Shown piece after piece: positions 1 to 64,000 of a stretch of DNA of 64,000 nucleotides. The DNA comes from Rhizorhabdus phycosphaerae (GTDB lineage Bacteria > Pseudomonadota > Alphaproteobacteria > Sphingomonadales > Sphingomonadaceae): contig NZ_CP049107.1 in NCBI RefSeq assembly GCF_011044255.1, forward strand, positions 4,151,001-4,215,000. The letters run 5' to 3'. Below the pieces are notes generated by a model. The model ran no database searches, was not told where the DNA came from, and saw only the letters and a list, made by a program, of their open reading frames with translations. Position 1 is the first letter of the stretch; the number at the start of each line of letters is the position of its first letter. The position numbers and the translations under genes were made by a program.

Positions 1-1
1 C

Positions 2-364
2 GTGATCAACGGCGACGGCGAGACGAGCCGCGACTTCTGCTATGTCGCCAATGCGGTGCAGGCCAATCTGCGCGCGGCGCTGTCGCCCCAGGCGGGCGAG
101 GCGCGCTTCCTGAACGTCGCTTATGGCGAGCGGACCACGCTCAACCAGCTGTTCGGCCTGCTGCGCGACGGGCTGGGGACGCTCGGCCATGCCTATGACC
201 GGGCCGCGACCCATGCCGATTTCCGCGCAGGCGATGTGCGCCATTCGCTCGCCGATATCGGCGCTGCGCTGGCTGCGATCGGCTATGCGCCGACGCACAG
301 CCTGGGCGAAGGCCTGCGCGAAGCATTGCCTTGGTATTGCGGGAACGCCAAGGTGGGCCAATAG
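2..364 (+). CDS. NAD-dependent UDP-sugar 4-epimerase, C-terminal fragment (WbpP/TviC type)
   Basis: Only the last 120 codons lie in the window; the gene starts before base 1. The visible part opens with INGDGETSRDFCYVAN, the conserved segment of extended short-chain dehydrogenases that interconvert UDP-GlcNAc and UDP-GalNAc (or the corresponding uronates). The catalytic YxxxK and the N-terminal Rossmann fold would be upstream and cannot be checked. The stop is 21 bases before the next gene, a UDP-sugar dehydrogenase, so the pair probably forms one operon making an N-acetylgalactosaminuronate-type precursor for surface polysaccharide, as in the Vi antigen and O-antigen pathways. The exact substrate is inferred from this pairing. 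Confidence 0.85.
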   Translation: MINGDGETSRDFCYVANAVQANLRAALSPQAGEARFLNVAYGERTTLNQLFGLLRDGLGTLGHAYDRAATHADFRAGDVRHSLADIGAALAAIGYAPTHSLGEGLREALPWYCGNAKVGQ

Positions 365-385
365 AGCCGTTCGGTTTCGGGGGCA

Positions 386-1714
386 GTGGGCCAGAGTGAT
401 TGGGCCAGAGTGATGGGGGCGTCGTTCGTGAGCATCGATAAGCGGGTGGATGGAAGCCGGATCGCGGTCGTCGGTCTGGGCTATGTGGGCTTGCCTCTGG
501 CGGTCGCGCTCGCGCGGCATTTCCCGACCGTGGGGATCGACATCGACCAGGGCCGCGTCGCCGAGCTGCGCGCCGGGCACGACCGCACCAACGAGATCGA
601 CGGGCCGACGCTGGGCGCATCCTCGCTCGACTATGCCACCGACATCGCCGCCGGCGCCGATGCCGACGTCATCATCGTCACCGTGCCGACCCCGGTCGAC
701 CAGGCGAACGACCCCGATCTGCGCCCCGTCATGTCGGCGACCCGCGCGCTGGCGGGCATATTGAAGCCCGGCCGCGGCACGATCGTGGTCTATGAGAGCA
801 CCGTCTATCCCGGCGTGACCGAAGACATCTGCGGGCCCGAGATCGAGCGCCTGTCGGGCCTGAAGCGCGGCACCGACTTCTTCCTCGGCTACAGCCCCGA
901 GCGGATCAATCCCGGCGACCGCGAACATACGGTCGACCGCATCACCAAGGTCGTCGCGGGCGAGAATCCGCAGGTCCTCGACCGGCTGTGCGAGGTATAT
1001 GGCGCGGTCACCACCGGCGGCACCTTCCGCGCGGCCTCGATCAAGGTCGCCGAGGCGGCGAAGGTGATCGAGAACGCCCAGCGCGACATCAACATCGCCT
1101 TCATCAACGAGATCACCCAGATTTTCGGCAAGGTCGGCATCTCGGTGTGGGACGTGCTGGCGGCGGCGGGGACCAAGTGGAACTTCCTCCGCTTCGTGCC
1201 GGGTCTGGTCGGCGGCCACTGCATCGGCGTCGATCCCTATTATCTCAGCCATCTGGCGCAGCAACTCGGCCATTATCCGCGCGTGATCCTGGCCGGGCGC
1301 GGCATCAACGACGGCATGGGCGCCTGGATCGCCGACCAGATCCACGAGCGCATCGGCAGCGGCGCGCGCGTCCTCGTCCTGGGCCTCACCTTCAAGGAAA
1401 ATGTCCCCGACCTGCGCAACTCGCGCGTGATCGATGTCGTCCGCCGGCTGGAGTGGCTGCGGCACGAGGTGGTGATCCACGACCCGCTCGCCGACGCGGC
1501 CGAGGCGCGGCACGAATATGGGGTCGAGCTGGCCGGCGACGCGCTGTCGGGCAGCTATGACGTGGTGATCGGCGCGGTGTCGCACAGCGACTATGCCGCG
1601 ATGCCCGCCGACCGGCTGGCCGCGCTGCTCAAGCACAATGGCCTGCTCGCCGACCTCAAGGGCATGTGGCGCGACGTCGCGACCCCGGAGAGCGTCCGCC
1701 GCTGGACGTTGTAG
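386..1714 (+). CDS. tviB: nucleotide sugar dehydrogenase (UDP-N-acetylhexosamine 6-dehydrogenase family)
   Basis: This cytosolic enzyme oxidises C6 of a UDP-N-acetylhexosamine to the uronic acid with two NAD+. The N-terminal dinucleotide fold is clear (IAVVGLGYVGLPLAVALA, about residues 22-39). The central GGHCIGVDPYY segment carries the catalytic cysteine, and a C-terminal UDP-binding domain with LGLTFKENVPDLRNS completes the usual layout; 442 residues is a normal length. The reading frame is open from a GTG at 386, but an ATG at 413 and a GTG at 428 are in frame. The segment TGGGCCAGAGTGAT is duplicated head to tail just there (386-412), so the start is uncertain and I use the longest form. 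It pairs with the preceding 4-epimerase. The choice between glucose- and galactose-configured substrate is inference. Confidence 0.9.
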   Translation: MGQSDWARVMGASFVSIDKRVDGSRIAVVGLGYVGLPLAVALARHFPTVGIDIDQGRVAELRAGHDRTNEIDGPTLGASSLDYATDIAAGADADVIIVTVPTPVDQANDPDLRPVMSATRALAGILKPGRGTIVVYESTVYPGVTEDICGPEIERLSGLKRGTDFFLGYSPERINPGDREHTVDRITKVVAGENPQVLDRLCEVYGAVTTGGTFRAASIKVAEAAKVIENAQRDINIAFINEITQIFGKVGISVWDVLAAAGTKWNFLRFVPGLVGGHCIGVDPYYLSHLAQQLGHYPRVILAGRGINDGMGAWIADQIHERIGSGARVLVLGLTFKENVPDLRNSRVIDVVRRLEWLRHEVVIHDPLADAAEARHEYGVELAGDALSGSYDVVIGAVSHSDYAAMPADRLAALLKHNGLLADLKGMWRDVATPESVRRWTL

Positions 1715-1726
1715 AAACGGCGTCCT

Positions 1727-2599
1727 TTACGCGGCCGGAGCCTCGCTGGCGGCAAGGGCATGCGCCTGCGTGCCGTGCGTGATCACATCGTCGCCGGGCA
1801 GGATCGCCGCGATCGGGATGTCGCTTTCCTGCGACAGCTGCGCATAGACCGGGCCGAAATCGGTCTCCAGCGTCTGGCGCAGCAGATCCTCGAAGCTGTC
1901 GATCACGAAATAATTCTGCTGATAATCGTCGATCCGGTACTCGGTCCGCATCACCCGGCGCAGGTCGAAGCCGATCCGGTTGGGCGAGGCGTCGTCGAGC
2001 GCGAAGAGGGACTCGGCGTGCGAGGAGACGATCCCCGCGCCATAGATGCGCAGGCCCTCCGCCTGCCGCACCAGCCCGAACTCGACCGTGTACCAGTAGA
2101 GCCGCGACAGCCGCTCGATCGCGCCCAGCGCCCCGGCGCGCTGCCCGCCCCGGCCATAGGCCTGCATATAATCGGCGAACACCGGATCGGCGAGCAGCGG
2201 GACATGGCCGAACACGTCGTGGAACACGTCGGGTTCCTGCAGATAGTCGAGCTGTTCGGGCGTGCGGAGGAAATTGCCCGCCACGAAGCGGCGGTTCGCC
2301 AGATGGTCGAAGAAGATGTCGTCGGGCACGAGGCCGGGCACCGCCAGCACCTGCCAGCCGGTCAGCGCCATCAGCCGCTCCGACAGTTCCTCGAAATTCG
2401 GGATGCCCGGCCGCTCCATCCGCAGCACGTCGAGCCCGGCCAGAAACTCCGGCGCGGCGCGGCCCTGGAGCAGCTTCGCCTGCCGCGCGAACAGCTGGTC
2501 CCACATCGCATGTTCGGCCGGGGTGTAGCGCTCCCAGCCCTGCGGGATGGTCCAGTCGGCGGCGGCCCCGGCGGGCGGCGTGGAGGCGGTGGTCGTCAT
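1727..2599 (-). CDS. phhA: phenylalanine 4-monooxygenase
   Basis: This is an aromatic amino acid hydroxylase that converts L-phenylalanine to L-tyrosine with O2, Fe(II) and a tetrahydropterin. The 290 residues match the short bacterial form, which lacks the eukaryotic regulatory domain. The iron site is visible: PDVFHDVFGHVPLL supplies the two histidines and YWYTVEFGL the glutamate. It is transcribed away from an Lrp-family regulator, and their shared 93-base gap contains inverted repeats, so amino-acid-responsive control is likely. It ends 12 bases from the convergent sugar dehydrogenase. No pterin carbinolamine dehydratase gene (phhB) sits beside it. The ATG start follows only a weak ribosome site. 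Confidence 0.96.
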   Translation of the reverse strand: MTTTASTPPAGAAADWTIPQGWERYTPAEHAMWDQLFARQAKLLQGRAAPEFLAGLDVLRMERPGIPNFEELSERLMALTGWQVLAVPGLVPDDIFFDHLANRRFVAGNFLRTPEQLDYLQEPDVFHDVFGHVPLLADPVFADYMQAYGRGGQRAGALGAIERLSRLYWYTVEFGLVRQAEGLRIYGAGIVSSHAESLFALDDASPNRIGFDLRRVMRTEYRIDDYQQNYFVIDSFEDLLRQTLETDFGPVYAQLSQESDIPIAAILPGDDVITHGTQAHALAASEAPAA

Positions 2600-2602
2600 G
2601 AA

Positions 2603-2660
2603 GCGATCATTGCAGAGGATAAGCGAAAATGCCTTTCAAAATGATCGCTGATCGGCGATC
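2603..2660. promoter_or_regulatory. inverted repeats between phhA and the Lrp gene
   Basis: The divergent gap holds GCGATCATT (2603-2611) and its exact complement AATGATCGC (2640-2648), 28 bases apart, followed by GATCG-G-CGATC (2650-2660). Spaced palindromes between an Lrp-family gene and its divergent amino-acid enzyme gene usually serve as the regulator's binding sites. The link to this regulator is inferred. Confidence 0.5.
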
Positions 2661-2692
2661 TTCTGAAACCTCATATCGATATGGAGCCGATC

Positions 2693-3163
2693 ATGAGTGA
2701 AATCGTTCAGATCGATGCGATCGACCGCCGCATCCTGGCTGAGCTCCAGGCCGACGCCGCGATCAGCCACGCCGATCTGGCGCAGCGCGTCGGAAGCTCC
2801 TCCGCCTCGGTCTGGCGCCGCATCCGCGCGATGGAGAGCGCCGGCCTACTGAACGGCGCGATCCGCACCGTCGACGCGGCGCGGCTGGGCTATGGCGTCA
2901 ACGTGATCTGCAACATCCGCGTCCGCAGCCACAGCGCCGAAGACCGCGCGAGCTTCGAAAGCTTCGTCCGCTCCCGGCCCGAGATATTGGAATGCTTCTC
3001 CATGTCCGGCGAATGGGACTATCTCCTCCGCGTCGTCGCGCGCGACGTGGCGGATTATGAGGCCTTCCTGATGCGGACGCTGCTCAACCATCCGTCGGTG
3101 GCGACGGCGTCATCGCATTTCGCGCTGTCGCTGACGAAGCATGTGACGGCTTTGCCGGTGTGA
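2693..3163 (+). CDS. Lrp/AsnC family transcriptional regulator
   Basis: The N-terminal winged helix-turn-helix (IDAIDRRILAELQADA, then SHADLAQRVGSSSASVWRRI) and the C-terminal RAM/AsnC ligand-binding domain (FSMSGEWDYLLRVVARDVAD) are typical of this family; 156 residues is the normal size. An ATG at 2681 is in frame, but only the ATG at 2693 has a GGAG ribosome site at proper spacing (2683-2686), so I use it. Divergence from phhA suggests it is a PhhR-like sensor of phenylalanine or another aromatic amino acid, although known PhhR proteins in pseudomonads belong to a different family. The ligand is unknown. A stretch of 388-394 bases without a gene follows. Confidence 0.92.
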   Translation: MSEIVQIDAIDRRILAELQADAAISHADLAQRVGSSSASVWRRIRAMESAGLLNGAIRTVDAARLGYGVNVICNIRVRSHSAEDRASFESFVRSRPEILECFSMSGEWDYLLRVVARDVADYEAFLMRTLLNHPSVATASSHFALSLTKHVTALPV

Positions 3164-3557
3164 GGGGGAAGCGGAGAGGCTGTGGCGGCCGGAACGGCTT
3201 GGCCCGCACATTTTGCTCGGACTGCCGTCCCGAACAGCAGCTTTCGATCAAATCAGGCCGTTCCAAAACCCGCGCCAGAATGGCCGCTCTCGCCGAAACC
3301 CGCCATTCTATCCGCATCGAGCAGTCTGGCAGCAGTGCGCCCTAAACCCGGTCATCTGGCTAGTGGTACTGGCGGCCCTAAACCTTTCATCAGCACCCAA
3401 CTTCCTCCTGCTCCGCCGCTTGAGTTTGTAGCCCATCGAAATCATGATACAAATTTATCATTTATTGGTCGCAACTACCTTTTCGACCAAGATTTTCAAC
3501 CTGGTCACGGATTACTTCGCGTTTGCTAGTGAGCGTGATGCCGATAGGTAGGTGAGG
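3164..3557. other. non-coding region upstream of the nuclease-like gene
   Basis: About 390 bases with no supported gene. G+C content falls steadily from left to right toward the AT-rich gene at 3558. A loose stem GAATGG/CCATTC (3278-3308) is visible in the first half. The second half is AT-rich and contains a perfect palindrome at 3444-3461. I see no integrase, tRNA end or att-like repeat. Confidence 0.6.
3444..3461. promoter_or_regulatory. palindrome ATGATA-N6-TATCAT, candidate operator
   Basis: Perfect 6-base arms (3444-3449 and 3456-3461) separated by CAAATT lie in the AT-rich leader about 95 bases before the start of the large nuclease-like gene. The position fits a repressor or activator site. 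No regulator gene sits next to it, so the binding protein is unknown. Confidence 0.4.
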
Positions 3558-5801
3558 ATGATAGACCCCCGACTCGTTGCAAAGGCGCTGATTGACGTCG
3601 ACACGTCAAATTTCGAGCGGTTTGCTCAGGTATTTTATGGCGATTTGCAGGATCGTAACTTTGTGCCGTTGGGTGGTGTGCACGACGGCGGAGCCGAGGG
3701 TTTTGATGCAGCCTTAACTAACGATCCTGAGCTATTCGTTGACGAAGCTGCGACCAGCTTTCTGCAGGTTTCCAAAGAAGTCTCGACACGGGGCAAGATC
3801 CGTAAGACGCATGCTAGGCTTGTTGCATATGGGCGCAATCCTAAAGCGCTGACATACATCACCTCTCAGACCGTCAAAGATATAGATAAAGACGAGCGCG
3901 TTCTCAGTGATGAACTTGGCTGTCGAGTTGCCATAAGAGACGCAAAATTTATTGAAATTTATATCAACAGCAGTGAAGCAATCCAAGCTGCCTTTAACGC
4001 CTATCTTCTTCCATCGATCTCATATTTATTTAATTTTGGTGAGTCGGATATCGCTCAGAAAGTACCCGACCAATTCAACAAGACGCTTGCAGTATTTCTT
4101 CGGCAAGAAGTAGAAAGGCGTCATAATAGAAGTACTCTTCTTGAAGCCGTGTCTGATAGTCTCATTTTGTGGGCACTTCGCGATACAGATGCCGACCCGA
4201 CCAAACCTAAGGCAATTGATAGAGCCGAAATACTGCGTCGCATTGAAACCGCGCTGCCAACTGCAAAGGCCTTCATTCGAGCCACGCTCGACCATCGGCT
4301 GGGGGTTTTGTCGGCGAAAGATGCGCCCGGCGGGCGGCAAATTAGGCATTATCGAGGATTAGGGCAATTCTGTCTGCCATACGAAACTCGAAAGCTTGTT
4401 GCGGTCGAGAATGCCGACGACGATTTGTTAAAGCATCAGGTATCGTGTGCATTCGAAGACCGACTGGCTCAAAGATCGAACGAAGACACCGAGGCTGAGC
4501 GAGAATCGATTGTCAAGGTATGCCACTCTACTCTTGAGAGTGTATTCGAGCATCAAGGTCTTAAAGTGGCACAGTTTGTGACCGATGCTGACATGGATGA
4601 CGAGCTGTTCACGGATGTTGGGCAGATAGTAAGTCAAGTTGTTGCAGGACTCCCGTTGACGGGCGATATTAAAACAAAAATTCGACGACACGTCATTCTA
4701 GTTCTGCGTGGCACATTTTACATGTCCACAGCTGTGGAGCGTCGATATCTCGACAAATTGAGCAGAACCTACGTTTTGTTGCTTTTGTTGAAAAACGAAC
4801 CAAAAATTGTAGAGTTCTTTTCCTCAATGGCGGGTTCGTTTGATCTTTACCTCGGTACCGATATCATTATTCGTTCACTGTCTGAGTTGTATTTGCATCC
4901 GGAATCGCAGACGACCATTAATTTACTTCGTATTCTGAAAGCTGCTGGATCGAAGCTCATTCTCACGGAGAAAGCCGTGGAAGAAGTCGCAACCCACATA
5001 CGCCGTCAGATGCTAGAGTTCGAGAATCATTACGAGCGTAATGTCCATAGGATAAGTTTGGCAGAAGTAGAATATATTGATCGACTTCTCATAAGGTCAT
5101 TTTTCTATGCAAAGCTGGCGCCAGTTAATGGCGTATCGCCACCAAAGAATTGGCGAGACTATCTCTCCCAATTCTGCAATCCTTCGGACGTCGTTCGAAA
5201 TTCGGGTGATCGCGAACTGGCCAATTACCTAATGCGTCGTTTCGAGCTCTCCTATGAGAGTGAAGAAGAGATGCGCGCTGGTATTGAGGAGGGCGAAATC
5301 GAGCAGTTAGCTGCTGCGATCCGTGTCATCAAGGAGGAGGGGGGCTACCAAAAATCAGCGCTTAGCATCCTAGCCTACAATGATGCTTTGCAAGTGCTCC
5401 GGATTTATCAGAAGCGGCGCGCAGAGCGTGAATCCAGCCCAGGCAATCCTTTTGGCTTTAAAACGTGGTGGCTTACACAGGATGGAAAGGTGCGACGGGC
5501 AGCGCGGGATGTGGTTCGCGCCAATCAAAATCAACGTTTCATGATGCGACCCGAATTGCTTCTCCACTACATAGCTATGTCACCGTCCAAGGCAGAAGTG
5601 CACGCCAGCTACGAATCCATCTTCCCTACGGCTCTAGGGGTTCGGTTGTCGTCAGGGCTACGCGACGCCGAGTTCAAGAAGGTGATGCGCGACGCGTCGG
5701 AAATCTCGAAGGTAGACGACGCTCGCGCCGCTGCCATGGTCACTGAAATGACGGAAAAATTAAAGGCAGACGTGCATAAGCAGTTCGATGCAAAATGGTG
5801 A
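3558..5801 (+). CDS. large protein of unknown family with a putative nuclease-like N-terminus and a PIN-like C-terminus
   Basis: I recognise no named family, so the function is unknown. The protein has 747 residues from the ATG at 3558; a GTG at 3552 is possible but sits too close to the AGGTAGG ribosome site. Residues 19-90 resemble a restriction-endonuclease-like core: GGVHDGGAEGFDA (Asp43, Glu47), then FLQVSKE (Gln70, Lys73) and a KIRKTHARL helix. Residues about 428-650 resemble a PIN nuclease: YLGTDIIIRSLSE (Asp435), EKAVEEVATHIRR, YNDAL (Asp609) and WWLTQDG (Asp642). The middle is helical with no motif I can name. The gene is clearly AT-richer than its neighbours (two sampled 60-base lines gave about 37% and 50% G+C) and uses rare AT-ending codons, so it was probably acquired horizontally. 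A defence role is a hypothesis from this architecture and base composition. Confidence 0.85.
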   Translation: MIDPRLVAKALIDVDTSNFERFAQVFYGDLQDRNFVPLGGVHDGGAEGFDAALTNDPELFVDEAATSFLQVSKEVSTRGKIRKTHARLVAYGRNPKALTYITSQTVKDIDKDERVLSDELGCRVAIRDAKFIEIYINSSEAIQAAFNAYLLPSISYLFNFGESDIAQKVPDQFNKTLAVFLRQEVERRHNRSTLLEAVSDSLILWALRDTDADPTKPKAIDRAEILRRIETALPTAKAFIRATLDHRLGVLSAKDAPGGRQIRHYRGLGQFCLPYETRKLVAVENADDDLLKHQVSCAFEDRLAQRSNEDTEAERESIVKVCHSTLESVFEHQGLKVAQFVTDADMDDELFTDVGQIVSQVVAGLPLTGDIKTKIRRHVILVLRGTFYMSTAVERRYLDKLSRTYVLLLLLKNEPKIVEFFSSMAGSFDLYLGTDIIIRSLSELYLHPESQTTINLLRILKAAGSKLILTEKAVEEVATHIRRQMLEFENHYERNVHRISLAEVEYIDRLLIRSFFYAKLAPVNGVSPPKNWRDYLSQFCNPSDVVRNSGDRELANYLMRRFELSYESEEEMRAGIEEGEIEQLAAAIRVIKEEGGYQKSALSILAYNDALQVLRIYQKRRAERESSPGNPFGFKTWWLTQDGKVRRAARDVVRANQNQRFMMRPELLLHYIAMSPSKAEVHASYESIFPTALGVRLSSGLRDAEFKKVMRDASEISKVDDARAAAMVTEMTEKLKADVHKQFDAKW

Positions 5802-6146
5802 GGTGGAGTTAGCTGCTCAATAACGGTCGGTTTCGATAAGCTGGGACCAGAGCATCATCTCGGCCTGCTCAAATGGGTGCCCCCTACTAATTTCCGAGCC
5901 CCCCATCGCCGGTCCTGCGGCTGCTATCGCCATCAACGGCGGTAGGAACTGCGTTTCGGCATATTCCCCATCTCCAGTCGCCCTCCGATGGCCGGTGAGC
6001 GAAGTCTTGGCGTCCGCTTTTGGCGAGACCTGCCGTACTACGCGTCACCCGGTAAGGGCGGGAAAGTCCCAACTATCGACTTTCCAGCGCGCTGAACGGC
6101 TTTGAGCTTATGGGCCGCCGATGTATCCAGCAGCCCTCCAAACCTC
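5802..6146. other. non-coding region downstream of the nuclease-like gene
   Basis: About 345 bases in which base composition returns to the local high-GC level. I see no convincing gene, terminator hairpin with a T-run, or repeat matching the region before 3558. The short open frames here have neither a ribosome site nor a recognisable protein motif. Confidence 0.55.
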
Positions 6147-6902
6147 TTACACTTTCGCACCAATCGCTCCCATCCGCGCCGCCACGATCTTCGCCGTCTC
6201 GGCCGACCGCAGCCGCTCGCCGAACGCCTTGTTCTCCTCCGCGATCCGGCTTGCCAGCGCCGCGCCGTCGCGCATCAGGCGTTTGGTTTGGGCGAAGGCC
6301 TGGGCCGGCAGGGCCGCGAAGGCCTGCGCCGCCGTGAGTGCCTCGGCGTCCAGCGCATCCGCCGCAACGAGGCGGTTGGCGATGCCGGCGGTCAGGGCCG
6401 CCTGCGCGTCGATCGCTTCGCCCAGGGCGAACATCGCCATCGCGCGGGCGTGGCCGAGGCGGGCGGTCAGGAGGAGGCTGGAGCCGGCTTCGGGCACCAG
6501 GCCCAGCCCGACGAAGGGCGCGGTGAGGAGGGCGTCTTCGGTCAGCAGCACATGGTCGCAGTGGAGCAGCATCGTCGTGCCGATGCCCACGGCGCGGCCC
6601 TGGACGGCGGCGATCACCGGCTTGGGGAAGGCGGCGATGGCGTCGATGAAGCGGGGGGCGTTTTCCGGCACCTGGCCCGCGCCGGCGACTTTGGCGAAGT
6701 CGAGCAGGTCGTTGCCCGCGCTGAACATCGTGCCGTCGCCGCGGAACAGGACGGCGCCGATCGTCTCGTCCCGCGCGGCCTCGGCCAGATGCGCAGTCAG
6801 CGCGTCGTACATCGCCAGGGTGATGGCGTTCTTCTTGTCGGGCCGCGCGAAGCTGAGGACGAGGACGCGGTCGGCACGGTCGGCGCGGATATGTTCGGTC
6901 AT
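6147..6902 (-). CDS. enoyl-CoA hydratase/isomerase family protein (crotonase)
   Basis: A 251-residue crotonase-fold protein, probably a hydratase or isomerase acting on enoyl-CoA thioesters in the cytosol. The two oxyanion-hole segments are seen as GDGTMFSAGNDL and VQGRAVGIGTTMLLHCD. The second catalytic glutamate position is filled in GLVPEAGSS; the first acidic position of classical hydratases is not clear, so isomerase or another crotonase activity is possible. The ATG at 6902 begins MTEHIRADRADRVLVLSF, the usual N-terminus. The frame stays open far upstream, but that part lies antisense to the TetR gene and is not coding. It is divergent from the TetR gene, which probably controls it. Confidence 0.9.
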   Translation of the reverse strand: MTEHIRADRADRVLVLSFARPDKKNAITLAMYDALTAHLAEAARDETIGAVLFRGDGTMFSAGNDLLDFAKVAGAGQVPENAPRFIDAIAAFPKPVIAAVQGRAVGIGTTMLLHCDHVLLTEDALLTAPFVGLGLVPEAGSSLLLTARLGHARAMAMFALGEAIDAQAALTAGIANRLVAADALDAEALTAAQAFAALPAQAFAQTKRLMRDGAALASRIAEENKAFGERLRSAETAKIVAARMGAIGAKV

Positions 6903-7055
6903 GAAGGACTCGCTCGATGACAGGGGCAGACTGCTGTCGTCGAAAGCCGGGCCGGCGTCGAGCCCCTGCGCTGTCGGTGGGTAGGGCGCGGTGCGGCTTG
7001 GCGCGGGCAGGAAGGTGGCTATAAGCCCTTCGACGGTAGAGCAGGCGGGGCAGGG

Positions 7056-7646
7056 ATGGCGTCGGGCACGCGACAGGACGACAAGGGCAGCGACCGCCGG
7101 CGGCAGATATTGGAGATCGCGGCGCAGCTGTTCGCGCGCAAGGGCTATCGCGGCACATCGATGCGCGACATCGGCGAGCAGGCGGGCGTGCTGGGCGGCT
7201 CGCTTTATCACCATATCAAGTCTAAGGACGCGCTGTTCGTCGAGCTGCACAATGCCGCGCTCGATGCGGCCGAGGCGAAGATCGCGGGCGAGATGGCGCT
7301 GCATTCGGATCCCTGGGCGCAGCTGGAGGCCGCCTGCGGGGCGCTGCTCGACCTGCAGCTCGATCCCAATTCGCTGACCATGCCGATGATGAACGATTTT
7401 CGCGAGGTGCCCGTCGAGGTGCGCGCCGCGCTGATCGAACGGCGCGACCGTTTCGAGACGCTGTTCCGCGACCTGATCGACCGGCTGCCGCTGCCCGCCG
7501 ATGTGGACCGCTCGGTCTATCGCAACATGCTGCTGGTCCAGCTCAACTCGGCGGCGGACTGGTACCGGCCGGGCCGGCTGACCCCGCGCGACATCGCGCG
7601 ACAGGTGGCGCTGCTGTTCCGCCATGGGGACGTGCCGAATGGGTGA
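7056..7646 (+). CDS. TetR/AcrR family transcriptional regulator
   Basis: The N-terminal helix-turn-helix is typical: RRQILEIAAQLFARKGYRGT followed by SMRDIGEQAGVLGGSLYHH, about residues 14-55. The C-terminal ligand-binding domain resembles those of FadR/PaaR-like regulators of fatty acid or aromatic acid catabolism. The length of 196 residues is normal. It lies between a divergent crotonase gene and a downstream acyl-CoA dehydrogenase gene in the same direction, so a local repressor responding to an acyl-CoA is the simplest reading. The 153-base gap to the crotonase gene should hold its operator, but I see no strong palindrome there. The ligand is unknown. Confidence 0.92.
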   Translation: MASGTRQDDKGSDRRRQILEIAAQLFARKGYRGTSMRDIGEQAGVLGGSLYHHIKSKDALFVELHNAALDAAEAKIAGEMALHSDPWAQLEAACGALLDLQLDPNSLTMPMMNDFREVPVEVRAALIERRDRFETLFRDLIDRLPLPADVDRSVYRNMLLVQLNSAADWYRPGRLTPRDIARQVALLFRHGDVPNG

Positions 7647-7673
7647 GTGGCCTTAGGGGCAGGGGCGGGTCGA

Positions 7674-7702
7674 TTGCGACTGTAACAGATGTTTGGTATA
7701 AG
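7674..7702 (+). promoter_or_regulatory. sigma70-type promoter for the acyl-CoA dehydrogenase gene
   Basis: TTGCGA (7674-7679) and TATAAG (7697-7702) are separated by 17 bases, and the start codon follows 28 bases further on. The spacing and both hexamers fit a housekeeping promoter. The call rests on sequence alone. Confidence 0.5.
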
Positions 7703-7729
7703 AGCGGCAACTGATTCAGAGGATGTCCG

Positions 7730-9472
7730 ATGCAGACCTATATTCCGCCGATCGACGACTATAAGTTCCTGCTGACCGAGGTGCTCGGCTTCGACCGCGC
7801 CATGGGCGAGATGGGCAAGGAGGTCGACGCCGACCTGGCCGTCGCCGTGCTCGACGAGGCCGGCAAGATGTGCGCCGAACGGCTCCAGCCGCTCAACCGC
7901 GAGGGCGACGAGCAGGGCAGCCGCCTGATCGACGGCGTCGTCCACACCCCCGAGGGCTATGCCGAGGCTTATCGCGAGTTCGTCGCGGCCGGCTGGGCGT
8001 CGCTGTCGGGCGATCCGGCGCATGGCGGGCAGGGGCTGCCCTTCGTGCTGCAGCTGTGGCTCGACGAGATGATCTCGGCGACCAACCTGTCCTTCGGCCT
8101 GTTCCCCGGCCTGACGCGCGGCGCCTGCGAGGCGATCGCGGCCCATGCCAGCGAGGAGCTCAAGGCGCGCTATCTGGCGCCGCTCGTCACCGGCGAATGG
8201 ACCGGCGCGATGGCGCTGACCGAGAGTGGCGCCGGCACCGACCTGGCCCTGCTCAAGACGCGCGCCACGCCCAATGGCGACGACAGCTATGCGGTGCAGG
8301 GGACCAAGATCTTCATCTCCTCGGGCGACCATGATTTCGGCGGCAACATCGTCCACCTCGTCCTTGCGCGGCTGCCCGACGCCCCGGCGGGGGTGAAGGG
8401 GATCAGCCTGTTCCTCGTGCCCAAATTCCTGCCCGATGCCGACGGCAATTTCACCGTCCGCAACGCCATGTCGGTCGGCGCGCTCGAGAAGAAGATGGGC
8501 ATCCATGCCCAGCCGACCTGCGTGATGAACTATGACGGCGCGACCGGCTGGCTGGTCGGTGAGCCGCATCGTGGCCTCGCCGCCATGTTCACGATGATGA
8601 ACGCCGAGCGGCTGATGGTGGGCATCCAGGGCCTGGGCATTGCCGGCGGCGCCTATCAGCAGGCGGTGGCCTATGCGCGCGATCGTCTGCAGGGGCGCAG
8701 CGCCGATGGCGCCCGCAACCCGGTTTCGATCGTCGAACATGCCGACGTCCGACGCATGCTGCTCAACGTTCGCTCCTTCGTCGAGGCGGGCCGCGCGCTG
8801 GCGGGCTGGACCGCGCTCCAGCTCGACCGCGCGGCCTCGCATCCCGACAGCGGCGAGCGCGCCAAGGCCGATGCGCTGGTCGCGCTGCTGACCCCCGTCG
8901 TGAAGGCGGCCTTCACCGATATCGGCTTCGAGGCCGCGGTGCAGGCGCAGCAGGTGTTCGGCGGCCATGGCTATATCCGCGAATGGGGCATGGAGCAGTT
9001 CGTCCGCGACGCCCGCATCGCCCAGATCTACGAGGGCACCAACGGCGTGCAGGCGATGGACCTGATCGGCCGCAAGCTGACGCTGGCGGGCGGCGCGGTG
9101 GTCGACGGCTATTTCGACCTGATCGCGGCCGAACTGGCGGCGGTCGAGACGGCCGAGGCGCGCGCGATGGCGTCGCGGGTCGCCGATGCGCTGACCGAGT
9201 TGCGCGCGATCACGGCATCGGTGCGCGGCGCGTCGGTCGACGTCGCCGGGGCGGCTGCGGTCGATTATCTGCGCCTCTTCGCGCTCGTCTCGATGGGCTG
9301 GATGTGGGTCCGCATGGTCGATGCGGCGCGCAGCGACGAGCCGCTCCATGCCGCCAAGCGCGGCGTCGGCGCTTATTATGTGCGCCGCGTCCTGCCGCAG
9401 GCGCTGGGCCTTGCCGCCGCGATCCGCGAGGGCGCCGATCCGATCATGGATATTCCCGCCGAGATGCTCTGA
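7730..9472 (+). CDS. acyl-CoA dehydrogenase with C-terminal extension
   Basis: This FAD enzyme introduces an alpha,beta double bond into an acyl-CoA. At 580 residues it belongs to the long subgroup (about 590 residues, as in DmdC-like and FadE-like proteins), which carries an extra C-terminal helical domain. The FAD/substrate motif MALTESGAGTDL is at about residues 161-172, and YEGTNGVQAMDLIGRK near residue 434 is the usual C-terminal signature. The ATG at 7730 follows CAGAGGA, an acceptable ribosome site, and the TTGCGA/TATAAG promoter. With the neighbouring crotonase and thioesterase it forms part of a beta-oxidation-type module; the chain length of the substrate is not readable. Confidence 0.93.
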   Translation: MQTYIPPIDDYKFLLTEVLGFDRAMGEMGKEVDADLAVAVLDEAGKMCAERLQPLNREGDEQGSRLIDGVVHTPEGYAEAYREFVAAGWASLSGDPAHGGQGLPFVLQLWLDEMISATNLSFGLFPGLTRGACEAIAAHASEELKARYLAPLVTGEWTGAMALTESGAGTDLALLKTRATPNGDDSYAVQGTKIFISSGDHDFGGNIVHLVLARLPDAPAGVKGISLFLVPKFLPDADGNFTVRNAMSVGALEKKMGIHAQPTCVMNYDGATGWLVGEPHRGLAAMFTMMNAERLMVGIQGLGIAGGAYQQAVAYARDRLQGRSADGARNPVSIVEHADVRRMLLNVRSFVEAGRALAGWTALQLDRAASHPDSGERAKADALVALLTPVVKAAFTDIGFEAAVQAQQVFGGHGYIREWGMEQFVRDARIAQIYEGTNGVQAMDLIGRKLTLAGGAVVDGYFDLIAAELAAVETAEARAMASRVADALTELRAITASVRGASVDVAGAAAVDYLRLFALVSMGWMWVRMVDAARSDEPLHAAKRGVGAYYVRRVLPQALGLAAAIREGADPIMDIPAEML

Positions 9473-9478
9473 ACGGGT

Positions 9479-9503
9479 GGGCCGGCGCTGCGTGCGTCGG
9501 CCC
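9479..9503 (+). terminator. hairpin after the acyl-CoA dehydrogenase gene
   Basis: GGGCCG (9479-9484) pairs with CGGCCC (9498-9503) six bases past the stop, in the gap between convergent genes. There is no T-run, so it may only stabilise the RNA end or mark a factor-dependent stop. Confidence 0.35.
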
Positions 9504-9510
9504 CGCTCGC

Positions 9511-9948
9511 TCAGTCGAGCAGCAACTCCCCGAACGCCGCGCGCCAGTCTTCGGGCAGCGGCACCGGCCGCCGCGAGGCGCGGTCGACATAGACATGGGT
9601 GAAGCGGCCCTGCGCGGCCGCTTCGTCCTTTCCGGCGCCGAAGGCCCCGAGCCGATAGGTGACGCTCGACGTCCCGATCTTCTCCACCGCCAGCCCGATC
9701 TCGACCACCTCCGGATAAGCGAGCGACGCCGCATAGCGGCAGGCCGTCTCGACCACGAGGCCGATCGGATTGCCCTTCTCGATGTCGAGCAGGCCGCGCT
9801 CGATCAGCCAGGCGTTCACCGCCGTGTCGAACCAGCGATAATGGACCGCATTGTTGACATGACCATAGATGTCATTGTCCGCCCATAGCGTCTGGATGCG
9901 CGTCCAGTGGCGATAAGCGGGGCGGGGTGAAAGGGGCGTGCGGTCCAT
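9511..9948 (-). CDS. hotdog-fold acyl-CoA thioesterase
   Basis: A 145-residue protein of the 4-hydroxybenzoyl-CoA thioesterase/YbgC family, which hydrolyses acyl-CoA thioesters in the cytosol. The signature DNDIYGHVNNAVHYRWFD near residues 20-37 contains the catalytic aspartate region and the start of the long hotdog helix. The start codon abuts the stop of the upstream alcohol dehydrogenase gene (TGA then ATG with no gap), so the two are translationally coupled. It converges with the acyl-CoA dehydrogenase gene. Its natural substrate is unknown. Confidence 0.9.
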   Translation of the reverse strand: MDRTPLSPRPAYRHWTRIQTLWADNDIYGHVNNAVHYRWFDTAVNAWLIERGLLDIEKGNPIGLVVETACRYAASLAYPEVVEIGLAVEKIGTSSVTYRLGAFGAGKDEAAAQGRFTHVYVDRASRRPVPLPEDWRAAFGELLLD

Positions 9949-11082
9949 TCAGTCGTCCTCGGGGGATGCGCCGGGCAGGACGATCTGGCGGATCGCTTCG
10001 CCCGCCGCCAGCCGGTCCATCAGCAGGTTGATGTCGTCGAGCGGGCTGACCGATGTGAGCAGCCGCTCCACCGGCAGCCGCCCGGCGCGCCACAGCGCGA
10101 TGTAGCGGGGAATGTCGCGCGCCGGAATGGCGTCGCCCATATAGCTGCCGATCAGCGTCTTGCCCTCCGCGACCAGCGAGATCGCCGGGATCGACAGCAT
10201 CTCCTGAGGGTTGGGCAGGCCGACCGTCGCGATGCGCCCGCCCCGCGCGGCGCCGGCATAGGCCTGGGCCAGGACGGCCGCCTTGCCCACCGTCTCGATC
10301 ACCACCTGCGACCGTGGGAGTGCCTCGGCATCATCCGGCGCGAAGGCGCGCGCCGCGCCGAGTTCGAGCGCCAGCGCCCGCTTGTCGGGCGATGGATCGA
10401 CCACGCAGATATCGATCGCGCCACCCGCCACCGCGCCGAGCAGGGCGGCGAGGCCGACCCCGCCGAGCCCCCAGATGGTCACCGTTTCGCCGGGCGCGAG
10501 GCGCGCGCTGTTCCACACCGCGCCGACCCCGGTCAGCACCGCGCAGCCGAACAAAGCGGCGATCTCGGGCGGAATGTCGCGGTCGATCTTCACCGCCGAT
10601 CGGCGATCGACGACCGCATGGCTGGCGAAGGCGGACACGCCCAGATGATGGTGGACCGGCTCGCCGTCCCGCGACAGCCGGCATCCGCCCTGCAGCAACT
10701 CACCCTTGCCGTTGGCGGCCGCCCCACGCGGGCAGAGGTAGCCGCGTCCCGACGCGCATTCCTCGCACGACCCGCAGGCGGGCAGGAAGACGAGGACCAC
10801 CCGGTCGCCAATTGCGAAATCCATGTCCGCTGCGTCGCCCAAGCCCATGACCGTGGCGCAGGCTTCGTGGCCCAGCGCCATCGGCATCGGGCGCGGGCGA
10901 TCGCCGTTGATCACCGACAGGTCCGAATGGCAGAGCCCCGCCGCTTCGATCCGGACGAGCAACTCGCCTGGGCGCGGCGCTGCGAGATGAAGCGGTGCAA
11001 GCCGCAGGGGCTTCGACGTCTCGAACGGGGCTTCGCTGCAACCGCAGCGGTCGAGCGTTGCCGCTCTTATGGTCATGGTCAT
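9949..11082 (-). CDS. zinc-dependent alcohol dehydrogenase (MDR superfamily)
   Basis: An NAD(P)-dependent medium-chain dehydrogenase of 377 residues. Catalytic zinc ligands are seen in GLCHSDLSVINGDRP and GHEACATV, the structural-zinc loop in CGSCEECASGRGYLC, and the coenzyme fold in VTIWGLGGVGLAALLGA. The overall pattern is close to class III-type/mycothiol- or glutathione-related alcohol dehydrogenases. The ATG at 11082 has AGGAGG ten bases upstream. It is co-transcribed with the thioesterase downstream (adjacent stop and start). Alcohol oxidation feeding an acyl-CoA pathway fits the context; the substrate is not determined. Confidence 0.93.
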   Translation of the reverse strand: MTMTIRAATLDRCGCSEAPFETSKPLRLAPLHLAAPRPGELLVRIEAAGLCHSDLSVINGDRPRPMPMALGHEACATVMGLGDAADMDFAIGDRVVLVFLPACGSCEECASGRGYLCPRGAAANGKGELLQGGCRLSRDGEPVHHHLGVSAFASHAVVDRRSAVKIDRDIPPEIAALFGCAVLTGVGAVWNSARLAPGETVTIWGLGGVGLAALLGAVAGGAIDICVVDPSPDKRALALELGAARAFAPDDAEALPRSQVVIETVGKAAVLAQAYAGAARGGRIATVGLPNPQEMLSIPAISLVAEGKTLIGSYMGDAIPARDIPRYIALWRAGRLPVERLLTSVSPLDDINLLMDRLAAGEAIRQIVLPGASPEDD

Positions 11083-11261
11083 CGGGCGCGGGCCTCCTAG
11101 CTGCGATCCTTAGAAGCGATGCGTCGGCCTTCCTAGCCGCCTGAGCCTGCCGCAGCCGACTATCCCCGATGAGATGGTCAAGTAGTTCCCGCAGTCGTCA
11201 GCTTGCGGTCAGGGGGATCATCTAGCCGTCGGGGAGAGATGACCAACGTGGGGGCTTAGTT

Positions 11262-12343
11262 ATGAGCATGATCGATCGCGAAGCCGATGCGCAGGATGCG
11301 CTTTCCGCCATTGCCAAGGCGGCGCTGTTCAGCGGCGGCAGCGACGACAGCGGGAGCGGATCGGGCAACGACGATGACCCGCAGGACGACAGCGAAGACG
11401 GTCCTGACGACGATTCCCGCGACGATGACGACCGCGACGGCGACGGTTCCGATGACGATCTGGTCGACGGATCGGACGATTCCGACATCGAACATGGCGG
11501 CCTCGGCGACGACTCCATTCTCGGCGGCGGCGGCGACGACGATCTGGGCGGCGACGATGGCGACGACGACCTCGAAGGCGAGGATGGCGACGACAGCCTG
11601 TCGGGCGGCAGCGGCAGCGACCATCTCGGCGGTGGACGTGGACGCGACCATCTGCGCGGCGACGATGGCGACGACGACCTGAGCGGCGGTGACGACGATG
11701 ACGATCTGGAAGGCGGCGAGGGCGGCGATCGCCTCGATGGCGGCAACGGGCATGACGCCCTTTATGGCGGCAATGGTCGCGACACGCTGATCGGCGGCAG
11801 CGGCAACGACCATCTCTATGGCCGCAGCGCCAGCGGCGGGGCCGACGATGCCGACAGTCTGTCGGGCGGCGACGGCTCGGACTATCTACAAGGCAATGCC
11901 GGGGCGGATACGCTGGTCGGCGGTTCCGGTTCCGACCGGATCAATGGTGGCGCGGACAACGACTCCCTGTCGGGCGATGCCGGCAATGATCGCCTCAACG
12001 GCAATCTCGGCAAGCCGACGTCTTCAAATTTTCCTCCGACTCGGCACTGTATTCGGGTAGCGGCGTCGAGACCATCGGCGACTTCCAGCATGGCATCGAC
12101 GAAATCGACCTCGATTTCGATCCTGTCGCGCTGCTCAGCGCCACGGCGGCCGACCTGACGGCGGCCCAGACCGCCGCTCAGGCGGCGATCGACGGCCATG
12201 CCGGCAACAACGAAGTCGTTGCGGTCACCGTGGGGGTCGACACCTATCTGTTCTTCGCGGCGAGCGGGGGCAGTATGATCGACTCTGCCATCAAGCTCGC
12301 CGGCGTTACCCCCGGTCTGATCGACCTCGGCGACTTCGACTGA
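11262..12343 (+). pseudogene. RTX-type calcium-binding repeat protein, frameshifted
   Basis: The first 250 codons form an extremely aspartate-rich protein. An Asp/Ser-rich start is followed by many nine-residue RTX repeats such as GGNGRDTLIGGSGNDHLYG, which bind calcium after secretion. Around base 12012 the frame changes: reading on in the original frame gives unrelated residues and a stop at 12158. The -1 frame from 12014 continues as ADVFKFSSDSALYSGSG and ETIGDFQHGIDEIDLDF, the standard C-terminal module of RTX proteins, for 109 codons to TGA at 12341-12343. The gene is therefore either mutated, affected by a sequencing error, or shifted during translation; I see no classic slippery heptamer. 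There is no N-terminal signal peptide, as expected for type I secretion substrates. No type I secretion genes are adjacent. Confidence 0.7.
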
Positions 12344-12346
12344 TGT

Positions 12347-12375
12347 CGAGGGGGGCGGCATAGCCGCTCCCCTCG
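12347..12375 (+). terminator. hairpin terminator after the RTX gene
   Basis: CGAGGGGGGCGGC (12347-12359) pairs with GCCGCTCCCCTCG (12363-12375) around an ATA loop, with one G-T pair, directly after the restored RTX stop at 12343. Its position supports 12343, not 12158, as the original gene end. The following T-run is weak (GTTCAC). Confidence 0.6.
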
Positions 12376-12572
12376 TTCACGGCTGAGTTTGCAAGCGAAG
12401 CCACTGATCTCGCTCTCGGAAATCATGTGAGCGCTCCTGACCGAGGGTGCGCCGGACGCTGCTGCGCCACGGCGTGAAAGCGCTTGAGTACCAAGTGAAA
12501 GGAATATATACCCGTCAGTATGAATCAGCGCTGAAGAGTAAGGCAGCGGTTCATCCGATTAGGGGAGGCCAG

Positions 12573-14843
12573 ATGAAAATCCATCTTCGTTCCGTTCGCA
12601 ATGCGTCGCTGGCCATGCTGGTCATGTGGCCTGCGATCGTCAGCGCGCAGTCGGCGGCCAAGGCGCCGGCCGAGGACGCCGTGGCGGACACCGCCGAGAT
12701 CATCGTCACCGCGACGCGCCAGAACACCGCGCTCAGCCGCGTGGCGGCCGCCGTCAGTGCGGTTCGCGCCGCCGACATCGCGCCGGGCGGCGTGCAGAAT
12801 ATCGGCGATCTTCAGGTCGTCGTTCCCAACGTCTCGATCGGCGACCAGTTCGGTGTGAACCGGACCTTCATTCGCGGCGTCGGCCTCAACAATTTCGACG
12901 TCGGCGGCGAGGGTGCCGTGGCCTTCCTCCAGAATGGCGCGATCCTCCCCCGTCCGGCGCAGCAGCTCAGCGGCTTCTTCGATCTCGAGCAGATCGAGGT
13001 CCTGCGCGGCCCGCAGTCGATCCTCTATGGTCGCGGCGCCACCGCCGGTGCGATCAACATGGTGACTGCGCGTCCGAAGGAAGAGCTCGAAGGCTATGTT
13101 CGGGCGACCTACGGCAATTATGACTCGAAGATCCTCGAGGCGGCGGTCGGCGGCGGTCTTTCGGGCGACAAGCTGCTCGTCCGCGTCGCCGGCAAATATG
13201 AGAAGCGCGACGGTTACGGCAAGAACGTCTTCACCGGCGCCGACGTCGACGATCGCGACGCCTATTCGCTGCGCGGCACCGTGGTCGCGAAATTCTCCGA
13301 AACGCTGACCGGCACGGTCATCGTCGACCATTTCAAGGAAGACGACAACAACTACGCCTTCCACTATTTCGGCCCTTCGGTCGTTCCGGAAGCCGGCCTG
13401 CCGCACAAGCTGATCGGCGGTCAGACGATCATCGAATATTACAAGGCGCGCGGCGAGAAGGTGAACCTGCGCAACATCTATTCCGACCAGGAAGCGATCA
13501 ACAAGCGCGACGGTTACGGCTTCACCGGCCTGCTCGACTGGGATCTGGGCGCTGCCACGATCAAGTCGACCACCGCCTATCGCAGCTTCAACCGCTTCCA
13601 GCGCGACGATCTCGACAGCTCGCAGGTCAACCTTGCCGGCCGCAACGACTATGTCGAAAAGAGCCGTGCGGTCAGCCAGGAGTTCACCGTCAACTATCAG
13701 GGCGATGGCTTCACCCTGCTCGGCGGCGCCATGTACCTGCACGAGAAGCTGACCGGCTCGGTGCTCGTCCCCACCACCAACCTCGGCGTGCTGTTCGGCC
13801 TGCCGGCGAACACCTTCGACAATGGCGCCTATGAACAGAATGGCGTCGTCAAGATCGATGCCGTCGGCGTCTATCTGCAGGGTGCGGTCGACCTAAGCCC
13901 CACCCTCAAGCTGACCGCTGGTGCGCGCTACAATTATGAGCGGCGCAAGGGCGACGGCTATTTCCGCTTCGACGCGATCGGCATCAACATCCCGACCGAC
14001 GAGACCAAGGGCTGGTCGGCGCTCACGCCGAAGCTGCTTCTGGAATATCGCCCGACCGACACCACGATGCTCTATGCGAGCGTCACCAAGGGCTTCAAGT
14101 CTGGCGTGATCAACGTCGGCAGCGCCGATCCGGCGATCAACCCGGAGACGGTGTGGAGCTATGAGGGCGGCTTCAAGCAGCGCTTCGCGGGCAACCGCGT
14201 GATGCTGAGCGGCGCGATCTTCTACTATGACTACAGCAACTTGCAGGTCAGCTTCGTCAACGCGAACAGCATCGTCCAGACGATCAACGCCGCGACCGCA
14301 CGCAACTATGGCGGCGAGCTCGAGCTGGAGGCGAAGGTCACTCCGCAATTCTCGATCAACGCCAACGCGTCCTACCTCAACGCCAAGTTCACGAAGTTCT
14401 GCAATGCCTATTATGGCGCAGCCTTCCCCGCGCGGGCCGGCATCTCCTATGCGCCGTGCCCGGGTCAGGCCGGTCTGGTCGACCTCAGCGGAAACCGCTT
14501 GCCCAACGCGCCGCGCTATTCGTTCGGCGGTGGGTTCAACTGGGACATTCCGCTGGGCGAGAGCAAGGTCACCCTCGGCGGCGACCTGAAATATCAGTCG
14601 AAGGTCTTCTTCAGCGAGTTCAACAACCGCGATGCCGTGCAGGGCTCCTATGTCCTGCTCAACGCCAGCGCGGCCTATCATGCGCCGAACGACCAGTGGA
14701 CGCTGACGGGCTGGGTCAAGAACCTGACCAACAAGTTCATCATCGCCAACAACATCATCGCGGCGGCGACCTACGCCTATCCGCGAGTGGGTTCGCTGAT
14801 GCCGCCGCGCACCTATGGTGCGACGCTCGGCTTCAACTTCTGA
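12573..14843 (+). CDS. TonB-dependent outer-membrane receptor
   Basis: A 756-residue outer-membrane beta-barrel receptor for energy-driven uptake of a ligand. The start at 12573 is set by GGGGAGG (12562-12568) and by the signal peptide MKIHLRSVRNASLAMLVMWP ending near IVSAQS; the frame is open earlier but would bury the signal. The plug domain begins with EIIVTATRQ and contains VEVLRGPQS-like IEVLRGPQSILYGRGATAG. The barrel ends with the typical aromatic C-terminus (ATLGFNF). The family includes many sphingomonad receptors for plant- or pollutant-derived compounds. It opens the catabolic region and is followed by a strong terminator, so it is transcribed alone. The ligand is unknown. Confidence 0.95.
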   Translation: MKIHLRSVRNASLAMLVMWPAIVSAQSAAKAPAEDAVADTAEIIVTATRQNTALSRVAAAVSAVRAADIAPGGVQNIGDLQVVVPNVSIGDQFGVNRTFIRGVGLNNFDVGGEGAVAFLQNGAILPRPAQQLSGFFDLEQIEVLRGPQSILYGRGATAGAINMVTARPKEELEGYVRATYGNYDSKILEAAVGGGLSGDKLLVRVAGKYEKRDGYGKNVFTGADVDDRDAYSLRGTVVAKFSETLTGTVIVDHFKEDDNNYAFHYFGPSVVPEAGLPHKLIGGQTIIEYYKARGEKVNLRNIYSDQEAINKRDGYGFTGLLDWDLGAATIKSTTAYRSFNRFQRDDLDSSQVNLAGRNDYVEKSRAVSQEFTVNYQGDGFTLLGGAMYLHEKLTGSVLVPTTNLGVLFGLPANTFDNGAYEQNGVVKIDAVGVYLQGAVDLSPTLKLTAGARYNYERRKGDGYFRFDAIGINIPTDETKGWSALTPKLLLEYRPTDTTMLYASVTKGFKSGVINVGSADPAINPETVWSYEGGFKQRFAGNRVMLSGAIFYYDYSNLQVSFVNANSIVQTINAATARNYGGELELEAKVTPQFSINANASYLNAKFTKFCNAYYGAAFPARAGISYAPCPGQAGLVDLSGNRLPNAPRYSFGGGFNWDIPLGESKVTLGGDLKYQSKVFFSEFNNRDAVQGSYVLLNASAAYHAPNDQWTLTGWVKNLTNKFIIANNIIAAATYAYPRVGSLMPPRTYGATLGFNF

Positions 14844-14846
14844 ACC

Positions 14847-14885
14847 AAAGGGGCGGATCGAAAGGTCCGCCCCTTTCTCTTTCTT
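14847..14885 (+). terminator. rho-independent terminator after the TonB-dependent receptor
   Basis: AAAGGGGCGGA (14847-14857) pairs perfectly with TCCGCCCCTTT (14866-14876) around an 8-base loop, followed by CTCTTTCTT. It lies 3 bases after the receptor stop and upstream of the next gene. Confidence 0.85.
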
Positions 14886-14916
14886 CGATCCGCACAAATC
14901 TTCGGGGCAGGGCGGG

Positions 14917-15816
14917 ATGGACAGCTTCGCGATCGGCAATATCCGGGTGCACCGCATCGAGGAGTGGGCCGGCACCTTCGCCCCACCCTCGGAGCTCTTT
15001 TCGGGCTTCGTGGCAGAGGGGTGGGACCCCCATCGAGACGAGTTTACCCCCGACTATTTCGATCCCGACAGCGGCAAGGTCTTCGCCTGCCTGCAAAGCT
15101 GGGTCATCGACACCGGCACCGTCCGCATCCTGTTCGATACCGGTGCCGGCAACGACAAGGACCGGCCCAATCTCCCGGTCTTCGGCAATCTCCAGACCGA
15201 CTTTCTCGGCCGCCTCGCGCGGGCCGGCTACCAGCCCGAGGATATCGATATCGTCGTCTGCTCGCATATCCATGTCGACCATGTCGGGTGGAATACGCGG
15301 CTGGTCGACGGGCGGTGGGAGCCGACCTTTCGCAACGCGCGCTACGTCTTTCCTCTGCGGGACCGTGACTATTGGGATCCGCTGATCGCTGGCACCGGTC
15401 CGCAGGGTATCGGCGCGCTCGTGAACGCCAATATGTTCGAGGACAGCGTCAGGCCCATTCTCGATGCGGGCCGGGCCGAGTGGGTCGACGAAGGCCATGA
15501 GGTCGTGCCCGGTATGATCCTGCGCTGCCGACCCGGCCACACCCCAGGCAGCATGTCGCTGCACCTGGCCTCCGAAGGCAAGAAAGCGATGTTCGTGGGG
15601 GACATCGTCCACCATCCGGCACAGATCTATCGACCCGACTGGAACAGCATCTTCTGCGAGGATCAGGATCAGGCACGCGAGACGCGTCGAGCCTTGCTCG
15701 AGGAAGCGGCACGGGACGAAGCGCTGCTGGTCCCGGCGCATTTCGGTGGCGCCCATGCGGCGCGTGTCCTGCGCGAGGGGAGCGGCTTCCGGCCGATACT
15801 CACCGGCCTCCGCTGA
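14917..15816 (+). CDS. MBL-fold metallo-hydrolase
   Basis: A 299-residue metallo-beta-lactamase-fold hydrolase. The zinc motif HxHxDH is present in CSHIHVDHVGW, with further ligands in RPGHTPGS and in the FVGDIVHH segment. The arrangement resembles the subfamily that holds AHL lactonases and related esterases or lactonases, so ring-opening of a lactone is possible. This would fit a region that also encodes a Baeyer-Villiger monooxygenase, whose products are lactones or esters; that link is inferred. The ATG at 14917 follows GGCGGG. The frame is open further upstream, overlapping the terminator and the receptor gene, and that part is rejected. Confidence 0.9.
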   Translation: MDSFAIGNIRVHRIEEWAGTFAPPSELFSGFVAEGWDPHRDEFTPDYFDPDSGKVFACLQSWVIDTGTVRILFDTGAGNDKDRPNLPVFGNLQTDFLGRLARAGYQPEDIDIVVCSHIHVDHVGWNTRLVDGRWEPTFRNARYVFPLRDRDYWDPLIAGTGPQGIGALVNANMFEDSVRPILDAGRAEWVDEGHEVVPGMILRCRPGHTPGSMSLHLASEGKKAMFVGDIVHHPAQIYRPDWNSIFCEDQDQARETRRALLEEAARDEALLVPAHFGGAHAARVLREGSGFRPILTGLR

Positions 15817-15851
15817 CCGGACAGGCCTTCCGATCTACCGCGATCATCCTG

Positions 15852-16985
15852 TCAGGACGCCTTGGCTATCCCGTTCATATGGTTGCGCCCGATGCCCCAT
15901 GCCTCCAGCCGGGCCTGGCCCCCTTCGCCGGGAAGGCAAGGCGGCGCGGATATGGCGGCGGGCGTGCGGCTCAGGCGTGGGGCCGGGGCGGGCTGCAGGG
16001 CGCCATCGACCGCGACATGGACCTGGCGCTCGATATTGGCGGGATGCTCCAGCGCCTCGTCCGGGCTGAGGACGGGGGTCACGCAGGCGTCGCGTCCCTT
16101 GAAATGGGCGACCCACTCGTCGCGCGTCCGGCTGCGGATGACGGGTTCGATGCGTGCCGCGCGTTCGGCCCAGAGCGTGGGGTCCAGATGGTCGCCGAAC
16201 TCTGCGATGTCGAAGCCGAGCCCGCCTATGAAGGCTGCATGGAACTGTGGTTCCAGCGCGCCGGCGGCGATATATTGGCCGTCAGACGTCTCGTAGCAGC
16301 GATAGAAATAGGCGCTGCCGTCCAGGACATTGCCGCCACGGCCCGCATGCCAGCGGCCCATCCGGGACCAGGCGAAGATCTGCGTCATCAACAGCGAGGC
16401 GCCGTCGAGCATCGCCGCGTCGACCACCTGTCCGCGGTCACTCGTCGAGCGCTCGACCAGCGCGGCGAGAATCCCGGACAGCATCATCATCCCGCCGCCG
16501 CCGAAATTGGCGGCCAGGTTGATCGGCGGAACGGGCGGCCCGTCATGCGGTCCCATCAGATAGAGCGCGCCGGTCAGCGAGAGATAGTTGATGTCGTGGC
16601 CCGCTTCGTGCGCCATCGGCCCGGTCTGTCCCCAGCCGGTCATGCGCGCATAGATCAGGCGGTCGTTGAGCTTCGTCAGCCGATCGGGGCCGAGGTCGAG
16701 CCGCTCCATGGCGCCGGGCCGGAAGCCTTCGACCAGGACATCCGCCTTCGCGGCCAGTCCCAGGGCGAGATCGAGATCCTCGGGTGATTTGAGGTCGAGC
16801 TCGATCGAGGGACGGCTGCGGTTGAGATAGTTGAACCGCTCGTCGCCACCACCGAAGGCCTGGGCGCCACGCCGGTCGATGCGCAGCACTTCGGCGCCCA
16901 TGTCCGCCAGCATCATGCAGACAAAGGGGGTGGGGCCGAGCCCGGCAAACTCGACGACGCGGATGCCCGCCAGCGGTCCGGTCAT
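15852..16985 (-). CDS. class III CoA-transferase/alpha-methylacyl-CoA racemase homologue with Asp-to-Asn change
   Basis: A 377-residue family III protein. Its closest pattern is alpha-methylacyl-CoA racemase: FAGLGPTPFVCMMLADMGAE at the N-terminus, EAGHDINYLSLTGAL with His130, and GALEPQF with Glu245. In the well-studied mycobacterial racemase the catalytic pair is His126/Asp156; here the spacing of 30 is kept but the second residue is Asn160 (INLAANFGGGG, codon AAT). The same Asp is the covalent nucleophile in formyl-CoA-type transferases. The protein may therefore be inactive, altered, or a binder of acyl-CoA. The start at 16985 overlaps the upstream ligase stop by ATGA, so the two are coupled. 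Confidence 0.9.
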   Translation of the reverse strand: MTGPLAGIRVVEFAGLGPTPFVCMMLADMGAEVLRIDRRGAQAFGGGDERFNYLNRSRPSIELDLKSPEDLDLALGLAAKADVLVEGFRPGAMERLDLGPDRLTKLNDRLIYARMTGWGQTGPMAHEAGHDINYLSLTGALYLMGPHDGPPVPPINLAANFGGGGMMMLSGILAALVERSTSDRGQVVDAAMLDGASLLMTQIFAWSRMGRWHAGRGGNVLDGSAYFYRCYETSDGQYIAAGALEPQFHAAFIGGLGFDIAEFGDHLDPTLWAERAARIEPVIRSRTRDEWVAHFKGRDACVTPVLSPDEALEHPANIERQVHVAVDGALQPAPAPRLSRTPAAISAPPCLPGEGGQARLEAWGIGRNHMNGIAKAS

Positions 16986-18610
16986 GCCGGCTGTCCGATC
17001 ATCTCCGCCCTTATCCTCTTCTTGTCGATCTTGCCGGTCGCGCCCAGCGGGATGCGATCGACGAACCGCACCTCGTCGGGCATCCACCATTTGGCGATGC
17101 GACCTTCGAGATGGGCGATCAACTCCCCGGGCGTCGCGCGGGCTCCCTCACGCGGCTCGACGATCAGCAGCGGACGCTCGCCCCAGCGTTCGTGCGGCTG
17201 GCCCACGACGGCGGCGTTCGCCACTGCCGGGTGGCTCATCACCATATTCTCGATCTCGATCGACGAGATCCATTCCCCGCCCGACTTGATCAGGTCCTTC
17301 GAACGGTCGGTGATCCGGACGAAGCCGTGCCCGTCGATCGTTGCGACGTCGCCGGTATCGAACCAGCCGTCTGCGTCGAGGATGTTCGCGTCGTGCCGGA
17401 AATAGGCGCCGGCCACGGTCGAGCCGCGGACCATCAGATGTCCCGGCGTCGCGCCGTCGTGCGGGACGATCTCACCATCCTCGCCCTTCAGGCAGAGATC
17501 GACGTCGAACATCGGCCGGCCCTGCTTGAGCGATTGCGCCCTGCGCTGCTCAGGGGGCAGCGCCCCGGTGGCGACGGTCGGGCTCGCGGCGGTCGCGACA
17601 GGGGAGGTTTCGGTCATGCCCCAGGCATGCACCACCTCGACCCCGTGATCATCCTCCAATGCCTGTAACAGCGCCGGTGGGCAGGCGGAGCCGCCGATCA
17701 GGACGCGCTTGAGCGTACCCAGCGAACCCCCGCTCCGCGCGATATGCTGCAGCAGGCCCTGCCAGACGGTCGGCACGCCGGCGGCGAAAGTCACGCCTTC
17801 TTCGTGGATCAGGCTTTCGAGCGACGCACCATCGAGCCGGGCGCCCGGCATCACCAGCTTCGCGCCAGAGGCGGGAGCCGAAAAGGCGATCCCCCAGGCA
17901 TTGGCGTGGAACATTGGGACCACCGGGAGGACGACGTCGCGCGCCGAGAAGTTCATGAAATCATGCTGCAAGGTCGCAAGCGCATGGAGATAGTTGGAGC
18001 GATGCGAATAGAGGACGCCCTTCGGCGACCCAGTCGTGCCTGATGTGTAGCACAGGCCGCAGGCCGCCTGTTCGTCGATGCCGCTCCACGATGCGGGCGA
18101 GGACGCCTCGCGCAGCAAATCCTCATAGCCGATGGTGGGGAAGGGGGCCTGCTCGACCGAGCCATCGGGAAACAGCACGACCTGCTCGATCGACGGGCAG
18201 TGCGGCAGGACGCGCGCGAGCAGGGGGATGAAGGCGGCGTCGGCCAGCAGGATGCGGTCGGCGGCATGGTTGATGATATAGGTGATCTGTTCGTCGAACA
18301 GGCGCGGATTGACCGTATGGCACACGGCGCCGATGCCCATGACGCCATACCAGGCCTCGACATGGCGGGCATGGTTCATCGCCAGCGTCGCGACCCGGTC
18401 GCCTTGCCCTATGCCGCGTCCGAGCAGGGCCGAGGAGAGCAGGCGGGCGCGCTCGGCGATCTCGGAATAGCTCGATCGCTCGGTCTCGCCGGTGGTGGTG
18501 CGCGATATGACCGGCGTGGCGCCATGCCAGCGCGCGGCAAAGTCGATGAAGCGGTCGACCGTCAGGGCGTGATGCTGCATGAGCCCTGCCAGCGCCATCG
18601 TCCCCGTCAT
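16982..18610 (-). CDS. acyl-CoA synthetase (AMP-forming, long/medium-chain type)
   Basis: A 542-residue adenylate-forming ligase that activates a carboxylic acid to its CoA thioester with ATP. The P-loop-like motif CYTSGTTGSPKGVLYSH is at about residues 187-203, the A5 motif appears as AWGMTETSP, the hinge region is DGWFDTGDVATIDGHGFVRITDRSKDLIKSGGEW in parts, and the C-terminal catalytic lysine is in LGATGKIDKKRI. Sequence flavour is that of the 3-methylmercaptopropionyl/medium-chain fatty acyl-CoA ligase group. It is followed with a 4-base overlap by the CoA-transferase/racemase homologue. Divergent from the iron alcohol dehydrogenase gene. Confidence 0.94.
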   Translation of the reverse strand: MTGTMALAGLMQHHALTVDRFIDFAARWHGATPVISRTTTGETERSSYSEIAERARLLSSALLGRGIGQGDRVATLAMNHARHVEAWYGVMGIGAVCHTVNPRLFDEQITYIINHAADRILLADAAFIPLLARVLPHCPSIEQVVLFPDGSVEQAPFPTIGYEDLLREASSPASWSGIDEQAACGLCYTSGTTGSPKGVLYSHRSNYLHALATLQHDFMNFSARDVVLPVVPMFHANAWGIAFSAPASGAKLVMPGARLDGASLESLIHEEGVTFAAGVPTVWQGLLQHIARSGGSLGTLKRVLIGGSACPPALLQALEDDHGVEVVHAWGMTETSPVATAASPTVATGALPPEQRRAQSLKQGRPMFDVDLCLKGEDGEIVPHDGATPGHLMVRGSTVAGAYFRHDANILDADGWFDTGDVATIDGHGFVRITDRSKDLIKSGGEWISSIEIENMVMSHPAVANAAVVGQPHERWGERPLLIVEPREGARATPGELIAHLEGRIAKWWMPDEVRFVDRIPLGATGKIDKKRIRAEMIGQPA

Positions 18611-18737
18611 TGCCCCCGATCCTCCCTTTGCGGCTGTCAGTCGTCCGCATATCTGCTGCCAATCACAGCCGGCCTACCAACGGGTATGAAGCCCGTCAAG
18701 CAAACCGCCCTGCCGTCGATGAATAACGGTCCGAAAA

Positions 18738-18751
18738 TATACTATACAGTA
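18738..18751. promoter_or_regulatory. candidate promoter/operator before the iron alcohol dehydrogenase
   Basis: The AT-rich island in the divergent gap contains TATACT (18738-18743), a possible -10 box, overlapping TACTATACAGTA (18740-18751), whose outer TACT/AGTA arms are symmetric. A TetR-family gene lies in the downstream operon and could bind here. The evidence is weak. Confidence 0.3.
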
Positions 18752-18820
18752 GGTTGAGGCTGTGGCACTATCCTTTCTGCCCGGTCGAACGGGTGGAGTG
18801 GATGCGAGGAGGAGGACCAG

Positions 18821-19999
18821 GTGAGCAGCGTCACCGCAGGCCAGATGGGATTCACCGCGACCGAGAAGGTGACGTTCGGGCAGCCCGCCCGCGACGCCAT
18901 TCTCGCGCAGGCGGAGGGGATGGGTGCGCGACGCGTGTTCCTGCTCGCCTCGTCGGCATTGCGCAACGATACCGACGAGATAAAGCAGATCGAGGCGGCG
19001 CTGGGCGATCGTCACGCGGCGACCTATAGCGGCATCGCGCCGCACGCGCCGCGCAGCGATGTTCTTGCCGCCGCCAATGCCGCGCGCGAGGCGCGAGCTG
19101 ACCTGATCGTGTCGATCGGTGGCGGTTCGGCGACCGATGCCGCGAAGATCGTGGCATTGTTGATCAAGCATGACGTACGCACCGTGGAGGCGTTCGAGCC
19201 GTTGCGGACCTATGTCGACGATGCCGGTAACGTCATCAATCCGCTGACGGTCGGCCCGGACATCCGCGTGATCTGCGTCCCCACGACGCTGTCGGGCGGC
19301 GAGTTCAACGCCTTGTCGGGCGCGACCGATGAAGTGACGATGCACAAGCAGGGCTATGAGCATCGCAATATGGCGCCGATCATGGTCGTGCTCGATCCGG
19401 CGATCACCGTACACACGCCGCAATGGCTGTGGCTTTCGACCGGCGTTCGCTCGGTCGACCATGCGGTCGAGACGCTCGCCTCCTACCAGTCGAACGACTT
19501 CGCCGATGGCCTCGCCGACAATGCACTGCGTCTGCTGGCGGAAGGCCTGCCGCGCGTGAAGGCGGATCCGACAGACCTGGAGGGGCGGCTCAAGTGCCAG
19601 ATCGGCGCCTGGCAGTCGATGATCTCGATCATCGGCGGGGTTCCGATGGGGGCCAGCCATGCGATCGGGCATATCCTGGGCGGTACCTGCAACGTGCCGC
19701 ATGGTCACTGTTCCTGCGTGATGGCGCCCTATGTTCTCGCGTGGAACGCCGAGCATGATGCGAGCCGCCAGACCCGCATCAACGCCTGTCTGGGCAACAC
19801 CCATGCGACCGCGGCGGAAAGCCTCGACGCCTTCATCCGCGGGCTCGGTATGCCGCGCACCCTGTCGGAGGTCGGTGTGCTGGAGGACCAGTTCCAGAGG
19901 GTAGCCGAATATACCATGCTTGATATATGGGGGAGGACCAACCCGAGGCCGGTCCGGTCCCCAGCGGACATCATGGAGATCCTAAGAAAAGCGGCATGA
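18821..19999 (+). CDS. iron-containing alcohol dehydrogenase (maleylacetate reductase-like)
   Basis: A 392-residue group III metal-dependent dehydrogenase. The coenzyme motif GGGSATDAAK lies near residue 100. The metal-binding residues are found in VDHAVETL and in GASHAIGHILGG and VPHGHCSCV, which is the standard histidine pattern. The family includes maleylacetate reductases and propanediol-type dehydrogenases, so reduction of an oxo-acid or oxidation of an alcohol is possible. The GTG start at 18821 is preceded by AGGAGGAGGA (18807-18816), a very strong ribosome site. Its stop overlaps the start of the following TetR gene (ATGA), so the two share an operon. Confidence 0.92.
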   Translation: MSSVTAGQMGFTATEKVTFGQPARDAILAQAEGMGARRVFLLASSALRNDTDEIKQIEAALGDRHAATYSGIAPHAPRSDVLAAANAAREARADLIVSIGGGSATDAAKIVALLIKHDVRTVEAFEPLRTYVDDAGNVINPLTVGPDIRVICVPTTLSGGEFNALSGATDEVTMHKQGYEHRNMAPIMVVLDPAITVHTPQWLWLSTGVRSVDHAVETLASYQSNDFADGLADNALRLLAEGLPRVKADPTDLEGRLKCQIGAWQSMISIIGGVPMGASHAIGHILGGTCNVPHGHCSCVMAPYVLAWNAEHDASRQTRINACLGNTHATAAESLDAFIRGLGMPRTLSEVGVLEDQFQRVAEYTMLDIWGRTNPRPVRSPADIMEILRKAA

Positions 20000-20643
20000 C
20001 GAAATCCAGCGCTGCCTCCGTCAAGAAACAGGCCTCGCCCCCCGGTACGGGGCGCGAGATCAAGCCTGGTGTCGTGGCCTTCAAGCGCGCCCGCATCCTC
20101 GAGGAAGCGAGCGCCCTGTTCTTCGAGAAGGGCTATGAGGCGGCAACGCTGGAGATGCTGGCTGACCGACTGAGCGCGACCAAGCCGTTCCTCTACACCT
20201 ATTTCAAGGGCAAGAGCGCTATCCTCAGCGCGATCTGCGAAGTGGGTGTCAAGGAATCGCTGGCCGCGCTGGACCGGATGGCGGAAACCGAACGCACGTC
20301 GATCGACCTGCTCAAGGCGTCTCTGCGCGAAGTCGCGGAGATCATCGTGGCGCGACACGAATATCTGGTCGTGTACCAGCGCGAGATGATGAACCTCGAG
20401 CGGACCGATGCCCAGCGCATCCTGCGCCTGCGGCACGAGTTCGACCTGCGGATCGGCAAGCTCATCGAGGACTGCGTGCGCGACGGCGATGTGACCGTCC
20501 CGGACGCCGCCGCGATGTCGGTCTGGATCGGCGGCCTGCTCAGCTGGATAACCTATTGCTATCGGCCAGGCAGCAAACGTTCGGCGGAAATGGTGGTCGA
20601 CCAGGCGGTCGAGGCCTGTCTGCGGCTTATCGCCGTCGCCTGA
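19996..20643 (+). CDS. TetR family transcriptional regulator
   Basis: A 215-residue regulator with a basic N-terminal extension, a TetR helix-turn-helix (RILEEASALFFEKGYEAAT, then LADRLSATKPFLYTYF), and a C-terminal domain of the TetR_C_33/FabR-like sort. The start at 19996 overlaps the dehydrogenase stop as ATGA. An upstream in-frame ATG at 19927 lies inside the dehydrogenase gene and is less likely. It probably represses its own operon, which continues with an acyl-CoA ligase and an LLM monooxygenase. The effector is presumably a pathway acyl-CoA or acid, which is inference. Confidence 0.92.
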   Translation: MTKSSAASVKKQASPPGTGREIKPGVVAFKRARILEEASALFFEKGYEAATLEMLADRLSATKPFLYTYFKGKSAILSAICEVGVKESLAALDRMAETERTSIDLLKASLREVAEIIVARHEYLVVYQREMMNLERTDAQRILRLRHEFDLRIGKLIEDCVRDGDVTVPDAAAMSVWIGGLLSWITYCYRPGSKRSAEMVVDQAVEACLRLIAVA

Positions 20644-20681
20644 ACCAACTGCCTCCGGCCCATTGGGGATTTGGAGGTATC

Positions 20682-22316
20682 ATGACAACGACTGCACCAG
20701 CGCGCCCGCGCGATTTCACCGATCCGCGCATCCCCAATCGAGACGAGTGCGTGCTTCGCTATCTCGTCGATCGCTGGGCGGTCGAGCGCGCCGACAAGAC
20801 CCATGTCATCTTCGAGGATGGCGAGGAGTGGAGCTTCGCCGACGTCCGTCGCCTCGTCCGTGCCAAGGCGGCGGGCCTGCGCAAACTCGGGGTCAAGCAG
20901 GGCGATTTCGTCGCGGCCTGGCTGCCGAGCGGCCGCGATGCACTGCTGGCCTTCTATGCGATCAACTATCTCGGTGCGGTCTTCGTGCCCTTCAACACCG
21001 CCTATCGCGGCAACCTGCTCGCGCATGTGCTCGCCAATTCGGGTGCGTCGCTGATGGTCGTCCATCCCGATCTGGTCGGGCGCCTGCCCGAGGTCGACTG
21101 TGCAGAGCTGCGCCAGCTGGTCGTGACGACGCAGGGCGCGGTCCCCGACATCGGGCTGCCGGTGACGCGCTTCGACGATCTCGAGGGCGACGATGTCGGC
21201 GAGCTCGACCGGCCGATCCAGCCCTGGGACATCCAGTCGATCATCTACACCTCCGGAACGACGGGCCCGTCCAAGGGTGTGCTCTCGTCCTATCTCCACA
21301 TGTTCTCGAACGCCGGTCCGGAATCCTGGCCGATGGTGGGCGAGGACGACCGTTACATGTGCGTCGCACCGATCTTCCACATCGGCGGCATGGGCCCGCC
21401 CTTTGTGATGCTCGCGCGCGGGGCTTCGGTCGCGGTGATCGAGACCTTCTCGACCGACCGTTTCTGGGACATCGCGCGCAAGACGCAGTCGACCATGGTC
21501 TTCCTGCTGGGCGTCATGGCGACCTTCCTGATGAAGCAGCCGCCGTCGCCCGACGACAGGACGCATGGCGTGCGCAAGGCCTTCATGGTGCCGCTGACCG
21601 ATGACGCGCCGGCCTTCACCGAGCGGTTCGGGATCGACATCTACACCATCTTCAACATGACCGAGATTTCCTCGCCGATCGTGTCCGAGGCCAATCCGGT
21701 CAAGCGCGGCACCTGCGGCAAGGTGCGCCCGTATGTCGAGGTGCGGCTGGTCGACGCCAATGATTGCGAGGTGCCGGTGGGCGCCATCGGCGAGATGCTG
21801 GTCCGCACCGATCGTCCCTGGGCGATGAACAGCGGCTATAATCGCAACCCTGAGGCGACCGCCAAGGCTTGGGCCAATGGCTGGTTCCACACCGGCGACG
21901 CCTTCCGCCGCGACGAGGACGGCTATTATTATTTCGTCGACCGGGTGAAGGATGCGATCCGCCGCCGCGGCGAGAATATCTCTTCGTTCGAGGTGGAAGT
22001 CGAAGTCTGCGCCCATCCGCACGTCCGCGAATGCGCGGCGATCGCGGTGCCGAGCGAATTTTCGGAGGACGAGGTGATGGTGATCGTAGCGCCGGTGCCC
22101 GGCTGCACGATCGACGTCGAGCATCTGGCGAGCTTCCTGATCGAGAAGATGCCCTATTTCATGGTGCCACGCTACATCCGCATCCTCGACGAACTGCCCA
22201 AGACGCCATCCGCCAAGGTGCTCAAAGCGGACCTGCGGCAGGAGGGCATCACCGCCGATACCTGGGACCGCGAAAAGGCCGGGATGCGTGTTCGCCGCGA
22301 GGTGTTCAGCGGCTGA
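20682..22316 (+). CDS. acyl-CoA ligase (AMP-forming, CaiC/FadK-like)
   Basis: A 544-residue adenylate-forming ligase. The ATP motif IYTSGTTGPSKGVLSS and the A5 motif NMTEISSP are clear, and the C-terminal lysine is in PKTPSAKVLKADLR. The pattern resembles crotonobetaine/carnitine-CoA ligases and related carboxylic acid ligases. The ATG at 20682 follows GGAGG (20673-20677). The frame is open upstream across the TetR end and that part is not used. Neighbours are a TetR regulator before it and an LLM flavin monooxygenase after it, separated by short gaps, consistent with one operon. A second ligase at 16982 suggests two different acids are activated in this region. Confidence 0.93.
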   Translation: MTTTAPARPRDFTDPRIPNRDECVLRYLVDRWAVERADKTHVIFEDGEEWSFADVRRLVRAKAAGLRKLGVKQGDFVAAWLPSGRDALLAFYAINYLGAVFVPFNTAYRGNLLAHVLANSGASLMVVHPDLVGRLPEVDCAELRQLVVTTQGAVPDIGLPVTRFDDLEGDDVGELDRPIQPWDIQSIIYTSGTTGPSKGVLSSYLHMFSNAGPESWPMVGEDDRYMCVAPIFHIGGMGPPFVMLARGASVAVIETFSTDRFWDIARKTQSTMVFLLGVMATFLMKQPPSPDDRTHGVRKAFMVPLTDDAPAFTERFGIDIYTIFNMTEISSPIVSEANPVKRGTCGKVRPYVEVRLVDANDCEVPVGAIGEMLVRTDRPWAMNSGYNRNPEATAKAWANGWFHTGDAFRRDEDGYYYFVDRVKDAIRRRGENISSFEVEVEVCAHPHVRECAAIAVPSEFSEDEVMVIVAPVPGCTIDVEHLASFLIEKMPYFMVPRYIRILDELPKTPSAKVLKADLRQEGITADTWDREKAGMRVRREVFSG

Positions 22317-22356
22317 GCCGGCCGAGAGCCGACGGTCTCTGGGAGAGGACGACAGC

Positions 22357-23457
22357 ATGAGCATCCACCCCGTGTTCGGGCCCAACCGGCTGAAGCTCGG
22401 CCTGTTCTGCATGAACACCATGTCGGCGCTCACCACGGCGCCCGATCTGTTCGCAGGCGACTGGGAAGCCTGCGTCAGGCTGGCGAGGATGGCCGACGAT
22501 GCGGGGCTCGAGGCGTTCGTCCCGATCGCGCGCTGGAAGGGCTATGTCGACGACGCCTTCGACCACCCGTCAAACGCCGTGTTCGAGCCCTTCACCTTCG
22601 CCGCCGGGATCGCGCAGGCCACCCGCCGGATCGGCGTGTTCGCCACGACACATGCGCCGACCGTCCACCCGCTGATCGTCGCCAAGCAAGCGGCGACGGT
22701 CGATCATATCTCGCGCGGCCGCTTCGCCATGAATGTCGTCGGCGGCTGGAACCGGCGCGAGTTCGATATGTTCGGGATCGACCTGCTCGACCATGACGAT
22801 CGCTATGTCTATCTCGCCGAATGGCTCGACATCGTCCGTCGGCTCTGGTCGGCCGATGCCGAGTTCGACGTGGAAAGCGCGCATTTCGCGATGAAGCGGG
22901 CGCTGTCGCGGCCGCAGCCGGTGCGGGGCGCGGTGCCGATCATGAATGCGGGTTTCTCGCCGACGGGCATGCGCTTCGCGGCCGCCAACAGCGACATCGG
23001 GCTGATCGGCCTGTTCGGTGCCGACGAAGCGGCCTGGGGCGAGCAGATCGGCCAGTATAAGGCACTGGCGCGCGATCGGTTCGGCAAGGATATCCAGGTC
23101 TGGACCAATGCGCCGACCATCCTGCGCGACAGCGATGGCGATGCCGATTTATTGTATAGACATTATACCGAGGCCTGCGCCGACCAGGCCGCGATCGACA
23201 GCTTCGTGGGCACCCTGGCGCGCGAGAACAAGGTCGCCGAGGGCAGCGAACAGATGGCCTTTCTTCGCCGCAACGCCGTGCTCGGCTCGGGCTTCCCCCT
23301 GATCGGTTCGCCCGGCAGCGTTGCAGACCGCCTGCTCGCCTTGTCGCGCGCCGGGCTCGACGGGGTGATCATGAGCTTCGTCGACGCGATCGATGGCATG
23401 CACCGGGTCGAGCGCGACGTGCTGCCGCGCCTGCGGAAGGCCGGCGTTCGCACCTGA
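22357..23457 (+). CDS. LLM-class flavin-dependent monooxygenase
   Basis: A 366-residue luciferase-like TIM-barrel protein that uses reduced FMN and O2, close to the RutA/SfnG (pyrimidine or dimethylsulfone monooxygenase) branch. Diagnostic stretches are NRLKLGLFCMN at the start, TTHAPTVHPLIVAKQAATVDHIS and NVVGGWNRREFDMFG. The ATG at 22357 follows GGGAGAGGA. A second member of the same branch, encoded at 39413, shares the layout (NHFKLGTF, HTAANHPVVVAKQIATIDEIS, NIVAGWNEPE). Both need a flavin reductase that is not obvious here. Its stop touches the convergent stop of the next gene (TGA then TCA). Confidence 0.92.
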   Translation: MSIHPVFGPNRLKLGLFCMNTMSALTTAPDLFAGDWEACVRLARMADDAGLEAFVPIARWKGYVDDAFDHPSNAVFEPFTFAAGIAQATRRIGVFATTHAPTVHPLIVAKQAATVDHISRGRFAMNVVGGWNRREFDMFGIDLLDHDDRYVYLAEWLDIVRRLWSADAEFDVESAHFAMKRALSRPQPVRGAVPIMNAGFSPTGMRFAAANSDIGLIGLFGADEAAWGEQIGQYKALARDRFGKDIQVWTNAPTILRDSDGDADLLYRHYTEACADQAAIDSFVGTLARENKVAEGSEQMAFLRRNAVLGSGFPLIGSPGSVADRLLALSRAGLDGVIMSFVDAIDGMHRVERDVLPRLRKAGVRT

Positions 23458-26400
23458 TCAGGCGGTGGCCAGCGCTGGCCTCTCGGTCCGCTGACCATAA
23501 GCCGCTTCGGCTGCGGCGAGCTTCTCGGCATAGCGCGCCATGGCCGCCAGCTTGACCGGTCCGAACCCGCGGACTTCCGAAACCAGCGACAGCAACTCGG
23601 CTGCGGCATCGGCGCGCGCCGGAGTCAGCGCCGCGATAACCCGCTCGACCAGCGCTTCATAGTCCGCGACCAACTGCCGCTCCGCGCGGCGCTCTGCGGT
23701 CCAGCCGAAGATGTCGAGCGGCGTGCCGCGTAGAAAACGCAGGCGCTTTAGCAGGCTAAACAGGGGCAGGGCGATGCGCGCCGAAATCTCCCGCTTGCGC
23801 GGCCGGCCATTCGGGCCGGGGCGGCTGAGCAGCGGCGGGGCGAGGTTGAAGCTGAGCGACGCGCCATCGGCGAACCCCCGGCGGAGCTCTTCGAGAAGGG
23901 CAGGATCGCTGAGCAGACGAGCAACCTCATATTCGTCCTTGATCGCCAGCAGGCGCCCGAACTGTTGCGCGGCGATCCGGGCAAGACGATCCGATCCCGG
24001 CGTCTTCTCGCTCTCGATCGCGGCCACGCGGGTCACGAAATTGCGATAGCGCGCTGCGAGCCGGTCGTCCTGATAGGCGGTGAGCCTTGCCGCGTGGAGA
24101 TCGACGATCGCGTCGAGCATTTCGGGCGGCGTCGGCATGTCCTGGACGGCAGTCGAGGGAAGCCGATCGGGCGCATGGACCGATAGCCGGCCAAGTCGGA
24201 ACGCTGTGAGGTTGAGTGATACCGCCACCCCGTTGAGCCGGATCGCGGCCTCGATGGCTTCGACCCCGACGGGCAGCAGGCCGGCCTGCGCCGCGCGCCC
24301 GACCATCATCATGTTGGCGGCGATGCTGTCGCCCATCAGCCCGACCGCCATGCCGTTCGCGTCGAAGGGATCGACGGCGTCGTCGCCGAGTTGCTTGCGC
24401 AGACGGGCCAGCAGGATTTCGGGTTCCAGCCGGAAGTCGCGCTGGAACTGGAAGGCCACCGTCGGCACGATGCTCGCATTGGCCAAAGCACGCGTGCGGC
24501 CCTGTTGCAGGCTGCGTGCTGCTTCCGCCGAAAGCCCGGCGACAAGATCGAAGGCGAGCAGCAGGTCGGCTTCGCCTTCGCCGAGCCGCTGGCTGTGCAG
24601 GCCGGCGGGATCGTCGGCGAAGCGCAGATGGCTGAATACCGCGCCGTTCTTCTGGGCCAGGCCGGTCATGTCGAAGGCAGAGGCTGCGCGTCCCTCGACA
24701 TGGGCGGCCATCGCCAGCACCGCGCCGACGGTGATCACCCCGGTGCCGCCGATGCCGGCGATCATCATGCCACTCGGACCCGATCGAACGGGTGGCGTCG
24801 GCATGTCGGCGAACAGCTCTTCGCCCAGCGCCATGGCGGCCGGCTTGCGCGGCCCCGCGCCCTTGACGGTGACGAAGGACGGGCAGAAGCCGTCGTTGCA
24901 GCTATAGTCCTTGTTGCAGCTCGACTGGTCGATCGCCCGCTTGGTGCCGAGTACGGTCTCGCGCGGCACGATGCTGACGCAGGTCGACTGGACCGAACAG
25001 TCGCCGCAGCCCTCGCAAACCTCGGGTGCGATGAACATGCGCTTGGCCGGATCGGCCATCGTCCCGCGCTTGCGGCGGCGGCGTTTTTCGGCGGCACAGG
25101 TCTGCTCGTAGATCAGGACCGAGCAGCCCACATGCTCGCGCAGGCTGCGCTGAACGGCGTCGAGCTCGTCGCGTTGACCGATCGTCACATGCGGCGGAAA
25201 GCCCCTATCGGCGCGGTGATGATCGGGATTGTCGCTGAGGATGACGATCTCGGTCACGCCCTCGGCCCGCACCTGCTGCGCGATCTCTGCGACGGAAAGG
25301 GGGCCGTCGACCGGCTGGCCACCGGTCATCGCCACGGCATCGTTGTAGAGAATCTTGTAGGTGATGTTGGCACCCGAGGCGACGGCGGCGCGGATCGCCA
25401 GCAGGCCCGAATGATAATAGGTGCCGTCGCCCATATTCTGGAACATGTGCGGTGTATCGGTGAAGGGGGCGAGCCCGAGCCAGTTGCTGCCTTCGCCGCC
25501 CATCTGGGTGGGGAGCAGCGCCTCGTCGGGCCGGACGAAATTGGCCATGGTGTGGCAGCCGATCCCCGTCATGCTCAGGCTGCCCTCGGGGATGCGGGTC
25601 GACCGGCTGTGGGGACAGCCCGAGCAGAAATAGGGGCTGCGGCGCAGATCGGCATTGGCGGCGGGTGCCGCCGCCGGCGGGGCGGGCGTGTCGGCGAGCT
25701 CGGCCAGTCGAGCGATCGCCCGTGCGATGTCGGCGGGGTCGAGCGGCAGCGTCGGGGAGAAGAGGGGCCGGCCCTGTTCGTCGCGCTTGCCGAGGAGTTT
25801 CGGCGTCCTGTCGCGATTGACCAAGGCGCTCGCCACCTGCTGCTCGACGAAGCTCTTCTTTTCTTCGACGATCAGGAGCGCATCATGACCCTCGGCGAAG
25901 GCGGCAAGGCTCTCCCCGTCGAGCGGCCAGATGCAGCCGATTTTGTACAGCGACAGCCCGGCGGCAGCGGCGGCCTCATCGTCGAGGCCGAGCAGGTCGA
26001 GCGCCTGGCGGACATCGGCGAAGCTTTTGCCGGCCGCAGCGATGGCGAGCCGCGGGCGTTTCGCACGGAAGACCGGCCGATCCAGGCGGTTCGCGCGGAC
26101 ATAGGACAGGACCGCTGGCAGCCGGTGTTCGACCACGATCTGCTCGGCGCGCAGCGGGTTGAAGGGGCGGCGCCCCGCATGCAGCCCCTCGGGCGGTGGG
26201 GTGTCGATCGCCGGCAGGACCGGGCGGAAGGCCGGCAGGTCCACGTCGACCGTCGCAGTCTGCTCGACCACCTCGTTGACGCATTTTACCGCGACCCAGG
26301 AACCGCTGTGGCGCGACAGGGCGATGGCGTGCAGGCCGAGGCTCTCGATTTCGCCGGCATGAGCCGGATAAAGGACGGGCACGAGGCACGCCGCCATCGA

Positions 26401-26871
26401 CTGTTCGCTCTGGAAGGCGACGGTCGACGACTTGCCGGCATGGTCGTCGCCATAGAAGAGCACGACCCCGCCCCTGGCGTGGGCGCCGGCGTAGTTGCCG
26501 TGGCGGATGGCATCGAGCGAGCGGTCGACGCCCGGTCCCTTGCCGTACCAGGCCCCGAAGACCCCCTCGAACCGGGCGCCTGGTATCTGATCGATCTGCT
26601 GTGTGCCCGCCACGGCCGTTGCGGCCAGGTCCTCGTTCACCCCCGGCTGGAAACGGATGTCGACGGCCTCGAGCCGCTCGCCGATCGACCACAGCATATT
26701 GTCGACATTGCCGAGCGGCGAGCCGCGATAGCCCGAGACGTAGCCGGCGGTGCGCAGCCCGTCGCGGCGGTCGAGCCAGGCCTGGCTGAGAAGGACGCGA
26801 CCGATCGCCTGCGTTCCGCTGACGAGGATGCGACCGCTGCGCACGTCCCATTTGTCGTCCAGGCCGATCAT
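23458..26871 (-). CDS. fused indolepyruvate/2-oxoacid:ferredoxin oxidoreductase
   Basis: This 1137-residue protein fuses the alpha and gamma parts of indolepyruvate ferredoxin oxidoreductase. It oxidatively decarboxylates an aryl- or branched 2-oxoacid to the acyl-CoA, with thiamine diphosphate and iron-sulfur clusters. N-terminal residues show the YRGSPLGNVDN segment, CSGCPHSRSTR lies in the middle, and the cysteine cluster CEGCGDCSVQSTC with SCNKDYSCNDGFC follows. GIGGTGVITVGAVLAMAA starts the gamma domain. A C-terminal helical domain completes the form common in aerobic proteobacteria. It is divergent from a 2-hydroxyacid dehydrogenase gene; in sequence the two could turn a hydroxyacid into an acyl-CoA. 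The family usually serves aromatic amino acid-derived oxoacids. Confidence 0.93.
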   Translation of the reverse strand: MIGLDDKWDVRSGRILVSGTQAIGRVLLSQAWLDRRDGLRTAGYVSGYRGSPLGNVDNMLWSIGERLEAVDIRFQPGVNEDLAATAVAGTQQIDQIPGARFEGVFGAWYGKGPGVDRSLDAIRHGNYAGAHARGGVVLFYGDDHAGKSSTVAFQSEQSMAACLVPVLYPAHAGEIESLGLHAIALSRHSGSWVAVKCVNEVVEQTATVDVDLPAFRPVLPAIDTPPPEGLHAGRRPFNPLRAEQIVVEHRLPAVLSYVRANRLDRPVFRAKRPRLAIAAAGKSFADVRQALDLLGLDDEAAAAAGLSLYKIGCIWPLDGESLAAFAEGHDALLIVEEKKSFVEQQVASALVNRDRTPKLLGKRDEQGRPLFSPTLPLDPADIARAIARLAELADTPAPPAAAPAANADLRRSPYFCSGCPHSRSTRIPEGSLSMTGIGCHTMANFVRPDEALLPTQMGGEGSNWLGLAPFTDTPHMFQNMGDGTYYHSGLLAIRAAVASGANITYKILYNDAVAMTGGQPVDGPLSVAEIAQQVRAEGVTEIVILSDNPDHHRADRGFPPHVTIGQRDELDAVQRSLREHVGCSVLIYEQTCAAEKRRRRKRGTMADPAKRMFIAPEVCEGCGDCSVQSTCVSIVPRETVLGTKRAIDQSSCNKDYSCNDGFCPSFVTVKGAGPRKPAAMALGEELFADMPTPPVRSGPSGMMIAGIGGTGVITVGAVLAMAAHVEGRAASAFDMTGLAQKNGAVFSHLRFADDPAGLHSQRLGEGEADLLLAFDLVAGLSAEAARSLQQGRTRALANASIVPTVAFQFQRDFRLEPEILLARLRKQLGDDAVDPFDANGMAVGLMGDSIAANMMMVGRAAQAGLLPVGVEAIEAAIRLNGVAVSLNLTAFRLGRLSVHAPDRLPSTAVQDMPTPPEMLDAIVDLHAARLTAYQDDRLAARYRNFVTRVAAIESEKTPGSDRLARIAAQQFGRLLAIKDEYEVARLLSDPALLEELRRGFADGASLSFNLAPPLLSRPGPNGRPRKREISARIALPLFSLLKRLRFLRGTPLDIFGWTAERRAERQLVADYEALVERVIAALTPARADAAAELLSLVSEVRGFGPVKLAAMARYAEKLAAAEAAYGQRTERPALATA

Positions 26872-26926
26872 CGCAAACCACTCCCATCGATGCTGGCAGG
26901 TAGTATCAGCTTAACGGCCGTAAGAT

Positions 26927-26942
26927 TGTCGCATATGCGACA
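26927..26942. promoter_or_regulatory. 16-bp perfect palindrome TGTCGCATATGCGACA, candidate Crp/Fnr operator
   Basis: Both 8-base arms are exact complements, giving a dyad of the size and form (TGTCGC-N4-GCGACA) bound by Crp/Fnr-family dimers. It lies in the 93-base gap between the divergent oxidoreductase and hydroxyacid dehydrogenase genes, and a Crp/Fnr gene is the next gene of the latter operon. It also contains an in-frame ATG (26935), so it argues for the later start at 26965. Binding by that regulator is inferred. Confidence 0.6.
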
Positions 26943-26964
26943 GTCATGGAAGGGGTGGCCTTCT

Positions 26965-28140
26965 ATGGTCCTGGCGGAAAGGAAGGAAGCCAAGCTGGCG
27001 CAGGATCATAATATCGCAGCGTTGCGGCGGCGGGCATTGCGACGCCTGCCCGGTCCGATCTTCGATTATATCGATGGCGGCGCGGAGGATGAGATTGCGC
27101 TGCGCGAGTCGGTCGCTGCGTTCGATCGCGCCAGGCTGTCGCCGCGGATGATGGTCGACGTCTCGACGCTCGATACGAGCACCACATTGTTCGGCCGACG
27201 CATTCCCTTGCCGCTGATGCTTGCGCCGACCGGTTTGACCCGGCTGTTCCATCCCGAAGCGGAACAGGCCGTGGCGCGCGCCGCCGATACGGTCGGGCTG
27301 CCCTATTGCCTGTCGACCCTGGGAACGATGACGATCGAGGAACTCGCCGATCCTGCGGGGGCGCCACGCCTGTTCCAGATCTATATCTTCCGCGACCGGG
27401 GCCTCACCGAGGAGTTCATCGCGCGGGCCAAGGCAGCTGGCTATGACGGCCTCGTCCTGACAGTCGACACGCTCGTCGCGGGCAAGCGCGAGCGCGACAT
27501 CGTCAATGGGCTGGCGCTTCCGCCGAAGTTGACGCCCAGAAGCTTCCTGAGCTTTGCGGCCAAGCCGCGCTGGTCGCTGCCTGCGCTGTTCGGGCGCAAG
27601 TTCGACTTCGTCAACGTCGCCCACCGCGTCGCGACAATGACCGACAAGCCGGTTTCGCTGGCTGCCTATGTCAACGGGCAGTTCGATCGCTCGTTGACCT
27701 GGCGTGACCTGGAATGGCTTGCCTCGAAATGGGGTGGTCCGCTGGCGGTGAAGGGGATCATCCGCCCCGAGGATGCGACGGCGGCGCTCGACAGCGGGGT
27801 GGATACCATCATGGTCTCGAACCATGGCGGACGGCAACTGGAGACTGCGGTAGCGCCGTTCGACGCTATCAGCGCGATTGCCGATGTAATCGGCGGGCGG
27901 GGCACGATCATTTGCGATGGAGGCGTCCGGCGCGGCGCGCATGTCGCCAAGGCCCTTGCGGCGGGGGCGCAAGCCTGTTCGATTGGGCGCGCCTATCTCT
28001 ACGGCCTCGCCGCCGATGGCGAGCGCGGCGTGACGACGGCGATCGATATACTGCGTGAAGAGCTGGAGCGGACGATGATCCTCGCCGGCATATCGTCGTG
28101 CGCGGAGTTCAACCGCAGCCTGCTTGCGTCGGTTCAATGA
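26965..28140 (+). CDS. FMN-dependent 2-hydroxyacid dehydrogenase/oxidase (LldD family)
   Basis: A 391-residue TIM-barrel flavoenzyme that oxidises an L-2-hydroxyacid to the 2-oxoacid. Family marks are FDYIDGGAEDEIALRES near the N-terminus, PLMLAPTGLTRLFHP, and the C-terminal catalytic HGGRQL within VSNHGGRQLETAVAPFDAI. The usual members act on lactate, mandelate or glycolate. The ATG at 26965 has AAGGGG nine bases upstream; an ATG at 26935 is in frame but lies inside a palindromic operator. The long open frame before this is antisense to the neighbouring oxidoreductase gene. The stop overlaps the following regulator start (ATGA). Product oxoacid would be a substrate type for the divergent oxidoreductase. 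Confidence 0.93.
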   Translation: MVLAERKEAKLAQDHNIAALRRRALRRLPGPIFDYIDGGAEDEIALRESVAAFDRARLSPRMMVDVSTLDTSTTLFGRRIPLPLMLAPTGLTRLFHPEAEQAVARAADTVGLPYCLSTLGTMTIEELADPAGAPRLFQIYIFRDRGLTEEFIARAKAAGYDGLVLTVDTLVAGKRERDIVNGLALPPKLTPRSFLSFAAKPRWSLPALFGRKFDFVNVAHRVATMTDKPVSLAAYVNGQFDRSLTWRDLEWLASKWGGPLAVKGIIRPEDATAALDSGVDTIMVSNHGGRQLETAVAPFDAISAIADVIGGRGTIICDGGVRRGAHVAKALAAGAQACSIGRAYLYGLAADGERGVTTAIDILREELERTMILAGISSCAEFNRSLLASVQ

Positions 28141-28865
28141 CCGCCGGGCGTGCAACCTTCGACTTTACCCAGTGGCTGAGTGCGGAGGCGCGCGCGGCGC
28201 TGGCGGCGGCCGCGCGGGTTCGCCGTCTGCAGGCCGGCGCGACGATCTACGCACAGGGCGATGCCGGCGACGAGATGTTCCGGATCGTCAGCGGGGTCGT
28301 GCGCCTGTCGGTGATGCAGCGCGACGGGCGCGAACTGCTCTATCAACTGTTCCAGCCGGGCGACAGTTTCGGCACCAGCACGATCGTCGACGACGAGCCC
28401 CGGCCGCAGACTGCCGAGGCCTATGAGGATGTCGAACTCGAAGTCTGGTCGCGCAGGACGCTCGACGAGCTTCGTCGGGTCCATCCTTCGCTGAACGATG
28501 CGCTGCTCCGCCTGCTGTCGCGACATATGCGGCTGCTGAGCGACTATTTCGCGGGCTTCGCCTTCGACGAACTGTCCTGTCGGCTCGCCCAGCGGATCGT
28601 CGATGCGATCGACATGTTCGGCGTGCCGGTCGCGGGCGGGCACGCTTTCTCCCGATCGATCAACCAGGGGGAACTGGCGCTGATGGTCGGCGGAACACGC
28701 CAGTCGGTCAACCGGGTGCTGCGCGATTTCAAGCGGGAGGGGCTCGTCACGACGCGCGGCAATGCGCTGATCGTGACCGATCTGCCAGCGATGCGGCGGA
28801 TCGCGGCCCAGGGCTGGAAGCTCCGGCGTTTCGATGCCTCCGATGACGACGCGCCGAAGCATTGA
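28137..28865 (+). CDS. Crp/Fnr family transcriptional regulator
   Basis: A 242-residue regulator: cyclic-nucleotide-binding beta-roll (LQAGATIYAQGDAGDEMF and LFQPGDSFGTSTIVDDE), dimer helix, and a C-terminal HTH_Crp (INQGELALMVGGTRQSVNRV). It has a single cysteine and so cannot carry an Fnr iron-sulfur cluster. In the recognition helix TRQSVNR, glutamine stands where Crp has its key glutamate, which predicts a DNA site different from TGTGA; a TGTCGC palindrome lies before its own operon. The start at 28137 overlaps the hydroxyacid dehydrogenase stop. The signal it senses is unknown; cAMP-binding residues are not clearly kept. Confidence 0.92.
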   Translation: MTAGRATFDFTQWLSAEARAALAAAARVRRLQAGATIYAQGDAGDEMFRIVSGVVRLSVMQRDGRELLYQLFQPGDSFGTSTIVDDEPRPQTAEAYEDVELEVWSRRTLDELRRVHPSLNDALLRLLSRHMRLLSDYFAGFAFDELSCRLAQRIVDAIDMFGVPVAGGHAFSRSINQGELALMVGGTRQSVNRVLRDFKREGLVTTRGNALIVTDLPAMRRIAAQGWKLRRFDASDDDAPKH

Positions 28866-28879
28866 GGGAGAAGGACGGG

Positions 28880-29647
28880 ATGGAGATGGCGATGTTCGGC
28901 GAACGGCCTCTGGCGGGACGAACCGCCTTCGTGACGGGCGCGTCGGCGGGGCTGGGGCGCCACTTCGCAAAGCTGCTCGCGGCAGCCGGCGCACGACTTG
29001 TGATCGCGGCGCGGCGCGGTGACCGGCTCGAAGATGTCCGCCAGGAGATCGAGGCGGCGGGTGGGGCATGTCGCTGCGTCGTCGTCGACCTCACCGATAT
29101 CGACGCGATTGCCAGCCTCGAAGCCGATCTCGGGGAGGTCGACATTCTCGTTAACAATGCCGGCGCGTCGCGTGCTGCCATGGCGCTCAAGGTTCGGGAG
29201 GCCGACTGGGACATCGCCTTCGACACCAATCTCAAGGGGCTCTTCTTCCTGTCCCAGGCCTTTGCCCGCGCGCGCAAGGCGGAGGGGAAAGCGGGGGCGA
29301 TCGTCAACATCGCGTCGATCACGGGCCTGCGCCAGGGCGTCGGCCTGCTTCCCTATCATGTGTCCAAGGCGGGGGTGATCCAGCTGACCAAGACGCTGGC
29401 GCTCGAACTGGCGCCGGCCGGCATCAGGGTCAACGCCATCGCGCCGGGGTCCTTCCCGACCGAGATCACCGCCGGCTTCTGGGAGTCGCCGGCGGGCCAG
29501 ACGATGATGGCCCGCATTCCGCAAGGGCGGCTCGGCGAATTCGCTGATTTGGATGGGCCGATGCTGCTGCTAGCGTCGGAGGCCTCGCGCTACATGACCG
29601 GCTCGGTAATCGTCGTCGATGGTGGGCACAGCATAAGCGGCTTGTAA
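28880..29647 (+). CDS. short-chain dehydrogenase/reductase (SDR)
   Basis: A classical NAD(P)-dependent SDR of 255 residues. It has TGASAGLGRHFAK (coenzyme glycine motif), NNAGAS, the catalytic serine in IASITGLRQG, YHVSKAG for the Tyr-Lys pair, and a C-terminal RYMTGSVIVVDGGHS segment. Oxidation or reduction of an alcohol/ketone is expected; many homologues serve steroid or terpenoid breakdown. The ATG at 28880 lies behind GGGAGAAGGA, and the gene begins 14 bases after the regulator stop, so it belongs to the same operon. A second ATG at 28886 is possible. It could make the ketone that the downstream Baeyer-Villiger monooxygenase uses. Confidence 0.93.
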   Translation: MEMAMFGERPLAGRTAFVTGASAGLGRHFAKLLAAAGARLVIAARRGDRLEDVRQEIEAAGGACRCVVVDLTDIDAIASLEADLGEVDILVNNAGASRAAMALKVREADWDIAFDTNLKGLFFLSQAFARARKAEGKAGAIVNIASITGLRQGVGLLPYHVSKAGVIQLTKTLALELAPAGIRVNAIAPGSFPTEITAGFWESPAGQTMMARIPQGRLGEFADLDGPMLLLASEASRYMTGSVIVVDGGHSISGL

Positions 29648-29669
29648 GGCGTGTCCGCGCTGAAGGCGA

Positions 29670-29698
29670 TTGACTTGGGATACCGACCGGTAGATATA
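29670..29698 (+). promoter_or_regulatory. promoter with palindrome TACCGACCGGTA before the monooxygenase gene
   Basis: TTGACT (29670-29675) and GATATA (29693-29698), 17 bases apart, form a plausible sigma70 promoter. The spacer contains TACCG-AC-CGGTA (29681-29692), a dyad placed where a repressor would block polymerase. It lies 41 bases before the TTG start at 29739. The cognate regulator is unknown. Confidence 0.5.
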
Positions 29699-29738
29699 TA
29701 TTATCACTGGTATAGTTCCGCTGGAGGGGGCGGATTTC

Positions 29739-31727
29739 TTGGATCCCGCGCTTGTTCGCGGGCATGGAGACAAGACGTTGAGCATCAGCACCGCACGCCC
29801 GATTTCCTCCGACATTGTTGATCGCGATCTGCTCCGCCGCGGCGTCGACGAAGCCAATATCCCGGCACTTCTCATGTGCCTCGTCCAGTTGACCGGTGAC
29901 GAGAAGTGGCTGGCCAAGCCCTATGCCCCCAATCGCGGCAAGGGTCTGGACGACAATGACAGTGGCGGCCTTTCGGACGAGGTGCAGCGCGAGATCCGCG
30001 ATGCCGCCTTCGCCGCTATCTCGGCCTGGGTGGACGGCAAGCCGCTGGCGGTCGCACGTCCGGCCAATGCCGATCTCGCGCGCATGCTGAGCGTTGCCAT
30101 GACCGAGGAAGTGCCCGCTGAATATGGCGATGTCGTCGCCTCGTCGCTGGGGTTCGATCCGGCGCCTTCACCGGTCGCAGCGGCGCGCCCGTTGCAGGCG
30201 ATCATCATCGGCGGCGGCATTTCGGGCATGGCAGCCGCGATGCAGTTGCAGCAGCGCGGCATTGCCTATCGCATCTTTGAGAAGAACGCCGAGTTCGGCG
30301 GTACCTGGTGGGAAAACCGCTATCCGGGTTGTGGCGTCGACACGCCCAACCTCACCTACACCTTCGCCTGTCGCCCGAACGACTGGAGCAAATATTTTCC
30401 GCTCCAGGAAGAGATCGAGCGCTATCTGCTCGATACGGCCCAGTCGTTCAATCTCTATGAGAATGTCAGCTTTTCGACCATTGTCGAGAAGGCGGAGTGG
30501 CAAGCCGACGCGAACCGCTGGCGGGTCGTCGTGCGCGGGCCCGATGGCGTCGAGCAGGAGCATTTCGCCGATATCGTCCTGAGTGCGGTGGGCATCCTCA
30601 ACATGCCGCTGATCCCCGAGATCAAGGGGCTGGACAGCTTTACCGGACGGGTGGTGCACACCTGTCAGTGGCCCGACGACCTCGATCTCAAGGGCAAGCG
30701 TGTCGCGGTCGTCGGCAATGGCGCTTCGGCGATGCAGGTCGTGCCCGCGATCGCCGACGAAGTCGCCGAGATGACGATCTTCGCGCGCTCGAAGCAGTGG
30801 GCCGCGCCTTTCCCGCAGTTCCGCAAGCCCGTGCCGGACGGCGTGCGCTATCTGATGAAGGTCTTCCCGCTCTATCGTGGCTGGGTCGAGCAGCGCCTGT
30901 CCTGGACCTTTAACGACCGCGTCCACGGTACGCTGTTCCGCGACCCCAACTGGCCGGCGCCCGAGCGCGCGGTCAACGCGATCAACGACGGTCATCGCGA
31001 GTTTTTCACCCGCTATGTCCGGCAGCAGCTGGAGGGACGCGAGGACCTGATATCGATGGTCCTGCCCGACTATCCGCCCTTCGCTAAGCGGATGCTGCTC
31101 GACAATGGCTGGTATCGCACGCTGCTCAAGCCGCATGTCGAACTGATTCCCGAGCGCCTTGCCGAGGTGAAGGGGGCGACCCTGGTCGCGAGCGGCGGCA
31201 AGGAAGTCGAGGTCGATGTCCTCATCCTCGCCACCGGTTACCAGGCGGCCAATGTGCTCGGCTCCTATGACGTGATCGGGCGCGAAGGCCGCGTGCTGCG
31301 GGAATATTGGGATGGCGACAATGCCGCCGCCTATCTCGGCACGCTGGTGCCCGGCTTCCCCAATTTCTTCATTCTGCTGGGCCCGAATGTCGGTTCGGGC
31401 CATGGCGGCAGCATGATCCGCAACATCGAGAACCAGGCGCATTATGCGATGAGCCTGATCGAGACGATGGTGGAGAAGGGCGCCAGCGCGGTCGAGGTGC
31501 GCGAGGACGTCTACCAGGATTATGTCAGCCGGCTGGATGCGGCGCACGAGAAGCTCGTCTGGACCCATCCGGGAACCGAGAACTGGTATCGCAATTCGCG
31601 CGGCCGGGTCGTCGCGATCACGCCGTGGCGCAACGATGCCTTCTGGCGGATGACGCGCAAGGCCAAGGTCGAGGATCTGGTTCTCGATGGCGCGCGCGCG
31701 ACGGCCGGCGAAGAATTGACTGCCTGA
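29739..31727 (+). CDS. Baeyer-Villiger monooxygenase (4-hydroxyacetophenone monooxygenase type)
   Basis: An FAD/NADPH enzyme that inserts oxygen next to a ketone carbonyl, giving an ester or lactone. The family fingerprint FxGxxxHxxxWP is exact in FTGRVVHTCQWP. Two dinucleotide folds flank it: AIIIGGGISGMAAAMQL and VAVVGNGASAMQVV. At 662 residues it carries the N-terminal extension of about 120 residues seen in 4-hydroxyacetophenone monooxygenase, which is absent from the cyclohexanone type. No ATG suits the start: TTG at 29739 follows GGAGGGGG (29722-29729) nine bases away; TTG at 29778 is the alternative. The ketone substrate is unknown. It heads a P450 and quinone-reductase-like operon. 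Confidence 0.94.
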   Translation: MDPALVRGHGDKTLSISTARPISSDIVDRDLLRRGVDEANIPALLMCLVQLTGDEKWLAKPYAPNRGKGLDDNDSGGLSDEVQREIRDAAFAAISAWVDGKPLAVARPANADLARMLSVAMTEEVPAEYGDVVASSLGFDPAPSPVAAARPLQAIIIGGGISGMAAAMQLQQRGIAYRIFEKNAEFGGTWWENRYPGCGVDTPNLTYTFACRPNDWSKYFPLQEEIERYLLDTAQSFNLYENVSFSTIVEKAEWQADANRWRVVVRGPDGVEQEHFADIVLSAVGILNMPLIPEIKGLDSFTGRVVHTCQWPDDLDLKGKRVAVVGNGASAMQVVPAIADEVAEMTIFARSKQWAAPFPQFRKPVPDGVRYLMKVFPLYRGWVEQRLSWTFNDRVHGTLFRDPNWPAPERAVNAINDGHREFFTRYVRQQLEGREDLISMVLPDYPPFAKRMLLDNGWYRTLLKPHVELIPERLAEVKGATLVASGGKEVEVDVLILATGYQAANVLGSYDVIGREGRVLREYWDGDNAAAYLGTLVPGFPNFFILLGPNVGSGHGGSMIRNIENQAHYAMSLIETMVEKGASAVEVREDVYQDYVSRLDAAHEKLVWTHPGTENWYRNSRGRVVAITPWRNDAFWRMTRKAKVEDLVLDGARATAGEELTA

Positions 31728-31777
31728 CCGCGCAGAAGCGCGGCGGGCGGGGCCGGCAACGACCGGCCCGCGAGAGG

Positions 31778-33028
31778 ATGACCGAGGAGGAGCATGTGGA
31801 GGCAGTCGCCGTCGTCGAACCGTTCGATCCGTCCATTCCGGACCTGATCACCGATCCCTATCCGATCTTCACGGAGATCCGGGAGAAGGACCCGTTTCAC
31901 TGGTCGAAATTCGGCTATTGGGTGGTCTCGCGCTACGATCATGTGCGCGAGGTGCTGATGAACCGGAAGGATTTCGGCACCGGCGATTTCATCGCCAACC
32001 TCAAGCTCTTCTACGGCCCCGACTTCGACCCGATGGCCAATTCGGCTTATCGCTGGCTGTCGGAGGTCTTCATCATGCAGGACCCGCCGCAGCATACGCG
32101 CATCCGGGGCCTGGTGACGGGATCGCTGACGGCGAAGCGCGTGCGGGCGATGGAGCCGCGCATCCGCGAGATCTGCGCCGAACTGACCGACGCCTTCATC
32201 GGTGACGGCCGTGCCGACCTGATGACCCAGTTCGCCTATAAGCTGCCGGTCATGGTCATCTGCGACCTGATGGGCATCGATTATGGCGCGCCCGCGATGG
32301 ACCGTCTGATGGCCGCTATCCCGGAGGCCTTCGTCGCGTTCGAAGCGCGCAAACTGACCGAGGCGGAACTGGCGACCGCCAACCGCGCAGTGGACGATCT
32401 CGACCGCTATTTCCTCGCCGAGTTCGAGGATCGCCTCGCCCACCCGCGCGACGATCTGCTCACCGCTCTGGCGCAGACCGGCACCATGCCCGATGGCCTG
32501 TCGATGCACGAGGCGACGACGGTCGCGATCGCGCTGTTCGGCGCCGGCTTCGAGACGACGGCGAACATCATCGGCAACGGCCTCTACCGGCTCCACTGCC
32601 ACCCCGATCAATGGGCGCGCCTCGTCGAGGCGCCCGCCGCGCTCGCCGCCTCGGCCAATGAGGAAGCGCTGCGCTATGAAAGCTCGCTGGTGGCCGCCTA
32701 TCGCACGGCGCTGCACGATACCGTGATCGACGGCCATCCGGTAGCGCAGGGCCAGCGCGTGCTGACGCTGGTCGGCGCCGCCAACCGCGACGGGCGGAAG
32801 TTTCCCGATCCCGATCGGTTCGACATCGGGCGAGGTGCTGCGGATCATATGTCCTTCGGCGGCGGCATCCATTTCTGCGTGGGGGCCGAACTCGCCCGGA
32901 TCGAGGCGCGGGTCGCCTTCGAGCATATGGCGACTGTGTTGCCGACGATGAAAGTCGACCTGTCTTCGGCCGAATGGCGCGACAATTTCCTGTTCCGGGG
33001 CCTGCTCCGCCTGCACGCGACGTGGTGA
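31778..33028 (+). CDS. cytochrome P450
   Basis: A 416-residue soluble bacterial P450 that hydroxylates an organic substrate using electrons from a ferredoxin. The oxygen-activation helix shows GAGFETT, the ExxR motif is in EEALRYES, and the heme cysteine is in FGGGIHFCVGAELAR. These are intact, so the enzyme should be active. ATG 31778 is taken as start; GTG at 31796, with GAGGAGG just before it, is an alternative. It follows the Baeyer-Villiger monooxygenase gene by about 50 bases and overlaps the next gene by GTGA. No ferredoxin or ferredoxin reductase gene is next to it, so redox partners must come from elsewhere. Confidence 0.94.
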   Translation: MTEEEHVEAVAVVEPFDPSIPDLITDPYPIFTEIREKDPFHWSKFGYWVVSRYDHVREVLMNRKDFGTGDFIANLKLFYGPDFDPMANSAYRWLSEVFIMQDPPQHTRIRGLVTGSLTAKRVRAMEPRIREICAELTDAFIGDGRADLMTQFAYKLPVMVICDLMGIDYGAPAMDRLMAAIPEAFVAFEARKLTEAELATANRAVDDLDRYFLAEFEDRLAHPRDDLLTALAQTGTMPDGLSMHEATTVAIALFGAGFETTANIIGNGLYRLHCHPDQWARLVEAPAALAASANEEALRYESSLVAAYRTALHDTVIDGHPVAQGQRVLTLVGAANRDGRKFPDPDRFDIGRGAADHMSFGGGIHFCVGAELARIEARVAFEHMATVLPTMKVDLSSAEWRDNFLFRGLLRLHATW

Positions 33029-34020
33029 TCCCGCAGACCATGCGGGCATTGGCGGGCGACAGCCTCGACGGACCCGAGGTCTTTTCGCTGCGAACAGTGC
33101 CCGTGCCGCAGCCCGGAGCGGGCGAGCTTCTCGTCAGGGTGGAGGCAGTGAGCTTCGGCTATGTTGACGGCCTGATCGCGCGCGGCCTTTACCAGCTCAA
33201 GCCAGCGGTGCCTTATGTTCCTGGCGCGGAGATCGTCGGTCGCGTCGTTGCTGTCGGGCCGGACGTGACGGGCCATGCGGTCGGAGACCGCGTGGCCACG
33301 TGGCAGCTCGCGCGGGGCGGTGGGGCGGCGGACTATGCGCTGCTGGATGCTGGTTGGACCGTTGCGGTGCCTGAAGCGCTGGATGCTGCCGGGGTGGCCG
33401 GCATGATGCTCGACTATCTCACCGCTTATTATGCTTTGGTCGATCGGGGCGGCCTGAAAGCCGGCGAAGGCGTGCTGGTCTTGGGGGCGGCGGGCGGCGT
33501 CGGCTCGGCGGCGGTGCGGATAGCGGCGGGTGCAGGCGCGATCGTCGTTGCAGGCGCTTCGACGGCGGCCAAACGTCGCACGGCGCTCGACTGCGGCGCT
33601 GCTGCGGCTATCGATTATCTTGCCGAGCACTGGCGCGACGCACTCCGTGCGGTGCAGCCGCCGAGGGGTGTCTCGGTCGTCGTCGATACCGTCGGGGGTT
33701 CGACCTTCGAGGCTGCCTTCCGCTCGCTGGCGAAGGGCGGCCGGCACCTCGTGCTCGGTTTCGCTGGCGGCGACATACCGCGCCTGCCGGCGAACCTGCC
33801 GCTGCTCAAGAGCGGTGCGCTGATCGGCGTGGATGCCCGCCATCTGGTCGAGAGCGATATCGTGCGGGCGAAGCAGATCTGGAACGAATTGCTCGCGCAG
33901 GTCGCGACTGGCGCGCTCGCGCTCCCTACCGTTCACGCCTTTCCGCTGGAGCGGTCGGGCGAGGCCCTGTCCGCGCTGCTCGATCGCGACAAGCCGGGCA
34001 AGATCGTGGTGACGATGTGA
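33025..34020 (+). CDS. NADPH:quinone oxidoreductase-like zinc-free MDR protein
   Basis: A 331-residue medium-chain dehydrogenase of the quinone reductase/enoyl reductase type. The N-terminal GroES-like domain shows PYVPGAEIVGRVVAVG and GDRVATW; the coenzyme fold is VLVLGAAGGVGSAAVRIA. There are no zinc-binding cysteines, which sets it apart from the alcohol dehydrogenase at 9949. The GTG at 33025 overlaps the P450 stop (GTGA); ATG at 33040 is in frame and also possible. It may reduce an alpha,beta-unsaturated ketone formed in the pathway. The operon ends here at a hairpin facing the convergent TonB receptor gene. Confidence 0.92.
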   Translation: MIPQTMRALAGDSLDGPEVFSLRTVPVPQPGAGELLVRVEAVSFGYVDGLIARGLYQLKPAVPYVPGAEIVGRVVAVGPDVTGHAVGDRVATWQLARGGGAADYALLDAGWTVAVPEALDAAGVAGMMLDYLTAYYALVDRGGLKAGEGVLVLGAAGGVGSAAVRIAAGAGAIVVAGASTAAKRRTALDCGAAAAIDYLAEHWRDALRAVQPPRGVSVVVDTVGGSTFEAAFRSLAKGGRHLVLGFAGGDIPRLPANLPLLKSGALIGVDARHLVESDIVRAKQIWNELLAQVATGALALPTVHAFPLERSGEALSALLDRDKPGKIVVTM

Positions 34021-34025
34021 GGTCG

Positions 34026-34051
34026 AGGCCGACGGGTTTCCCCGCCGGCCT
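34026..34051. terminator. hairpin between convergent genes
   Basis: AGGCCG-A-CGGG (34026-34036) pairs with CCCG-C-CGGCCT (34041-34051) around TTTC, with one mismatch. It lies between the ends of the quinone-reductase-like gene and the TonB receptor gene and may serve both strands. No clear T-run is present. Confidence 0.5.
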
Positions 34052-34065
34052 GCCAATGTACATGA

Positions 34066-36498
34066 TCAGAAGTTGTAGCGCGCGCCGAGCTGGAACAGCC
34101 GGGGCGGCTTGTACGACACCTCGTTGCAGCCGCAGAACACGGCCAGATCGAAGCCCTGCACGCCCACCCTCTTGTCGGTGACGTTCTTGACGTCGAAGCG
34201 GAACTCCCAGGTGCGGTCAATCGTGCGCCAGGAGATGCCGCTGTTCAGGACGAAATAGGACCCGAACTTGTCTGCGTCGAAGTTGCGCAGATTGTAATAA
34301 TAGCTGCTCGAATATTGGAAATCGCCGCCGATGGCGAGCTTGCCGCCGAACGCATCCCATTGATAGCGCGCAATGCCCGTGACCTGCTTTTCCGGCGCAT
34401 AATTGGGCTTCACGTCGCGCGAGATCGGCCCGCCGACGCGGAACGGCACGTCCTTGACCTTGGCGTCGAACCAGGAGCCCGCCAGTGACAGGTCGAGACC
34501 GGGCAGGGGCGAGGTGTAGAACTCCGCTTCGACGCCATAGGTGCGCGCATCGGCGTTGATAACGACGCCCGACACGCCGGTGAACAGGAACGCCTGATAG
34601 TCGGAATAATCATAGTAGAAGACGTTCGCGTTGAAGCGCGTGTTGCGGTCGGGGAAGGTGTATTTGAACCCGCCTTCATAGCTGATCAGCGTTTCCGCTT
34701 TGTACGGGATGGCCGAGGTCGCGACGGGGAGGCCGCCGGACAATTGCGCGTTGAAGCTGCCCGCCTTCACGCCGCGGCTGATGCCGGCATAGAGCAGCAG
34801 GTCATCGATCGGGCGATATTCGAGCTGCACCTTTCCGGCCCACAGCGTCTTGCCCATCGTGTCGGCATAGGGTTGCGGTCCGTTGGCGCCGATGACCGGA
34901 CCGATGAGGACCGGCGTGCCCTGGTGGATCTTGCGCGAGTCCTGGGTGAAATAGAGGCTCTGGGAGAAGAGATAATCCTTCTCTTCCCGGATAAGCCTGC
35001 CGCCGATGATGGCGGTCAGCTTGGGAGCGAAGCGCCATTCGACCTGACCGAACACCGAATAGCTGTCGGTTTTGAGGCGGGCATCCGAGGCGAGGTCGAA
35101 CGGCGCGCCCGGCACGACGCTGCCGACCGGGAATTTGAGCCCGTTGTCGGAATCGGCGTCGATGTGGAGATAATAAAGGCCGGCGACCCAGTCGATGGTC
35201 GAGGACCTGCCGTTCAGGCGGAGCTCCTGGCTGAAGCTTTTCGCGTTCAGGCCCGCATAGTTGGCGGCCTGGTTGCCGGGCCCGGCATCGACGTCGATGA
35301 AGAGCAGCTTCTCATAATGCTTATAGTCGGTGATCGAGGTCAGGTCGACGGCGTCCGACAGCTCCTGCTTGATATTGGCATAGATGCCGTAGGTGTCGAT
35401 CGTCCCGCTGTTCTTGAAGGCGAAGTCGCTCGACGTGCGATAGCCCGATCCGTCGGGATCCTTGTAGCCGAAGAAGTCGCCTCCTGCGACCGGACGGCCG
35501 AAGCTGTCTCCGAAGACGCCGTTATTGTCGATATCAGACCCGAAGTCCGATCCGTCGGCGGCGATCGCCGCGCGTGTCTCATTGGCAGCGGCGTCGACGA
35601 CATTGACCAGTTCGCCGGCCGCGTTGAACACCGCGATGGTCGGCTTCTGTTGATAGGGGCCGGTGGCGATCCGAGACCGGGCGCCATTGGCGGCGATGGT
35701 GATCGAGGTGCGGTCGGTCGGCTCGATCAGCAGCGTCAGGCGGCCGGCGAGCGTGTCGTCGTCGCCCATGTTGGCGCCTGCGCCCGCACCGGGCGAACCG
35801 CCGACGGCGCCCGCCGGATAGTCGTTGCGCAGATAGGGCTGGCGCTTGTTCCAGACGAACGCGCCGCGTGCCGCGACCTTCTCGCTCAGCGGGCCGCCGA
35901 TCGCGCCCTCAGCGCGGAACTGGCCCGGCGTGCTCGGGGAGTCGTACAGGCCGTAATTGACGTCGAGAAAGCCCTCGATGCCGTCGAAGCTCGGCTTGCG
36001 GCTGATATAATGGGCGAGGCCGCCGGTCGCGTTGCGGCCGAACAGCGTGCCTTGCGGACCCTTCAGCAGCTCGACCCGCTCGATGTCGAACACCGCGAAG
36101 GTCTGCGCCTGGGCGACGGCGATATAGGTCTCGTCGAGATAGGTGGCGTTGGGCGCCTCGACGATGTCGTTGAAATCATTCTGGGTAACGCCGCGGATCG
36201 TGATCTGCGTGTTCTGGCCTGCGAGGTTGCCGCTGATGTGCACACCCGGTGAAAGCGCCGCCAGGTTGGTGCTGTCACTGACGCCCAGCGTGCGAAGCTG
36301 ATCGCCCGAATAGGCGGTGATGGCGATGCCGACGTCCTGCAGCTTTTGTTCGCGCTTCTGTGCGGTGACGACGATCTCCGTGCCGAGATCGGACTGATCG
36401 GCGCCCATGTCCTGCGTGGATTGAGCTAGAAGCGATGCCGGGCTGGCGAGAAGCGCAAGCGCGATGATGCTCGAAAGGCGACTATGTAATCTGTTCAT
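34066..36498 (-). CDS. TonB-dependent outer-membrane receptor
   Basis: An 810-residue receptor. A signal peptide (MNRLHSRLSSIIALALLASP, cleaved near LLAQS) is followed by EIVVTAQKREQKLQDV, the plug start typical of sphingomonad receptors. The plug continues with ITIRGVTQNDFND and VELLKGPQGTLFGRNATGG, and the barrel ends in FQLGARYNF. It is probably for an iron-free organic ligand, judged by its place within a catabolic cluster. The upstream GMC dehydrogenase gene is 132 bases away in the same direction, and the AT-rich gap can hold its own promoter. It is a second, distinct receptor in addition to that at 12573. Confidence 0.95.
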   Translation of the reverse strand: MNRLHSRLSSIIALALLASPASLLAQSTQDMGADQSDLGTEIVVTAQKREQKLQDVGIAITAYSGDQLRTLGVSDSTNLAALSPGVHISGNLAGQNTQITIRGVTQNDFNDIVEAPNATYLDETYIAVAQAQTFAVFDIERVELLKGPQGTLFGRNATGGLAHYISRKPSFDGIEGFLDVNYGLYDSPSTPGQFRAEGAIGGPLSEKVAARGAFVWNKRQPYLRNDYPAGAVGGSPGAGAGANMGDDDTLAGRLTLLIEPTDRTSITIAANGARSRIATGPYQQKPTIAVFNAAGELVNVVDAAANETRAAIAADGSDFGSDIDNNGVFGDSFGRPVAGGDFFGYKDPDGSGYRTSSDFAFKNSGTIDTYGIYANIKQELSDAVDLTSITDYKHYEKLLFIDVDAGPGNQAANYAGLNAKSFSQELRLNGRSSTIDWVAGLYYLHIDADSDNGLKFPVGSVVPGAPFDLASDARLKTDSYSVFGQVEWRFAPKLTAIIGGRLIREEKDYLFSQSLYFTQDSRKIHQGTPVLIGPVIGANGPQPYADTMGKTLWAGKVQLEYRPIDDLLLYAGISRGVKAGSFNAQLSGGLPVATSAIPYKAETLISYEGGFKYTFPDRNTRFNANVFYYDYSDYQAFLFTGVSGVVINADARTYGVEAEFYTSPLPGLDLSLAGSWFDAKVKDVPFRVGGPISRDVKPNYAPEKQVTGIARYQWDAFGGKLAIGGDFQYSSSYYYNLRNFDADKFGSYFVLNSGISWRTIDRTWEFRFDVKNVTDKRVGVQGFDLAVFCGCNEVSYKPPRLFQLGARYNF

Positions 36499-36630
36499 TT
36501 CAAACCCCTTTTTATTGAAAAGACAACAGATCCCGTGGGAGGAATATTCTCATTATCTGCTTGTTTTTATTATATATTTTAAGTTTGAACTAAATTGAGG
36601 TGGTCGGTCTCCTTCGGCGTTGGTCGATGA

Positions 36631-38199
36631 TCAGATTCGGAAGAGCGGGCCGCGATCAGCCTGGATATGGCGTGCCATGCGAAGCGCGAGCGCCAGTAGG
36701 GTGAAGGTCGGATTGACCCCGCCTTCGGTCGGGAAGGTTCCGCTGCCGGCGATATAGAGATTGTCGATCCCGTGGACCCGTCCGGTGGAGTCGACCACCG
36801 AACTGCGCGGGTCGGTTCCCATGATCGTCCCGCCGGCCAGATGCGCCGAGCCCATGGGCGTATGCCAGGTCTCGGTCGCCCCGCCGGCCTTGAAGATCGC
36901 GATGCCCTCGTCGCGCATCGCTGCCCAGAGCCTCTTGGCGTCGGCGGAAAAGGCATGGGTCATCCGCGCAGGCCGGACGCCCCAGGCGTTGCGGCCTTCC
37001 GCAAGCTCGACCCGGTTGTCCGGATGCGGCTCCTCCTCGCACATGCCGATCATGTTGGCCGCGTGCCGAACCGCCCGCCGCATGAAGCGGTCGAGATCGG
37101 CGCCGTTGAGGTCCATCCGAGCCGAACCCAGGCCGGCGAGATCATTGGGTTTTATCGACGGCGCGATAAGCCACTGGCGACTGCCGAAGGCGCCGGTGGT
37201 GGCGGTCTTCCCATAGCGGTCGTGGCTGATCAGATGCGCTCCGGTTACCCCGCGGTGCGGCTCGGTCTCATCCGGAAACAGGCCGAGGATCTGGATCAGC
37301 CCGTGCGTCATGACGTTTCGGCCGACCTGATCGGTCGCATTGCCCACGCCGGCGGGATGGTCGGCATTGGCCGAGTTGAGCAGCAGGGCCGGATTGCCCA
37401 CGACCGATCCGGCAAGGATCACGAGGCGTGCGCGCTGCACAAGGCGACGTCCGTCTTGCAGATATTCGACGCCCGAGACGCGGCTTTTTCCGTCGGTCAG
37501 CACGCGCGTGACGGGTGCCGACGCTATCAGCCTTGCCCCGGCCGCCTGCGCACGGGGCAGGTGGACCGCCAGCGGATTGGCGAGCGCCATGATCGGACAG
37601 CCGGCGTCGCACCAGCCGTCATATTGGCAGGCCGGCCGGCCGCCATAGTCGACCGAATTGATCGCCATCGGAGCGGGCGCCGTGCGCAACCCGCTTGCCG
37701 CGAAGGCGCGCGCCAGCAGCTCGCCCTGCTTGAGCGGCAGCAAGGGCGGCATGGGGTAGGGATCGCCGGGCGGCCGCCAGCGCTCGGCGTCCGCATCGCC
37801 CGATATGCCGACCTCCTTCTGGAGCTCGTCGTAGAAGGGGCGCAGGTCGGCGTAGCGGATCGGCCAGTCATGCCCCCGACCATGGTCCGACCGCATGGTG
37901 AAGTCGGCCTCGTGCAGGCGCGGCCATGTACCATAATGGTGGAGCGCCGCGCCCCCGGTGCCCCAGCCCGTATTGAAGCCCAGGCCGACCGGATCCGCGC
38001 CGGTGGTCGCGACGGGCGGGCCGCCCCAGCGCAGGCGCCGCGACCAGATCTGCGAGCTGATCAGATCGCCTGCCCCATGGTCGGGGCCCGCCTCGAAGAT
38101 CGTGACCGATCTTCCCGCTTCGGCCAGCGTCGCGGCCAGCAGTGCGCCCGCCGCGCCGCCGCCGACGATGGCAACGTCGATGATGTCGCCGGCGCTCAC
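36631..38199 (-). CDS. GMC-family flavoprotein dehydrogenase, large subunit
   Basis: A 522-residue FAD enzyme of the glucose-methanol-choline family, close to the large subunit of gluconate 2-dehydrogenase. It shows VAIVGGGAAGALLAATLAEA for FAD binding and the C-terminal HLAGGTIMGTDP and IAGSGTFPTEGGVNPTFTL segments with the active-site His and Asn. It has no signal peptide of its own and is expected to be carried to the periplasm by the Tat-signal small subunit encoded just before it, as in related enzymes. GTG at 38199 overlaps the small-subunit stop (GTGA). The third, cytochrome c subunit of the classical enzyme is missing. The substrate is probably an alcohol. Confidence 0.92.
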   Translation of the reverse strand: MSAGDIIDVAIVGGGAAGALLAATLAEAGRSVTIFEAGPDHGAGDLISSQIWSRRLRWGGPPVATTGADPVGLGFNTGWGTGGAALHHYGTWPRLHEADFTMRSDHGRGHDWPIRYADLRPFYDELQKEVGISGDADAERWRPPGDPYPMPPLLPLKQGELLARAFAASGLRTAPAPMAINSVDYGGRPACQYDGWCDAGCPIMALANPLAVHLPRAQAAGARLIASAPVTRVLTDGKSRVSGVEYLQDGRRLVQRARLVILAGSVVGNPALLLNSANADHPAGVGNATDQVGRNVMTHGLIQILGLFPDETEPHRGVTGAHLISHDRYGKTATTGAFGSRQWLIAPSIKPNDLAGLGSARMDLNGADLDRFMRRAVRHAANMIGMCEEEPHPDNRVELAEGRNAWGVRPARMTHAFSADAKRLWAAMRDEGIAIFKAGGATETWHTPMGSAHLAGGTIMGTDPRSSVVDSTGRVHGIDNLYIAGSGTFPTEGGVNPTFTLLALALRMARHIQADRGPLFRI

Positions 38200-38759
38200 C
38201 AGTCGCTCTCCGGCTCGATATGGGGCAGATAGTCGACCCCAAGACGCTGGAAGCCGGCGCGCGTGCCATAGGCGATGTCGATCGCGTCGAGCCGAACGGC
38301 GAACAGGAACAGCCCCTGCGGCGGCCCTGCCCATCCGGCCACTGCATTGCCGCCGAGCTTGCCGAGAATCTCCGACCATCGAGCATCATCAGGGGCCGGC
38401 GCGGGGCCATAGGCGCGCTGTAGTGAGGCCAGCGCCGGACGATAGAAATCGGCATAGGGTGGCGACACGTCGAGATAGCGCAGGGCCAACAGGCTTTCGG
38501 CGTGCGGCACGGCGAGATGGTGGTCGACATAGGGTACGAGCCCGGCCGTCCGCGCGGGCGGTGCGATGGCCTCACCCAGTCCGCCGAGCCACGCCGCCTC
38601 GGGCGCGGACAGGACTCGGGGGACGGCACCGGCCGCCGCCGCCTGTGCCGGCGTCATCCAGCGGTTTGAGCCGGCAATCGCTGCGAGAACGAGGCCGCCG
38701 GTCGCCTTGATGACCGCCCGTCGCGTCGCCGCAGCAGAGGTCGGGCCGGCCATGGTCAT
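38196..38759 (-). CDS. gluconate 2-dehydrogenase subunit 3-like protein, Tat-exported
   Basis: A 187-residue protein with a twin-arginine signal (ATRRAVIKATGGLVLAAIAG) and a body matching the small subunit of gluconate 2-dehydrogenase (PYVDHHLAVPHAESLLALRYLD region). It is predicted to guide the GMC flavoprotein through the Tat pathway and to stabilise it. The start at 38759 overlaps the stop of the MarR gene (ATGA) and its end overlaps the GMC start (GTGA), so the three genes are tightly coupled. The assignment follows from family and neighbour; no catalytic residue is expected in it. Confidence 0.88.
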   Translation of the reverse strand: MTMAGPTSAAATRRAVIKATGGLVLAAIAGSNRWMTPAQAAAAGAVPRVLSAPEAAWLGGLGEAIAPPARTAGLVPYVDHHLAVPHAESLLALRYLDVSPPYADFYRPALASLQRAYGPAPAPDDARWSEILGKLGGNAVAGWAGPPQGLFLFAVRLDAIDIAYGTRAGFQRLGVDYLPHIEPESDW

Positions 38760-39292
38760 CCGCCCCGCTGATGGGTGGAAACGACGCGGGCGCCTTGTTC
38801 GTAGATGCCGGACAGGATGTTGAGCGTCTGGGTCGCCTGGAGAAGCCGGTCGTCGATGCCGTTGACGACCTGCGTCACCTCGACGAGCAACTGCGCGCGC
38901 AGGGCGGCATAGCGGTCGGTCACTTCGCGGCCCTTGTCGGTGACGGTGTAGACCGCGTTCGATCGCCCGCCCGTCTGCTTGACCAGACCCAGCTTGACCA
39001 GCTTGCGCAGCGCATATTGGAGATTGGGGATATCGTCGCGGTTGGTGAGCCGGGCGAGTTCCTTCAGCGGTTTCGCCCGTTCGTGCAGCCGTACGACGTG
39101 AAGCAGCGCATTCTCGCTGCCGGTCGCCGTGAAGCCGCTCGACGCAGCGAAACACTCGCTCTGCCAGCGGGCGAATGCCTCGCCGACCCGCATCACCGCG
39201 AACTCCAGCTCGGTGACGTTCACCTCATGCGGCGTGCGCGCAAGGTGCCAGCGACGATCGAGCGGTTCTTCATGTTCAGGACCTTCCGCCAT
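38756..39292 (-). CDS. MarR-type winged-helix transcriptional regulator
   Basis: A 178-residue regulator. The region ENALLHVVRLHERAKPLKEL through LTNRDDIPNLQYALRKLVKLGL and VYTVTDKGREVTDRY forms a MarR winged helix; the N-terminal stretch ARWQSECFAASSG is typical of a subgroup in proteobacteria. It is the first gene of the GMC dehydrogenase operon (4-base overlap) and is divergent from an LLM monooxygenase gene, so it could control both. The 120-base divergent gap is AT-rich in the middle, suitable for promoters. The ligand is unknown. Confidence 0.9.
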   Translation of the reverse strand: MAEGPEHEEPLDRRWHLARTPHEVNVTELEFAVMRVGEAFARWQSECFAASSGFTATGSENALLHVVRLHERAKPLKELARLTNRDDIPNLQYALRKLVKLGLVKQTGGRSNAVYTVTDKGREVTDRYAALRAQLLVEVTQVVNGIDDRLLQATQTLNILSGIYEQGARVVSTHQRGG

Positions 39293-39412
39293 CCGTGCCC
39301 CTCAACAGCTGCGGCTTAAGTTCCAAAAACGTAACTGCGATTCTCCGTCTATACAAGGCTTCATATCTAACTTAATTTTCAAGCTTGATTTGTCGTTAAA
39401 GCGGGGGTGAAA

Positions 39413-40525
39413 ATGACGATGCAAAGGGGAATGCTGCGGCCCAACCATTTCAAATTGGGCACGTTCGCAACCAATTGTTCGGGGGGTATGTCGGTCACCA
39501 AGGTACCCGAGCGCTGGTCCGGCAACTGGGCGGACAATCTGCGACTCGCGCGGATGTTGGACGAGGCGGGGATCGACTTCATGCTGCCGATCGCGCGCTG
39601 GATCGGCTATGGTGGAGAGACCGACTTTCACGGTCGCGTGCTGGAAACGATGACCTGGGCGGCGGCGCTGCTGGCGTCCACGCGCGATATCACCGTGTTC
39701 GCCACGATCCACACGGCGGCCAATCATCCTGTGGTCGTCGCCAAGCAGATCGCGACCATCGACGAGATCAGCAACGGGCGCGCCGGCCTCAACATCGTCG
39801 CCGGCTGGAACGAGCCCGAATATCGGGCGCTCGGCCTGTCGCTGCCGGAAGATCATGTCAGCCGCTATGGTTATGCGCAGGAATGGTTCGACATCATCCG
39901 CGCCCTGTGGGAGCGCGAGGGGCCGTTCGACTGGGACGGCGCGCATTTCAAGCTGAGCGGCACCTATGGCAATCCCCGCCCCATCGGTGGGCGGACGCCG
40001 ATCCTCAATGCGGCCGGGTCGGGCGAGGGACGCGACTTCGCGATCCGCAACGCCGATTTCCTGTTCACGCCGACGATCGACATCGACCGGTCGCGCGAGG
40101 AGGTGGCGGAGCTCAAGGCGAAGGCGAACGCCATGGGCAGCCCGGTCGACGTGCTGACCTTCAGCCATGTGGTGTGCCGCCCGACCGAACAGGAGGCGCG
40201 CGATTATGTGGCCTGGTTCACCGGCGACGCGATCGACGTTCCCGCGCTCGATAATCTGGTGCGGCTGCAGTTCGCCCATGCTCAGTCTTTTCCGCACGAC
40301 CTGCTGGCGCTGATCCGCGACCGGATGGGCATGGGCCATGGGGGCTTCCCGCTGATCGGCACGCCCGAGCAGGTGGCCGACGGACTAATCGCGCTCCATG
40401 CCGCCGGCTTCGGCGGCACTACGCTGTCCTTCGTCGATTACGCCGAGGAGTTTCCCTATTTCCGGGATACTGTCCTGCCGATCCTGGAGGCGCGTGGCAT
40501 CCGCCAGCCGGTGCGGGCGGGCTGA
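39413..40525 (+). CDS. LLM-class flavin-dependent monooxygenase (RutA/SfnG-like)
   Basis: A 370-residue luciferase-like flavin monooxygenase, second of two in this window; the first, at 22357, shares the segment order and several stretches of identical residues. It has NHFKLGTFATNCSGG, HTAANHPVVVAKQIATIDEIS and NIVAGWNEPEYRALG, and ends with a conserved GFGGTTLSFVDYAEEFPYF. Known relatives open pyrimidine rings or oxidise sulfones with reduced FMN. ATG 39413 is used; GTG at 39407 is just upstream and both lie behind GGGGG. It is divergent from the MarR gene and converges with the hydrolase-OsmC gene. Confidence 0.92.
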   Translation: MTMQRGMLRPNHFKLGTFATNCSGGMSVTKVPERWSGNWADNLRLARMLDEAGIDFMLPIARWIGYGGETDFHGRVLETMTWAAALLASTRDITVFATIHTAANHPVVVAKQIATIDEISNGRAGLNIVAGWNEPEYRALGLSLPEDHVSRYGYAQEWFDIIRALWEREGPFDWDGAHFKLSGTYGNPRPIGGRTPILNAAGSGEGRDFAIRNADFLFTPTIDIDRSREEVAELKAKANAMGSPVDVLTFSHVVCRPTEQEARDYVAWFTGDAIDVPALDNLVRLQFAHAQSFPHDLLALIRDRMGMGHGGFPLIGTPEQVADGLIALHAAGFGGTTLSFVDYAEEFPYFRDTVLPILEARGIRQPVRAG

Positions 40526-40537
40526 GCCGCGCGGGGC

Positions 40538-41785
40538 TCAGCCGTCGACCAGCCGGGCCGCCGCCTCCATATGCGCGTCGATCGGGTCGGTCGCGGCGGG
40601 AGGCGCGCCCGCGCTGGTCGTGACCGCTGCCGCGCTTTCGAGCGTGCGGTGGACCGGGCAGCGATCGGCGATCTCGAGCATCCGCGCGCGCTGTTCGTTG
40701 TCGACCTGCCCCTCGATCTCGATCCGCCGCGTGAAGAGATCGGCAGGTTGCTCGTCCTTGCGCTTGGCATGCCCGACCGCCGTGCGGATGCGCTCGACCG
40801 GCCAGCCTTTCTGGTCGGCATAGAGCCTGAGCGTCATCGTGGTACAGGCAGCGAGGCCGGCCGATAGCAGGTCATAGGGAGTCGGGCCCGAGCCCAGACC
40901 GCCGACGCTTTCGGGCTCGTCGGCAAGGAAGCTGGTACCGCCGGCCTGGATCGCCACCTGAAATCGGCCCGCACGCGTCTCCTCCGCGACCACATCGGCG
41001 TCACCGGCGTCGCGCGTCAACTCGACCTTGGGCAGATAGGGGGCCGCCCAGGTCGAGATCATCGCCGCTACATGTTCGGCCTCGCCATCGCCGCTGAGCA
41101 TATGATCGGCCTTGTCGAGCGACACGAAGCTTTTGGGGTGGCGCGCCGCCAGGAAGATGGCGGTCGCATTCTCGACGTCGACGACGTGGTCGAGCGGTCC
41201 GTGGAGAACCAGCAGCGGCTTGCGCAGGGCCTCGATCCGGGCGCCCTGATCCTGTTGCCGCAGATCGTCGAGAAAGCGTTTGCCGAAGCGGAAGGGGCGG
41301 CCCGCGAGCGTCACGTCGCCGCTGCCATCCCGCTCGATCGCCGCCAGGGCCTCCTCTCCGAAATGCCGCAGGACGTGCGTCACATCGAAGGGGGCGGCGA
41401 TCGTGGCGACGGCCCTGATCGACGGCATGTCGCCCGCCGCCGCAAGCGCCGCAGCGCCGCCGAAGCTATGTCCAACCAGCAGCGCCGGGGCCTTGCCGGC
41501 TGCTGCCATGGCTTCGGCCGCCGCGACGATGTCGCGGGCGTCGTCGGCGAAGCTGCCCTCGGCGAGCGAGCCGCCGCTTTCGCCAATGCCGGCGAAATCG
41601 AACCGCAGCGTCCCGATGCCCTGCGCCGCGAGTGCGCGGGCGATGCGGACGGCAACCAGTTGATCCTTGCCGCAGGTGAAGCAGTGCGCAACGAGTGCCC
41701 AGCCGCGCACCGGTCCCGCCGGAATTTCCAGGCGGCCCGCGATGGCCGCGCGGGTCCCGGGAAAGTCGAAGACCTCGGTCGGCAT
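40538..41785 (-). CDS. alpha/beta hydrolase fused to OsmC-like domain
   Basis: A 415-residue fusion. The first 250 residues are an alpha/beta hydrolase with nucleophile motif VGHSFGG and FDFAGIGESGG. The rest is an OsmC/Ohr-like domain with the two reactive cysteines in LAACTTMTLRLYA and ADRCPVHRTL. OsmC proteins reduce organic hydroperoxides; the fusion is widespread in proteobacteria but its joint substrate is not known. The ATG at 41785 follows AAGGAG six bases away; an ATG nine codons earlier is in frame but without a ribosome site. It lies downstream of a second, single-domain OsmC gene, with about 23 bases between. Confidence 0.92.
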   Translation of the reverse strand: MPTEVFDFPGTRAAIAGRLEIPAGPVRGWALVAHCFTCGKDQLVAVRIARALAAQGIGTLRFDFAGIGESGGSLAEGSFADDARDIVAAAEAMAAAGKAPALLVGHSFGGAAALAAAGDMPSIRAVATIAAPFDVTHVLRHFGEEALAAIERDGSGDVTLAGRPFRFGKRFLDDLRQQDQGARIEALRKPLLVLHGPLDHVVDVENATAIFLAARHPKSFVSLDKADHMLSGDGEAEHVAAMISTWAAPYLPKVELTRDAGDADVVAEETRAGRFQVAIQAGGTSFLADEPESVGGLGSGPTPYDLLSAGLAACTTMTLRLYADQKGWPVERIRTAVGHAKRKDEQPADLFTRRIEIEGQVDNEQRARMLEIADRCPVHRTLESAAAVTTSAGAPPAATDPIDAHMEAAARLVDG

Positions 41786-41808
41786 GCTTTTCTCCTTATG
41801 GGTCGGAT

Positions 41809-42192
41809 TCAAATCAGCGTGGTGGCGATCGGGAGGCCGGACTTGAGCGTCAGCGTGACCGAGGTCCGCTCGGCAATATCGGCCAGCTTCGCGGCCTGTG
41901 CGGCATCGAGACCCACCGGCCGGATCGTGCGGGCGATCCGCCGTGCTTCGGGCGGGCCCGACAATGTCAGGTCGATGTCGAGCGACGCCAGCGGCCAGCC
42001 TTTCTTCTCGGCATACATGCGCAGCGTGATCGCCGTGCAGGCGCCGAGCGCCGCGAGCAGCAGGTCGAAGGGGGCGGGGCCGGTATCGCCGCCGCCCAGC
42101 GCTGCTGGCTCGTCGGCGGTCAGGGCGTGGCCGCCTGCGACGATATCGGTCCGATAGCGGTCAGCGCCTATCGTCGCGGTTGCATGGGCCAT
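41809..42192 (-). CDS. OsmC family protein lacking the second cysteine
   Basis: A 127-residue OsmC-like protein. The first reactive cysteine is present in LGACTAITLRMYAEKKGWP, but where the neighbour fusion has RCPVHRTL this protein reads RTSVTLTL, so the second (resolving) cysteine is replaced. It may therefore use an external thiol, or act in binding. The C-terminus is short. It sits between a pirin gene upstream and the hydrolase-OsmC fusion downstream, all in one direction with short gaps, so it is likely part of an oxidative-stress operon. The function is inferred from the family. Confidence 0.88.
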   Translation of the reverse strand: MAHATATIGADRYRTDIVAGGHALTADEPAALGGGDTGPAPFDLLLAALGACTAITLRMYAEKKGWPLASLDIDLTLSGPPEARRIARTIRPVGLDAAQAAKLADIAERTSVTLTLKSGLPIATTLI

Positions 42193-42206
42193 GTGACCTT
42201 CTCCGT

Positions 42207-43127
42207 TCAGGGGTAGCGGACCGGCTTGGGCTCTTCGGGCAGGGGAATGAACTCCTGTTCGTCGGGCACGGGGGCGAAGCGACGCTCGCGCCAGTCTTCC
42301 TTGGCCTGTTCGATCCGGTCGCGCGAGGAGGAGACGAAGTTCCAGTAGATGTTGCGTCCCTCGGGGAAGGGCTCGCCGCCGATCAGCATCAGCCGGGCGG
42401 GGCCCTTCGCCTTCAGCACGATCTCCGCGCCGGGCTTGAAGACGACAAGCTCGCCGGCGGCGAAGGCACCGGTCTGGCCAGCGACCTCGACCGATCCTTC
42501 GACCACGTACACCGCCCGTTCGACATGCTCGGCCTTCAGCTGGTAGCGGGCACCATCGATCAGGACGATGTCGGCATAGACCATGTCCGAATAGGCCTTC
42601 ACCGGCGAGCGCAGGCCGTCCGAGGTGCCGACGATCAGGGTCAGCTTCGTGCCGTCCGCCTCGATCACCGGAATCTCCGATGCTTTATGATGCGCGAAAG
42701 CGGGTTCGATCTCTTCCTTGTCGGTGGGCAGCGCGACCCAGGTCTGCAGGCCGAACAGCGTGCTACCCGAAGGACGCAGCGCGTCGGGGGTGCGTTCGGA
42801 ATGGACGATGCCCGATCCGGCGGTCATCCAGTTGACCTCGCCGGGGCGGATCGGCTGGACGCTGCCCACCGAATCCCGATGCATGATCTCGCCGTCGAGC
42901 AGATAGGTGATCGTCGCAAGGCCGATATGCGGATGCGGACGCACGTCCAGCCCTTCGCCGCCGCGGAAGGCCGCAGCACCCATCTGGTCGAAGAAGATGA
43001 AGGGGCCGACCATCCGTCGGTGTGGTGAGGGCAGGGCCCGCCGCACCTGAAAGCCTTCGCCCAGGTCGCGGACCGGGGGCAGGATCACCATGTCGACGCC
43101 GTCGACCTCGCTGCTGCGCATGCTCAT
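42207..43127 (-). CDS. pirin family protein
   Basis: A 306-residue bicupin. The N-terminal cupin holds the metal ligands in [17 protein letters not shown] and GSGIVHSER. The C-terminal cupin is present in full, ending in a conserved [17 protein letters not shown] region. Bacterial pirins act as quercetin 2,3-dioxygenases or as regulators of central metabolism; which role applies cannot be told from sequence. It is 14 bases upstream of the OsmC gene and separated from a second pirin gene by a strong hairpin, so it may start its own transcript. Confidence 0.93.
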
Positions 43128-43162
43128 CTGTGGAACTCCTCAATTCGGTCGGGTGGGGAGGC

Positions 43163-43200
43163 GGGCCGGTGCGGACGCTATGTTGTCCGCCACCCGGCCC
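43163..43200 (-). terminator. hairpin between the two pirin genes
   Basis: GGGCCGG plus GCGGAC (43163-43176) pairs with GTCCGC plus CCGGCCC (43185-43200) around an 8-base loop, with a small internal bulge. It lies 21 bases past the end of the 43221 pirin gene on the minus strand. There is no long T-run, so it may only attenuate. Confidence 0.4.
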
Positions 43201-43220
43201 GCCGGTTCAAGGGCGATGCG

Positions 43221-43919
43221 TCAGGCGGCGTCGACGAGCACGACCTCGCTGTCCTCGAGCGCGGTGATCCGGATGACCTCCATGTCGCGGATCGCGGCAC
43301 CGTCGCGGGCATCGATCCGCTGGCCGTCTATCTCGACCGCGCCGGTGGCCGGCACGAGATAGGCGAAGCGGCCTCCGCTCAGCGGATATTCGGCGGTCTC
43401 GCCGGCCCGCAGCGTGGCGCCGACCACCCGGGCATCTGCCCGGATCGGGAGGCTATCCTCATCTCCCGCGATGCCGCTCGCCAGCGTCACGAACTGGCCC
43501 GCCCGGTCGCCCTTCGGAAAGGGCTTGGCGCCCCAGCTTGGCTGACCGCCCCGCTGCGAGGGCTGGATCCAGATCTGGAAGATGCGCGTGGTGACATCCT
43601 CCAGATTGTATTCCGAATGCTGGATGCCGCTGCCGGCCGACATCACCTGGACGTCGCCCGCCTCGGTCCGGCCGCGATTGCCCAGATTGTCCTGGTGGGA
43701 GATCGCGCCCTCGCGGACATAGGTGATGATTTCCATGTCGCGGTGCGGATGGGGCGGGAAGCCGGTGCGCGGGGCGATGGTGTCGTCGTTCCAGACGCGC
43801 AGGTCGCCCCAGTTCATCCGCTGCTCGTCATGATAGCCGGCGAAGGAGAAGTGGTGCTTGGCGTCCAGCCACCCATGGTTGGCGCCGCCGAGGGTGGAAA
43901 AGGGTCGAATATCGATCAT
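43221..43919 (-). CDS. pirin family protein (YhaK type)
   Basis: A 232-residue pirin of the shorter YhaK/YhhW type. Metal ligands appear in FPPHPHRDMEIITYVREG and SGIQHSEYN. The short C-terminal cupin ends with MEVIRITALEDSEVVLVD. Homologues cleave quercetin or respond to oxidative stress in Escherichia coli. It follows a small unknown gene by 35 bases and precedes the longer pirin gene by 93 bases with a hairpin between. Two different pirins plus two OsmC proteins and a divergent LysR regulator point to a peroxide or electrophile response. Confidence 0.92.
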   Translation of the reverse strand: MIDIRPFSTLGGANHGWLDAKHHFSFAGYHDEQRMNWGDLRVWNDDTIAPRTGFPPHPHRDMEIITYVREGAISHQDNLGNRGRTEAGDVQVMSAGSGIQHSEYNLEDVTTRIFQIWIQPSQRGGQPSWGAKPFPKGDRAGQFVTLASGIAGDEDSLPIRADARVVGATLRAGETAEYPLSGGRFAYLVPATGAVEIDGQRIDARDGAAIRDMEVIRITALEDSEVVLVDAA

Positions 43920-43954
43920 GTCATGTCTCCAATGTCTGCGGCAGGGCCTTGGTT

Positions 43955-44263
43955 TCAGGCCGAAATCAGGGTGAGGGCGTCCACCTGCGCCCGGCTGAAG
44001 CCGAGGCCGAGCAGTTCGGGAACCAGCCGCTCGTCGGCCCGGCGGGTACGCCGCACGGTGCAGACGAAACGACGCAGTGCGTCAGCCCGGGGATCGAGCG
44101 CCGGCAGTTCAGAATGCTGTCCGGTGACGCGGTCCAGTGCGGTCCGCAGGAGCGAGCGCTTGCGGGGCACCGAGCGATAGGCTTCGGCTTCCTCATAGGC
44201 GCTGGCGACCGCCTTCCACTCGGTGCGGCTCAGTTCGGGGGCAGTGTTTTGGGCGGTCGTCAT
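43955..44263 (-). CDS. small protein of unknown function
   Basis: A 102-residue soluble, arginine-rich protein with no transmembrane segment or cysteine pair. I do not recognise a family. Its C-terminal part (RRTRRADERLVPELLGLGFSR) reads as helical and charged, a pattern seen in short proteins next to pirin genes. It has a very good ribosome site (AAGGAGG before the ATG at 44263), which supports that it is translated. It is first in the pirin operon and is divergent from the LysR gene, so it is likely controlled by that regulator. Confidence 0.78.
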   Translation of the reverse strand: MTTAQNTAPELSRTEWKAVASAYEEAEAYRSVPRKRSLLRTALDRVTGQHSELPALDPRADALRRFVCTVRRTRRADERLVPELLGLGFSRAQVDALTLISA

Positions 44264-44354
44264 ATCGTCCTCCTTCCTGTTGAGGAGGGTTTACCCGCTC
44301 TCGACTTATCCGTTCAGATAGATAAAATCGGTCGAACCGTTCGAGGAAATTGAA

Positions 44355-45284
44355 ATGTCAAATCCGGGCATGCCGACCTTCGACCAGCTGAGGATCTTTC
44401 TCGCGGTGGTCGAGACAGGCAGCTTTGCGGCCGCCGGGCGCAAGCTCAACCGGGCGGTGTCGGTGATCAGCTATGGTATCGGCAATCTCGAGGCGCAGCT
44501 CGGCCTGACGCTCTTCGATCGCGAGGGAACCCGCAAGCCGGTCCTGACCACGGCGGGCCGCGCGGTGTTGTCCGAAGCCCGCATGGTATCGCAAGGGATC
44601 GACGGTCTGCGTGCCAAGGTGAAGGGTCTGCTCGACGGGCTCGAGGCCGAGGTCGACCTTGCCGTCGACGTCATGCTTCCAGCCGAGCGGCTCGGACGTG
44701 TCCTTCGAGCCTTCGCGGAACGCTTCCCGACCGTATCGCTGCGCCTGCATGTCGAGGCGCTCGGCGCGGTCACCGCGATGGTGCTCGATCGGGTGGCGAC
44801 CATCGGCATATCCGGGCCGCTCGCAGCAGGCGTCAGCGGCATCGAACTCGTGTCGGCAGGATCGGTGCCGATGGTGCCGGTTGCGGCTCCCGACCATCCG
44901 CTGGGGCGCACCGCGAAAATCCCGCCGGGAATGGGGCGGGAGCATGTCCAGATCGTGCTCACCGACCGCTCGCGCTTCACCGACGGACAGGATTATTCGG
45001 TGCTCAGCCACCGCACATGGCGCCTGGCCGACCTCGGCGCGAAGCATCAGTTGCTCCGGCAGGGCATCGGCTGGGGCAACATGCCGCTGCCGATGATCGA
45101 GCCCGACCTGGTGGCCGGCACGCTCGTGCGGCTGCACATGCCCGATCATATCGGCGGCACCTATCGCTTCAACGGCATCTGGCGCAGCGACACGCCGCCG
45201 GGCCCGGCCGGCTCCTGGCTGCTCGATCAGTTCGTGACGCTCGGTGCGAATGACGAAGAGGAGGAGGGGTTCGGCGATATCTGA
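44355..45284 (+). CDS. LysR family transcriptional regulator
   Basis: A 309-residue LysR protein. The N-terminal helix-turn-helix reads TFDQLRIFLAVVETGSFAAA and GRKLNRAVSVISYGIGNLE, which differs slightly from the usual sequence but keeps the spacing. The effector domain follows with RVLRAFAERFPTVSLRL. The divergent small gene and pirin/OsmC genes are the probable targets, with the shared 91-base gap holding the operator. The Met at 44355 suits the position of the DNA-binding domain. The inducer is unknown; an oxidant or electrophile is a guess from neighbours. Confidence 0.92.
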   Translation: MSNPGMPTFDQLRIFLAVVETGSFAAAGRKLNRAVSVISYGIGNLEAQLGLTLFDREGTRKPVLTTAGRAVLSEARMVSQGIDGLRAKVKGLLDGLEAEVDLAVDVMLPAERLGRVLRAFAERFPTVSLRLHVEALGAVTAMVLDRVATIGISGPLAAGVSGIELVSAGSVPMVPVAAPDHPLGRTAKIPPGMGREHVQIVLTDRSRFTDGQDYSVLSHRTWRLADLGAKHQLLRQGIGWGNMPLPMIEPDLVAGTLVRLHMPDHIGGTYRFNGIWRSDTPPGPAGSWLLDQFVTLGANDEEEEGFGDI

Positions 45285-45393
45285 CCGGTTACATTTTGTT
45301 GCCGGCTTCCCGACCCGTTGTTCCCTGCATGAAATCCGTTACGGAATGATAACGGAAGAGGGTGCGGGACGGTCCGCGATAGGCGGAGCCGAT

Positions 45394-46398
45394 ATGACGG
45401 AGAAAAACTATATCGACCTCTTCTATCCGGCCTGGAGCACGGGCCTCGAGCATTGCGCGCTGGTCATACAGTCGGCCATTCGGAAGCTGTCCGGGGGGCG
45501 TATCACCGTGCGACCGAGCCGGGGTCGCATGTCTCTCTATGAGGACGGGAAGCGCGATGATCCCCCGCCTGGCTATCTGGCCGAGCGAGGCCGGGTCGCG
45601 ATCTTCATCGAACGGGTGTTCGAGCGGTCTTTCCTGAAGGACTATAAATCGCGCATATTGATCCCCAATCCCGAATGGTTCCTGGCCGAGGATGTGGACC
45701 GGGCCGGCCGCATGGTCGACGCGGTGTTCCATCGGAATCGCTTCTCGATGGAGACGCTTTCACCTCATCTCCCGAATGCGCGTCATCATCAGGTCGGCTT
45801 CACCTCGCGCGATCCCGGTATCACTGTGCGCGAACATCGCGGCTATGCACATTTTCGAGGCAAGGCGCCCACGCGGCACAGCCAGATACTCGTTGATCTG
45901 TGGGCGAAGCGGCCCGATCTGCCGCTTCTGTCGGTCCAGGCCTATGGCTCGGACATAGGTATCAAGACCGGCAAGTGGATCGGGGCCGACAATCTGCGCA
46001 TGTTTCTCGGCTTCTTCCCGACCAACGAACAATATTTCCAAGAGCTTGCGGCGAGCGGTATCCATCTCTGCACCTCGGCGACCGAAGGCTTTGGACATTA
46101 TATCAACGAGAGCCGCGCGATGGGGGCGGTGATCGTCGCGCTCGACGCACCGCCGATGAACGAACTGGTCCGGCCGGATTTCGGGATATTGGTGCCGACT
46201 ATAGCGAGTTCGCCGCTCAACATGGGACAAAGCTTCGACACGACGATGGAATTGCTGGAAGAAGCAGTTGACCGGGTCGAGAGCCTGACGTTGAGCCAGC
46301 GCGGGGAAATGGGCGCCGCCGCGCGCGAGGCCTATGTGAAGGACCAGCAGCAGATGCTTGCCGGCCTAACCGAAGCTCTTTCCAGGGAGTGGAACTGA
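45394..46398 (+). CDS. glycosyltransferase-like protein of unknown specificity
   Basis: A 334-residue soluble protein. The C-terminal half has a glycosyltransferase group 1 (GT-B) character: SATEGFGHYINESRAMGAVI and DAPPMNELVRPDFGILV, which resembles the EGFG-type sugar-nucleotide site of GT4 enzymes. The N-terminal half (IFIERVFERSFL, IPNPEWFL) does not match a family I can name. ATG 45394 follows a GGCGGA site; the frame opens earlier inside the LysR end. It is alone between a LysR gene and a convergent membrane-protein gene, with no other polysaccharide genes next to it. Sugar donor and acceptor are unknown. Confidence 0.82.
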   Translation: MTEKNYIDLFYPAWSTGLEHCALVIQSAIRKLSGGRITVRPSRGRMSLYEDGKRDDPPPGYLAERGRVAIFIERVFERSFLKDYKSRILIPNPEWFLAEDVDRAGRMVDAVFHRNRFSMETLSPHLPNARHHQVGFTSRDPGITVREHRGYAHFRGKAPTRHSQILVDLWAKRPDLPLLSVQAYGSDIGIKTGKWIGADNLRMFLGFFPTNEQYFQELAASGIHLCTSATEGFGHYINESRAMGAVIVALDAPPMNELVRPDFGILVPTIASSPLNMGQSFDTTMELLEEAVDRVESLTLSQRGEMGAAAREAYVKDQQQMLAGLTEALSREWN

Positions 46399-46404
46399 GC
46401 AGTC

Positions 46405-47043
46405 TTAGCTGCGCTGGATCTCCTGCGCGGCCGCGCATCGCTCGTTCGTCTGCTTCGCGCCGCCGCCGAGCAGGGCGATCGCGAGGAAACCGGCCACCAC
46501 CAGAACGGCAAAAGCGGCAGTCACCTTGCCCAGATGCCGGTCGATCACCGCCTTGATCGGCGCCCCGAACAGGCGGAACATAACGCCGACGATCATGAAG
46601 CTGATAGAGCGCGATACGATCGACGCGCCGATGAAGACCAGCAGATTCATGCCGATGAAGCCAGCGGTGATCGTCAGCAGCTTGAACGGGATCGGGGTCG
46701 CGCCCTTCACTATGATGATCTCGGCGCCATAATCGCGCAGATAGCAGGCGGCCTTGGGGAAACTCTCCGCGAGGCCGAGAGCGCGCAGCAGCGCTTCGCC
46801 GAACGCCTCATAGACGAAATGGCCGATCGCATAGCCGAGCAGCCCGCCCGCTACCGAGGCCAGTGTCGCGACCGCTGCGAAGCGGATCGCCTTCTTCGGT
46901 TCGGCCAGGCACATCAGGCCGAGGAGGGGATGCGGCGGCACCGGAAAGAAGCTGGCTTCCATGAAGGCGAAGGCCGCCAGCCACCATTCGGCGTGGCGGT
47001 GCGCCGCCTTGGCCATGGTCCAGTTGTACAGGCGGCGCAGCAT
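46405..47043 (-). CDS. VTT/DedA-like inner-membrane protein (YqaA family)
   Basis: A 212-residue membrane protein with several hydrophobic helices, for example VATLASVAGGLLGYAIGHFV and AFAVLVVAGFLAIALL. The central segment KGATPIPFKLLTITAGFIGM is the YqaA/SNARE-associated signature with the re-entrant proline. Relatives of this superfamily are lipid transporters or scramblases; YqaA itself is uncharacterised. The stop is 6 bases from the convergent glycosyltransferase-like gene. A short gap (73 bases) separates it from the YoaK-type gene in the same direction. Confidence 0.9.
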   Translation of the reverse strand: MLRRLYNWTMAKAAHRHAEWWLAAFAFMEASFFPVPPHPLLGLMCLAEPKKAIRFAAVATLASVAGGLLGYAIGHFVYEAFGEALLRALGLAESFPKAACYLRDYGAEIIIVKGATPIPFKLLTITAGFIGMNLLVFIGASIVSRSISFMIVGVMFRLFGAPIKAVIDRHLGKVTAAFAVLVVAGFLAIALLGGGAKQTNERCAAAQEIQRS

Positions 47044-47116
47044 TCAAATCCCCCCGAAAGTCCTGCCGCCTGATAGAGGCTGACCGTCCCGGGTGGAAGC
47101 GCCATAAGCGCCCGGG

Positions 47117-47833
47117 CTATTCTGCGGTGCCGGCTGCGCTCGGATGGGCTGCGCAGGCCAGGGTGCCGGCAACGGTCAGTAGGCCGGCCAACAGCAGCGG
47201 CGGCATGAGGCCCCAGCGTATCACCATCGCTGCGCCAATGGCCGCGCCGACGAAGATCGCGACGACCCCGGCGGTGCGTCGACCCCAGTTCGGATTGGCT
47301 CCCCCGGCCCAGCCCGAGTCCGCCGCGAGGCCGGTCAGGGTAAGGGTGAGTACCGTCGTCGTCAGATCGGGGACCTTGAGCTGTCGAATGGTGGCGTTGC
47401 GGAAGCCCATGGCCAGCGCGGTGAGGGCGATGATCGCATAGAAATCCGGCGTCGGCGACTGGTCGGCGATATCGAATCCGACCGCGACATAGGCTGCAAT
47501 CCACAGCAGGCTGGCTTCGATACCCGCCGCGACGATCAGCCAGCGACGAAGCGGTCGACCGCGATGGGCCTGACCCGCACGACCGCCGACCAGCGCACCG
47601 ACCATGAAGGACAGCAGCGCGACCAGATAGGGTGCCAGGTGGAATCCCGGTGTCCCCGCCACTGCAAAGCCCAGGAAGACGACATTGCCGGTCATGTTGG
47701 CAGTGAACACCTTGCCGAGACCGAGCACGCTGATCGCATCGACCAGCCCGGTCGTGACGGACAGCAGCAGCAGGAGCGAGGGCAGGGCGGCGCTATGGGG
47801 CGGCCTGGGAGCGGCAACGTCTTGGTGCGGCAT
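47117..47833 (-). CDS. YoaK/DUF1275 family membrane protein
   Basis: A 238-residue inner-membrane protein. It shows the family start LVDAISVLGLGKVFTANMTG and the later MGFRNATIRQLKVPDLTTTV, and has about six hydrophobic segments, which is the family layout. The biochemical role of DUF1275 proteins is unknown. It is preceded by a 400-base region with an inverted repeat. It could share a transcript with the YqaA-like gene downstream. No regulator is adjacent. Confidence 0.92.
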   Translation of the reverse strand: MPHQDVAAPRPPHSAALPSLLLLLSVTTGLVDAISVLGLGKVFTANMTGNVVFLGFAVAGTPGFHLAPYLVALLSFMVGALVGGRAGQAHRGRPLRRWLIVAAGIEASLLWIAAYVAVGFDIADQSPTPDFYAIIALTALAMGFRNATIRQLKVPDLTTTVLTLTLTGLAADSGWAGGANPNWGRRTAGVVAIFVGAAIGAAMVIRWGLMPPLLLAGLLTVAGTLACAAHPSAAGTAE

Positions 47834-48236
47834 GTTCGACCCTTCGGCTCCGGATGATTGCGGTGAGATGCAGTCGGTCTACGCCGGAGACCATCGGGCT
47901 CACACCGGTAAAAGCTGGTGCTGATCATTCAAGAATATCGAAAGGTCAGACAGGGGATTCAGTCCGGCACTGTCCTACCTGGCGCACGCATCGCGCCAGC
48001 CCCAGGCCTATGCGATCCTCCCCGGCCAGGGGAGGGGAACCATCCCCAGGATGGTGGAGGGGTTTCTCTCTCCTCCTCCCAGCCCCGATCTTTGTTCATT
48101 GCCGTTTCCCCTCCACCGGCTTCGCCGGTCGCCCTCCCCGGGCCGGGGAGGAATGAGTTGCGGTTGAGAATGAGGTTTAAAATAAATTATTTTACAATAG
48201 GATGGATAACGATCTTTCTATCAGATTCTAGATTCC
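47834..48236. other. intergenic region containing a large inverted repeat
   Basis: About 400 bases with no supported gene. The centre is occupied by the inverted repeat at 48015-48154. The right end, next to the amidohydrolase stop, is AT-rich (about 48170-48235) and may hold the terminator-like end of that gene. The left end contains the promoter side of the YoaK-type gene. Confidence 0.6.
48015..48154. repeat. large imperfect inverted repeat (intergenic palindromic element)
   Basis: The left arm (48015-48062) begins ATCCTCCCCGGCCAGGGGAG and ends GGTGGAGGGG. The right arm (48108-48154) is its reverse complement with few changes, reading CCCCTCCACCGG to GGCCGGGGAGGAAT. The spacer is 45 bases. 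Each arm also has its own CCTCCCCGG/CCGGGGAGG self-complementarity, giving a possible cruciform. This looks like the palindromic intergenic elements repeated through many sphingomonad and caulobacter genomes. No second copy is visible in this window, so repeat status is inferred. Confidence 0.7.
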
Positions 48237-50159
48237 TCAGACCGCCCAGCAGCCGCAGCCGAGACTGCCCCAGAAGCTCTGGACGTCCGCCGCCGGCACA
48301 TTTGCGCCGAGCGCCGATGCATGGTCGTGGCCATGGACCGAACAGGACGATGAACAGCCGCAGGCGGAAGCCATTTTCGCGCGCGCGTCGGGCGCCCGCC
48401 AATAGCCGCCGAAGGTCGCGACCGGAGACCAGTCGGGCATCGGCCGGGGCAGCGGGGGCGCGAGGTCGGCGAAGTCGCCTTCGCCGTGGACGACCTTGCC
48501 GCCCAGCATCGTCATCACCGATCGCAGCCTGACGATCTCATCCTCGGGCACCAAGAAATAATCGTCGGAGAGCAGGACGAGGTCTGCCAGCTGGCCGGCC
48601 TTGATCTGCCCCTTCTTGCCCTGTTCGTTCGAGAACCATGTGTTCGCTTCGGTCCACAGGCGCAACGCCGTCTCGCGGTCGAGCCGGTTGGCGACCGGAT
48701 AGAGGCGCAGGCCGCCCACCGTCTTCGACGTTACCAGCCACGACAGCGAGACCCAGGGGTTGTAGCTGGCGACGCGGGTGGCGTCGGTGCCGGCGCCGAC
48801 CGGCAGGCCGGCTGCCATCATCCGCTTGATCGGGGGCGTCCGCTCGGCGGCCTTGGCGCCATAGCGCTCGACGAAATATTCGCCCTGATAGGCCATGCGG
48901 TGCTGTACCGCGATGCCGCCGCCTAGCGCCGCGATCCGGTCGATGTTGCGCTCGCTGATCGTCTCGGCATGGTCGAAGAACCAGTTGAGGCCTTTGAGGG
49001 GAATGTCGCGGTCGACCTTCTCGAACACGTCCAGCGCGCGGCCGATCGTCTCGTCATAGGTGGCGTGCAGGCGCCAGGGCCAGCGCCGTTCGGCGAGCAG
49101 CCGGATGACGGGTTCCAGATCGCCTTCCATATTCGGCGGCATATCTGGCCGGGCGACCCGAAAATCCTCGAAGTCGGCGGCCGAATAGACGAGCATCTCA
49201 CCCGCGCCATTGTGGCGGTAGCTGTCGTCGCCATCGCCCGGCTTCACCTTGGTCGACCAGGTCGCGAAGTCCCTGAGCTCTTCCTTCGGCTTCTGCGTGA
49301 ACAGATTATAGGCGATGCGCAGGCTAAGCTCGCCGTCCTTGTGGAGCTTTTCGATGATCTCGTAATCGTCGGGATAATTCTGATAGCCGCCGCCGGCGTC
49401 GATCACGCTGGTCACGCCGAGGGCGTTCAACTCACGCATGAAGTGGCGGGTGGAATTCAACTGATATTCGGGTGGAAGCTTGGGCCCCTTGGCGAGGGTC
49501 GCGTAGAGGATCGTGGCATTGGGCTGTGCCAGCAGCAGGCCCGTCGGATTACCTTGGGCGTCGCGAACGATTTCGCCCCCCGGCGGATTGGGCGTGTCCC
49601 TGGTGTAGCCGACGGCACGCAGGGCGGCCGCGTTGAGGAGGGCGCGGTCGTAGAGGTGAAGGATGAAGACCGGGGTGTCGGGTGCGGCGGCGTTGATCTC
49701 GTCGATCGTCGGCAGGCGTTTCTCCGCGAACTGATGTTCGGTAAAGCCGCCGACGACGCGCACCCATTGCGGCGGAGGGGTGTTCTGGGCCTGCTTCTTC
49801 AGCATCGCCATGGCGTCGGCGAGGGTGGGAACGCCTTCCCAGCGCAGCTCCATATTATAGTTCAGACCGCCCCGGATGACATGGATGTGGCTGTCGATCA
49901 GACCGGGGATCAGGCGCCGGCCGCCGGCGTCGACGATCCTCGCGCCTGGGGCGGCGGCGCGGGCCTCGGCCTCGCTGCCGACCGTCAGGAATTTGCCGTC
50001 GCGTATCGCCAGCGCTTCGGCCGTCGGATTTGCGCGATCGAGCGTGGTGATCCGGGCGTTGGTGACGATGACGTCCTGGCTGTTCATGGCGAAGGCTTTC
50101 CCTGGGGTGGCGGCGAGGGCGGCGGCGGCGGCGAGTGCCTGACGGCGAGTGATGGTCAT
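48237..50159 (-). CDS. Tat-exported amidohydrolase with Cys/His-rich tail
   Basis: A 640-residue metal-dependent hydrolase of the amidohydrolase-3 type. The Tat signal is MTITRRQALAAAAALAATPG. The metal site begins with GLIDSHIHV, and later residues HATYDETIGRA, FDHAETIS and GAGTDATRV follow the family order. Substrates of this subfamily are poorly known. Unusually, the last 45 residues are rich in Cys and His (ACGCSSSCSVHGHDH and GSLGCGCWAV), which might bind a metal. The start overlaps the stop of an XapX gene (ATGA). Export to the periplasm is predicted from the signal. Confidence 0.9.
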   Translation of the reverse strand: MTITRRQALAAAAALAATPGKAFAMNSQDVIVTNARITTLDRANPTAEALAIRDGKFLTVGSEAEARAAAPGARIVDAGGRRLIPGLIDSHIHVIRGGLNYNMELRWEGVPTLADAMAMLKKQAQNTPPPQWVRVVGGFTEHQFAEKRLPTIDEINAAAPDTPVFILHLYDRALLNAAALRAVGYTRDTPNPPGGEIVRDAQGNPTGLLLAQPNATILYATLAKGPKLPPEYQLNSTRHFMRELNALGVTSVIDAGGGYQNYPDDYEIIEKLHKDGELSLRIAYNLFTQKPKEELRDFATWSTKVKPGDGDDSYRHNGAGEMLVYSAADFEDFRVARPDMPPNMEGDLEPVIRLLAERRWPWRLHATYDETIGRALDVFEKVDRDIPLKGLNWFFDHAETISERNIDRIAALGGGIAVQHRMAYQGEYFVERYGAKAAERTPPIKRMMAAGLPVGAGTDATRVASYNPWVSLSWLVTSKTVGGLRLYPVANRLDRETALRLWTEANTWFSNEQGKKGQIKAGQLADLVLLSDDYFLVPEDEIVRLRSVMTMLGGKVVHGEGDFADLAPPLPRPMPDWSPVATFGGYWRAPDARAKMASACGCSSSCSVHGHDHASALGANVPAADVQSFWGSLGCGCWAV

Positions 50160-50404
50160 GCGCCGCCCTTTCCGGTTTCTGTGGCCGTGCCCTGGTCCTG
50201 GGCCGGAAGGTCTTGGCCGACGAGGATGCTGCGTTCGGGGCTGGAGAACAACCTTTTGGCGGCCGGCAGCGCCTGCTCGCCCAGAAGGATGCCGAGCAAT
50301 CCGACCAAGGCGACGGCCGGAGGTGCGGGGGAACGGACGCCGATCAGGCTGTAGAGCAGGCCTGCGAGCAGTCCGGCGCCCATCGAGAGCAGGTAGATCC
50401 GCAT
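50156..50404 (-). CDS. XapX domain protein (DUF1427)
   Basis: An 82-residue membrane protein. It has two hydrophobic segments (YLLSMGAGLLAGLLYSLIGV and AVALVGLLGILLGE) separated by RSPAPP, which is the XapX signature. The C-terminal tail is polar. XapX proteins are found next to genes for amidohydrolases, isochorismatase-like hydrolases and alpha/beta hydrolases in many proteobacteria, as here, but their task is unknown. The stop overlaps the amidohydrolase start by ATGA, and the hydrolase gene lies 23 bases upstream. Confidence 0.88.
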   Translation of the reverse strand: MRIYLLSMGAGLLAGLLYSLIGVRSPAPPAVALVGLLGILLGEQALPAAKRLFSSPERSILVGQDLPAQDQGTATETGKGGA

Positions 50405-50427
50405 GGCGTCCGTTCCTTCGGTTTCGG

Positions 50428-51264
50428 TCAGGCCTGGATGAAGGCGAGGATGTCGGCGTTGAGAACGTCGGCGTTCACCGTCAGCATGCCGTGCGAATAG
50501 CCCTCGTAGATCTTGAGCGTCGCATCGGGCAGCAGTTCGGCCTGCAGGACGGCAGCGTTCTTGTACGGAACGACCTGATCGTCATCGCCATGCAGAACCA
50601 GCGTCGGCACCGTGATCGCCTTCAGATCGTCGGTCTGGTCGGTCTCGGAGAAGGCCTTGATGCCTTCATAATGGGCCAGCGCGCTGCCCATCATGCCCTG
50701 ACGCCACCAATTGTCGACGATAGCGGGCTTCACGTCGGCGCCGTCGCGGTTGAAGCCGTAGAATGGGCCTGCGGCGACATCGCGGAAGAATTGCGAGCGG
50801 TTTGCCGCGAGGCCGGCGCGCAGGCCGTCGAACACCTCGATCGGCAATCCGCCCGGATAGCGCTCGGTCTTCACCATGATTGGGGGGATCGCGCTGACCA
50901 GAACGGCCTTGGCGACGCGACCCTGCGGCAAGCCATGGCGCGCGACATAGGCTGCCACTTCGCCACCGCCTGTCGAATGACCGATGTGGACGGCGTTGCG
51001 CAGGTCGAGATGCTCGGCCACCGCTGCCGCATCGGCCGCATAATGGGCAATGTCGTGGCCGAAATCGACCTGGGCGGACCGGCCATGGCCGCGGCGGTCA
51101 TGGGCGATGACGCGATAGCCCTTCGACAGGAAGAACAGCATCTGTGCGTCCCAGTCGTCGGAGGACAGCGGCCAGCCATGGTGGAACATGATCGGTTGGG
51201 CATCCTTGGGCCCCCAGTCCTTGTAGAAGATCTGAACGCCGTCCTGGGTGGTGACATAGGTCAT
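50428..51264 (-). CDS. alpha/beta hydrolase (non-heme chloroperoxidase/arylesterase type)
   Basis: A 278-residue cofactor-free hydrolase. Family marks are FHHGWPLSSDDWDAQM, HDRRGHGRS, the nucleophile in IGHSTGGGEVA, and a C-terminal LHGDDDQVVP and YSGYSHGM-type histidine segment (EGYSHGM). Such enzymes hydrolyse aryl esters and can make peracids. The ATG at 51264 follows an AAAGGAT site. It is in one operon with the isochorismatase-like gene upstream and the XapX and amidohydrolase genes downstream. A longer open frame upstream overlaps the non-coding gap and is not used. Confidence 0.93.
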   Translation of the reverse strand: MTYVTTQDGVQIFYKDWGPKDAQPIMFHHGWPLSSDDWDAQMLFFLSKGYRVIAHDRRGHGRSAQVDFGHDIAHYAADAAAVAEHLDLRNAVHIGHSTGGGEVAAYVARHGLPQGRVAKAVLVSAIPPIMVKTERYPGGLPIEVFDGLRAGLAANRSQFFRDVAAGPFYGFNRDGADVKPAIVDNWWRQGMMGSALAHYEGIKAFSETDQTDDLKAITVPTLVLHGDDDQVVPYKNAAVLQAELLPDATLKIYEGYSHGMLTVNADVLNADILAFIQA

Positions 51265-51334
51265 GGTGAAATCCTTTCGCGTATTGGGTTGGTCGTCGAG
51301 CGCCGCGGCCGTTCCGCCGCGGGAGGATGCGATG

Positions 51335-51994
51335 TCAGTGTGAACCTTCCGAGGCGTCGAACATAGCCTTCGCGTAGGTGATGCCGAGGCCATAAGCGCC
51401 GCCCCATTTGCGGGCGATGCCCGTGGTGAGGTCGTAGGTGTCGGAGCGGGCCCAGTCGCGCTGCAGTTCGAGCAGATATTGCAGCGAGGTGATGGGGCGG
51501 GCACCGGCCTGGATCATCCGCTCGACGGCGCGCTCATGCGCCTCCTGGGAGATGTCGCCGCTCGCATCGGTGATCACATAGACCTCGAAGCCCTGGTCGA
51601 TCGCGGAGAGGACCGGGCCGACGATGCAGACCGAGGTCCAGAGGCCGGCGAAGACGAGGCGCTCCTTGCCGATGCGGTTCACTTCCTCGATCACGCCGGC
51701 ATCTTCCCACGTGTTCATCGAGGTGCGGTCGAGCAGCTTCTGGCCGGGGAAGGCGTCGGTGATCTCGGCGAACATCGGGCCGGAGAAGCTCTTTTCTGCC
51801 ACCGTGGTCAGGATGGTCGGGACGTTGAAGCCGGCGGCAGCATTGGCGACCAGCGCGGCGTTGTTGCGCAGAAGCTCCGGCGCGATCGACTTGGTGGCGA
51901 AGGCCATCTGCGACTGGAAGTCGATCAGGATCAGGCTGTGGTCGGTCGGCGACAGCAGGGTCTTTCCGGCGGTCGGCGTGGCGGTGATGGTCAT
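51335..51994 (-). CDS. isochorismatase-family cysteine hydrolase
   Basis: A 219-residue hydrolase of the nicotinamidase/YcaC type. The catalytic aspartate is in LILIDFQSQM, and the nucleophile cysteine is in GLWTSVCIVGPVLSAIDQGF, with the cis-peptide region VFAGLWTS. YcaC-like members form octamers; their substrate is unknown. The start ATG at 51994 follows GGGAG; an ATG seven codons upstream is in frame but lacks a ribosome site. It heads the four-gene group of hydrolases, next to an AsnC-type regulator in the same direction 129 bases upstream. Confidence 0.92.
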   Translation of the reverse strand: MTITATPTAGKTLLSPTDHSLILIDFQSQMAFATKSIAPELLRNNAALVANAAAGFNVPTILTTVAEKSFSGPMFAEITDAFPGQKLLDRTSMNTWEDAGVIEEVNRIGKERLVFAGLWTSVCIVGPVLSAIDQGFEVYVITDASGDISQEAHERAVERMIQAGARPITSLQYLLELQRDWARSDTYDLTTGIARKWGGAYGLGITYAKAMFDASEGSH

Positions 51995-52123
51995 GTCTCT
52001 TGCTCCCTCATGCAATCCGTTCGCCCGTCCATCCGGGCTGAATGCAGGTCTAAGGGAGTCGCTGCCTCCGATGCAGCCGTATAAAATTGTCCGAACTATT
52101 CTATTTTATCGAAAAGAAGCCGA

Positions 52124-52576
52124 TCAGAGCGGAAGGGCCGTCGAATATTTGATCTGCTCCATCGCAAAGGACGACGTCACGTCGCGCAAGGGCGCCGCCC
52201 GGATGATGCGCTTGTAGATACGGTCATAGTCGTCGATGTCGGCACAGACGATCTTCAGCAGATAATCGGTCTCGCCGCTCATCCGGTAGAACTCGGTGAC
52301 CTCGGGTATTTCCGCGATCGAGCGCGCGAACAGCGACAGCCAGTCCTCGCTATGCTCGTTCGCGCGGACACCGACGAAGACGACCGTCTTGAGGCCGATC
52401 TTCGCCGGATCGAGCAGGGTGACGCGACCCCGGATATAACCCTCGCGTTCGAGCCGCTTGACCCGCTTCCAGCAGGGGGTTTGGGACAGCCCCGACGCCT
52501 CGGCCAGCGCCGCCAGCGACAGGGTCGCATCCTTCTGCAGATGGGTCAGGATTCGCCTGTCGGTGGCGTCAAGCAT
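52124..52576 (-). CDS. Lrp/AsnC family transcriptional regulator
   Basis: A 150-residue regulator. The start DATDRRILTHLQKDATLSLA plus LAEASGLSQTPCWKRVKRLE is the winged helix, and FYRMSGETDYLLKIVCADID belongs to the RAM domain. This is the second Lrp-type protein of the window (the other starts at 2693). It probably controls the downstream hydrolase genes, from which it is separated by a 129-base AT-rich gap with room for an operator and promoter. It is divergent from the DUF6356 gene. Confidence 0.93.
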   Translation of the reverse strand: MLDATDRRILTHLQKDATLSLAALAEASGLSQTPCWKRVKRLEREGYIRGRVTLLDPAKIGLKTVVFVGVRANEHSEDWLSLFARSIAEIPEVTEFYRMSGETDYLLKIVCADIDDYDRIYKRIIRAAPLRDVTSSFAMEQIKYSTALPL

Positions 52577-52695
52577 CCATATTCTCCCTAGGAGAGCCTA
52601 TCGAGAATTATATGTTTGCACATCTCCAGATCATAGACAGATAAAAGAAAAAATCTCTCGCCCGTCGCACATAATCTGGTGGCGAGGAGACGACG

Positions 52696-52938
52696 ATGAA
52701 AAGGCTGTTTCTGGATCACCCTGCATCGGTCGGAGAAAATTATGCGGAGCATTTCGCCCATGCTGCGAGCTTTGCCGGGCTTCTTGGACTGGCCGCGGTC
52801 GCCTGCCTGCTCCACGCCCTTGTGCCGTGCATGTGCGAAAGCACCGCCAGCCGCCTCGTCACCCGGTTGCACGATCGGATGGTGACGAACCGTCGGCGGA
52901 GATCGCAGATCACGGAAGGTTCGAATCTTTCCGATTGA
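52696..52938 (+). CDS. DUF6356 family small membrane protein
   Basis: An 80-residue protein. The sequence begins KRLFLDHPASVGENYAEHF, then a single hydrophobic helix (FAGLLGLAAVACLLHALVPC), then a short polar tail with CESTAS. This is the pattern I associate with DUF6356, small proteins common in sphingomonads with unknown function. A basic tail follows the helix. The region around the gene is of average composition. No ribosome site is striking, but GGCGAGGAGACG just upstream of the ATG fits. Confidence 0.75.
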   Translation: MKRLFLDHPASVGENYAEHFAHAASFAGLLGLAAVACLLHALVPCMCESTASRLVTRLHDRMVTNRRRRSQITEGSNLSD

Positions 52939-53053
52939 GGCCAGTGCAATATGGCCGATGGTGAGACGCAATAAGACAAAAGTTTACACTATTTTACAAT
53001 TCCTACGTAGTTATCGTAACTGCGAGGTACGCAAAGCATTGTATTGCAAGGCT

Positions 53054-53497
53054 ATGTTTCAGTCGCTGATTTATGTGAGCCGCAGTCTGCTCACGATGCC
53101 CTCGCAATCTGCGGAGATCGACCAGATCGTGGCCGTCTCTACGCAACGCAATGCTCAATTGGGTATCCGCGGGTCCCTGCTGTTCACCGAACGACATTTT
53201 GCCCAACTGATCGAAGGGCCGCGCGATGCCGTTGAGGAGGTCATGCTCAGCATCGAAAGCGACTGCCGGCACGAACAGGTGACGGTGATCGAGCGGAGGC
53301 CGATCGACGGCTATCGCTTCGTCGGCTGGAGCCTGTCCTACTGGGGCGACGCGGGCTATGTCGACGCCCAGATCGGCAAATTGCTGGAGAGCAGGGCCGC
53401 CGACGAGGTAGGCGATCTCTATATGCTGATTCAGCGCATGGCGCAGGAGAGCCGCAAGGCCGGGTCGCCTATCGGCCGGCCTTCGCTCCAGCCCTGA
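53054..53497 (+). CDS. BLUF-domain blue-light photoreceptor
   Basis: A 147-residue protein that is essentially a single BLUF domain binding FAD. The residues that matter are in place: Tyr7 in SLIYVSR, Asn33 in QRNAQLGIRG and Gln51 in HFAQLIEGP, matching the Tyr-Asn-Gln set of AppA-type photoreceptors. Trp92 is kept, while the usual methionine two places later is Leu94. With no output domain it must act by protein contact, as do short BLUF proteins in other proteobacteria. ATG 53054 is the start; an upstream in-frame start is possible in the AT-rich leader. It converges with the polyamine gene through a terminator. Confidence 0.92.
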   Translation: MFQSLIYVSRSLLTMPSQSAEIDQIVAVSTQRNAQLGIRGSLLFTERHFAQLIEGPRDAVEEVMLSIESDCRHEQVTVIERRPIDGYRFVGWSLSYWGDAGYVDAQIGKLLESRAADEVGDLYMLIQRMAQESRKAGSPIGRPSLQP

Positions 53498-53517
53498 TCC
53501 ATCGACCCAAATGAAAA

Positions 53518-53543
53518 AGGCCGGACCCTTGCGGATCCGGCCT
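53518..53543 (-). terminator. rho-independent terminator for the deoxyhypusine synthase-like gene
   Basis: AGGCCGGA (53518-53525) and TCCGGCCT (53536-53543) form a stem. On the minus strand it is followed by a T-run (CCTTTTT), typical of a factor-independent terminator. It lies between the convergent BLUF and deoxyhypusine-synthase-like genes and could act on both. Confidence 0.75.
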
Positions 53544-53568
53544 CGTCTCTTGTCCCTGTCGACTGCGA

Positions 53569-54621
53569 TCAGTCGAACAGCTTGCCCCAGGCGCGCTTGG
53601 CGCGGTTCTTCCAGTGGCCGCGATGATAGGCGTCGGACGCCAGCAGCGGCAGGACCGAGCCGGCCTCGGCGAACACCATCTGCTCGATGCCAGTGTTGAC
53701 CTTACCCCAGCTCGCCGCTTCCTGCAGCGTCGAAGACGAGCAGGCGCCGTCGCGCACGTCGGCGACGGTGATCTGTACCGCGTATTTGTGAACCTCGACA
53801 TCCTCATGACCGAGAATCTCGGCGCAGACGACGGTGTCCTGGATGAAGTTCTTGGGCACGCCGCCGCCGATCATCAGCAGGCCGCTGGTGCCCGCCTTGA
53901 TCTTGATGTCGGTCAGCTCGCGGAAATCCGCGATAGCGTCGATCATCATATAGGGGCGGCCCGCCTTCATGCAGTCGACCTGGTGCTTGACGAGGCCGAA
54001 GCCCGCCGAGCTGTCGACAAAGGCCGGGCAGAAGATCGGCACATCATGCTCATAGGCTAGCTTGACGAGGCTGTTTTCCTTCTTGCCATGCTCGACGAGA
54101 TATTTGCCCATCTCGCGGATGAAGGCCCGGCTCGAATAAGCGCGCGGCTCGAGGGAGTTGGCGATCTTGTTGATCGTGAAGTCGCAGTCCTGAAGCTGCT
54201 CTTCGTCGATATAGGTGTCGTAGATGCGATCGATCAGCAGCGAGCGCAGCGTGTCGTCATCGGGCACTTCGAGCGCCTGATAATGTTTGTGGCCGAGGCC
54301 CTCGAAGAAATCCATGTCGACGATCGTGGCACCGGTGGCGACGACCGCGTCGACCATGCCCGAGCGGACCAGTTCGGCATAGGCGTCCATGCAGCCGCCG
54401 GCCGAGGTCGAGCCCGCGATCACCAGGAAGATCGTGCAGTCGGGATCCTCGAGCATCTGGTTGTAGATGCCGGTCGCGCGCGCGAGATCACGGCTGGTGA
54501 AGCTCATCTTGCCCATCGCATCGATGATCGGGCGGGCGTCGAAGCTGGTGATGTCGATATGCTCGACCTGCGTCGAAAGCAGCTCGGCCTTGCGCGTGTC
54601 GTTGACAGAGGGTGTGTTCAT
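53569..54621 (-). CDS. deoxyhypusine synthase-like polyamine enzyme
   Basis: A 350-residue NAD-dependent enzyme of the deoxyhypusine synthase family. It has FLVIAGSTSAGGCMDAYAEL, KAGTSGLLMIGGGVPKNF and the catalytic lysine segment EAASWGKVN. Bacteria lack eIF5A, so these homologues are thought to transfer an aminobutyl group to small amines, for example to make homospermidine from putrescine; other guanidino products are known in some bacteria. It lies downstream of an ornithine decarboxylase gene, which would supply putrescine. The start is put at the second ATG (54621), because GGAG is too near the first. A strong hairpin separates the two genes. Confidence 0.9.
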   Translation of the reverse strand: MNTPSVNDTRKAELLSTQVEHIDITSFDARPIIDAMGKMSFTSRDLARATGIYNQMLEDPDCTIFLVIAGSTSAGGCMDAYAELVRSGMVDAVVATGATIVDMDFFEGLGHKHYQALEVPDDDTLRSLLIDRIYDTYIDEEQLQDCDFTINKIANSLEPRAYSSRAFIREMGKYLVEHGKKENSLVKLAYEHDVPIFCPAFVDSSAGFGLVKHQVDCMKAGRPYMMIDAIADFRELTDIKIKAGTSGLLMIGGGVPKNFIQDTVVCAEILGHEDVEVHKYAVQITVADVRDGACSSSTLQEAASWGKVNTGIEQMVFAEAGSVLPLLASDAYHRGHWKNRAKRAWGKLFD

Positions 54622-54651
54622 CATGGTCTCCGGAAATCAAAACGGCCGCAG

Positions 54652-54714
54652 CTCCGGCGGAAGGCCGGACCATCGTCGCTCACATGAGGCGGATGGTCCG
54701 GCTTTCCGCCGGAG
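54652..54714 (-). terminator. long hairpin between the ornithine decarboxylase and the deoxyhypusine synthase-like gene
   Basis: The arms (54652-54674 and 54692-54714) pair over 23 positions with almost no mismatch, loop of 17 bases. On the minus strand a short T-run (GTTTTGATTT) lies about ten bases past it. It could end part of the transcripts from the decarboxylase gene and so set a lower level for the next gene. It could also be an intergenic repeat copy. Confidence 0.55.
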
Positions 54715-54738
54715 ACGGGCTTTACTGCTGCGCAGCCC

Positions 54739-55932
54739 TTACAGGGTGATGACGTTGTGCGAAACCGTTTCGCGCTGCGTGTCGTCGTCGATGTAGAGCG
54801 ACGCCATCGGTTCGTCGGTCATGATGACCCGCTCGCCGGCGGTGAAGCCGTTGAAGCCGGTCCGCATCGCGCAGCCATAGGCGCCGAGCATGCCGATCTC
54901 GATATAGTCGCCGACATTGACGTCGCCCGGCAGCACGAACGGTCCCGCCATGCGATCCATGTCGTCGCAGGTGGGGCCGTAGAAGCTGAACCCGGTGTCG
55001 CGGATGCGCGGTTCGCCGTCGCGCAGCAGCTGGACCGGGAAGCGCCAGCCGACATGCGCGGCATCGAACAGCGCGCCATAGGCGCCGTCGTTGATGTAGA
55101 GCTCGTCGCCGCGACGACGCTCGACGCGGACCAGCAGGCTGGCATATTCAGCGCACAGCGCACGGCCCGGCTCACACCACAGTTCCGACGAGTAGGACAC
55201 CGGCAGGCTTTCGAATGCCTGGTGGATGGCGTTGAAATAGGCCTCGAGAGCGGGCGGTTCCATGCCGGGATAGACCGACGGGAAACCACCACCGACGTCG
55301 ATCACGTCGACCGTGACCGCTGCGGAGACGATCGCCGCACGGACCTTCTCCATTGCCTGCACATAGGCCGACGGGCTCATCGCCTGGCTGCCGACGTGGA
55401 AGCAGATGCCCAGCGCGTCGGCGACCTGGCGGGTGCGCAGGAGCAGTTCCTTGGCATCGGCCAGCTCGACACCGAACTTCGACGCGAGGCTGAGCTTCGA
55501 CATCTCCGAGGAGACGCGCAGGCGGACGCACAGCGTCAGGTCGGTCGCGCCCTTGGTGGCGCGGACGATCTTGTCCAGCTCTTCGAGCGAGTCGAGCGAG
55601 AAGGTGCGGACGCCATAGTCGAAATAGGCTTCGGCGATCGCTTCCTCGGCCTTGACCGGGTGCATGAAGCAGAGCTTGGCGTCCGGCGCGATGCCGGCGA
55701 CCAGCCGCACTTCCGCGATCGACGCCACGTCGAACTGCGTGATGCCGTTCTCCCACAGGATCTGGATCAGATCGGGGGAGGGATTCGCCTTGACGGCATA
55801 CATCGAGCGACCCTGGAACTTCTCGACGAAGAACCTGGCAGCCCGCGCAGCGGCGTGGGGACGAAGAAGCGTTACCGGCTGAACCGGCTTAAGGGACGAA
55901 GCTAGCCCCAGCGCGCTATGGTGCTTGTGCAA
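54739..55932 (-). CDS. ornithine/lysine decarboxylase (PLP type III fold)
   Basis: A 397-residue PLP enzyme that decarboxylates ornithine to putrescine. The PLP lysine is in MYAVKANPSPD, further motifs are HVGSQ, DVGGGFPSVYPG, WCEPGRALCAE and FYGPTCDDMD with the active-site cysteine. No ATG fits: the TTG at 55932 (protein start HKHHSALGLASS) has CGGAGG at a suitable distance and follows directly on a leader that resembles the speF RNA. A longer open frame upstream runs through the leader and is not used. It is followed by the deoxyhypusine-synthase-like gene, giving a putrescine to homospermidine-type pathway. Confidence 0.92.
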   Translation of the reverse strand: MHKHHSALGLASSLKPVQPVTLLRPHAAARAARFFVEKFQGRSMYAVKANPSPDLIQILWENGITQFDVASIAEVRLVAGIAPDAKLCFMHPVKAEEAIAEAYFDYGVRTFSLDSLEELDKIVRATKGATDLTLCVRLRVSSEMSKLSLASKFGVELADAKELLLRTRQVADALGICFHVGSQAMSPSAYVQAMEKVRAAIVSAAVTVDVIDVGGGFPSVYPGMEPPALEAYFNAIHQAFESLPVSYSSELWCEPGRALCAEYASLLVRVERRRGDELYINDGAYGALFDAAHVGWRFPVQLLRDGEPRIRDTGFSFYGPTCDDMDRMAGPFVLPGDVNVGDYIEIGMLGAYGCAMRTGFNGFTAGERVIMTDEPMASLYIDDDTQRETVSHNVITL

Positions 55933-56035
55933 CTCAAGGGACCTCCGGGTGTAACGTGGGCAAGAAAGCTGCCTTGCGGTGGAAGTCCCATGGGGCAGCG
56001 GAGGCGCGGATATATGGTGCGTTGACCCCCATGTA
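55933..56035 (-). ncRNA. speF-type leader RNA before the ornithine decarboxylase gene
   Basis: On the minus strand the 100 bases before the TTG start contain CCGCGCCTCCGC, GCCCCATGGGACTTCCACCG, CAGCTTTCTTGCCC and TTACACCCGGAGGTCCC in that order. As I recall the speF motif of alphaproteobacteria, these are its conserved blocks, with the ribosome site inside the last one. The motif is known upstream of ornithine decarboxylase genes of this type, which matches here. A TGCC/GGCA stem is visible. The identification is from memory of the motif, not from a covariance search. Confidence 0.65.
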
Positions 56036-56199
56036 AAGTTTCGAAATTCCACTTGGCGTCCAGCAGGTTCATCCGATCCCGAAAATGGCCGGATTATGGG
56101 GCGAAATGCATGAGGCGATCTGCGCCGCCGACGCCGTGAAGGGGATGCGACTCGCAGCCTGAGCTTGCCTGACGGCCGTCGAAATGGCTCAACCAAGCC

Positions 56200-56715
56200 A
56201 TGCTCATGCGCCCGAACGAATCCGACATCCCCGCCATCGTGGACCTGGTCAACCGCGCCTATCGCGGCTGGGGCGAGCAGCGAAGCTGGACGGTCGAGGA
56301 CTTCATCGCCGAGCCCAGGGCCGATGAGGACGAGATCCGGCAAGACCTGGCGGACCCGTCGGTGCGACTGCTGATTGTGCGGGACGGCGCAACGGGCGCG
56401 CCGATCGCCACCGTCCGCCTTCAGGACGAGGGGCACGGCCTTTGGCAGCTGGGGATGCTGAGCGTCGACCCGGCCCGGCAGCAGGACGGTCTCGGCCAGC
56501 GCGTCATGGCCGCCGCCGAAGATGCCGCCCGTAGCGCAGGAGCACGGCGGATGCGTCTCTACGTCGTCCATCGGCGCCCCGAACTGCTGCAATGGTATGG
56601 ACGGCGCGGTTATGGTCCGACCGGGGAGACCCGCCCCTTTCCGGGGCAGGCGAGCGGATCAGGTTCCGATGCGGGCAACGATCTTCATTTCGTCCTGCTC
56701 GAAAAAACGCTGTAG
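56200..56715 (+). CDS. GNAT family N-acetyltransferase
   Basis: A 171-residue acetyltransferase. The acetyl-CoA motif is LGMLSVDPARQQDGLGQRVM at about residues 86-105, with the typical beta-bulge and R/Q-xx-G-x-G pattern in a changed form (QQDGLG). The end VVHRRPELLQWYGRRGYGPTG is the usual GNAT C-terminus. The substrate is unknown. Its stop TAG is followed directly by the ATG of the metal exporter gene (no gap), so the two are co-transcribed, and its acetyl target could be linked to metal stress, though that is a guess. Confidence 0.9.
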   Translation: MLMRPNESDIPAIVDLVNRAYRGWGEQRSWTVEDFIAEPRADEDEIRQDLADPSVRLLIVRDGATGAPIATVRLQDEGHGLWQLGMLSVDPARQQDGLGQRVMAAAEDAARSAGARRMRLYVVHRRPELLQWYGRRGYGPTGETRPFPGQASGSGSDAGNDLHFVLLEKTL

Positions 56716-57741
56716 ATGGACGCCATGACAAGCGCACATAGCCACCATCACGCGGGCCACGATCATGCGGGCCACGCGCATGACGGTCACGGGCACAGCC
56801 ACGCGCCAAAGGAGTTCGGCCGCGCCTTCGCCATCGGCGTGACGCTGAACCTCGGCTTCGTGGTAGTCGAGGGCGCCGCCGGGCTGGCCTCGGGCTCGCT
56901 CGCGCTCGTCGCCGATGCCGGCCATAATCTGTCGGATGTGCTGGGCCTGTTGATGGCCTGGGCCGCCTATGCGCTGTCCAAGCGCCCCGCCAGCGCGCGC
57001 TACACCTATGGCCTGCGCGGCTCCTCGATTCTCGCGGCTCTGTTCAACGCCATCCTCCTTCTGGTCGCTTGCGGCGCGATCGCGCTCGGCGCGATCCAGC
57101 GACTCTTCGAGCCGGAGCCGATCCAGAGCGGGATGATGATGGCGGTGGCTGCGGTCGGCATCGCGATCAACCTCGGTACCGCTTTGCTGTTCCTGCGGGG
57201 TGGCGAGGACGACATAAACATCCGGGGCGCTTTCCTGCACATGGCCGCCGACGCGGCGGTCTCCGCCGGCGTCGTGGTGGCGGGCTTCCTCGTCGCGCGG
57301 ACGGGGGCGCTGTGGATCGATCCGGCGATCAGTATCGTCATCGTTGCGGTCATCGTGGCCGGAACCTGGGGGCTGTTCCGCGACTCACTTGTGATGTCGC
57401 TGGCGGGCGTGCCGAGCCGGATCGACCCTGCGAAGGTCTCGGCCCGCCTGGCGACGCTGCCCGGCGTGACCGCGGTCCACCACATCCACATCTGGCCCAC
57501 GAGCACGACCGAGACCGCGCTGACCGCCCATCTGGTGATGCCGGAACTGATCGAGCAGGATGATTTCCTGCTGTCCACCGCGCGGCTGGTGCGCGACGAA
57601 TTCGGCATCGGCCATGCGACCTTCCAGATCGAGCGCGGCCGCTGCGCCGATGTGGATTGCGCCGACGGGGCGGGCGGGCACGATTCGCACGACCATCCCG
57701 CGCATGGCCACGTTCATGATCACGGCCATCATCACCATTGA
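56716..57741 (+). CDS. cation diffusion facilitator (zinc/cobalt/cadmium exporter)
   Basis: A 341-residue inner-membrane CDF protein that exports zinc or similar divalent cations by proton exchange. It has a His-rich N-terminus (HSHHHAGHDHAGHAHDGHGH), about six membrane helices, and the metal-site residues ADAGHNLSDV in helix 2 and HMAADAAVSAG in helix 5. The C-terminal domain and a His-rich tail (GHDSHDHPAHGHVHDH) complete it. The layout is that of CzcD/ZitB. It follows the GNAT gene without a gap and precedes wecB by 55 bases. I see no adjacent metal-regulator gene. Confidence 0.95.
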   Translation: MDAMTSAHSHHHAGHDHAGHAHDGHGHSHAPKEFGRAFAIGVTLNLGFVVVEGAAGLASGSLALVADAGHNLSDVLGLLMAWAAYALSKRPASARYTYGLRGSSILAALFNAILLLVACGAIALGAIQRLFEPEPIQSGMMMAVAAVGIAINLGTALLFLRGGEDDINIRGAFLHMAADAAVSAGVVVAGFLVARTGALWIDPAISIVIVAVIVAGTWGLFRDSLVMSLAGVPSRIDPAKVSARLATLPGVTAVHHIHIWPTSTTETALTAHLVMPELIEQDDFLLSTARLVRDEFGIGHATFQIERGRCADVDCADGAGGHDSHDHPAHGHVHDHGHHHH

Positions 57742-57795
57742 GCCGCAAGGCTGCAGCGGCTCGACAAGCGCGAAGATTTCGGTAGGTCGTTGCGC

Positions 57796-58890
57796 ATGAC
57801 CGAGCCCAAGATCGTCCACCTCATCGCCGCCGCCCGCCCCAATTTCATGAAGGTCGCGCCGCTCTGGCACGCGCTGAAGGCGACCAGCGATTTCAGGCCG
57901 GTCATCGTCCACACCGGCCAGCATTATGATGCGGCGATGTCGGACGACATCTTCGCCGATCTGGGCCTGCCGGCGCCCGACCATCATCTCGGCATCGGCT
58001 CGGGCAGCCATGCCGAGCAGACCGGGCGGGTGATGATCGCCTACGAGAAGCTTGCGATCGAGGAGCGTCCCGACTGGCTGGTGGTGGTGGGCGACGTCAA
58101 CTCGACGGCGGCCGCGTCGATGGCGGCGGCGAAGCTGCGCATTCCGATCGTCCATCTGGAGGCGGGCCTGCGCAGCCGCGATCGCGACATGCCCGAGGAG
58201 CTCAACCGCCTCGTCACCGACGTGCTCGCCGACGTGCTGTGGACTCCGTCGCCCGACGCCGACCAGAATCTGCGCGACGAGGGCATCCCCGAAAGCCGGA
58301 TCACGCGCGTGGGCAACATCATGATGGACAGCTATGAGCTGGTCCGCCCCGCCATCCTCGCCGCCGACTATCCCGGCGAGCTCGGCTTCGCGGCGGGCAG
58401 CTATGGCGTGGTGACGTTGCACCGGCCCTCGAATGTCGACGTGCCCGAGCAGCTCGACCGGCTGGTCGACGCGCTGATCGCGGTGCAGGCGCATCTACCG
58501 CTGATCTTCCCGGTCCACCCGCGCACCCGCCAGCGGCTCGGCGAGGCCGGCGTGGCGAAGCTGGAGGCGGCAGGCCTGACTCTTGTCGGCCCCGCCGCCT
58601 ATGTCCGCTTCATGAGCCTCGTCGCAGGCGCAGCAGCGGTGATCACCGACAGCGGAGGCATTCAGGAGGAGACGACCTATCTGGGCATTCCCTGCCTGAC
58701 CCTGCGCGAGAACACTGAGCGCCCGATCACTATCAGCGAGGGCACCGCGCAGCTGGTCAACGCCGAAACCCTGCTAGAACGGCTTCTGGCGGCGCTCGCC
58801 CAGCCCCGCCAGGACCGCAAGCGGCCGGATCTGTGGGACGGCCAGACGGCGGAGCGCTGTGTGGAGGATTTGAGGAGGCGGTCGGTTTAG
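57796..58890 (+). CDS. wecB: UDP-N-acetylglucosamine 2-epimerase (non-hydrolysing)
   Basis: A 364-residue epimerase converting UDP-GlcNAc to UDP-ManNAc, the precursor of several surface polysaccharides. Motifs are VHTGQHYDAAMSDDIF near residue 40, VVGDVNSTAA, LEAGLRSRDRDMPEE, and TDSGGIQEETTYLGIPC. ATG at 57796 is used, with GGTAGG upstream; a TTG two codons earlier is possible. It is alone here, not next to other glycan genes, but the window's left end carries a sugar-nucleotide pair. It converges with the desaturase gene. Confidence 0.95.
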   Translation: MTEPKIVHLIAAARPNFMKVAPLWHALKATSDFRPVIVHTGQHYDAAMSDDIFADLGLPAPDHHLGIGSGSHAEQTGRVMIAYEKLAIEERPDWLVVVGDVNSTAAASMAAAKLRIPIVHLEAGLRSRDRDMPEELNRLVTDVLADVLWTPSPDADQNLRDEGIPESRITRVGNIMMDSYELVRPAILAADYPGELGFAAGSYGVVTLHRPSNVDVPEQLDRLVDALIAVQAHLPLIFPVHPRTRQRLGEAGVAKLEAAGLTLVGPAAYVRFMSLVAGAAAVITDSGGIQEETTYLGIPCLTLRENTERPITISEGTAQLVNAETLLERLLAALAQPRQDRKRPDLWDGQTAERCVEDLRRRSV

Positions 58891-58918
58891 ACTTTGTCCA
58901 TTCCGATCTATCGGAAGT

Positions 58919-59827
58919 TTAGAGGCGCCTGATCTTTTCTGCCCGATCGAGATGTTGGGGGAGGATGACGTTCCAAGCCAAGCCGACTCGTTCGAGCAAA
59001 TTGATAAAAGCGTAGCCCAAGTCGGATTGACCAGGGTGGATGCCGATCTTAGCGGATCCAGGATAGGCATGGTGGTTGTTATGCCACGCCTCACCCATGG
59101 TCGGGATGGCCGCCCAAGGAATATCGTGAGCCTGCACCCCGGCGTCGACCACGGCCCAGCTTTGCGGGCCCCGTGTATGGGCGAGATGGCCGATGAACCA
59201 ATGACCCGTTACGGACGTGGCCACGCGAACGCATACGCCCCAGATGACCCAACCCCAGCCGCCGGCGGCGAACAGCAGCGCAGCTATAGGAAGCTGTTGC
59301 AACATCCACGTCTGCTCGAGAAGGCGATAGAAGCTATCCTTGCCCATAACGCCTAGGTCGAACCCCGGCGGATTAGTCAGAATTAGCCGGCAATGCAGCT
59401 GCCAGACATAGTCGCGCAGCATACCGCCCCGGTGCGCGAGATAGTCATGGCAATCCGGTTGTCGCTGGGCCCAGTCCCTTAAATCGTGCGTCCGCACCAT
59501 CCAGAATGGGCCGCTCATTCCCACACAGGTGCCGATCCATATGAGGAGCCGTTCCAGCCATAGCGAACAGGCAAAGCTGCGATGTATCAGCCGCCGATGG
59601 AAACCCACGCTGTGGCCGAGCAGCAGGGTGGCGCCCGTGGAGCAGAGGAAGACCGCGAACGTATCCCAGGCGAGAAATAACGGGCCAAATATCAGCGATG
59701 TGATCAGCATCCCTCCATTCCAAAGGGAGTGGACAGCGTCCCACCGAACGCTGCCCTCGATCGGGTTGCAATCAGGCGTCTCGATAAGCGAGTTGACCCG
59801 GCAGCGATCCTGACTCCGGCCGTTCAT
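58919..59827 (-). CDS. membrane fatty acid desaturase with unusual second histidine box
   Basis: A 302-residue integral-membrane desaturase. Box I is HSVGFHRRLIHRSF and box III EAWHNNHHAYP, both with the usual histidines. Where delta-9 acyl-CoA desaturases have HRxHH, this protein reads THDLRDWAQ, so one di-iron ligand box is changed. The hydrophobic segments match the four-helix layout. It may act on another lipid. It is divergent from an ArsR-type regulator gene with an AT-rich shared gap containing direct repeats, which suggests that regulator controls it. Confidence 0.9.
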   Translation of the reverse strand: MNGRSQDRCRVNSLIETPDCNPIEGSVRWDAVHSLWNGGMLITSLIFGPLFLAWDTFAVFLCSTGATLLLGHSVGFHRRLIHRSFACSLWLERLLIWIGTCVGMSGPFWMVRTHDLRDWAQRQPDCHDYLAHRGGMLRDYVWQLHCRLILTNPPGFDLGVMGKDSFYRLLEQTWMLQQLPIAALLFAAGGWGWVIWGVCVRVATSVTGHWFIGHLAHTRGPQSWAVVDAGVQAHDIPWAAIPTMGEAWHNNHHAYPGSAKIGIHPGQSDLGYAFINLLERVGLAWNVILPQHLDRAEKIRRL

Positions 59828-59858
59828 CGTCTGGATGCCTTAATCCTATAGATAATTA

Positions 59859-59913
59859 AGCTATTACCTAAATAACTGTTTCTGCTTGTCAAGTGATTAG
59901 CTTATTCCTTAAT
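59859..59913. promoter_or_regulatory. paired AT-rich direct repeats between desaturase and ArsR genes
   Basis: AGCTATTACCTAAAT (59859-59873) and AGCTTATTCCTTAAT (59899-59913) agree at 11 of 15 positions and start 40 bases apart, about four helical turns. They sit in the 93-base divergent gap, the second one just before the ArsR start. ArsR proteins often bind such paired AT-rich sites. Operator role is inferred. Confidence 0.45.
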
Positions 59914-59920
59914 TGGTGCT

Positions 59921-60250
59921 ATGCAGAAGGTCTTCGAAGCACTGGGTTCGGCACCGAGACGGAAAATTCTCGCCTATCTGTCGGAGGCAGAGCTGAATGC
60001 GAGCGAGATTGCCGCGCGTTTTTCCATGTCGAAGCCCGCCGTCTCCCAGCACCTCTCCATTCTCGAGAATGCCGGTTTGATCGCCAGCGACAAGCGCGGT
60101 CAGTTTGTCTTCTATCGTCTCATACCCGATAATCTGTTCAACACGCTCAATTCCTATGTGCAGGAAGTGTGTCCGGTTTCTCGTCCGTTGAAGCGGGAAA
60201 GTGCAGAGCTCGCGGCGCGGGGTAGTGCTGGTGAGACCGAGTCCGATTGA
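59921..60250 (+). CDS. ArsR family transcriptional regulator
   Basis: A 109-residue ArsR-fold repressor of the SdpR/autorepressor type. It shows FEALGSAPRRKILAYLSEAE, NASEIAARFSMSKPAVSQHL and LENAGLIASDKRGQFVFYRL, the classic winged helix. No metal-binding cysteine cluster is visible (a single Cys near VCPVSR), so it probably is not a metal sensor. Because it is divergent from the fatty acid desaturase gene over an AT-rich gap with direct repeats, it is likely a regulator of membrane lipid desaturation, possibly responding to temperature or lipid state. Its start is ATG 59921. Confidence 0.93.
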   Translation: MQKVFEALGSAPRRKILAYLSEAELNASEIAARFSMSKPAVSQHLSILENAGLIASDKRGQFVFYRLIPDNLFNTLNSYVQEVCPVSRPLKRESAELAARGSAGETESD

Positions 60251-60392
60251 ACGCGTGCGTTCCAAAAGTGAGCGGAAGCGCGCGGATGCGTTCCAGGCGC
60301 CGCCAGCCGGACCATGTTTGAGCCTTCTCCCTTAAACCCGCCCGGCGGGGTAGGTTCACACCAAGAATGGTTGCAGCACGGGAGAGGCGCCT

Positions 60393-60767
60393 ATGACCAT
60401 CGAAGACACCATCCATGCTTATTACACCGCCTATAACGCGTGCGACGAGGCGGCGCTCGCCGGCCTTCTCCACCCCGACGTCGTCCTGCGCTCGGCGATG
60501 GGGGAGCAGCGGGGGCGGGAGGCGTATCTGGCGACCTATCGCTACATGTTCGGTGCCTTCGTCGATCGGATGACGCCCGAGGCGATCCGGGTCGAGGGGG
60601 ATGTCGCGGTCGTTGCGATCCACGACAGCCTCACCGCGCGGGCGGATATCGCCGATTTCATGGGGCGCCCGGTTGCGCAGGACGAAGAGATCGTGCTGCG
60701 GCTGGAGGGGCGCTATCGGGTCGTGGACGGCCGCATCGTTGCGATCGAGATCGCCCCAGCCGGCTGA
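60393..60767 (+). CDS. NTF2-like/SnoaL-type nuclear transport factor fold protein
   Basis: A 124-residue protein with the NTF2-like alpha+beta fold: TIEDTIHAYYTAYNACDEAALAGLLHP at the start, a central strand region, and a C-terminal RLEGRYRVVDGRIVAIEI. The family covers ketosteroid-isomerase-like and binding proteins; no catalytic Asp/Tyr pair is evident. It starts at ATG 60393 behind GGGAGAGGC. It stands alone between the ArsR gene and the cold-shock gene; function unknown. Confidence 0.85.
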   Translation: MTIEDTIHAYYTAYNACDEAALAGLLHPDVVLRSAMGEQRGREAYLATYRYMFGAFVDRMTPEAIRVEGDVAVVAIHDSLTARADIADFMGRPVAQDEEIVLRLEGRYRVVDGRIVAIEIAPAG

Positions 60768-61006
60768 TCGGGTGCTGGCCAGCCTTTTCCGTTTTCCGGC
60801 CACTTCCAGGCGTTCCGAGCCGTGGCGTCGGAGATAGTTTTCCGTGAGGGCTGGTCTTTGGGGAAGAAGCTGCTATACCGGTCTGGCTGAACGTCGCCTG
60901 CGACGGATGATGGGCCGCCTTGGCTCCTCCCTTTGTCCCTCTAGCTTCAAGACGCCGGAATGTGCCGCTTTGGCGCATCCCGCAACCGTGGGACAAGGAC
61001 TATCTC

Positions 61007-61213
61007 ATGATCACTGGCACCGTAAAATTCTTCAACAGCGACAAGGGCTATGGCTTCATCGCGCCGGAAGACGGCTCGGGCGATGCGTTCGTTCATATCT
61101 CTGCCGTCGAGCGCGCCGGCATGTCGACGCTCAACAAGGAGCAGCGCGTCTCCTATGAGCTCGAGACCGATCGCCGCGGCAAGACGTCTGCGGTGAACCT
61201 TCGGGAAGCCTGA
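61007..61213 (+). CDS. cold-shock-domain protein (CspA family)
   Basis: A 68-residue single-domain RNA/DNA chaperone. RNP1 is KGYGFIAPEDG and RNP2 DAFVHISAV, following the start MITGTVKFFNSD. The ATG at 61007 follows an AGGAC site. The 239-base gap upstream is larger than usual, which fits the long structured leader of cold-shock genes, but I could not trace a defined thermosensor. The frame is open further upstream; those residues are not part of the domain. Confidence 0.93.
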   Translation: MITGTVKFFNSDKGYGFIAPEDGSGDAFVHISAVERAGMSTLNKEQRVSYELETDRRGKTSAVNLREA

Positions 61214-61220
61214 GCCGTGA

Positions 61221-61244
61221 TGGCGGATGCGAAAGCGTCCGCCA
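61221..61244 (+). terminator. hairpin after the cold-shock gene
   Basis: TGGCGGATGC (61221-61230) pairs with GCGTCCGCCA (61235-61244) around a GAAA tetraloop, 8 bases past the stop. No T-run follows, so it may stabilise the 3' end or be a factor-dependent site. Confidence 0.45.
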
Positions 61245-61411
61245 CCTGCTCCCTCGGGCCTCATCCGGCCGGATAGGCCATGGCGCGGCCGATTGCAGCC
61301 GAGCTTGGGCCTGCTGCGTCCCTCCGGCTTCTCCAACCCGCAGCGCCCACGACGCCCGCTCGCCATTGATCCCGGCATGCGCGTTTCCCACACCCGCAGA
61401 AAAGGGCTCGC

Positions 61412-61672
61412 ATGGTTGAGCAGGAGCATGATCTGACCGCACAGCAATTGCTGGAGGCCCAGCAAGCGCTCGACGTAGCCGCATTCAACGGGATATTGAG
61501 CCTCGCCATCGTCCTGCGAAAGCGGAACCTGCTGAGCGACGCCGAGACCGAAGGGCTGCACGACATCATGAGCAAGCCGCTGTCGCTGCCGGGCAATGCC
61601 GACAATCCGGTCGTGCAGGACGCCCAGCAGAATCTCGACCACCTGTTCGCGCTTCTCGTCGGTCGCAGCTGA
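61412..61672 (+). CDS. small protein of unknown function
   Basis: An 86-residue acidic helical protein (MVEQEHDLTAQQLLEAQQAL and LRKRNLLSDAETEGLHDIM). I recognise no family. The length, the absence of rare codons and a match of codon usage to the area support that it is real. It is followed 124 bases later by the GNAT-nitrilase fusion gene. Its ATG has a short, weak ribosome site (AAAAGGGCTCGC). Confidence 0.6.
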   Translation: MVEQEHDLTAQQLLEAQQALDVAAFNGILSLAIVLRKRNLLSDAETEGLHDIMSKPLSLPGNADNPVVQDAQQNLDHLFALLVGRS

Positions 61673-61796
61673 AAGACGCCCACGTCCGTCGCGACCGCGC
61701 GCTAGTTTCCCGCGAGACGTCGGGAAAGCGGACGCTGTTGCCAGTGCGACCGGTGTGCGGCGGCCTGTCACGCAGCCAGTCACGTGGAGAATCGCG

Positions 61797-63404
61797 ATGT
61801 TGAAGAAAAGCCCCGCTCTTCTCGAAGTACGGACGGCTGTCCCCGATGACGTCGGCGGCATATTGGCGCTGATCGGCCGCGCCTATCCGGGCTTCGGCAA
61901 TTACAGCGCCGGTCAGGTCAGCGGACAGATCAACAATTTCCCCGAAGGCCAGTTCGTAGCGGTCCTGGGCGATGAGATCGTCGGATATTGCGCGTCCTCC
62001 CGCATCGACGAGGCGATTGCCCTCTCCCCGCACGACTGGGCGACGATCACCGGCAACGGGTTCGGGAGCCGCCACGATGCGACCGGCGACTGGCTTTACG
62101 GCATCGAGATGGCGGTCGACGATCGACAACGTGGCTTGCGGATCGGCAAGCGCCTCTATGATGCGCGACGCGTGCTGGCCGAGCGGCTGGAGCTGCGCGG
62201 CATCGTGTTCGGCGGGCGCATGCCGGGCTATGCCAAGGTCAAGGCCAGGGTAGACGGTCCGGATGACTATCTTGCTCGCGTGGCGGCCGGCGAGTTCCGC
62301 GACCAGGTCATCAGCTTTCAGCTGGGCAATGGTTTTTCACCTATCGGCGTGCTGTCGGGATACCTTCCCTATGACAAGGCGTCCGAAGGGTTCGCCGCGC
62401 ACATGGTGTGGCGCAATCCCTATGTCGACCCCAACGAGCCGCTCGCATTCCGGGTGCCGCGCGATGTCGAGAGCGTCCGCCTGGCCACGGTGCAGCTTCA
62501 GGCGCGTGCGGTGAAGAGCTTCGAAGAATTCATCCAGAATGTCGAATATTTCGTCGACGTTGCCGCCGATTACCGGTCCGATTTCGTGGTGTTTCCCGAG
62601 CTGTTCACCATGTCGCTGCTGTCCTTTGCCGAGGAAGAGCTGTCGCCGATGGAGGCGATCGACCGGATGACGGAGCATCGCGAGCCGGTCGTGCGCGAAC
62701 TGTCCCGGATGGCGGTGCGCTACAACATCAACATCGTCGGCGGTTCACATCCGACCCGAACCGACGACGGCAGCATCCAGAATGTCGCCTATATCTGCCT
62801 GCGGGACGGATCGATCCACGCGCAGGAGAAGATCCACCCCACGCCGAACGAGGCCTATTGGTGGAAGATAAAGGGCGGCAGTTCGGTCGACGTGATCCAG
62901 ACCGATATCGGCCCGATCGGCGTGCTCATCTGCTATGACAGCGAGTTCCCCGAACTTGCCCGTCGGCTGGTGGACGAAGGCGCGCGCATCATCTTCGTGC
63001 CGTTCTGCACCGACAACCGGCAGGGCTATATGCGGGTGCGCTATTGCGCGCAGGCCCGCGCGATCGAAAATCAGTGCTTCGTCGTGCTGTCGGGCAATGT
63101 CGGCAATCTTCCCGGCGTCGACAATATGGACATCCAATATGCGCAGTCGTGCATCCTCACGCCCTGCGACTTTCCCTTCGCCCGCGACGGTATCGCCGCC
63201 GAGGCGAGCGAGAATATCGAAACGGTGACGATCGCCGACGTCAACCTCGCCGACCTGACCTGGGCGCGCGCCGAAGGCACGGTACGGAACCTGGCCGACC
63301 GCCGCTTCGACCTCTACCGGATCGACTGGAATCGAAGCCCGCCGCGCGATGTAGCGGCGCCTTCGGACCGGCCGCGCGGCTCGAAAGCGCCGGGCGGCGG
63401 CTGA
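61797..63404 (+). CDS. bifunctional GNAT acetyltransferase/carbon-nitrogen hydrolase
   Basis: A 535-residue two-domain protein. The first about 215 residues are a GNAT domain (EMAVDDRQRGLRIGKRLYDA). The second is a nitrilase-superfamily amidase with the full catalytic triad: glutamate in VFPELFTM, lysine in EKIHPTPNEAYWW, cysteine in VLICYDSEFPELA. The combination is known from several bacterial lineages, but the substrate is not established. It could acetylate and hydrolyse the same amine or amide. ATG 61797 follows GTGGAGA. It follows a small unknown protein gene and precedes a DUF6481 gene by 98 bases. Confidence 0.93.
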   Translation: MLKKSPALLEVRTAVPDDVGGILALIGRAYPGFGNYSAGQVSGQINNFPEGQFVAVLGDEIVGYCASSRIDEAIALSPHDWATITGNGFGSRHDATGDWLYGIEMAVDDRQRGLRIGKRLYDARRVLAERLELRGIVFGGRMPGYAKVKARVDGPDDYLARVAAGEFRDQVISFQLGNGFSPIGVLSGYLPYDKASEGFAAHMVWRNPYVDPNEPLAFRVPRDVESVRLATVQLQARAVKSFEEFIQNVEYFVDVAADYRSDFVVFPELFTMSLLSFAEEELSPMEAIDRMTEHREPVVRELSRMAVRYNINIVGGSHPTRTDDGSIQNVAYICLRDGSIHAQEKIHPTPNEAYWWKIKGGSSVDVIQTDIGPIGVLICYDSEFPELARRLVDEGARIIFVPFCTDNRQGYMRVRYCAQARAIENQCFVVLSGNVGNLPGVDNMDIQYAQSCILTPCDFPFARDGIAAEASENIETVTIADVNLADLTWARAEGTVRNLADRRFDLYRIDWNRSPPRDVAAPSDRPRGSKAPGGG

Positions 63405-63502
63405 CACATCCGGCAAGGACAATCACAGCGTGCTGGAACAGGTGGCTTCCGCAGCATGACATACAAAGCCCACCCATTTGAACGAAGGACAATAAAACGC
63501 AC

Positions 63503-63904
63503 ATGACTGCATTCCAAAATCCGACTTTTCAGGAGCGCCAACAGGCCGCCGCCCGCGCAAGAATGGAAGCGCTCGCCAAATATCGCGACCGTCCCGTGGT
63601 GGATCCGGCGGTGATGGCGGACAGGGCGAAGCGCCGCGCCGAACGCGAAGCGGCTGCAGCGGAAAAGCGGATAGCCATCAGCCGCGCCAAGATCGAAGCA
63701 GAAGAGCGCAAGCGCGAGCAGGAACGCGAGGCGCTGGCGGCTGAGCAGGCCGCCGCCGAAGCAAAGGTACAGATGATCGCGCAAGCCAAGGCCGAAGCGA
63801 CGGCCCGGAACGTCGCGGAACGCAAGATGTGGACCGAAGAGGACCGGAAGGCCGCGCGGGATGCGCGTTATGCCGCTCGGAAGACGCGGCAAGGCAGGCG
63901 GTAG
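63503..63904 (+). CDS. DUF6481 family protein, coiled-coil
   Basis: A 133-residue highly charged protein. It begins MTAFQNPTFQERQQAAARAR and then continues as an almost uninterrupted Ala/Glu/Arg/Lys helix (KRRAEREAAAAEKRIA, RKREQEREALAAEQAA). This matches the pattern of DUF6481 proteins of sphingomonads, function unknown. It probably forms a coiled coil. No membrane helix or signal. The window ends about 96 bases after its stop; no gene is supported there. Confidence 0.78.
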   Translation: MTAFQNPTFQERQQAAARARMEALAKYRDRPVVDPAVMADRAKRRAEREAAAAEKRIAISRAKIEAEERKREQEREALAAEQAAAEAKVQMIAQAKAEATARNVAERKMWTEEDRKAARDARYAARKTRQGRR

Positions 63905-64000
63905 CACCAAGCCGCCCGGCTATGAGCGCCGATGTCGGTTCGCGGGCAGCCGGCACGTCGTGATCGAGATCGCGCCGCCGGCTGATCAGGCGCGCGCCAG

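Follow-up and report, generated by a model that had tools for sequence, protein, structure and literature searches.

The gene at 3558–5801 (+) of the window, the 64,000-nucleotide stretch of Rhizorhabdus phycosphaerae DNA analysed here, encodes a protein with two predicted nuclease folds that we judge likely to be a stand-alone, acquired anti-phage protein of the abortive-infection type, in which a PD-(D/E)XK-fold effector is joined through a winged-helix and helical middle to a VapC-type PIN domain (Table 1). Because its family is rare, unnamed and occurs beside known anti-phage genes, the protein is probably an uncatalogued one-protein bacterial immune system. Our computations returned an intact gene, its acquisition, both folds, conservation of the acidic sites, homologues in defence and mobile-element neighbourhoods, and no conserved partner.

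An AT-rich gene in a strain-variable insert

The intact ORF encodes 747 aa from the ATG at 3558; an alternative longer frame from a GTG at 3552 would give 749 aa, and it is the ATG that is consistent with the starts of the homologues. The purine-rich stretch AGGTAGGTGAGG ahead of this ATG is a possible ribosome-binding site. With a G+C content of 48.8% and a GC3 of 0.50, the ORF is the lowest on both measures among the long ORFs of the window, a mechanically chosen comparison set whose other members average 65.9% (s.d. 2.6) and 0.78, respectively, and its 5-kb flanks reach 67.7%, in agreement with the original prediction of a base composition below the local average. The same holds across the family: at each of the ten loci checked, G+C is lower in the gene than in the flanking DNA (in L040, for instance, 35 against 63%).

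In a BLAST comparison with the nearest relative (G008, contig L039), the window matched only over 1–3168 (94%) and 6154–9980 (93%); bases 3169–6153 are missing from that genome, which has approximately 1.5 kb of unrelated sequence in their place. The presence of unrelated sequence at the same locus shows that insertions at this site vary and that the gene is an acquisition, so that the earlier view of an acquired gene on an AT-rich insert holds, and we conclude that the gene was acquired horizontally. Neither gene bordering the insert is related to it: upstream lies an Lrp/AsnC-family gene (2681–3163, +), and downstream a convergent gene resembling an enoyl-CoA hydratase, which ends at 6147. 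The Lrp/AsnC gene is itself divergent from an ORF at 1727–2599 (−) that is phenylalanine 4-hydroxylase-like by eye, an ordinary arrangement adjoining the insertion site. Further along the window, at 11262–12158 (+), is a Gly/Asp-rich ORF whose GGxGxD-type repeats resemble RTX calcium-binding repeats. As originally noted, neither an antitoxin nor an integrase gene is seen in the stretch around the ORF, and no defence gene adjoins it within the window.

Table 1. Coordinates of the gene, its predicted domains, the surrounding insert and the SIR2-type relative
Feature	Position	Strand	Basis
Strain-variable insert, Lrp/AsnC-family gene to convergent enoyl-CoA-hydratase-like gene	3169..6153	.	BLAST vs nearest relative
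Purine-rich stretch AGGTAGGTGAGG, immediately 5′ of ATG	3546..3557	+	sequence
Gene for 747-aa protein, including stop codon	3558..5801	+	ORF; intact homologues 736–742 aa
Domain 1, predicted PD-(D/E)XK (Mrr/Avs4-like) nuclease fold, aa 1–156	3558..4025	+	domain model; E20, D43, E47, Q70, K80
Domain 2, winged-helix-like region, aa 193–288	4134..4421	+	model helices and beta-hairpin; structure alignment
Helical middle region, aa 289–427	4422..4838	+	model secondary structure
Domain 3, predicted PIN RNase fold, aa 428–666	4839..5555	+	D435, E443, E476, H480, D609, R620, D642
C-terminal helical tail, low confidence, aa 667–747	5556..5798	+	pLDDT <50 for most of 672–747
P0004, SIR2_2 and middle/PIN core protein	L011:2837-5503	−	profile search

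Predicted folds and conserved residues

The family is uncatalogued, being without a match in the copies of Pfam, NCBIfam, PHROGs and PADLOC that we used; the 747-aa protein had no significant match in these or among PDB sequences, no NTPase match in Pfam, and only chance matches in PDB-sequence profile searches with the two domains. A curated PIN family (PIN_12) was matched by one of eight members at a weak E value of 0.67, and a sub-threshold NUDIX match (E 0.1), which overlaps the PIN region and receives no support from other members, was discarded. Independent sequence support for the restriction endonuclease (REase) reading comes from the PADLOC model Aga_REase-TIR, which matches the N-terminus of the distant member P0002 (E 0.0013).

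The AlphaFold model of the full-length protein is of modest quality (pLDDT 68, pTM 0.51), and residues 1–156 modelled separately reach a pLDDT of 82.6; in both models the surroundings of D43/E47 are poorly predicted. The five best structural rows for the full model are all PIN chains, aligning residues 428–666 with VapC2 (Z 9.3), VapC15 (9.0), PAE0151 (8.3), VapC (8.2) and FitB (7.9) over 130–136 residues at rmsd 3.1–3.8. For the N-terminal model, the top five rows are all PD-(D/E)XK nucleases, including Avs4 (Z 8.0), MspJI (7.0), EcoT38I (6.6) and Nt.BspD6I (6.0), middling values in a comparison where unrelated folds start at about 5. Foldseek by itself gave no significant nuclease matches in either model, and the phosphoribosyltransferase fold of its top hits for the N-terminus is the weaker reading (TM 0.3–0.4, realigned Z ≤5.1). 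The models thus support the originally proposed PD-(D/E)XK-like N-terminal and PIN-like C-terminal cores as predicted folds. Between them, ORC2, RPC62 and other winged-helix chains align over residues 178–288 with middling Z of 6.3–6.6, placing the winged helix mid-protein, which corrects the earlier description; the model contains one two-strand hairpin within residues 130–428, and residues 289–427 are helical, without a TPR match in Pfam.

Conservation was scored over an alignment of eight full-length family members, in which 11 of the 109 acidic residues are D or E throughout. Of the seven that the original prediction named, five are in this set (hypergeometric P = 7.5e-5), a placement far above chance as judged by conservation over the eight members. 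At the N-terminus, the proposed D43, E47, Q70 and K73 all sit where stated; D43 is Asp in every member, position 47 is D or E in every member and Q70 is kept in seven, and it is K73, present in just three, that fails, whereas E20 and K80 are invariant. Since the canonical QxK motif-III lysine position is S or T in all eight members and K73 is not conserved, K80 is a candidate replacement on the evidence of the alignment. The same S/T substitution may leave the N-terminal nuclease inactive or dependent on K80.

The proposed PIN site was likewise right in most positions. E443, E476, H480, D609 and R620 are invariant and position 642 is always D or E, whereas E475, named together with E476, is not conserved. 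D435 is found in five members, and the remaining three have their Asp two residues earlier, at 433: the distant members show the usual D-T-S/T start of PIN domains, and the subfamily of the window protein (five aligned members) shows G-x-D, with the first PIN Asp two residues on. The DNA of the copy in Rhodothalassium salexigens reads IGADLII, likewise G-x-D. The three to four acidic residues taken as the mark of a PIN site are therefore present, with E443, E476 and D609 joined by the acidic position 642 and a first Asp at 433 or 435.

Distribution and neighbourhoods of the family

Homologues fall at 31–46% identity, with distant ones at approximately 17–21% over the full length. The closer relatives come from R. 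salexigens and from Aestuariivita, Rhodobacteraceae, Nitrospirae and Hydrogenophaga MAGs, and four genomes besides that of the window carry intact full-length homologues at 31–41% identity, which confirms the 747-aa ORF as genuine. The R. salexigens copy (46% identity) is frame-shifted; in DSM 2132 (L022:7980-10224) the frameshift separates the middle region from the PIN domain and reflects either true decay or a sequencing error. Distant members include P0002 in the same genus (genome G004), one in a genome from another class of the same phylum (L020), and P0003 on plasmids of E. coli, Citrobacter and Klebsiella; five of 5426 E. coli genomes carry a homologue, in every case on a plasmid. Sampling genomes by order, class and phylum yielded few members, and with a match in two of 398 genomes of the order, the family must be regarded as rare and patchy. 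Five loci were found by searching genome contigs with a two-sequence N-terminal alignment; the same scan with the single protein alone gave no matches. A prophage or virus origin was rejected, as phage records and three viral-contig scans gave no family match, with the proviso that such pattern scans miss distant relatives.

A profile search brought up an 888-aa protein, P0004, in which a ThsA/LmuA-like SIR2 domain (SIR2_2) precedes the same middle/PIN part, and whose gene adjoins HsdR. Its PIN domain apparently lacks the region of D609 and D642, and with it the two final acidic motifs, in an uncertain alignment. From this one example of a SIR2-type N-terminus, it appears that the N-terminal effector is exchangeable, with either an REase-like or a SIR2 domain placed on a kept middle/PIN core. 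The N-terminal domain of the window protein also matches the start of approximately 1080-aa proteins with a different remainder in three genomes. These proteins (L012:7071-10325, L013:1827-5144 and L041:3288-6509; about 1075–1105 aa) have an N-terminus reading PDGGGDSKVD... and are otherwise Pfam-blank; the one on L012 adjoins a phage integrase and the one on L041 adjoins AbiEi/AbiEii.

Most homologue loci adjoin known defence genes or recombinases and others are solo, a distribution that supports the original defence reading. In R. salexigens the copy lies immediately after a complete type I R-M locus and has a GajA-like ATPase downstream, and in the Aestuariivita MAG PDC-S11 comes next to the copy, before A and B of PD-T4-4, a defence system discovered experimentally (PMC9519451). 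The Nitrospirae MAG copy adjoins a 1371-aa protein in which PNP_UDP, TRADD-like_N and HsdR domains are fused (L024:5760-9875, −), the Rhodobacteraceae MAG copy adjoins a phage integrase, and the P0002 copy sits between two serine recombinase genes. The plasmid copies have a Ppl-like TrlF gene downstream; directly upstream on L015 (8437-8877) is a 146-aa Pfam-blank protein, which is retained with the homologue on the examined plasmids, which appear clonal. Homologues are neither housekeeping genes nor confined to a fixed locus.

The copies on L026 and L020/L040 are solo insertions amid ordinary genes, which argues that no partner is needed. Across the loci examined, some of them on neighbour contigs that are short MAG fragments, no neighbour gene recurs and there is no conserved metabolic partner; therefore the protein probably acts alone, as first proposed. 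A VapBC-type pair was rejected, given the missing adjacent antitoxin, the lack of a conserved neighbour and the solo insertions.

Possible mechanism and comparison with known systems

The mechanism that we infer, with its catalysis, autoinhibition, trigger and order of DNA and RNA attack, would run as follows. In an uninfected cell the protein would be kept inactive by its own middle region, there being no antitoxin to do this. The protein would be released by a signal of phage origin that the winged-helix/helical core senses and that is probably a state of nucleic acid or of transcription/replication; the PIN domain would then cleave RNA (tRNA or mRNA) and halt translation, and the exchangeable N-terminal domain, REase-like here and SIR2 in the relative, would damage DNA, so that the phage burst would fail. 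More tentatively, and with a little less than an even chance, this may be a new family of single-chain immune systems that hit both nucleic acids, in which an exchangeable N-terminal effector directed at DNA or NAD sits on a winged-helix/PIN core sensing infection through RNA or transcription, and in which both sites are rearranged: the PIN Asp is displaced by two residues, and the REase lysine has left QxK for the helix that follows.

The two ends might also contribute unequally. It is possible, if on the unlikely side, that the N-terminal domain kills and the PIN domain acts chiefly as a sensor or as an RNA-processing core, a logic already put forward for TPR-GreA/B-C-PIN systems (PMC8195603) and one that would suit both an N-terminus exchangeable between REase and SIR2 over a kept core and the PIN of P0004, which appears degenerate in its uncertain alignment; yet a single SIR2 example was found, and none of the eight REase-type members has lost the acidic sites of the PIN domain. 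That conservation would also fit the converse arrangement, in which the PIN RNase kills and the PD-(D/E)XK fold is a dead DNA-binding or docking module, as the S/T at the QxK lysine position in all eight members could suggest. We consider this unlikely, as a dead domain would need none of E20, D43, D/E47 and K80, which are fully conserved down to 17% identity, and the domain that substitutes for it in P0004, SIR2, is an enzyme fold.

An acquired gene with a role outside defence, in RNA/DNA processing, in repair or in plasmid stabilisation, would agree with the gene standing alone in the window and at two further loci and with the plasmid-borne copies; this seems quite improbable given that the other loci mostly neighbour known defence genes, that the distribution is very patchy and that no metabolic partner is conserved. 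That the ORF is a chance open frame or a decayed remnant has practically nothing left in its favour: the large shift in base composition and the frame-shifted R. salexigens copy would be compatible with it, but the intact homologues of 740–742 aa in four other genomes already refute it. We return to a stand-alone defence protein with two nuclease folds as the preferred reading. Should it hold, the known defence families gain a one-gene member that the catalogues lack, and its two naturally occurring active-site rearrangements are open to checking by point mutation.

Our search of the open-access literature for an REase and PIN fusion gave only the sources cited here, and absence there is not proof. 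The N-terminus of the window protein is structurally closest to the N-terminal nuclease domain of Avs4 (PDB 8dgf; 127 residues aligned), but Avs4 is a 1534-residue STAND protein, whereas the window protein ends in a PIN domain and has no Pfam-detectable NTPase. VapC PIN toxins are the best structural match for the C-terminal domain and have acidic sites in common with it; here, in contrast, the PIN fold carries a long insertion, is embedded in a large protein and has no VapB gene. In place of the SIR2 effectors of the ThsA and LmuA kind, found at the N-terminus of P0004, the window protein is REase-like. DS-3 (DefensePredictor, PMC13092281) is a PIN system of one protein that defends E. coli with no antitoxin and is believed to be autoinhibited (PMC13092281), and so resembles the window protein as a single-gene PIN RNase; it differs, by description alone, in that its PIN is split between the N- and C-terminus, with no mention of an REase-like domain.

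Among published plans, the closest is that of the TPR-GreA/B-C-PIN systems (Pfam PF20698, PIN-TPR-GreABC), in which a constant core of TPR, GreA/B-C and PIN carries an exchangeable N-terminal effector such as REase, HNH, SIR2, TIR or others (PMC8195603). These are predicted stand-alone genes acting on RNA polymerase, and it was proposed that the C-terminal PIN acts first on transcripts, with the N-terminal effector as a second line (PMC8195603). The window family shares the stand-alone single protein, the exchangeable REase/SIR2 N-terminus and the C-terminal PIN, but has a predicted winged helix and helices where those systems have the TPR and GreA/B-C core. PF20698 had no match in the genomes of the window gene (G000) and a homologue (G833) or in any of the eight members at E up to 10, and Pfam found no GreA/B-C domain between effector and PIN in the window protein or the eight members; given these absences, the family is like TPR-GreA/B-C-PIN rather than a demonstrated member of it. 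If the preferred reading holds, the plan of an exchangeable effector plus PIN exists without the GreA/B-C part, and because the published mechanism rests on GreA/B-C, absent here, the family makes the role of PIN in such systems testable.
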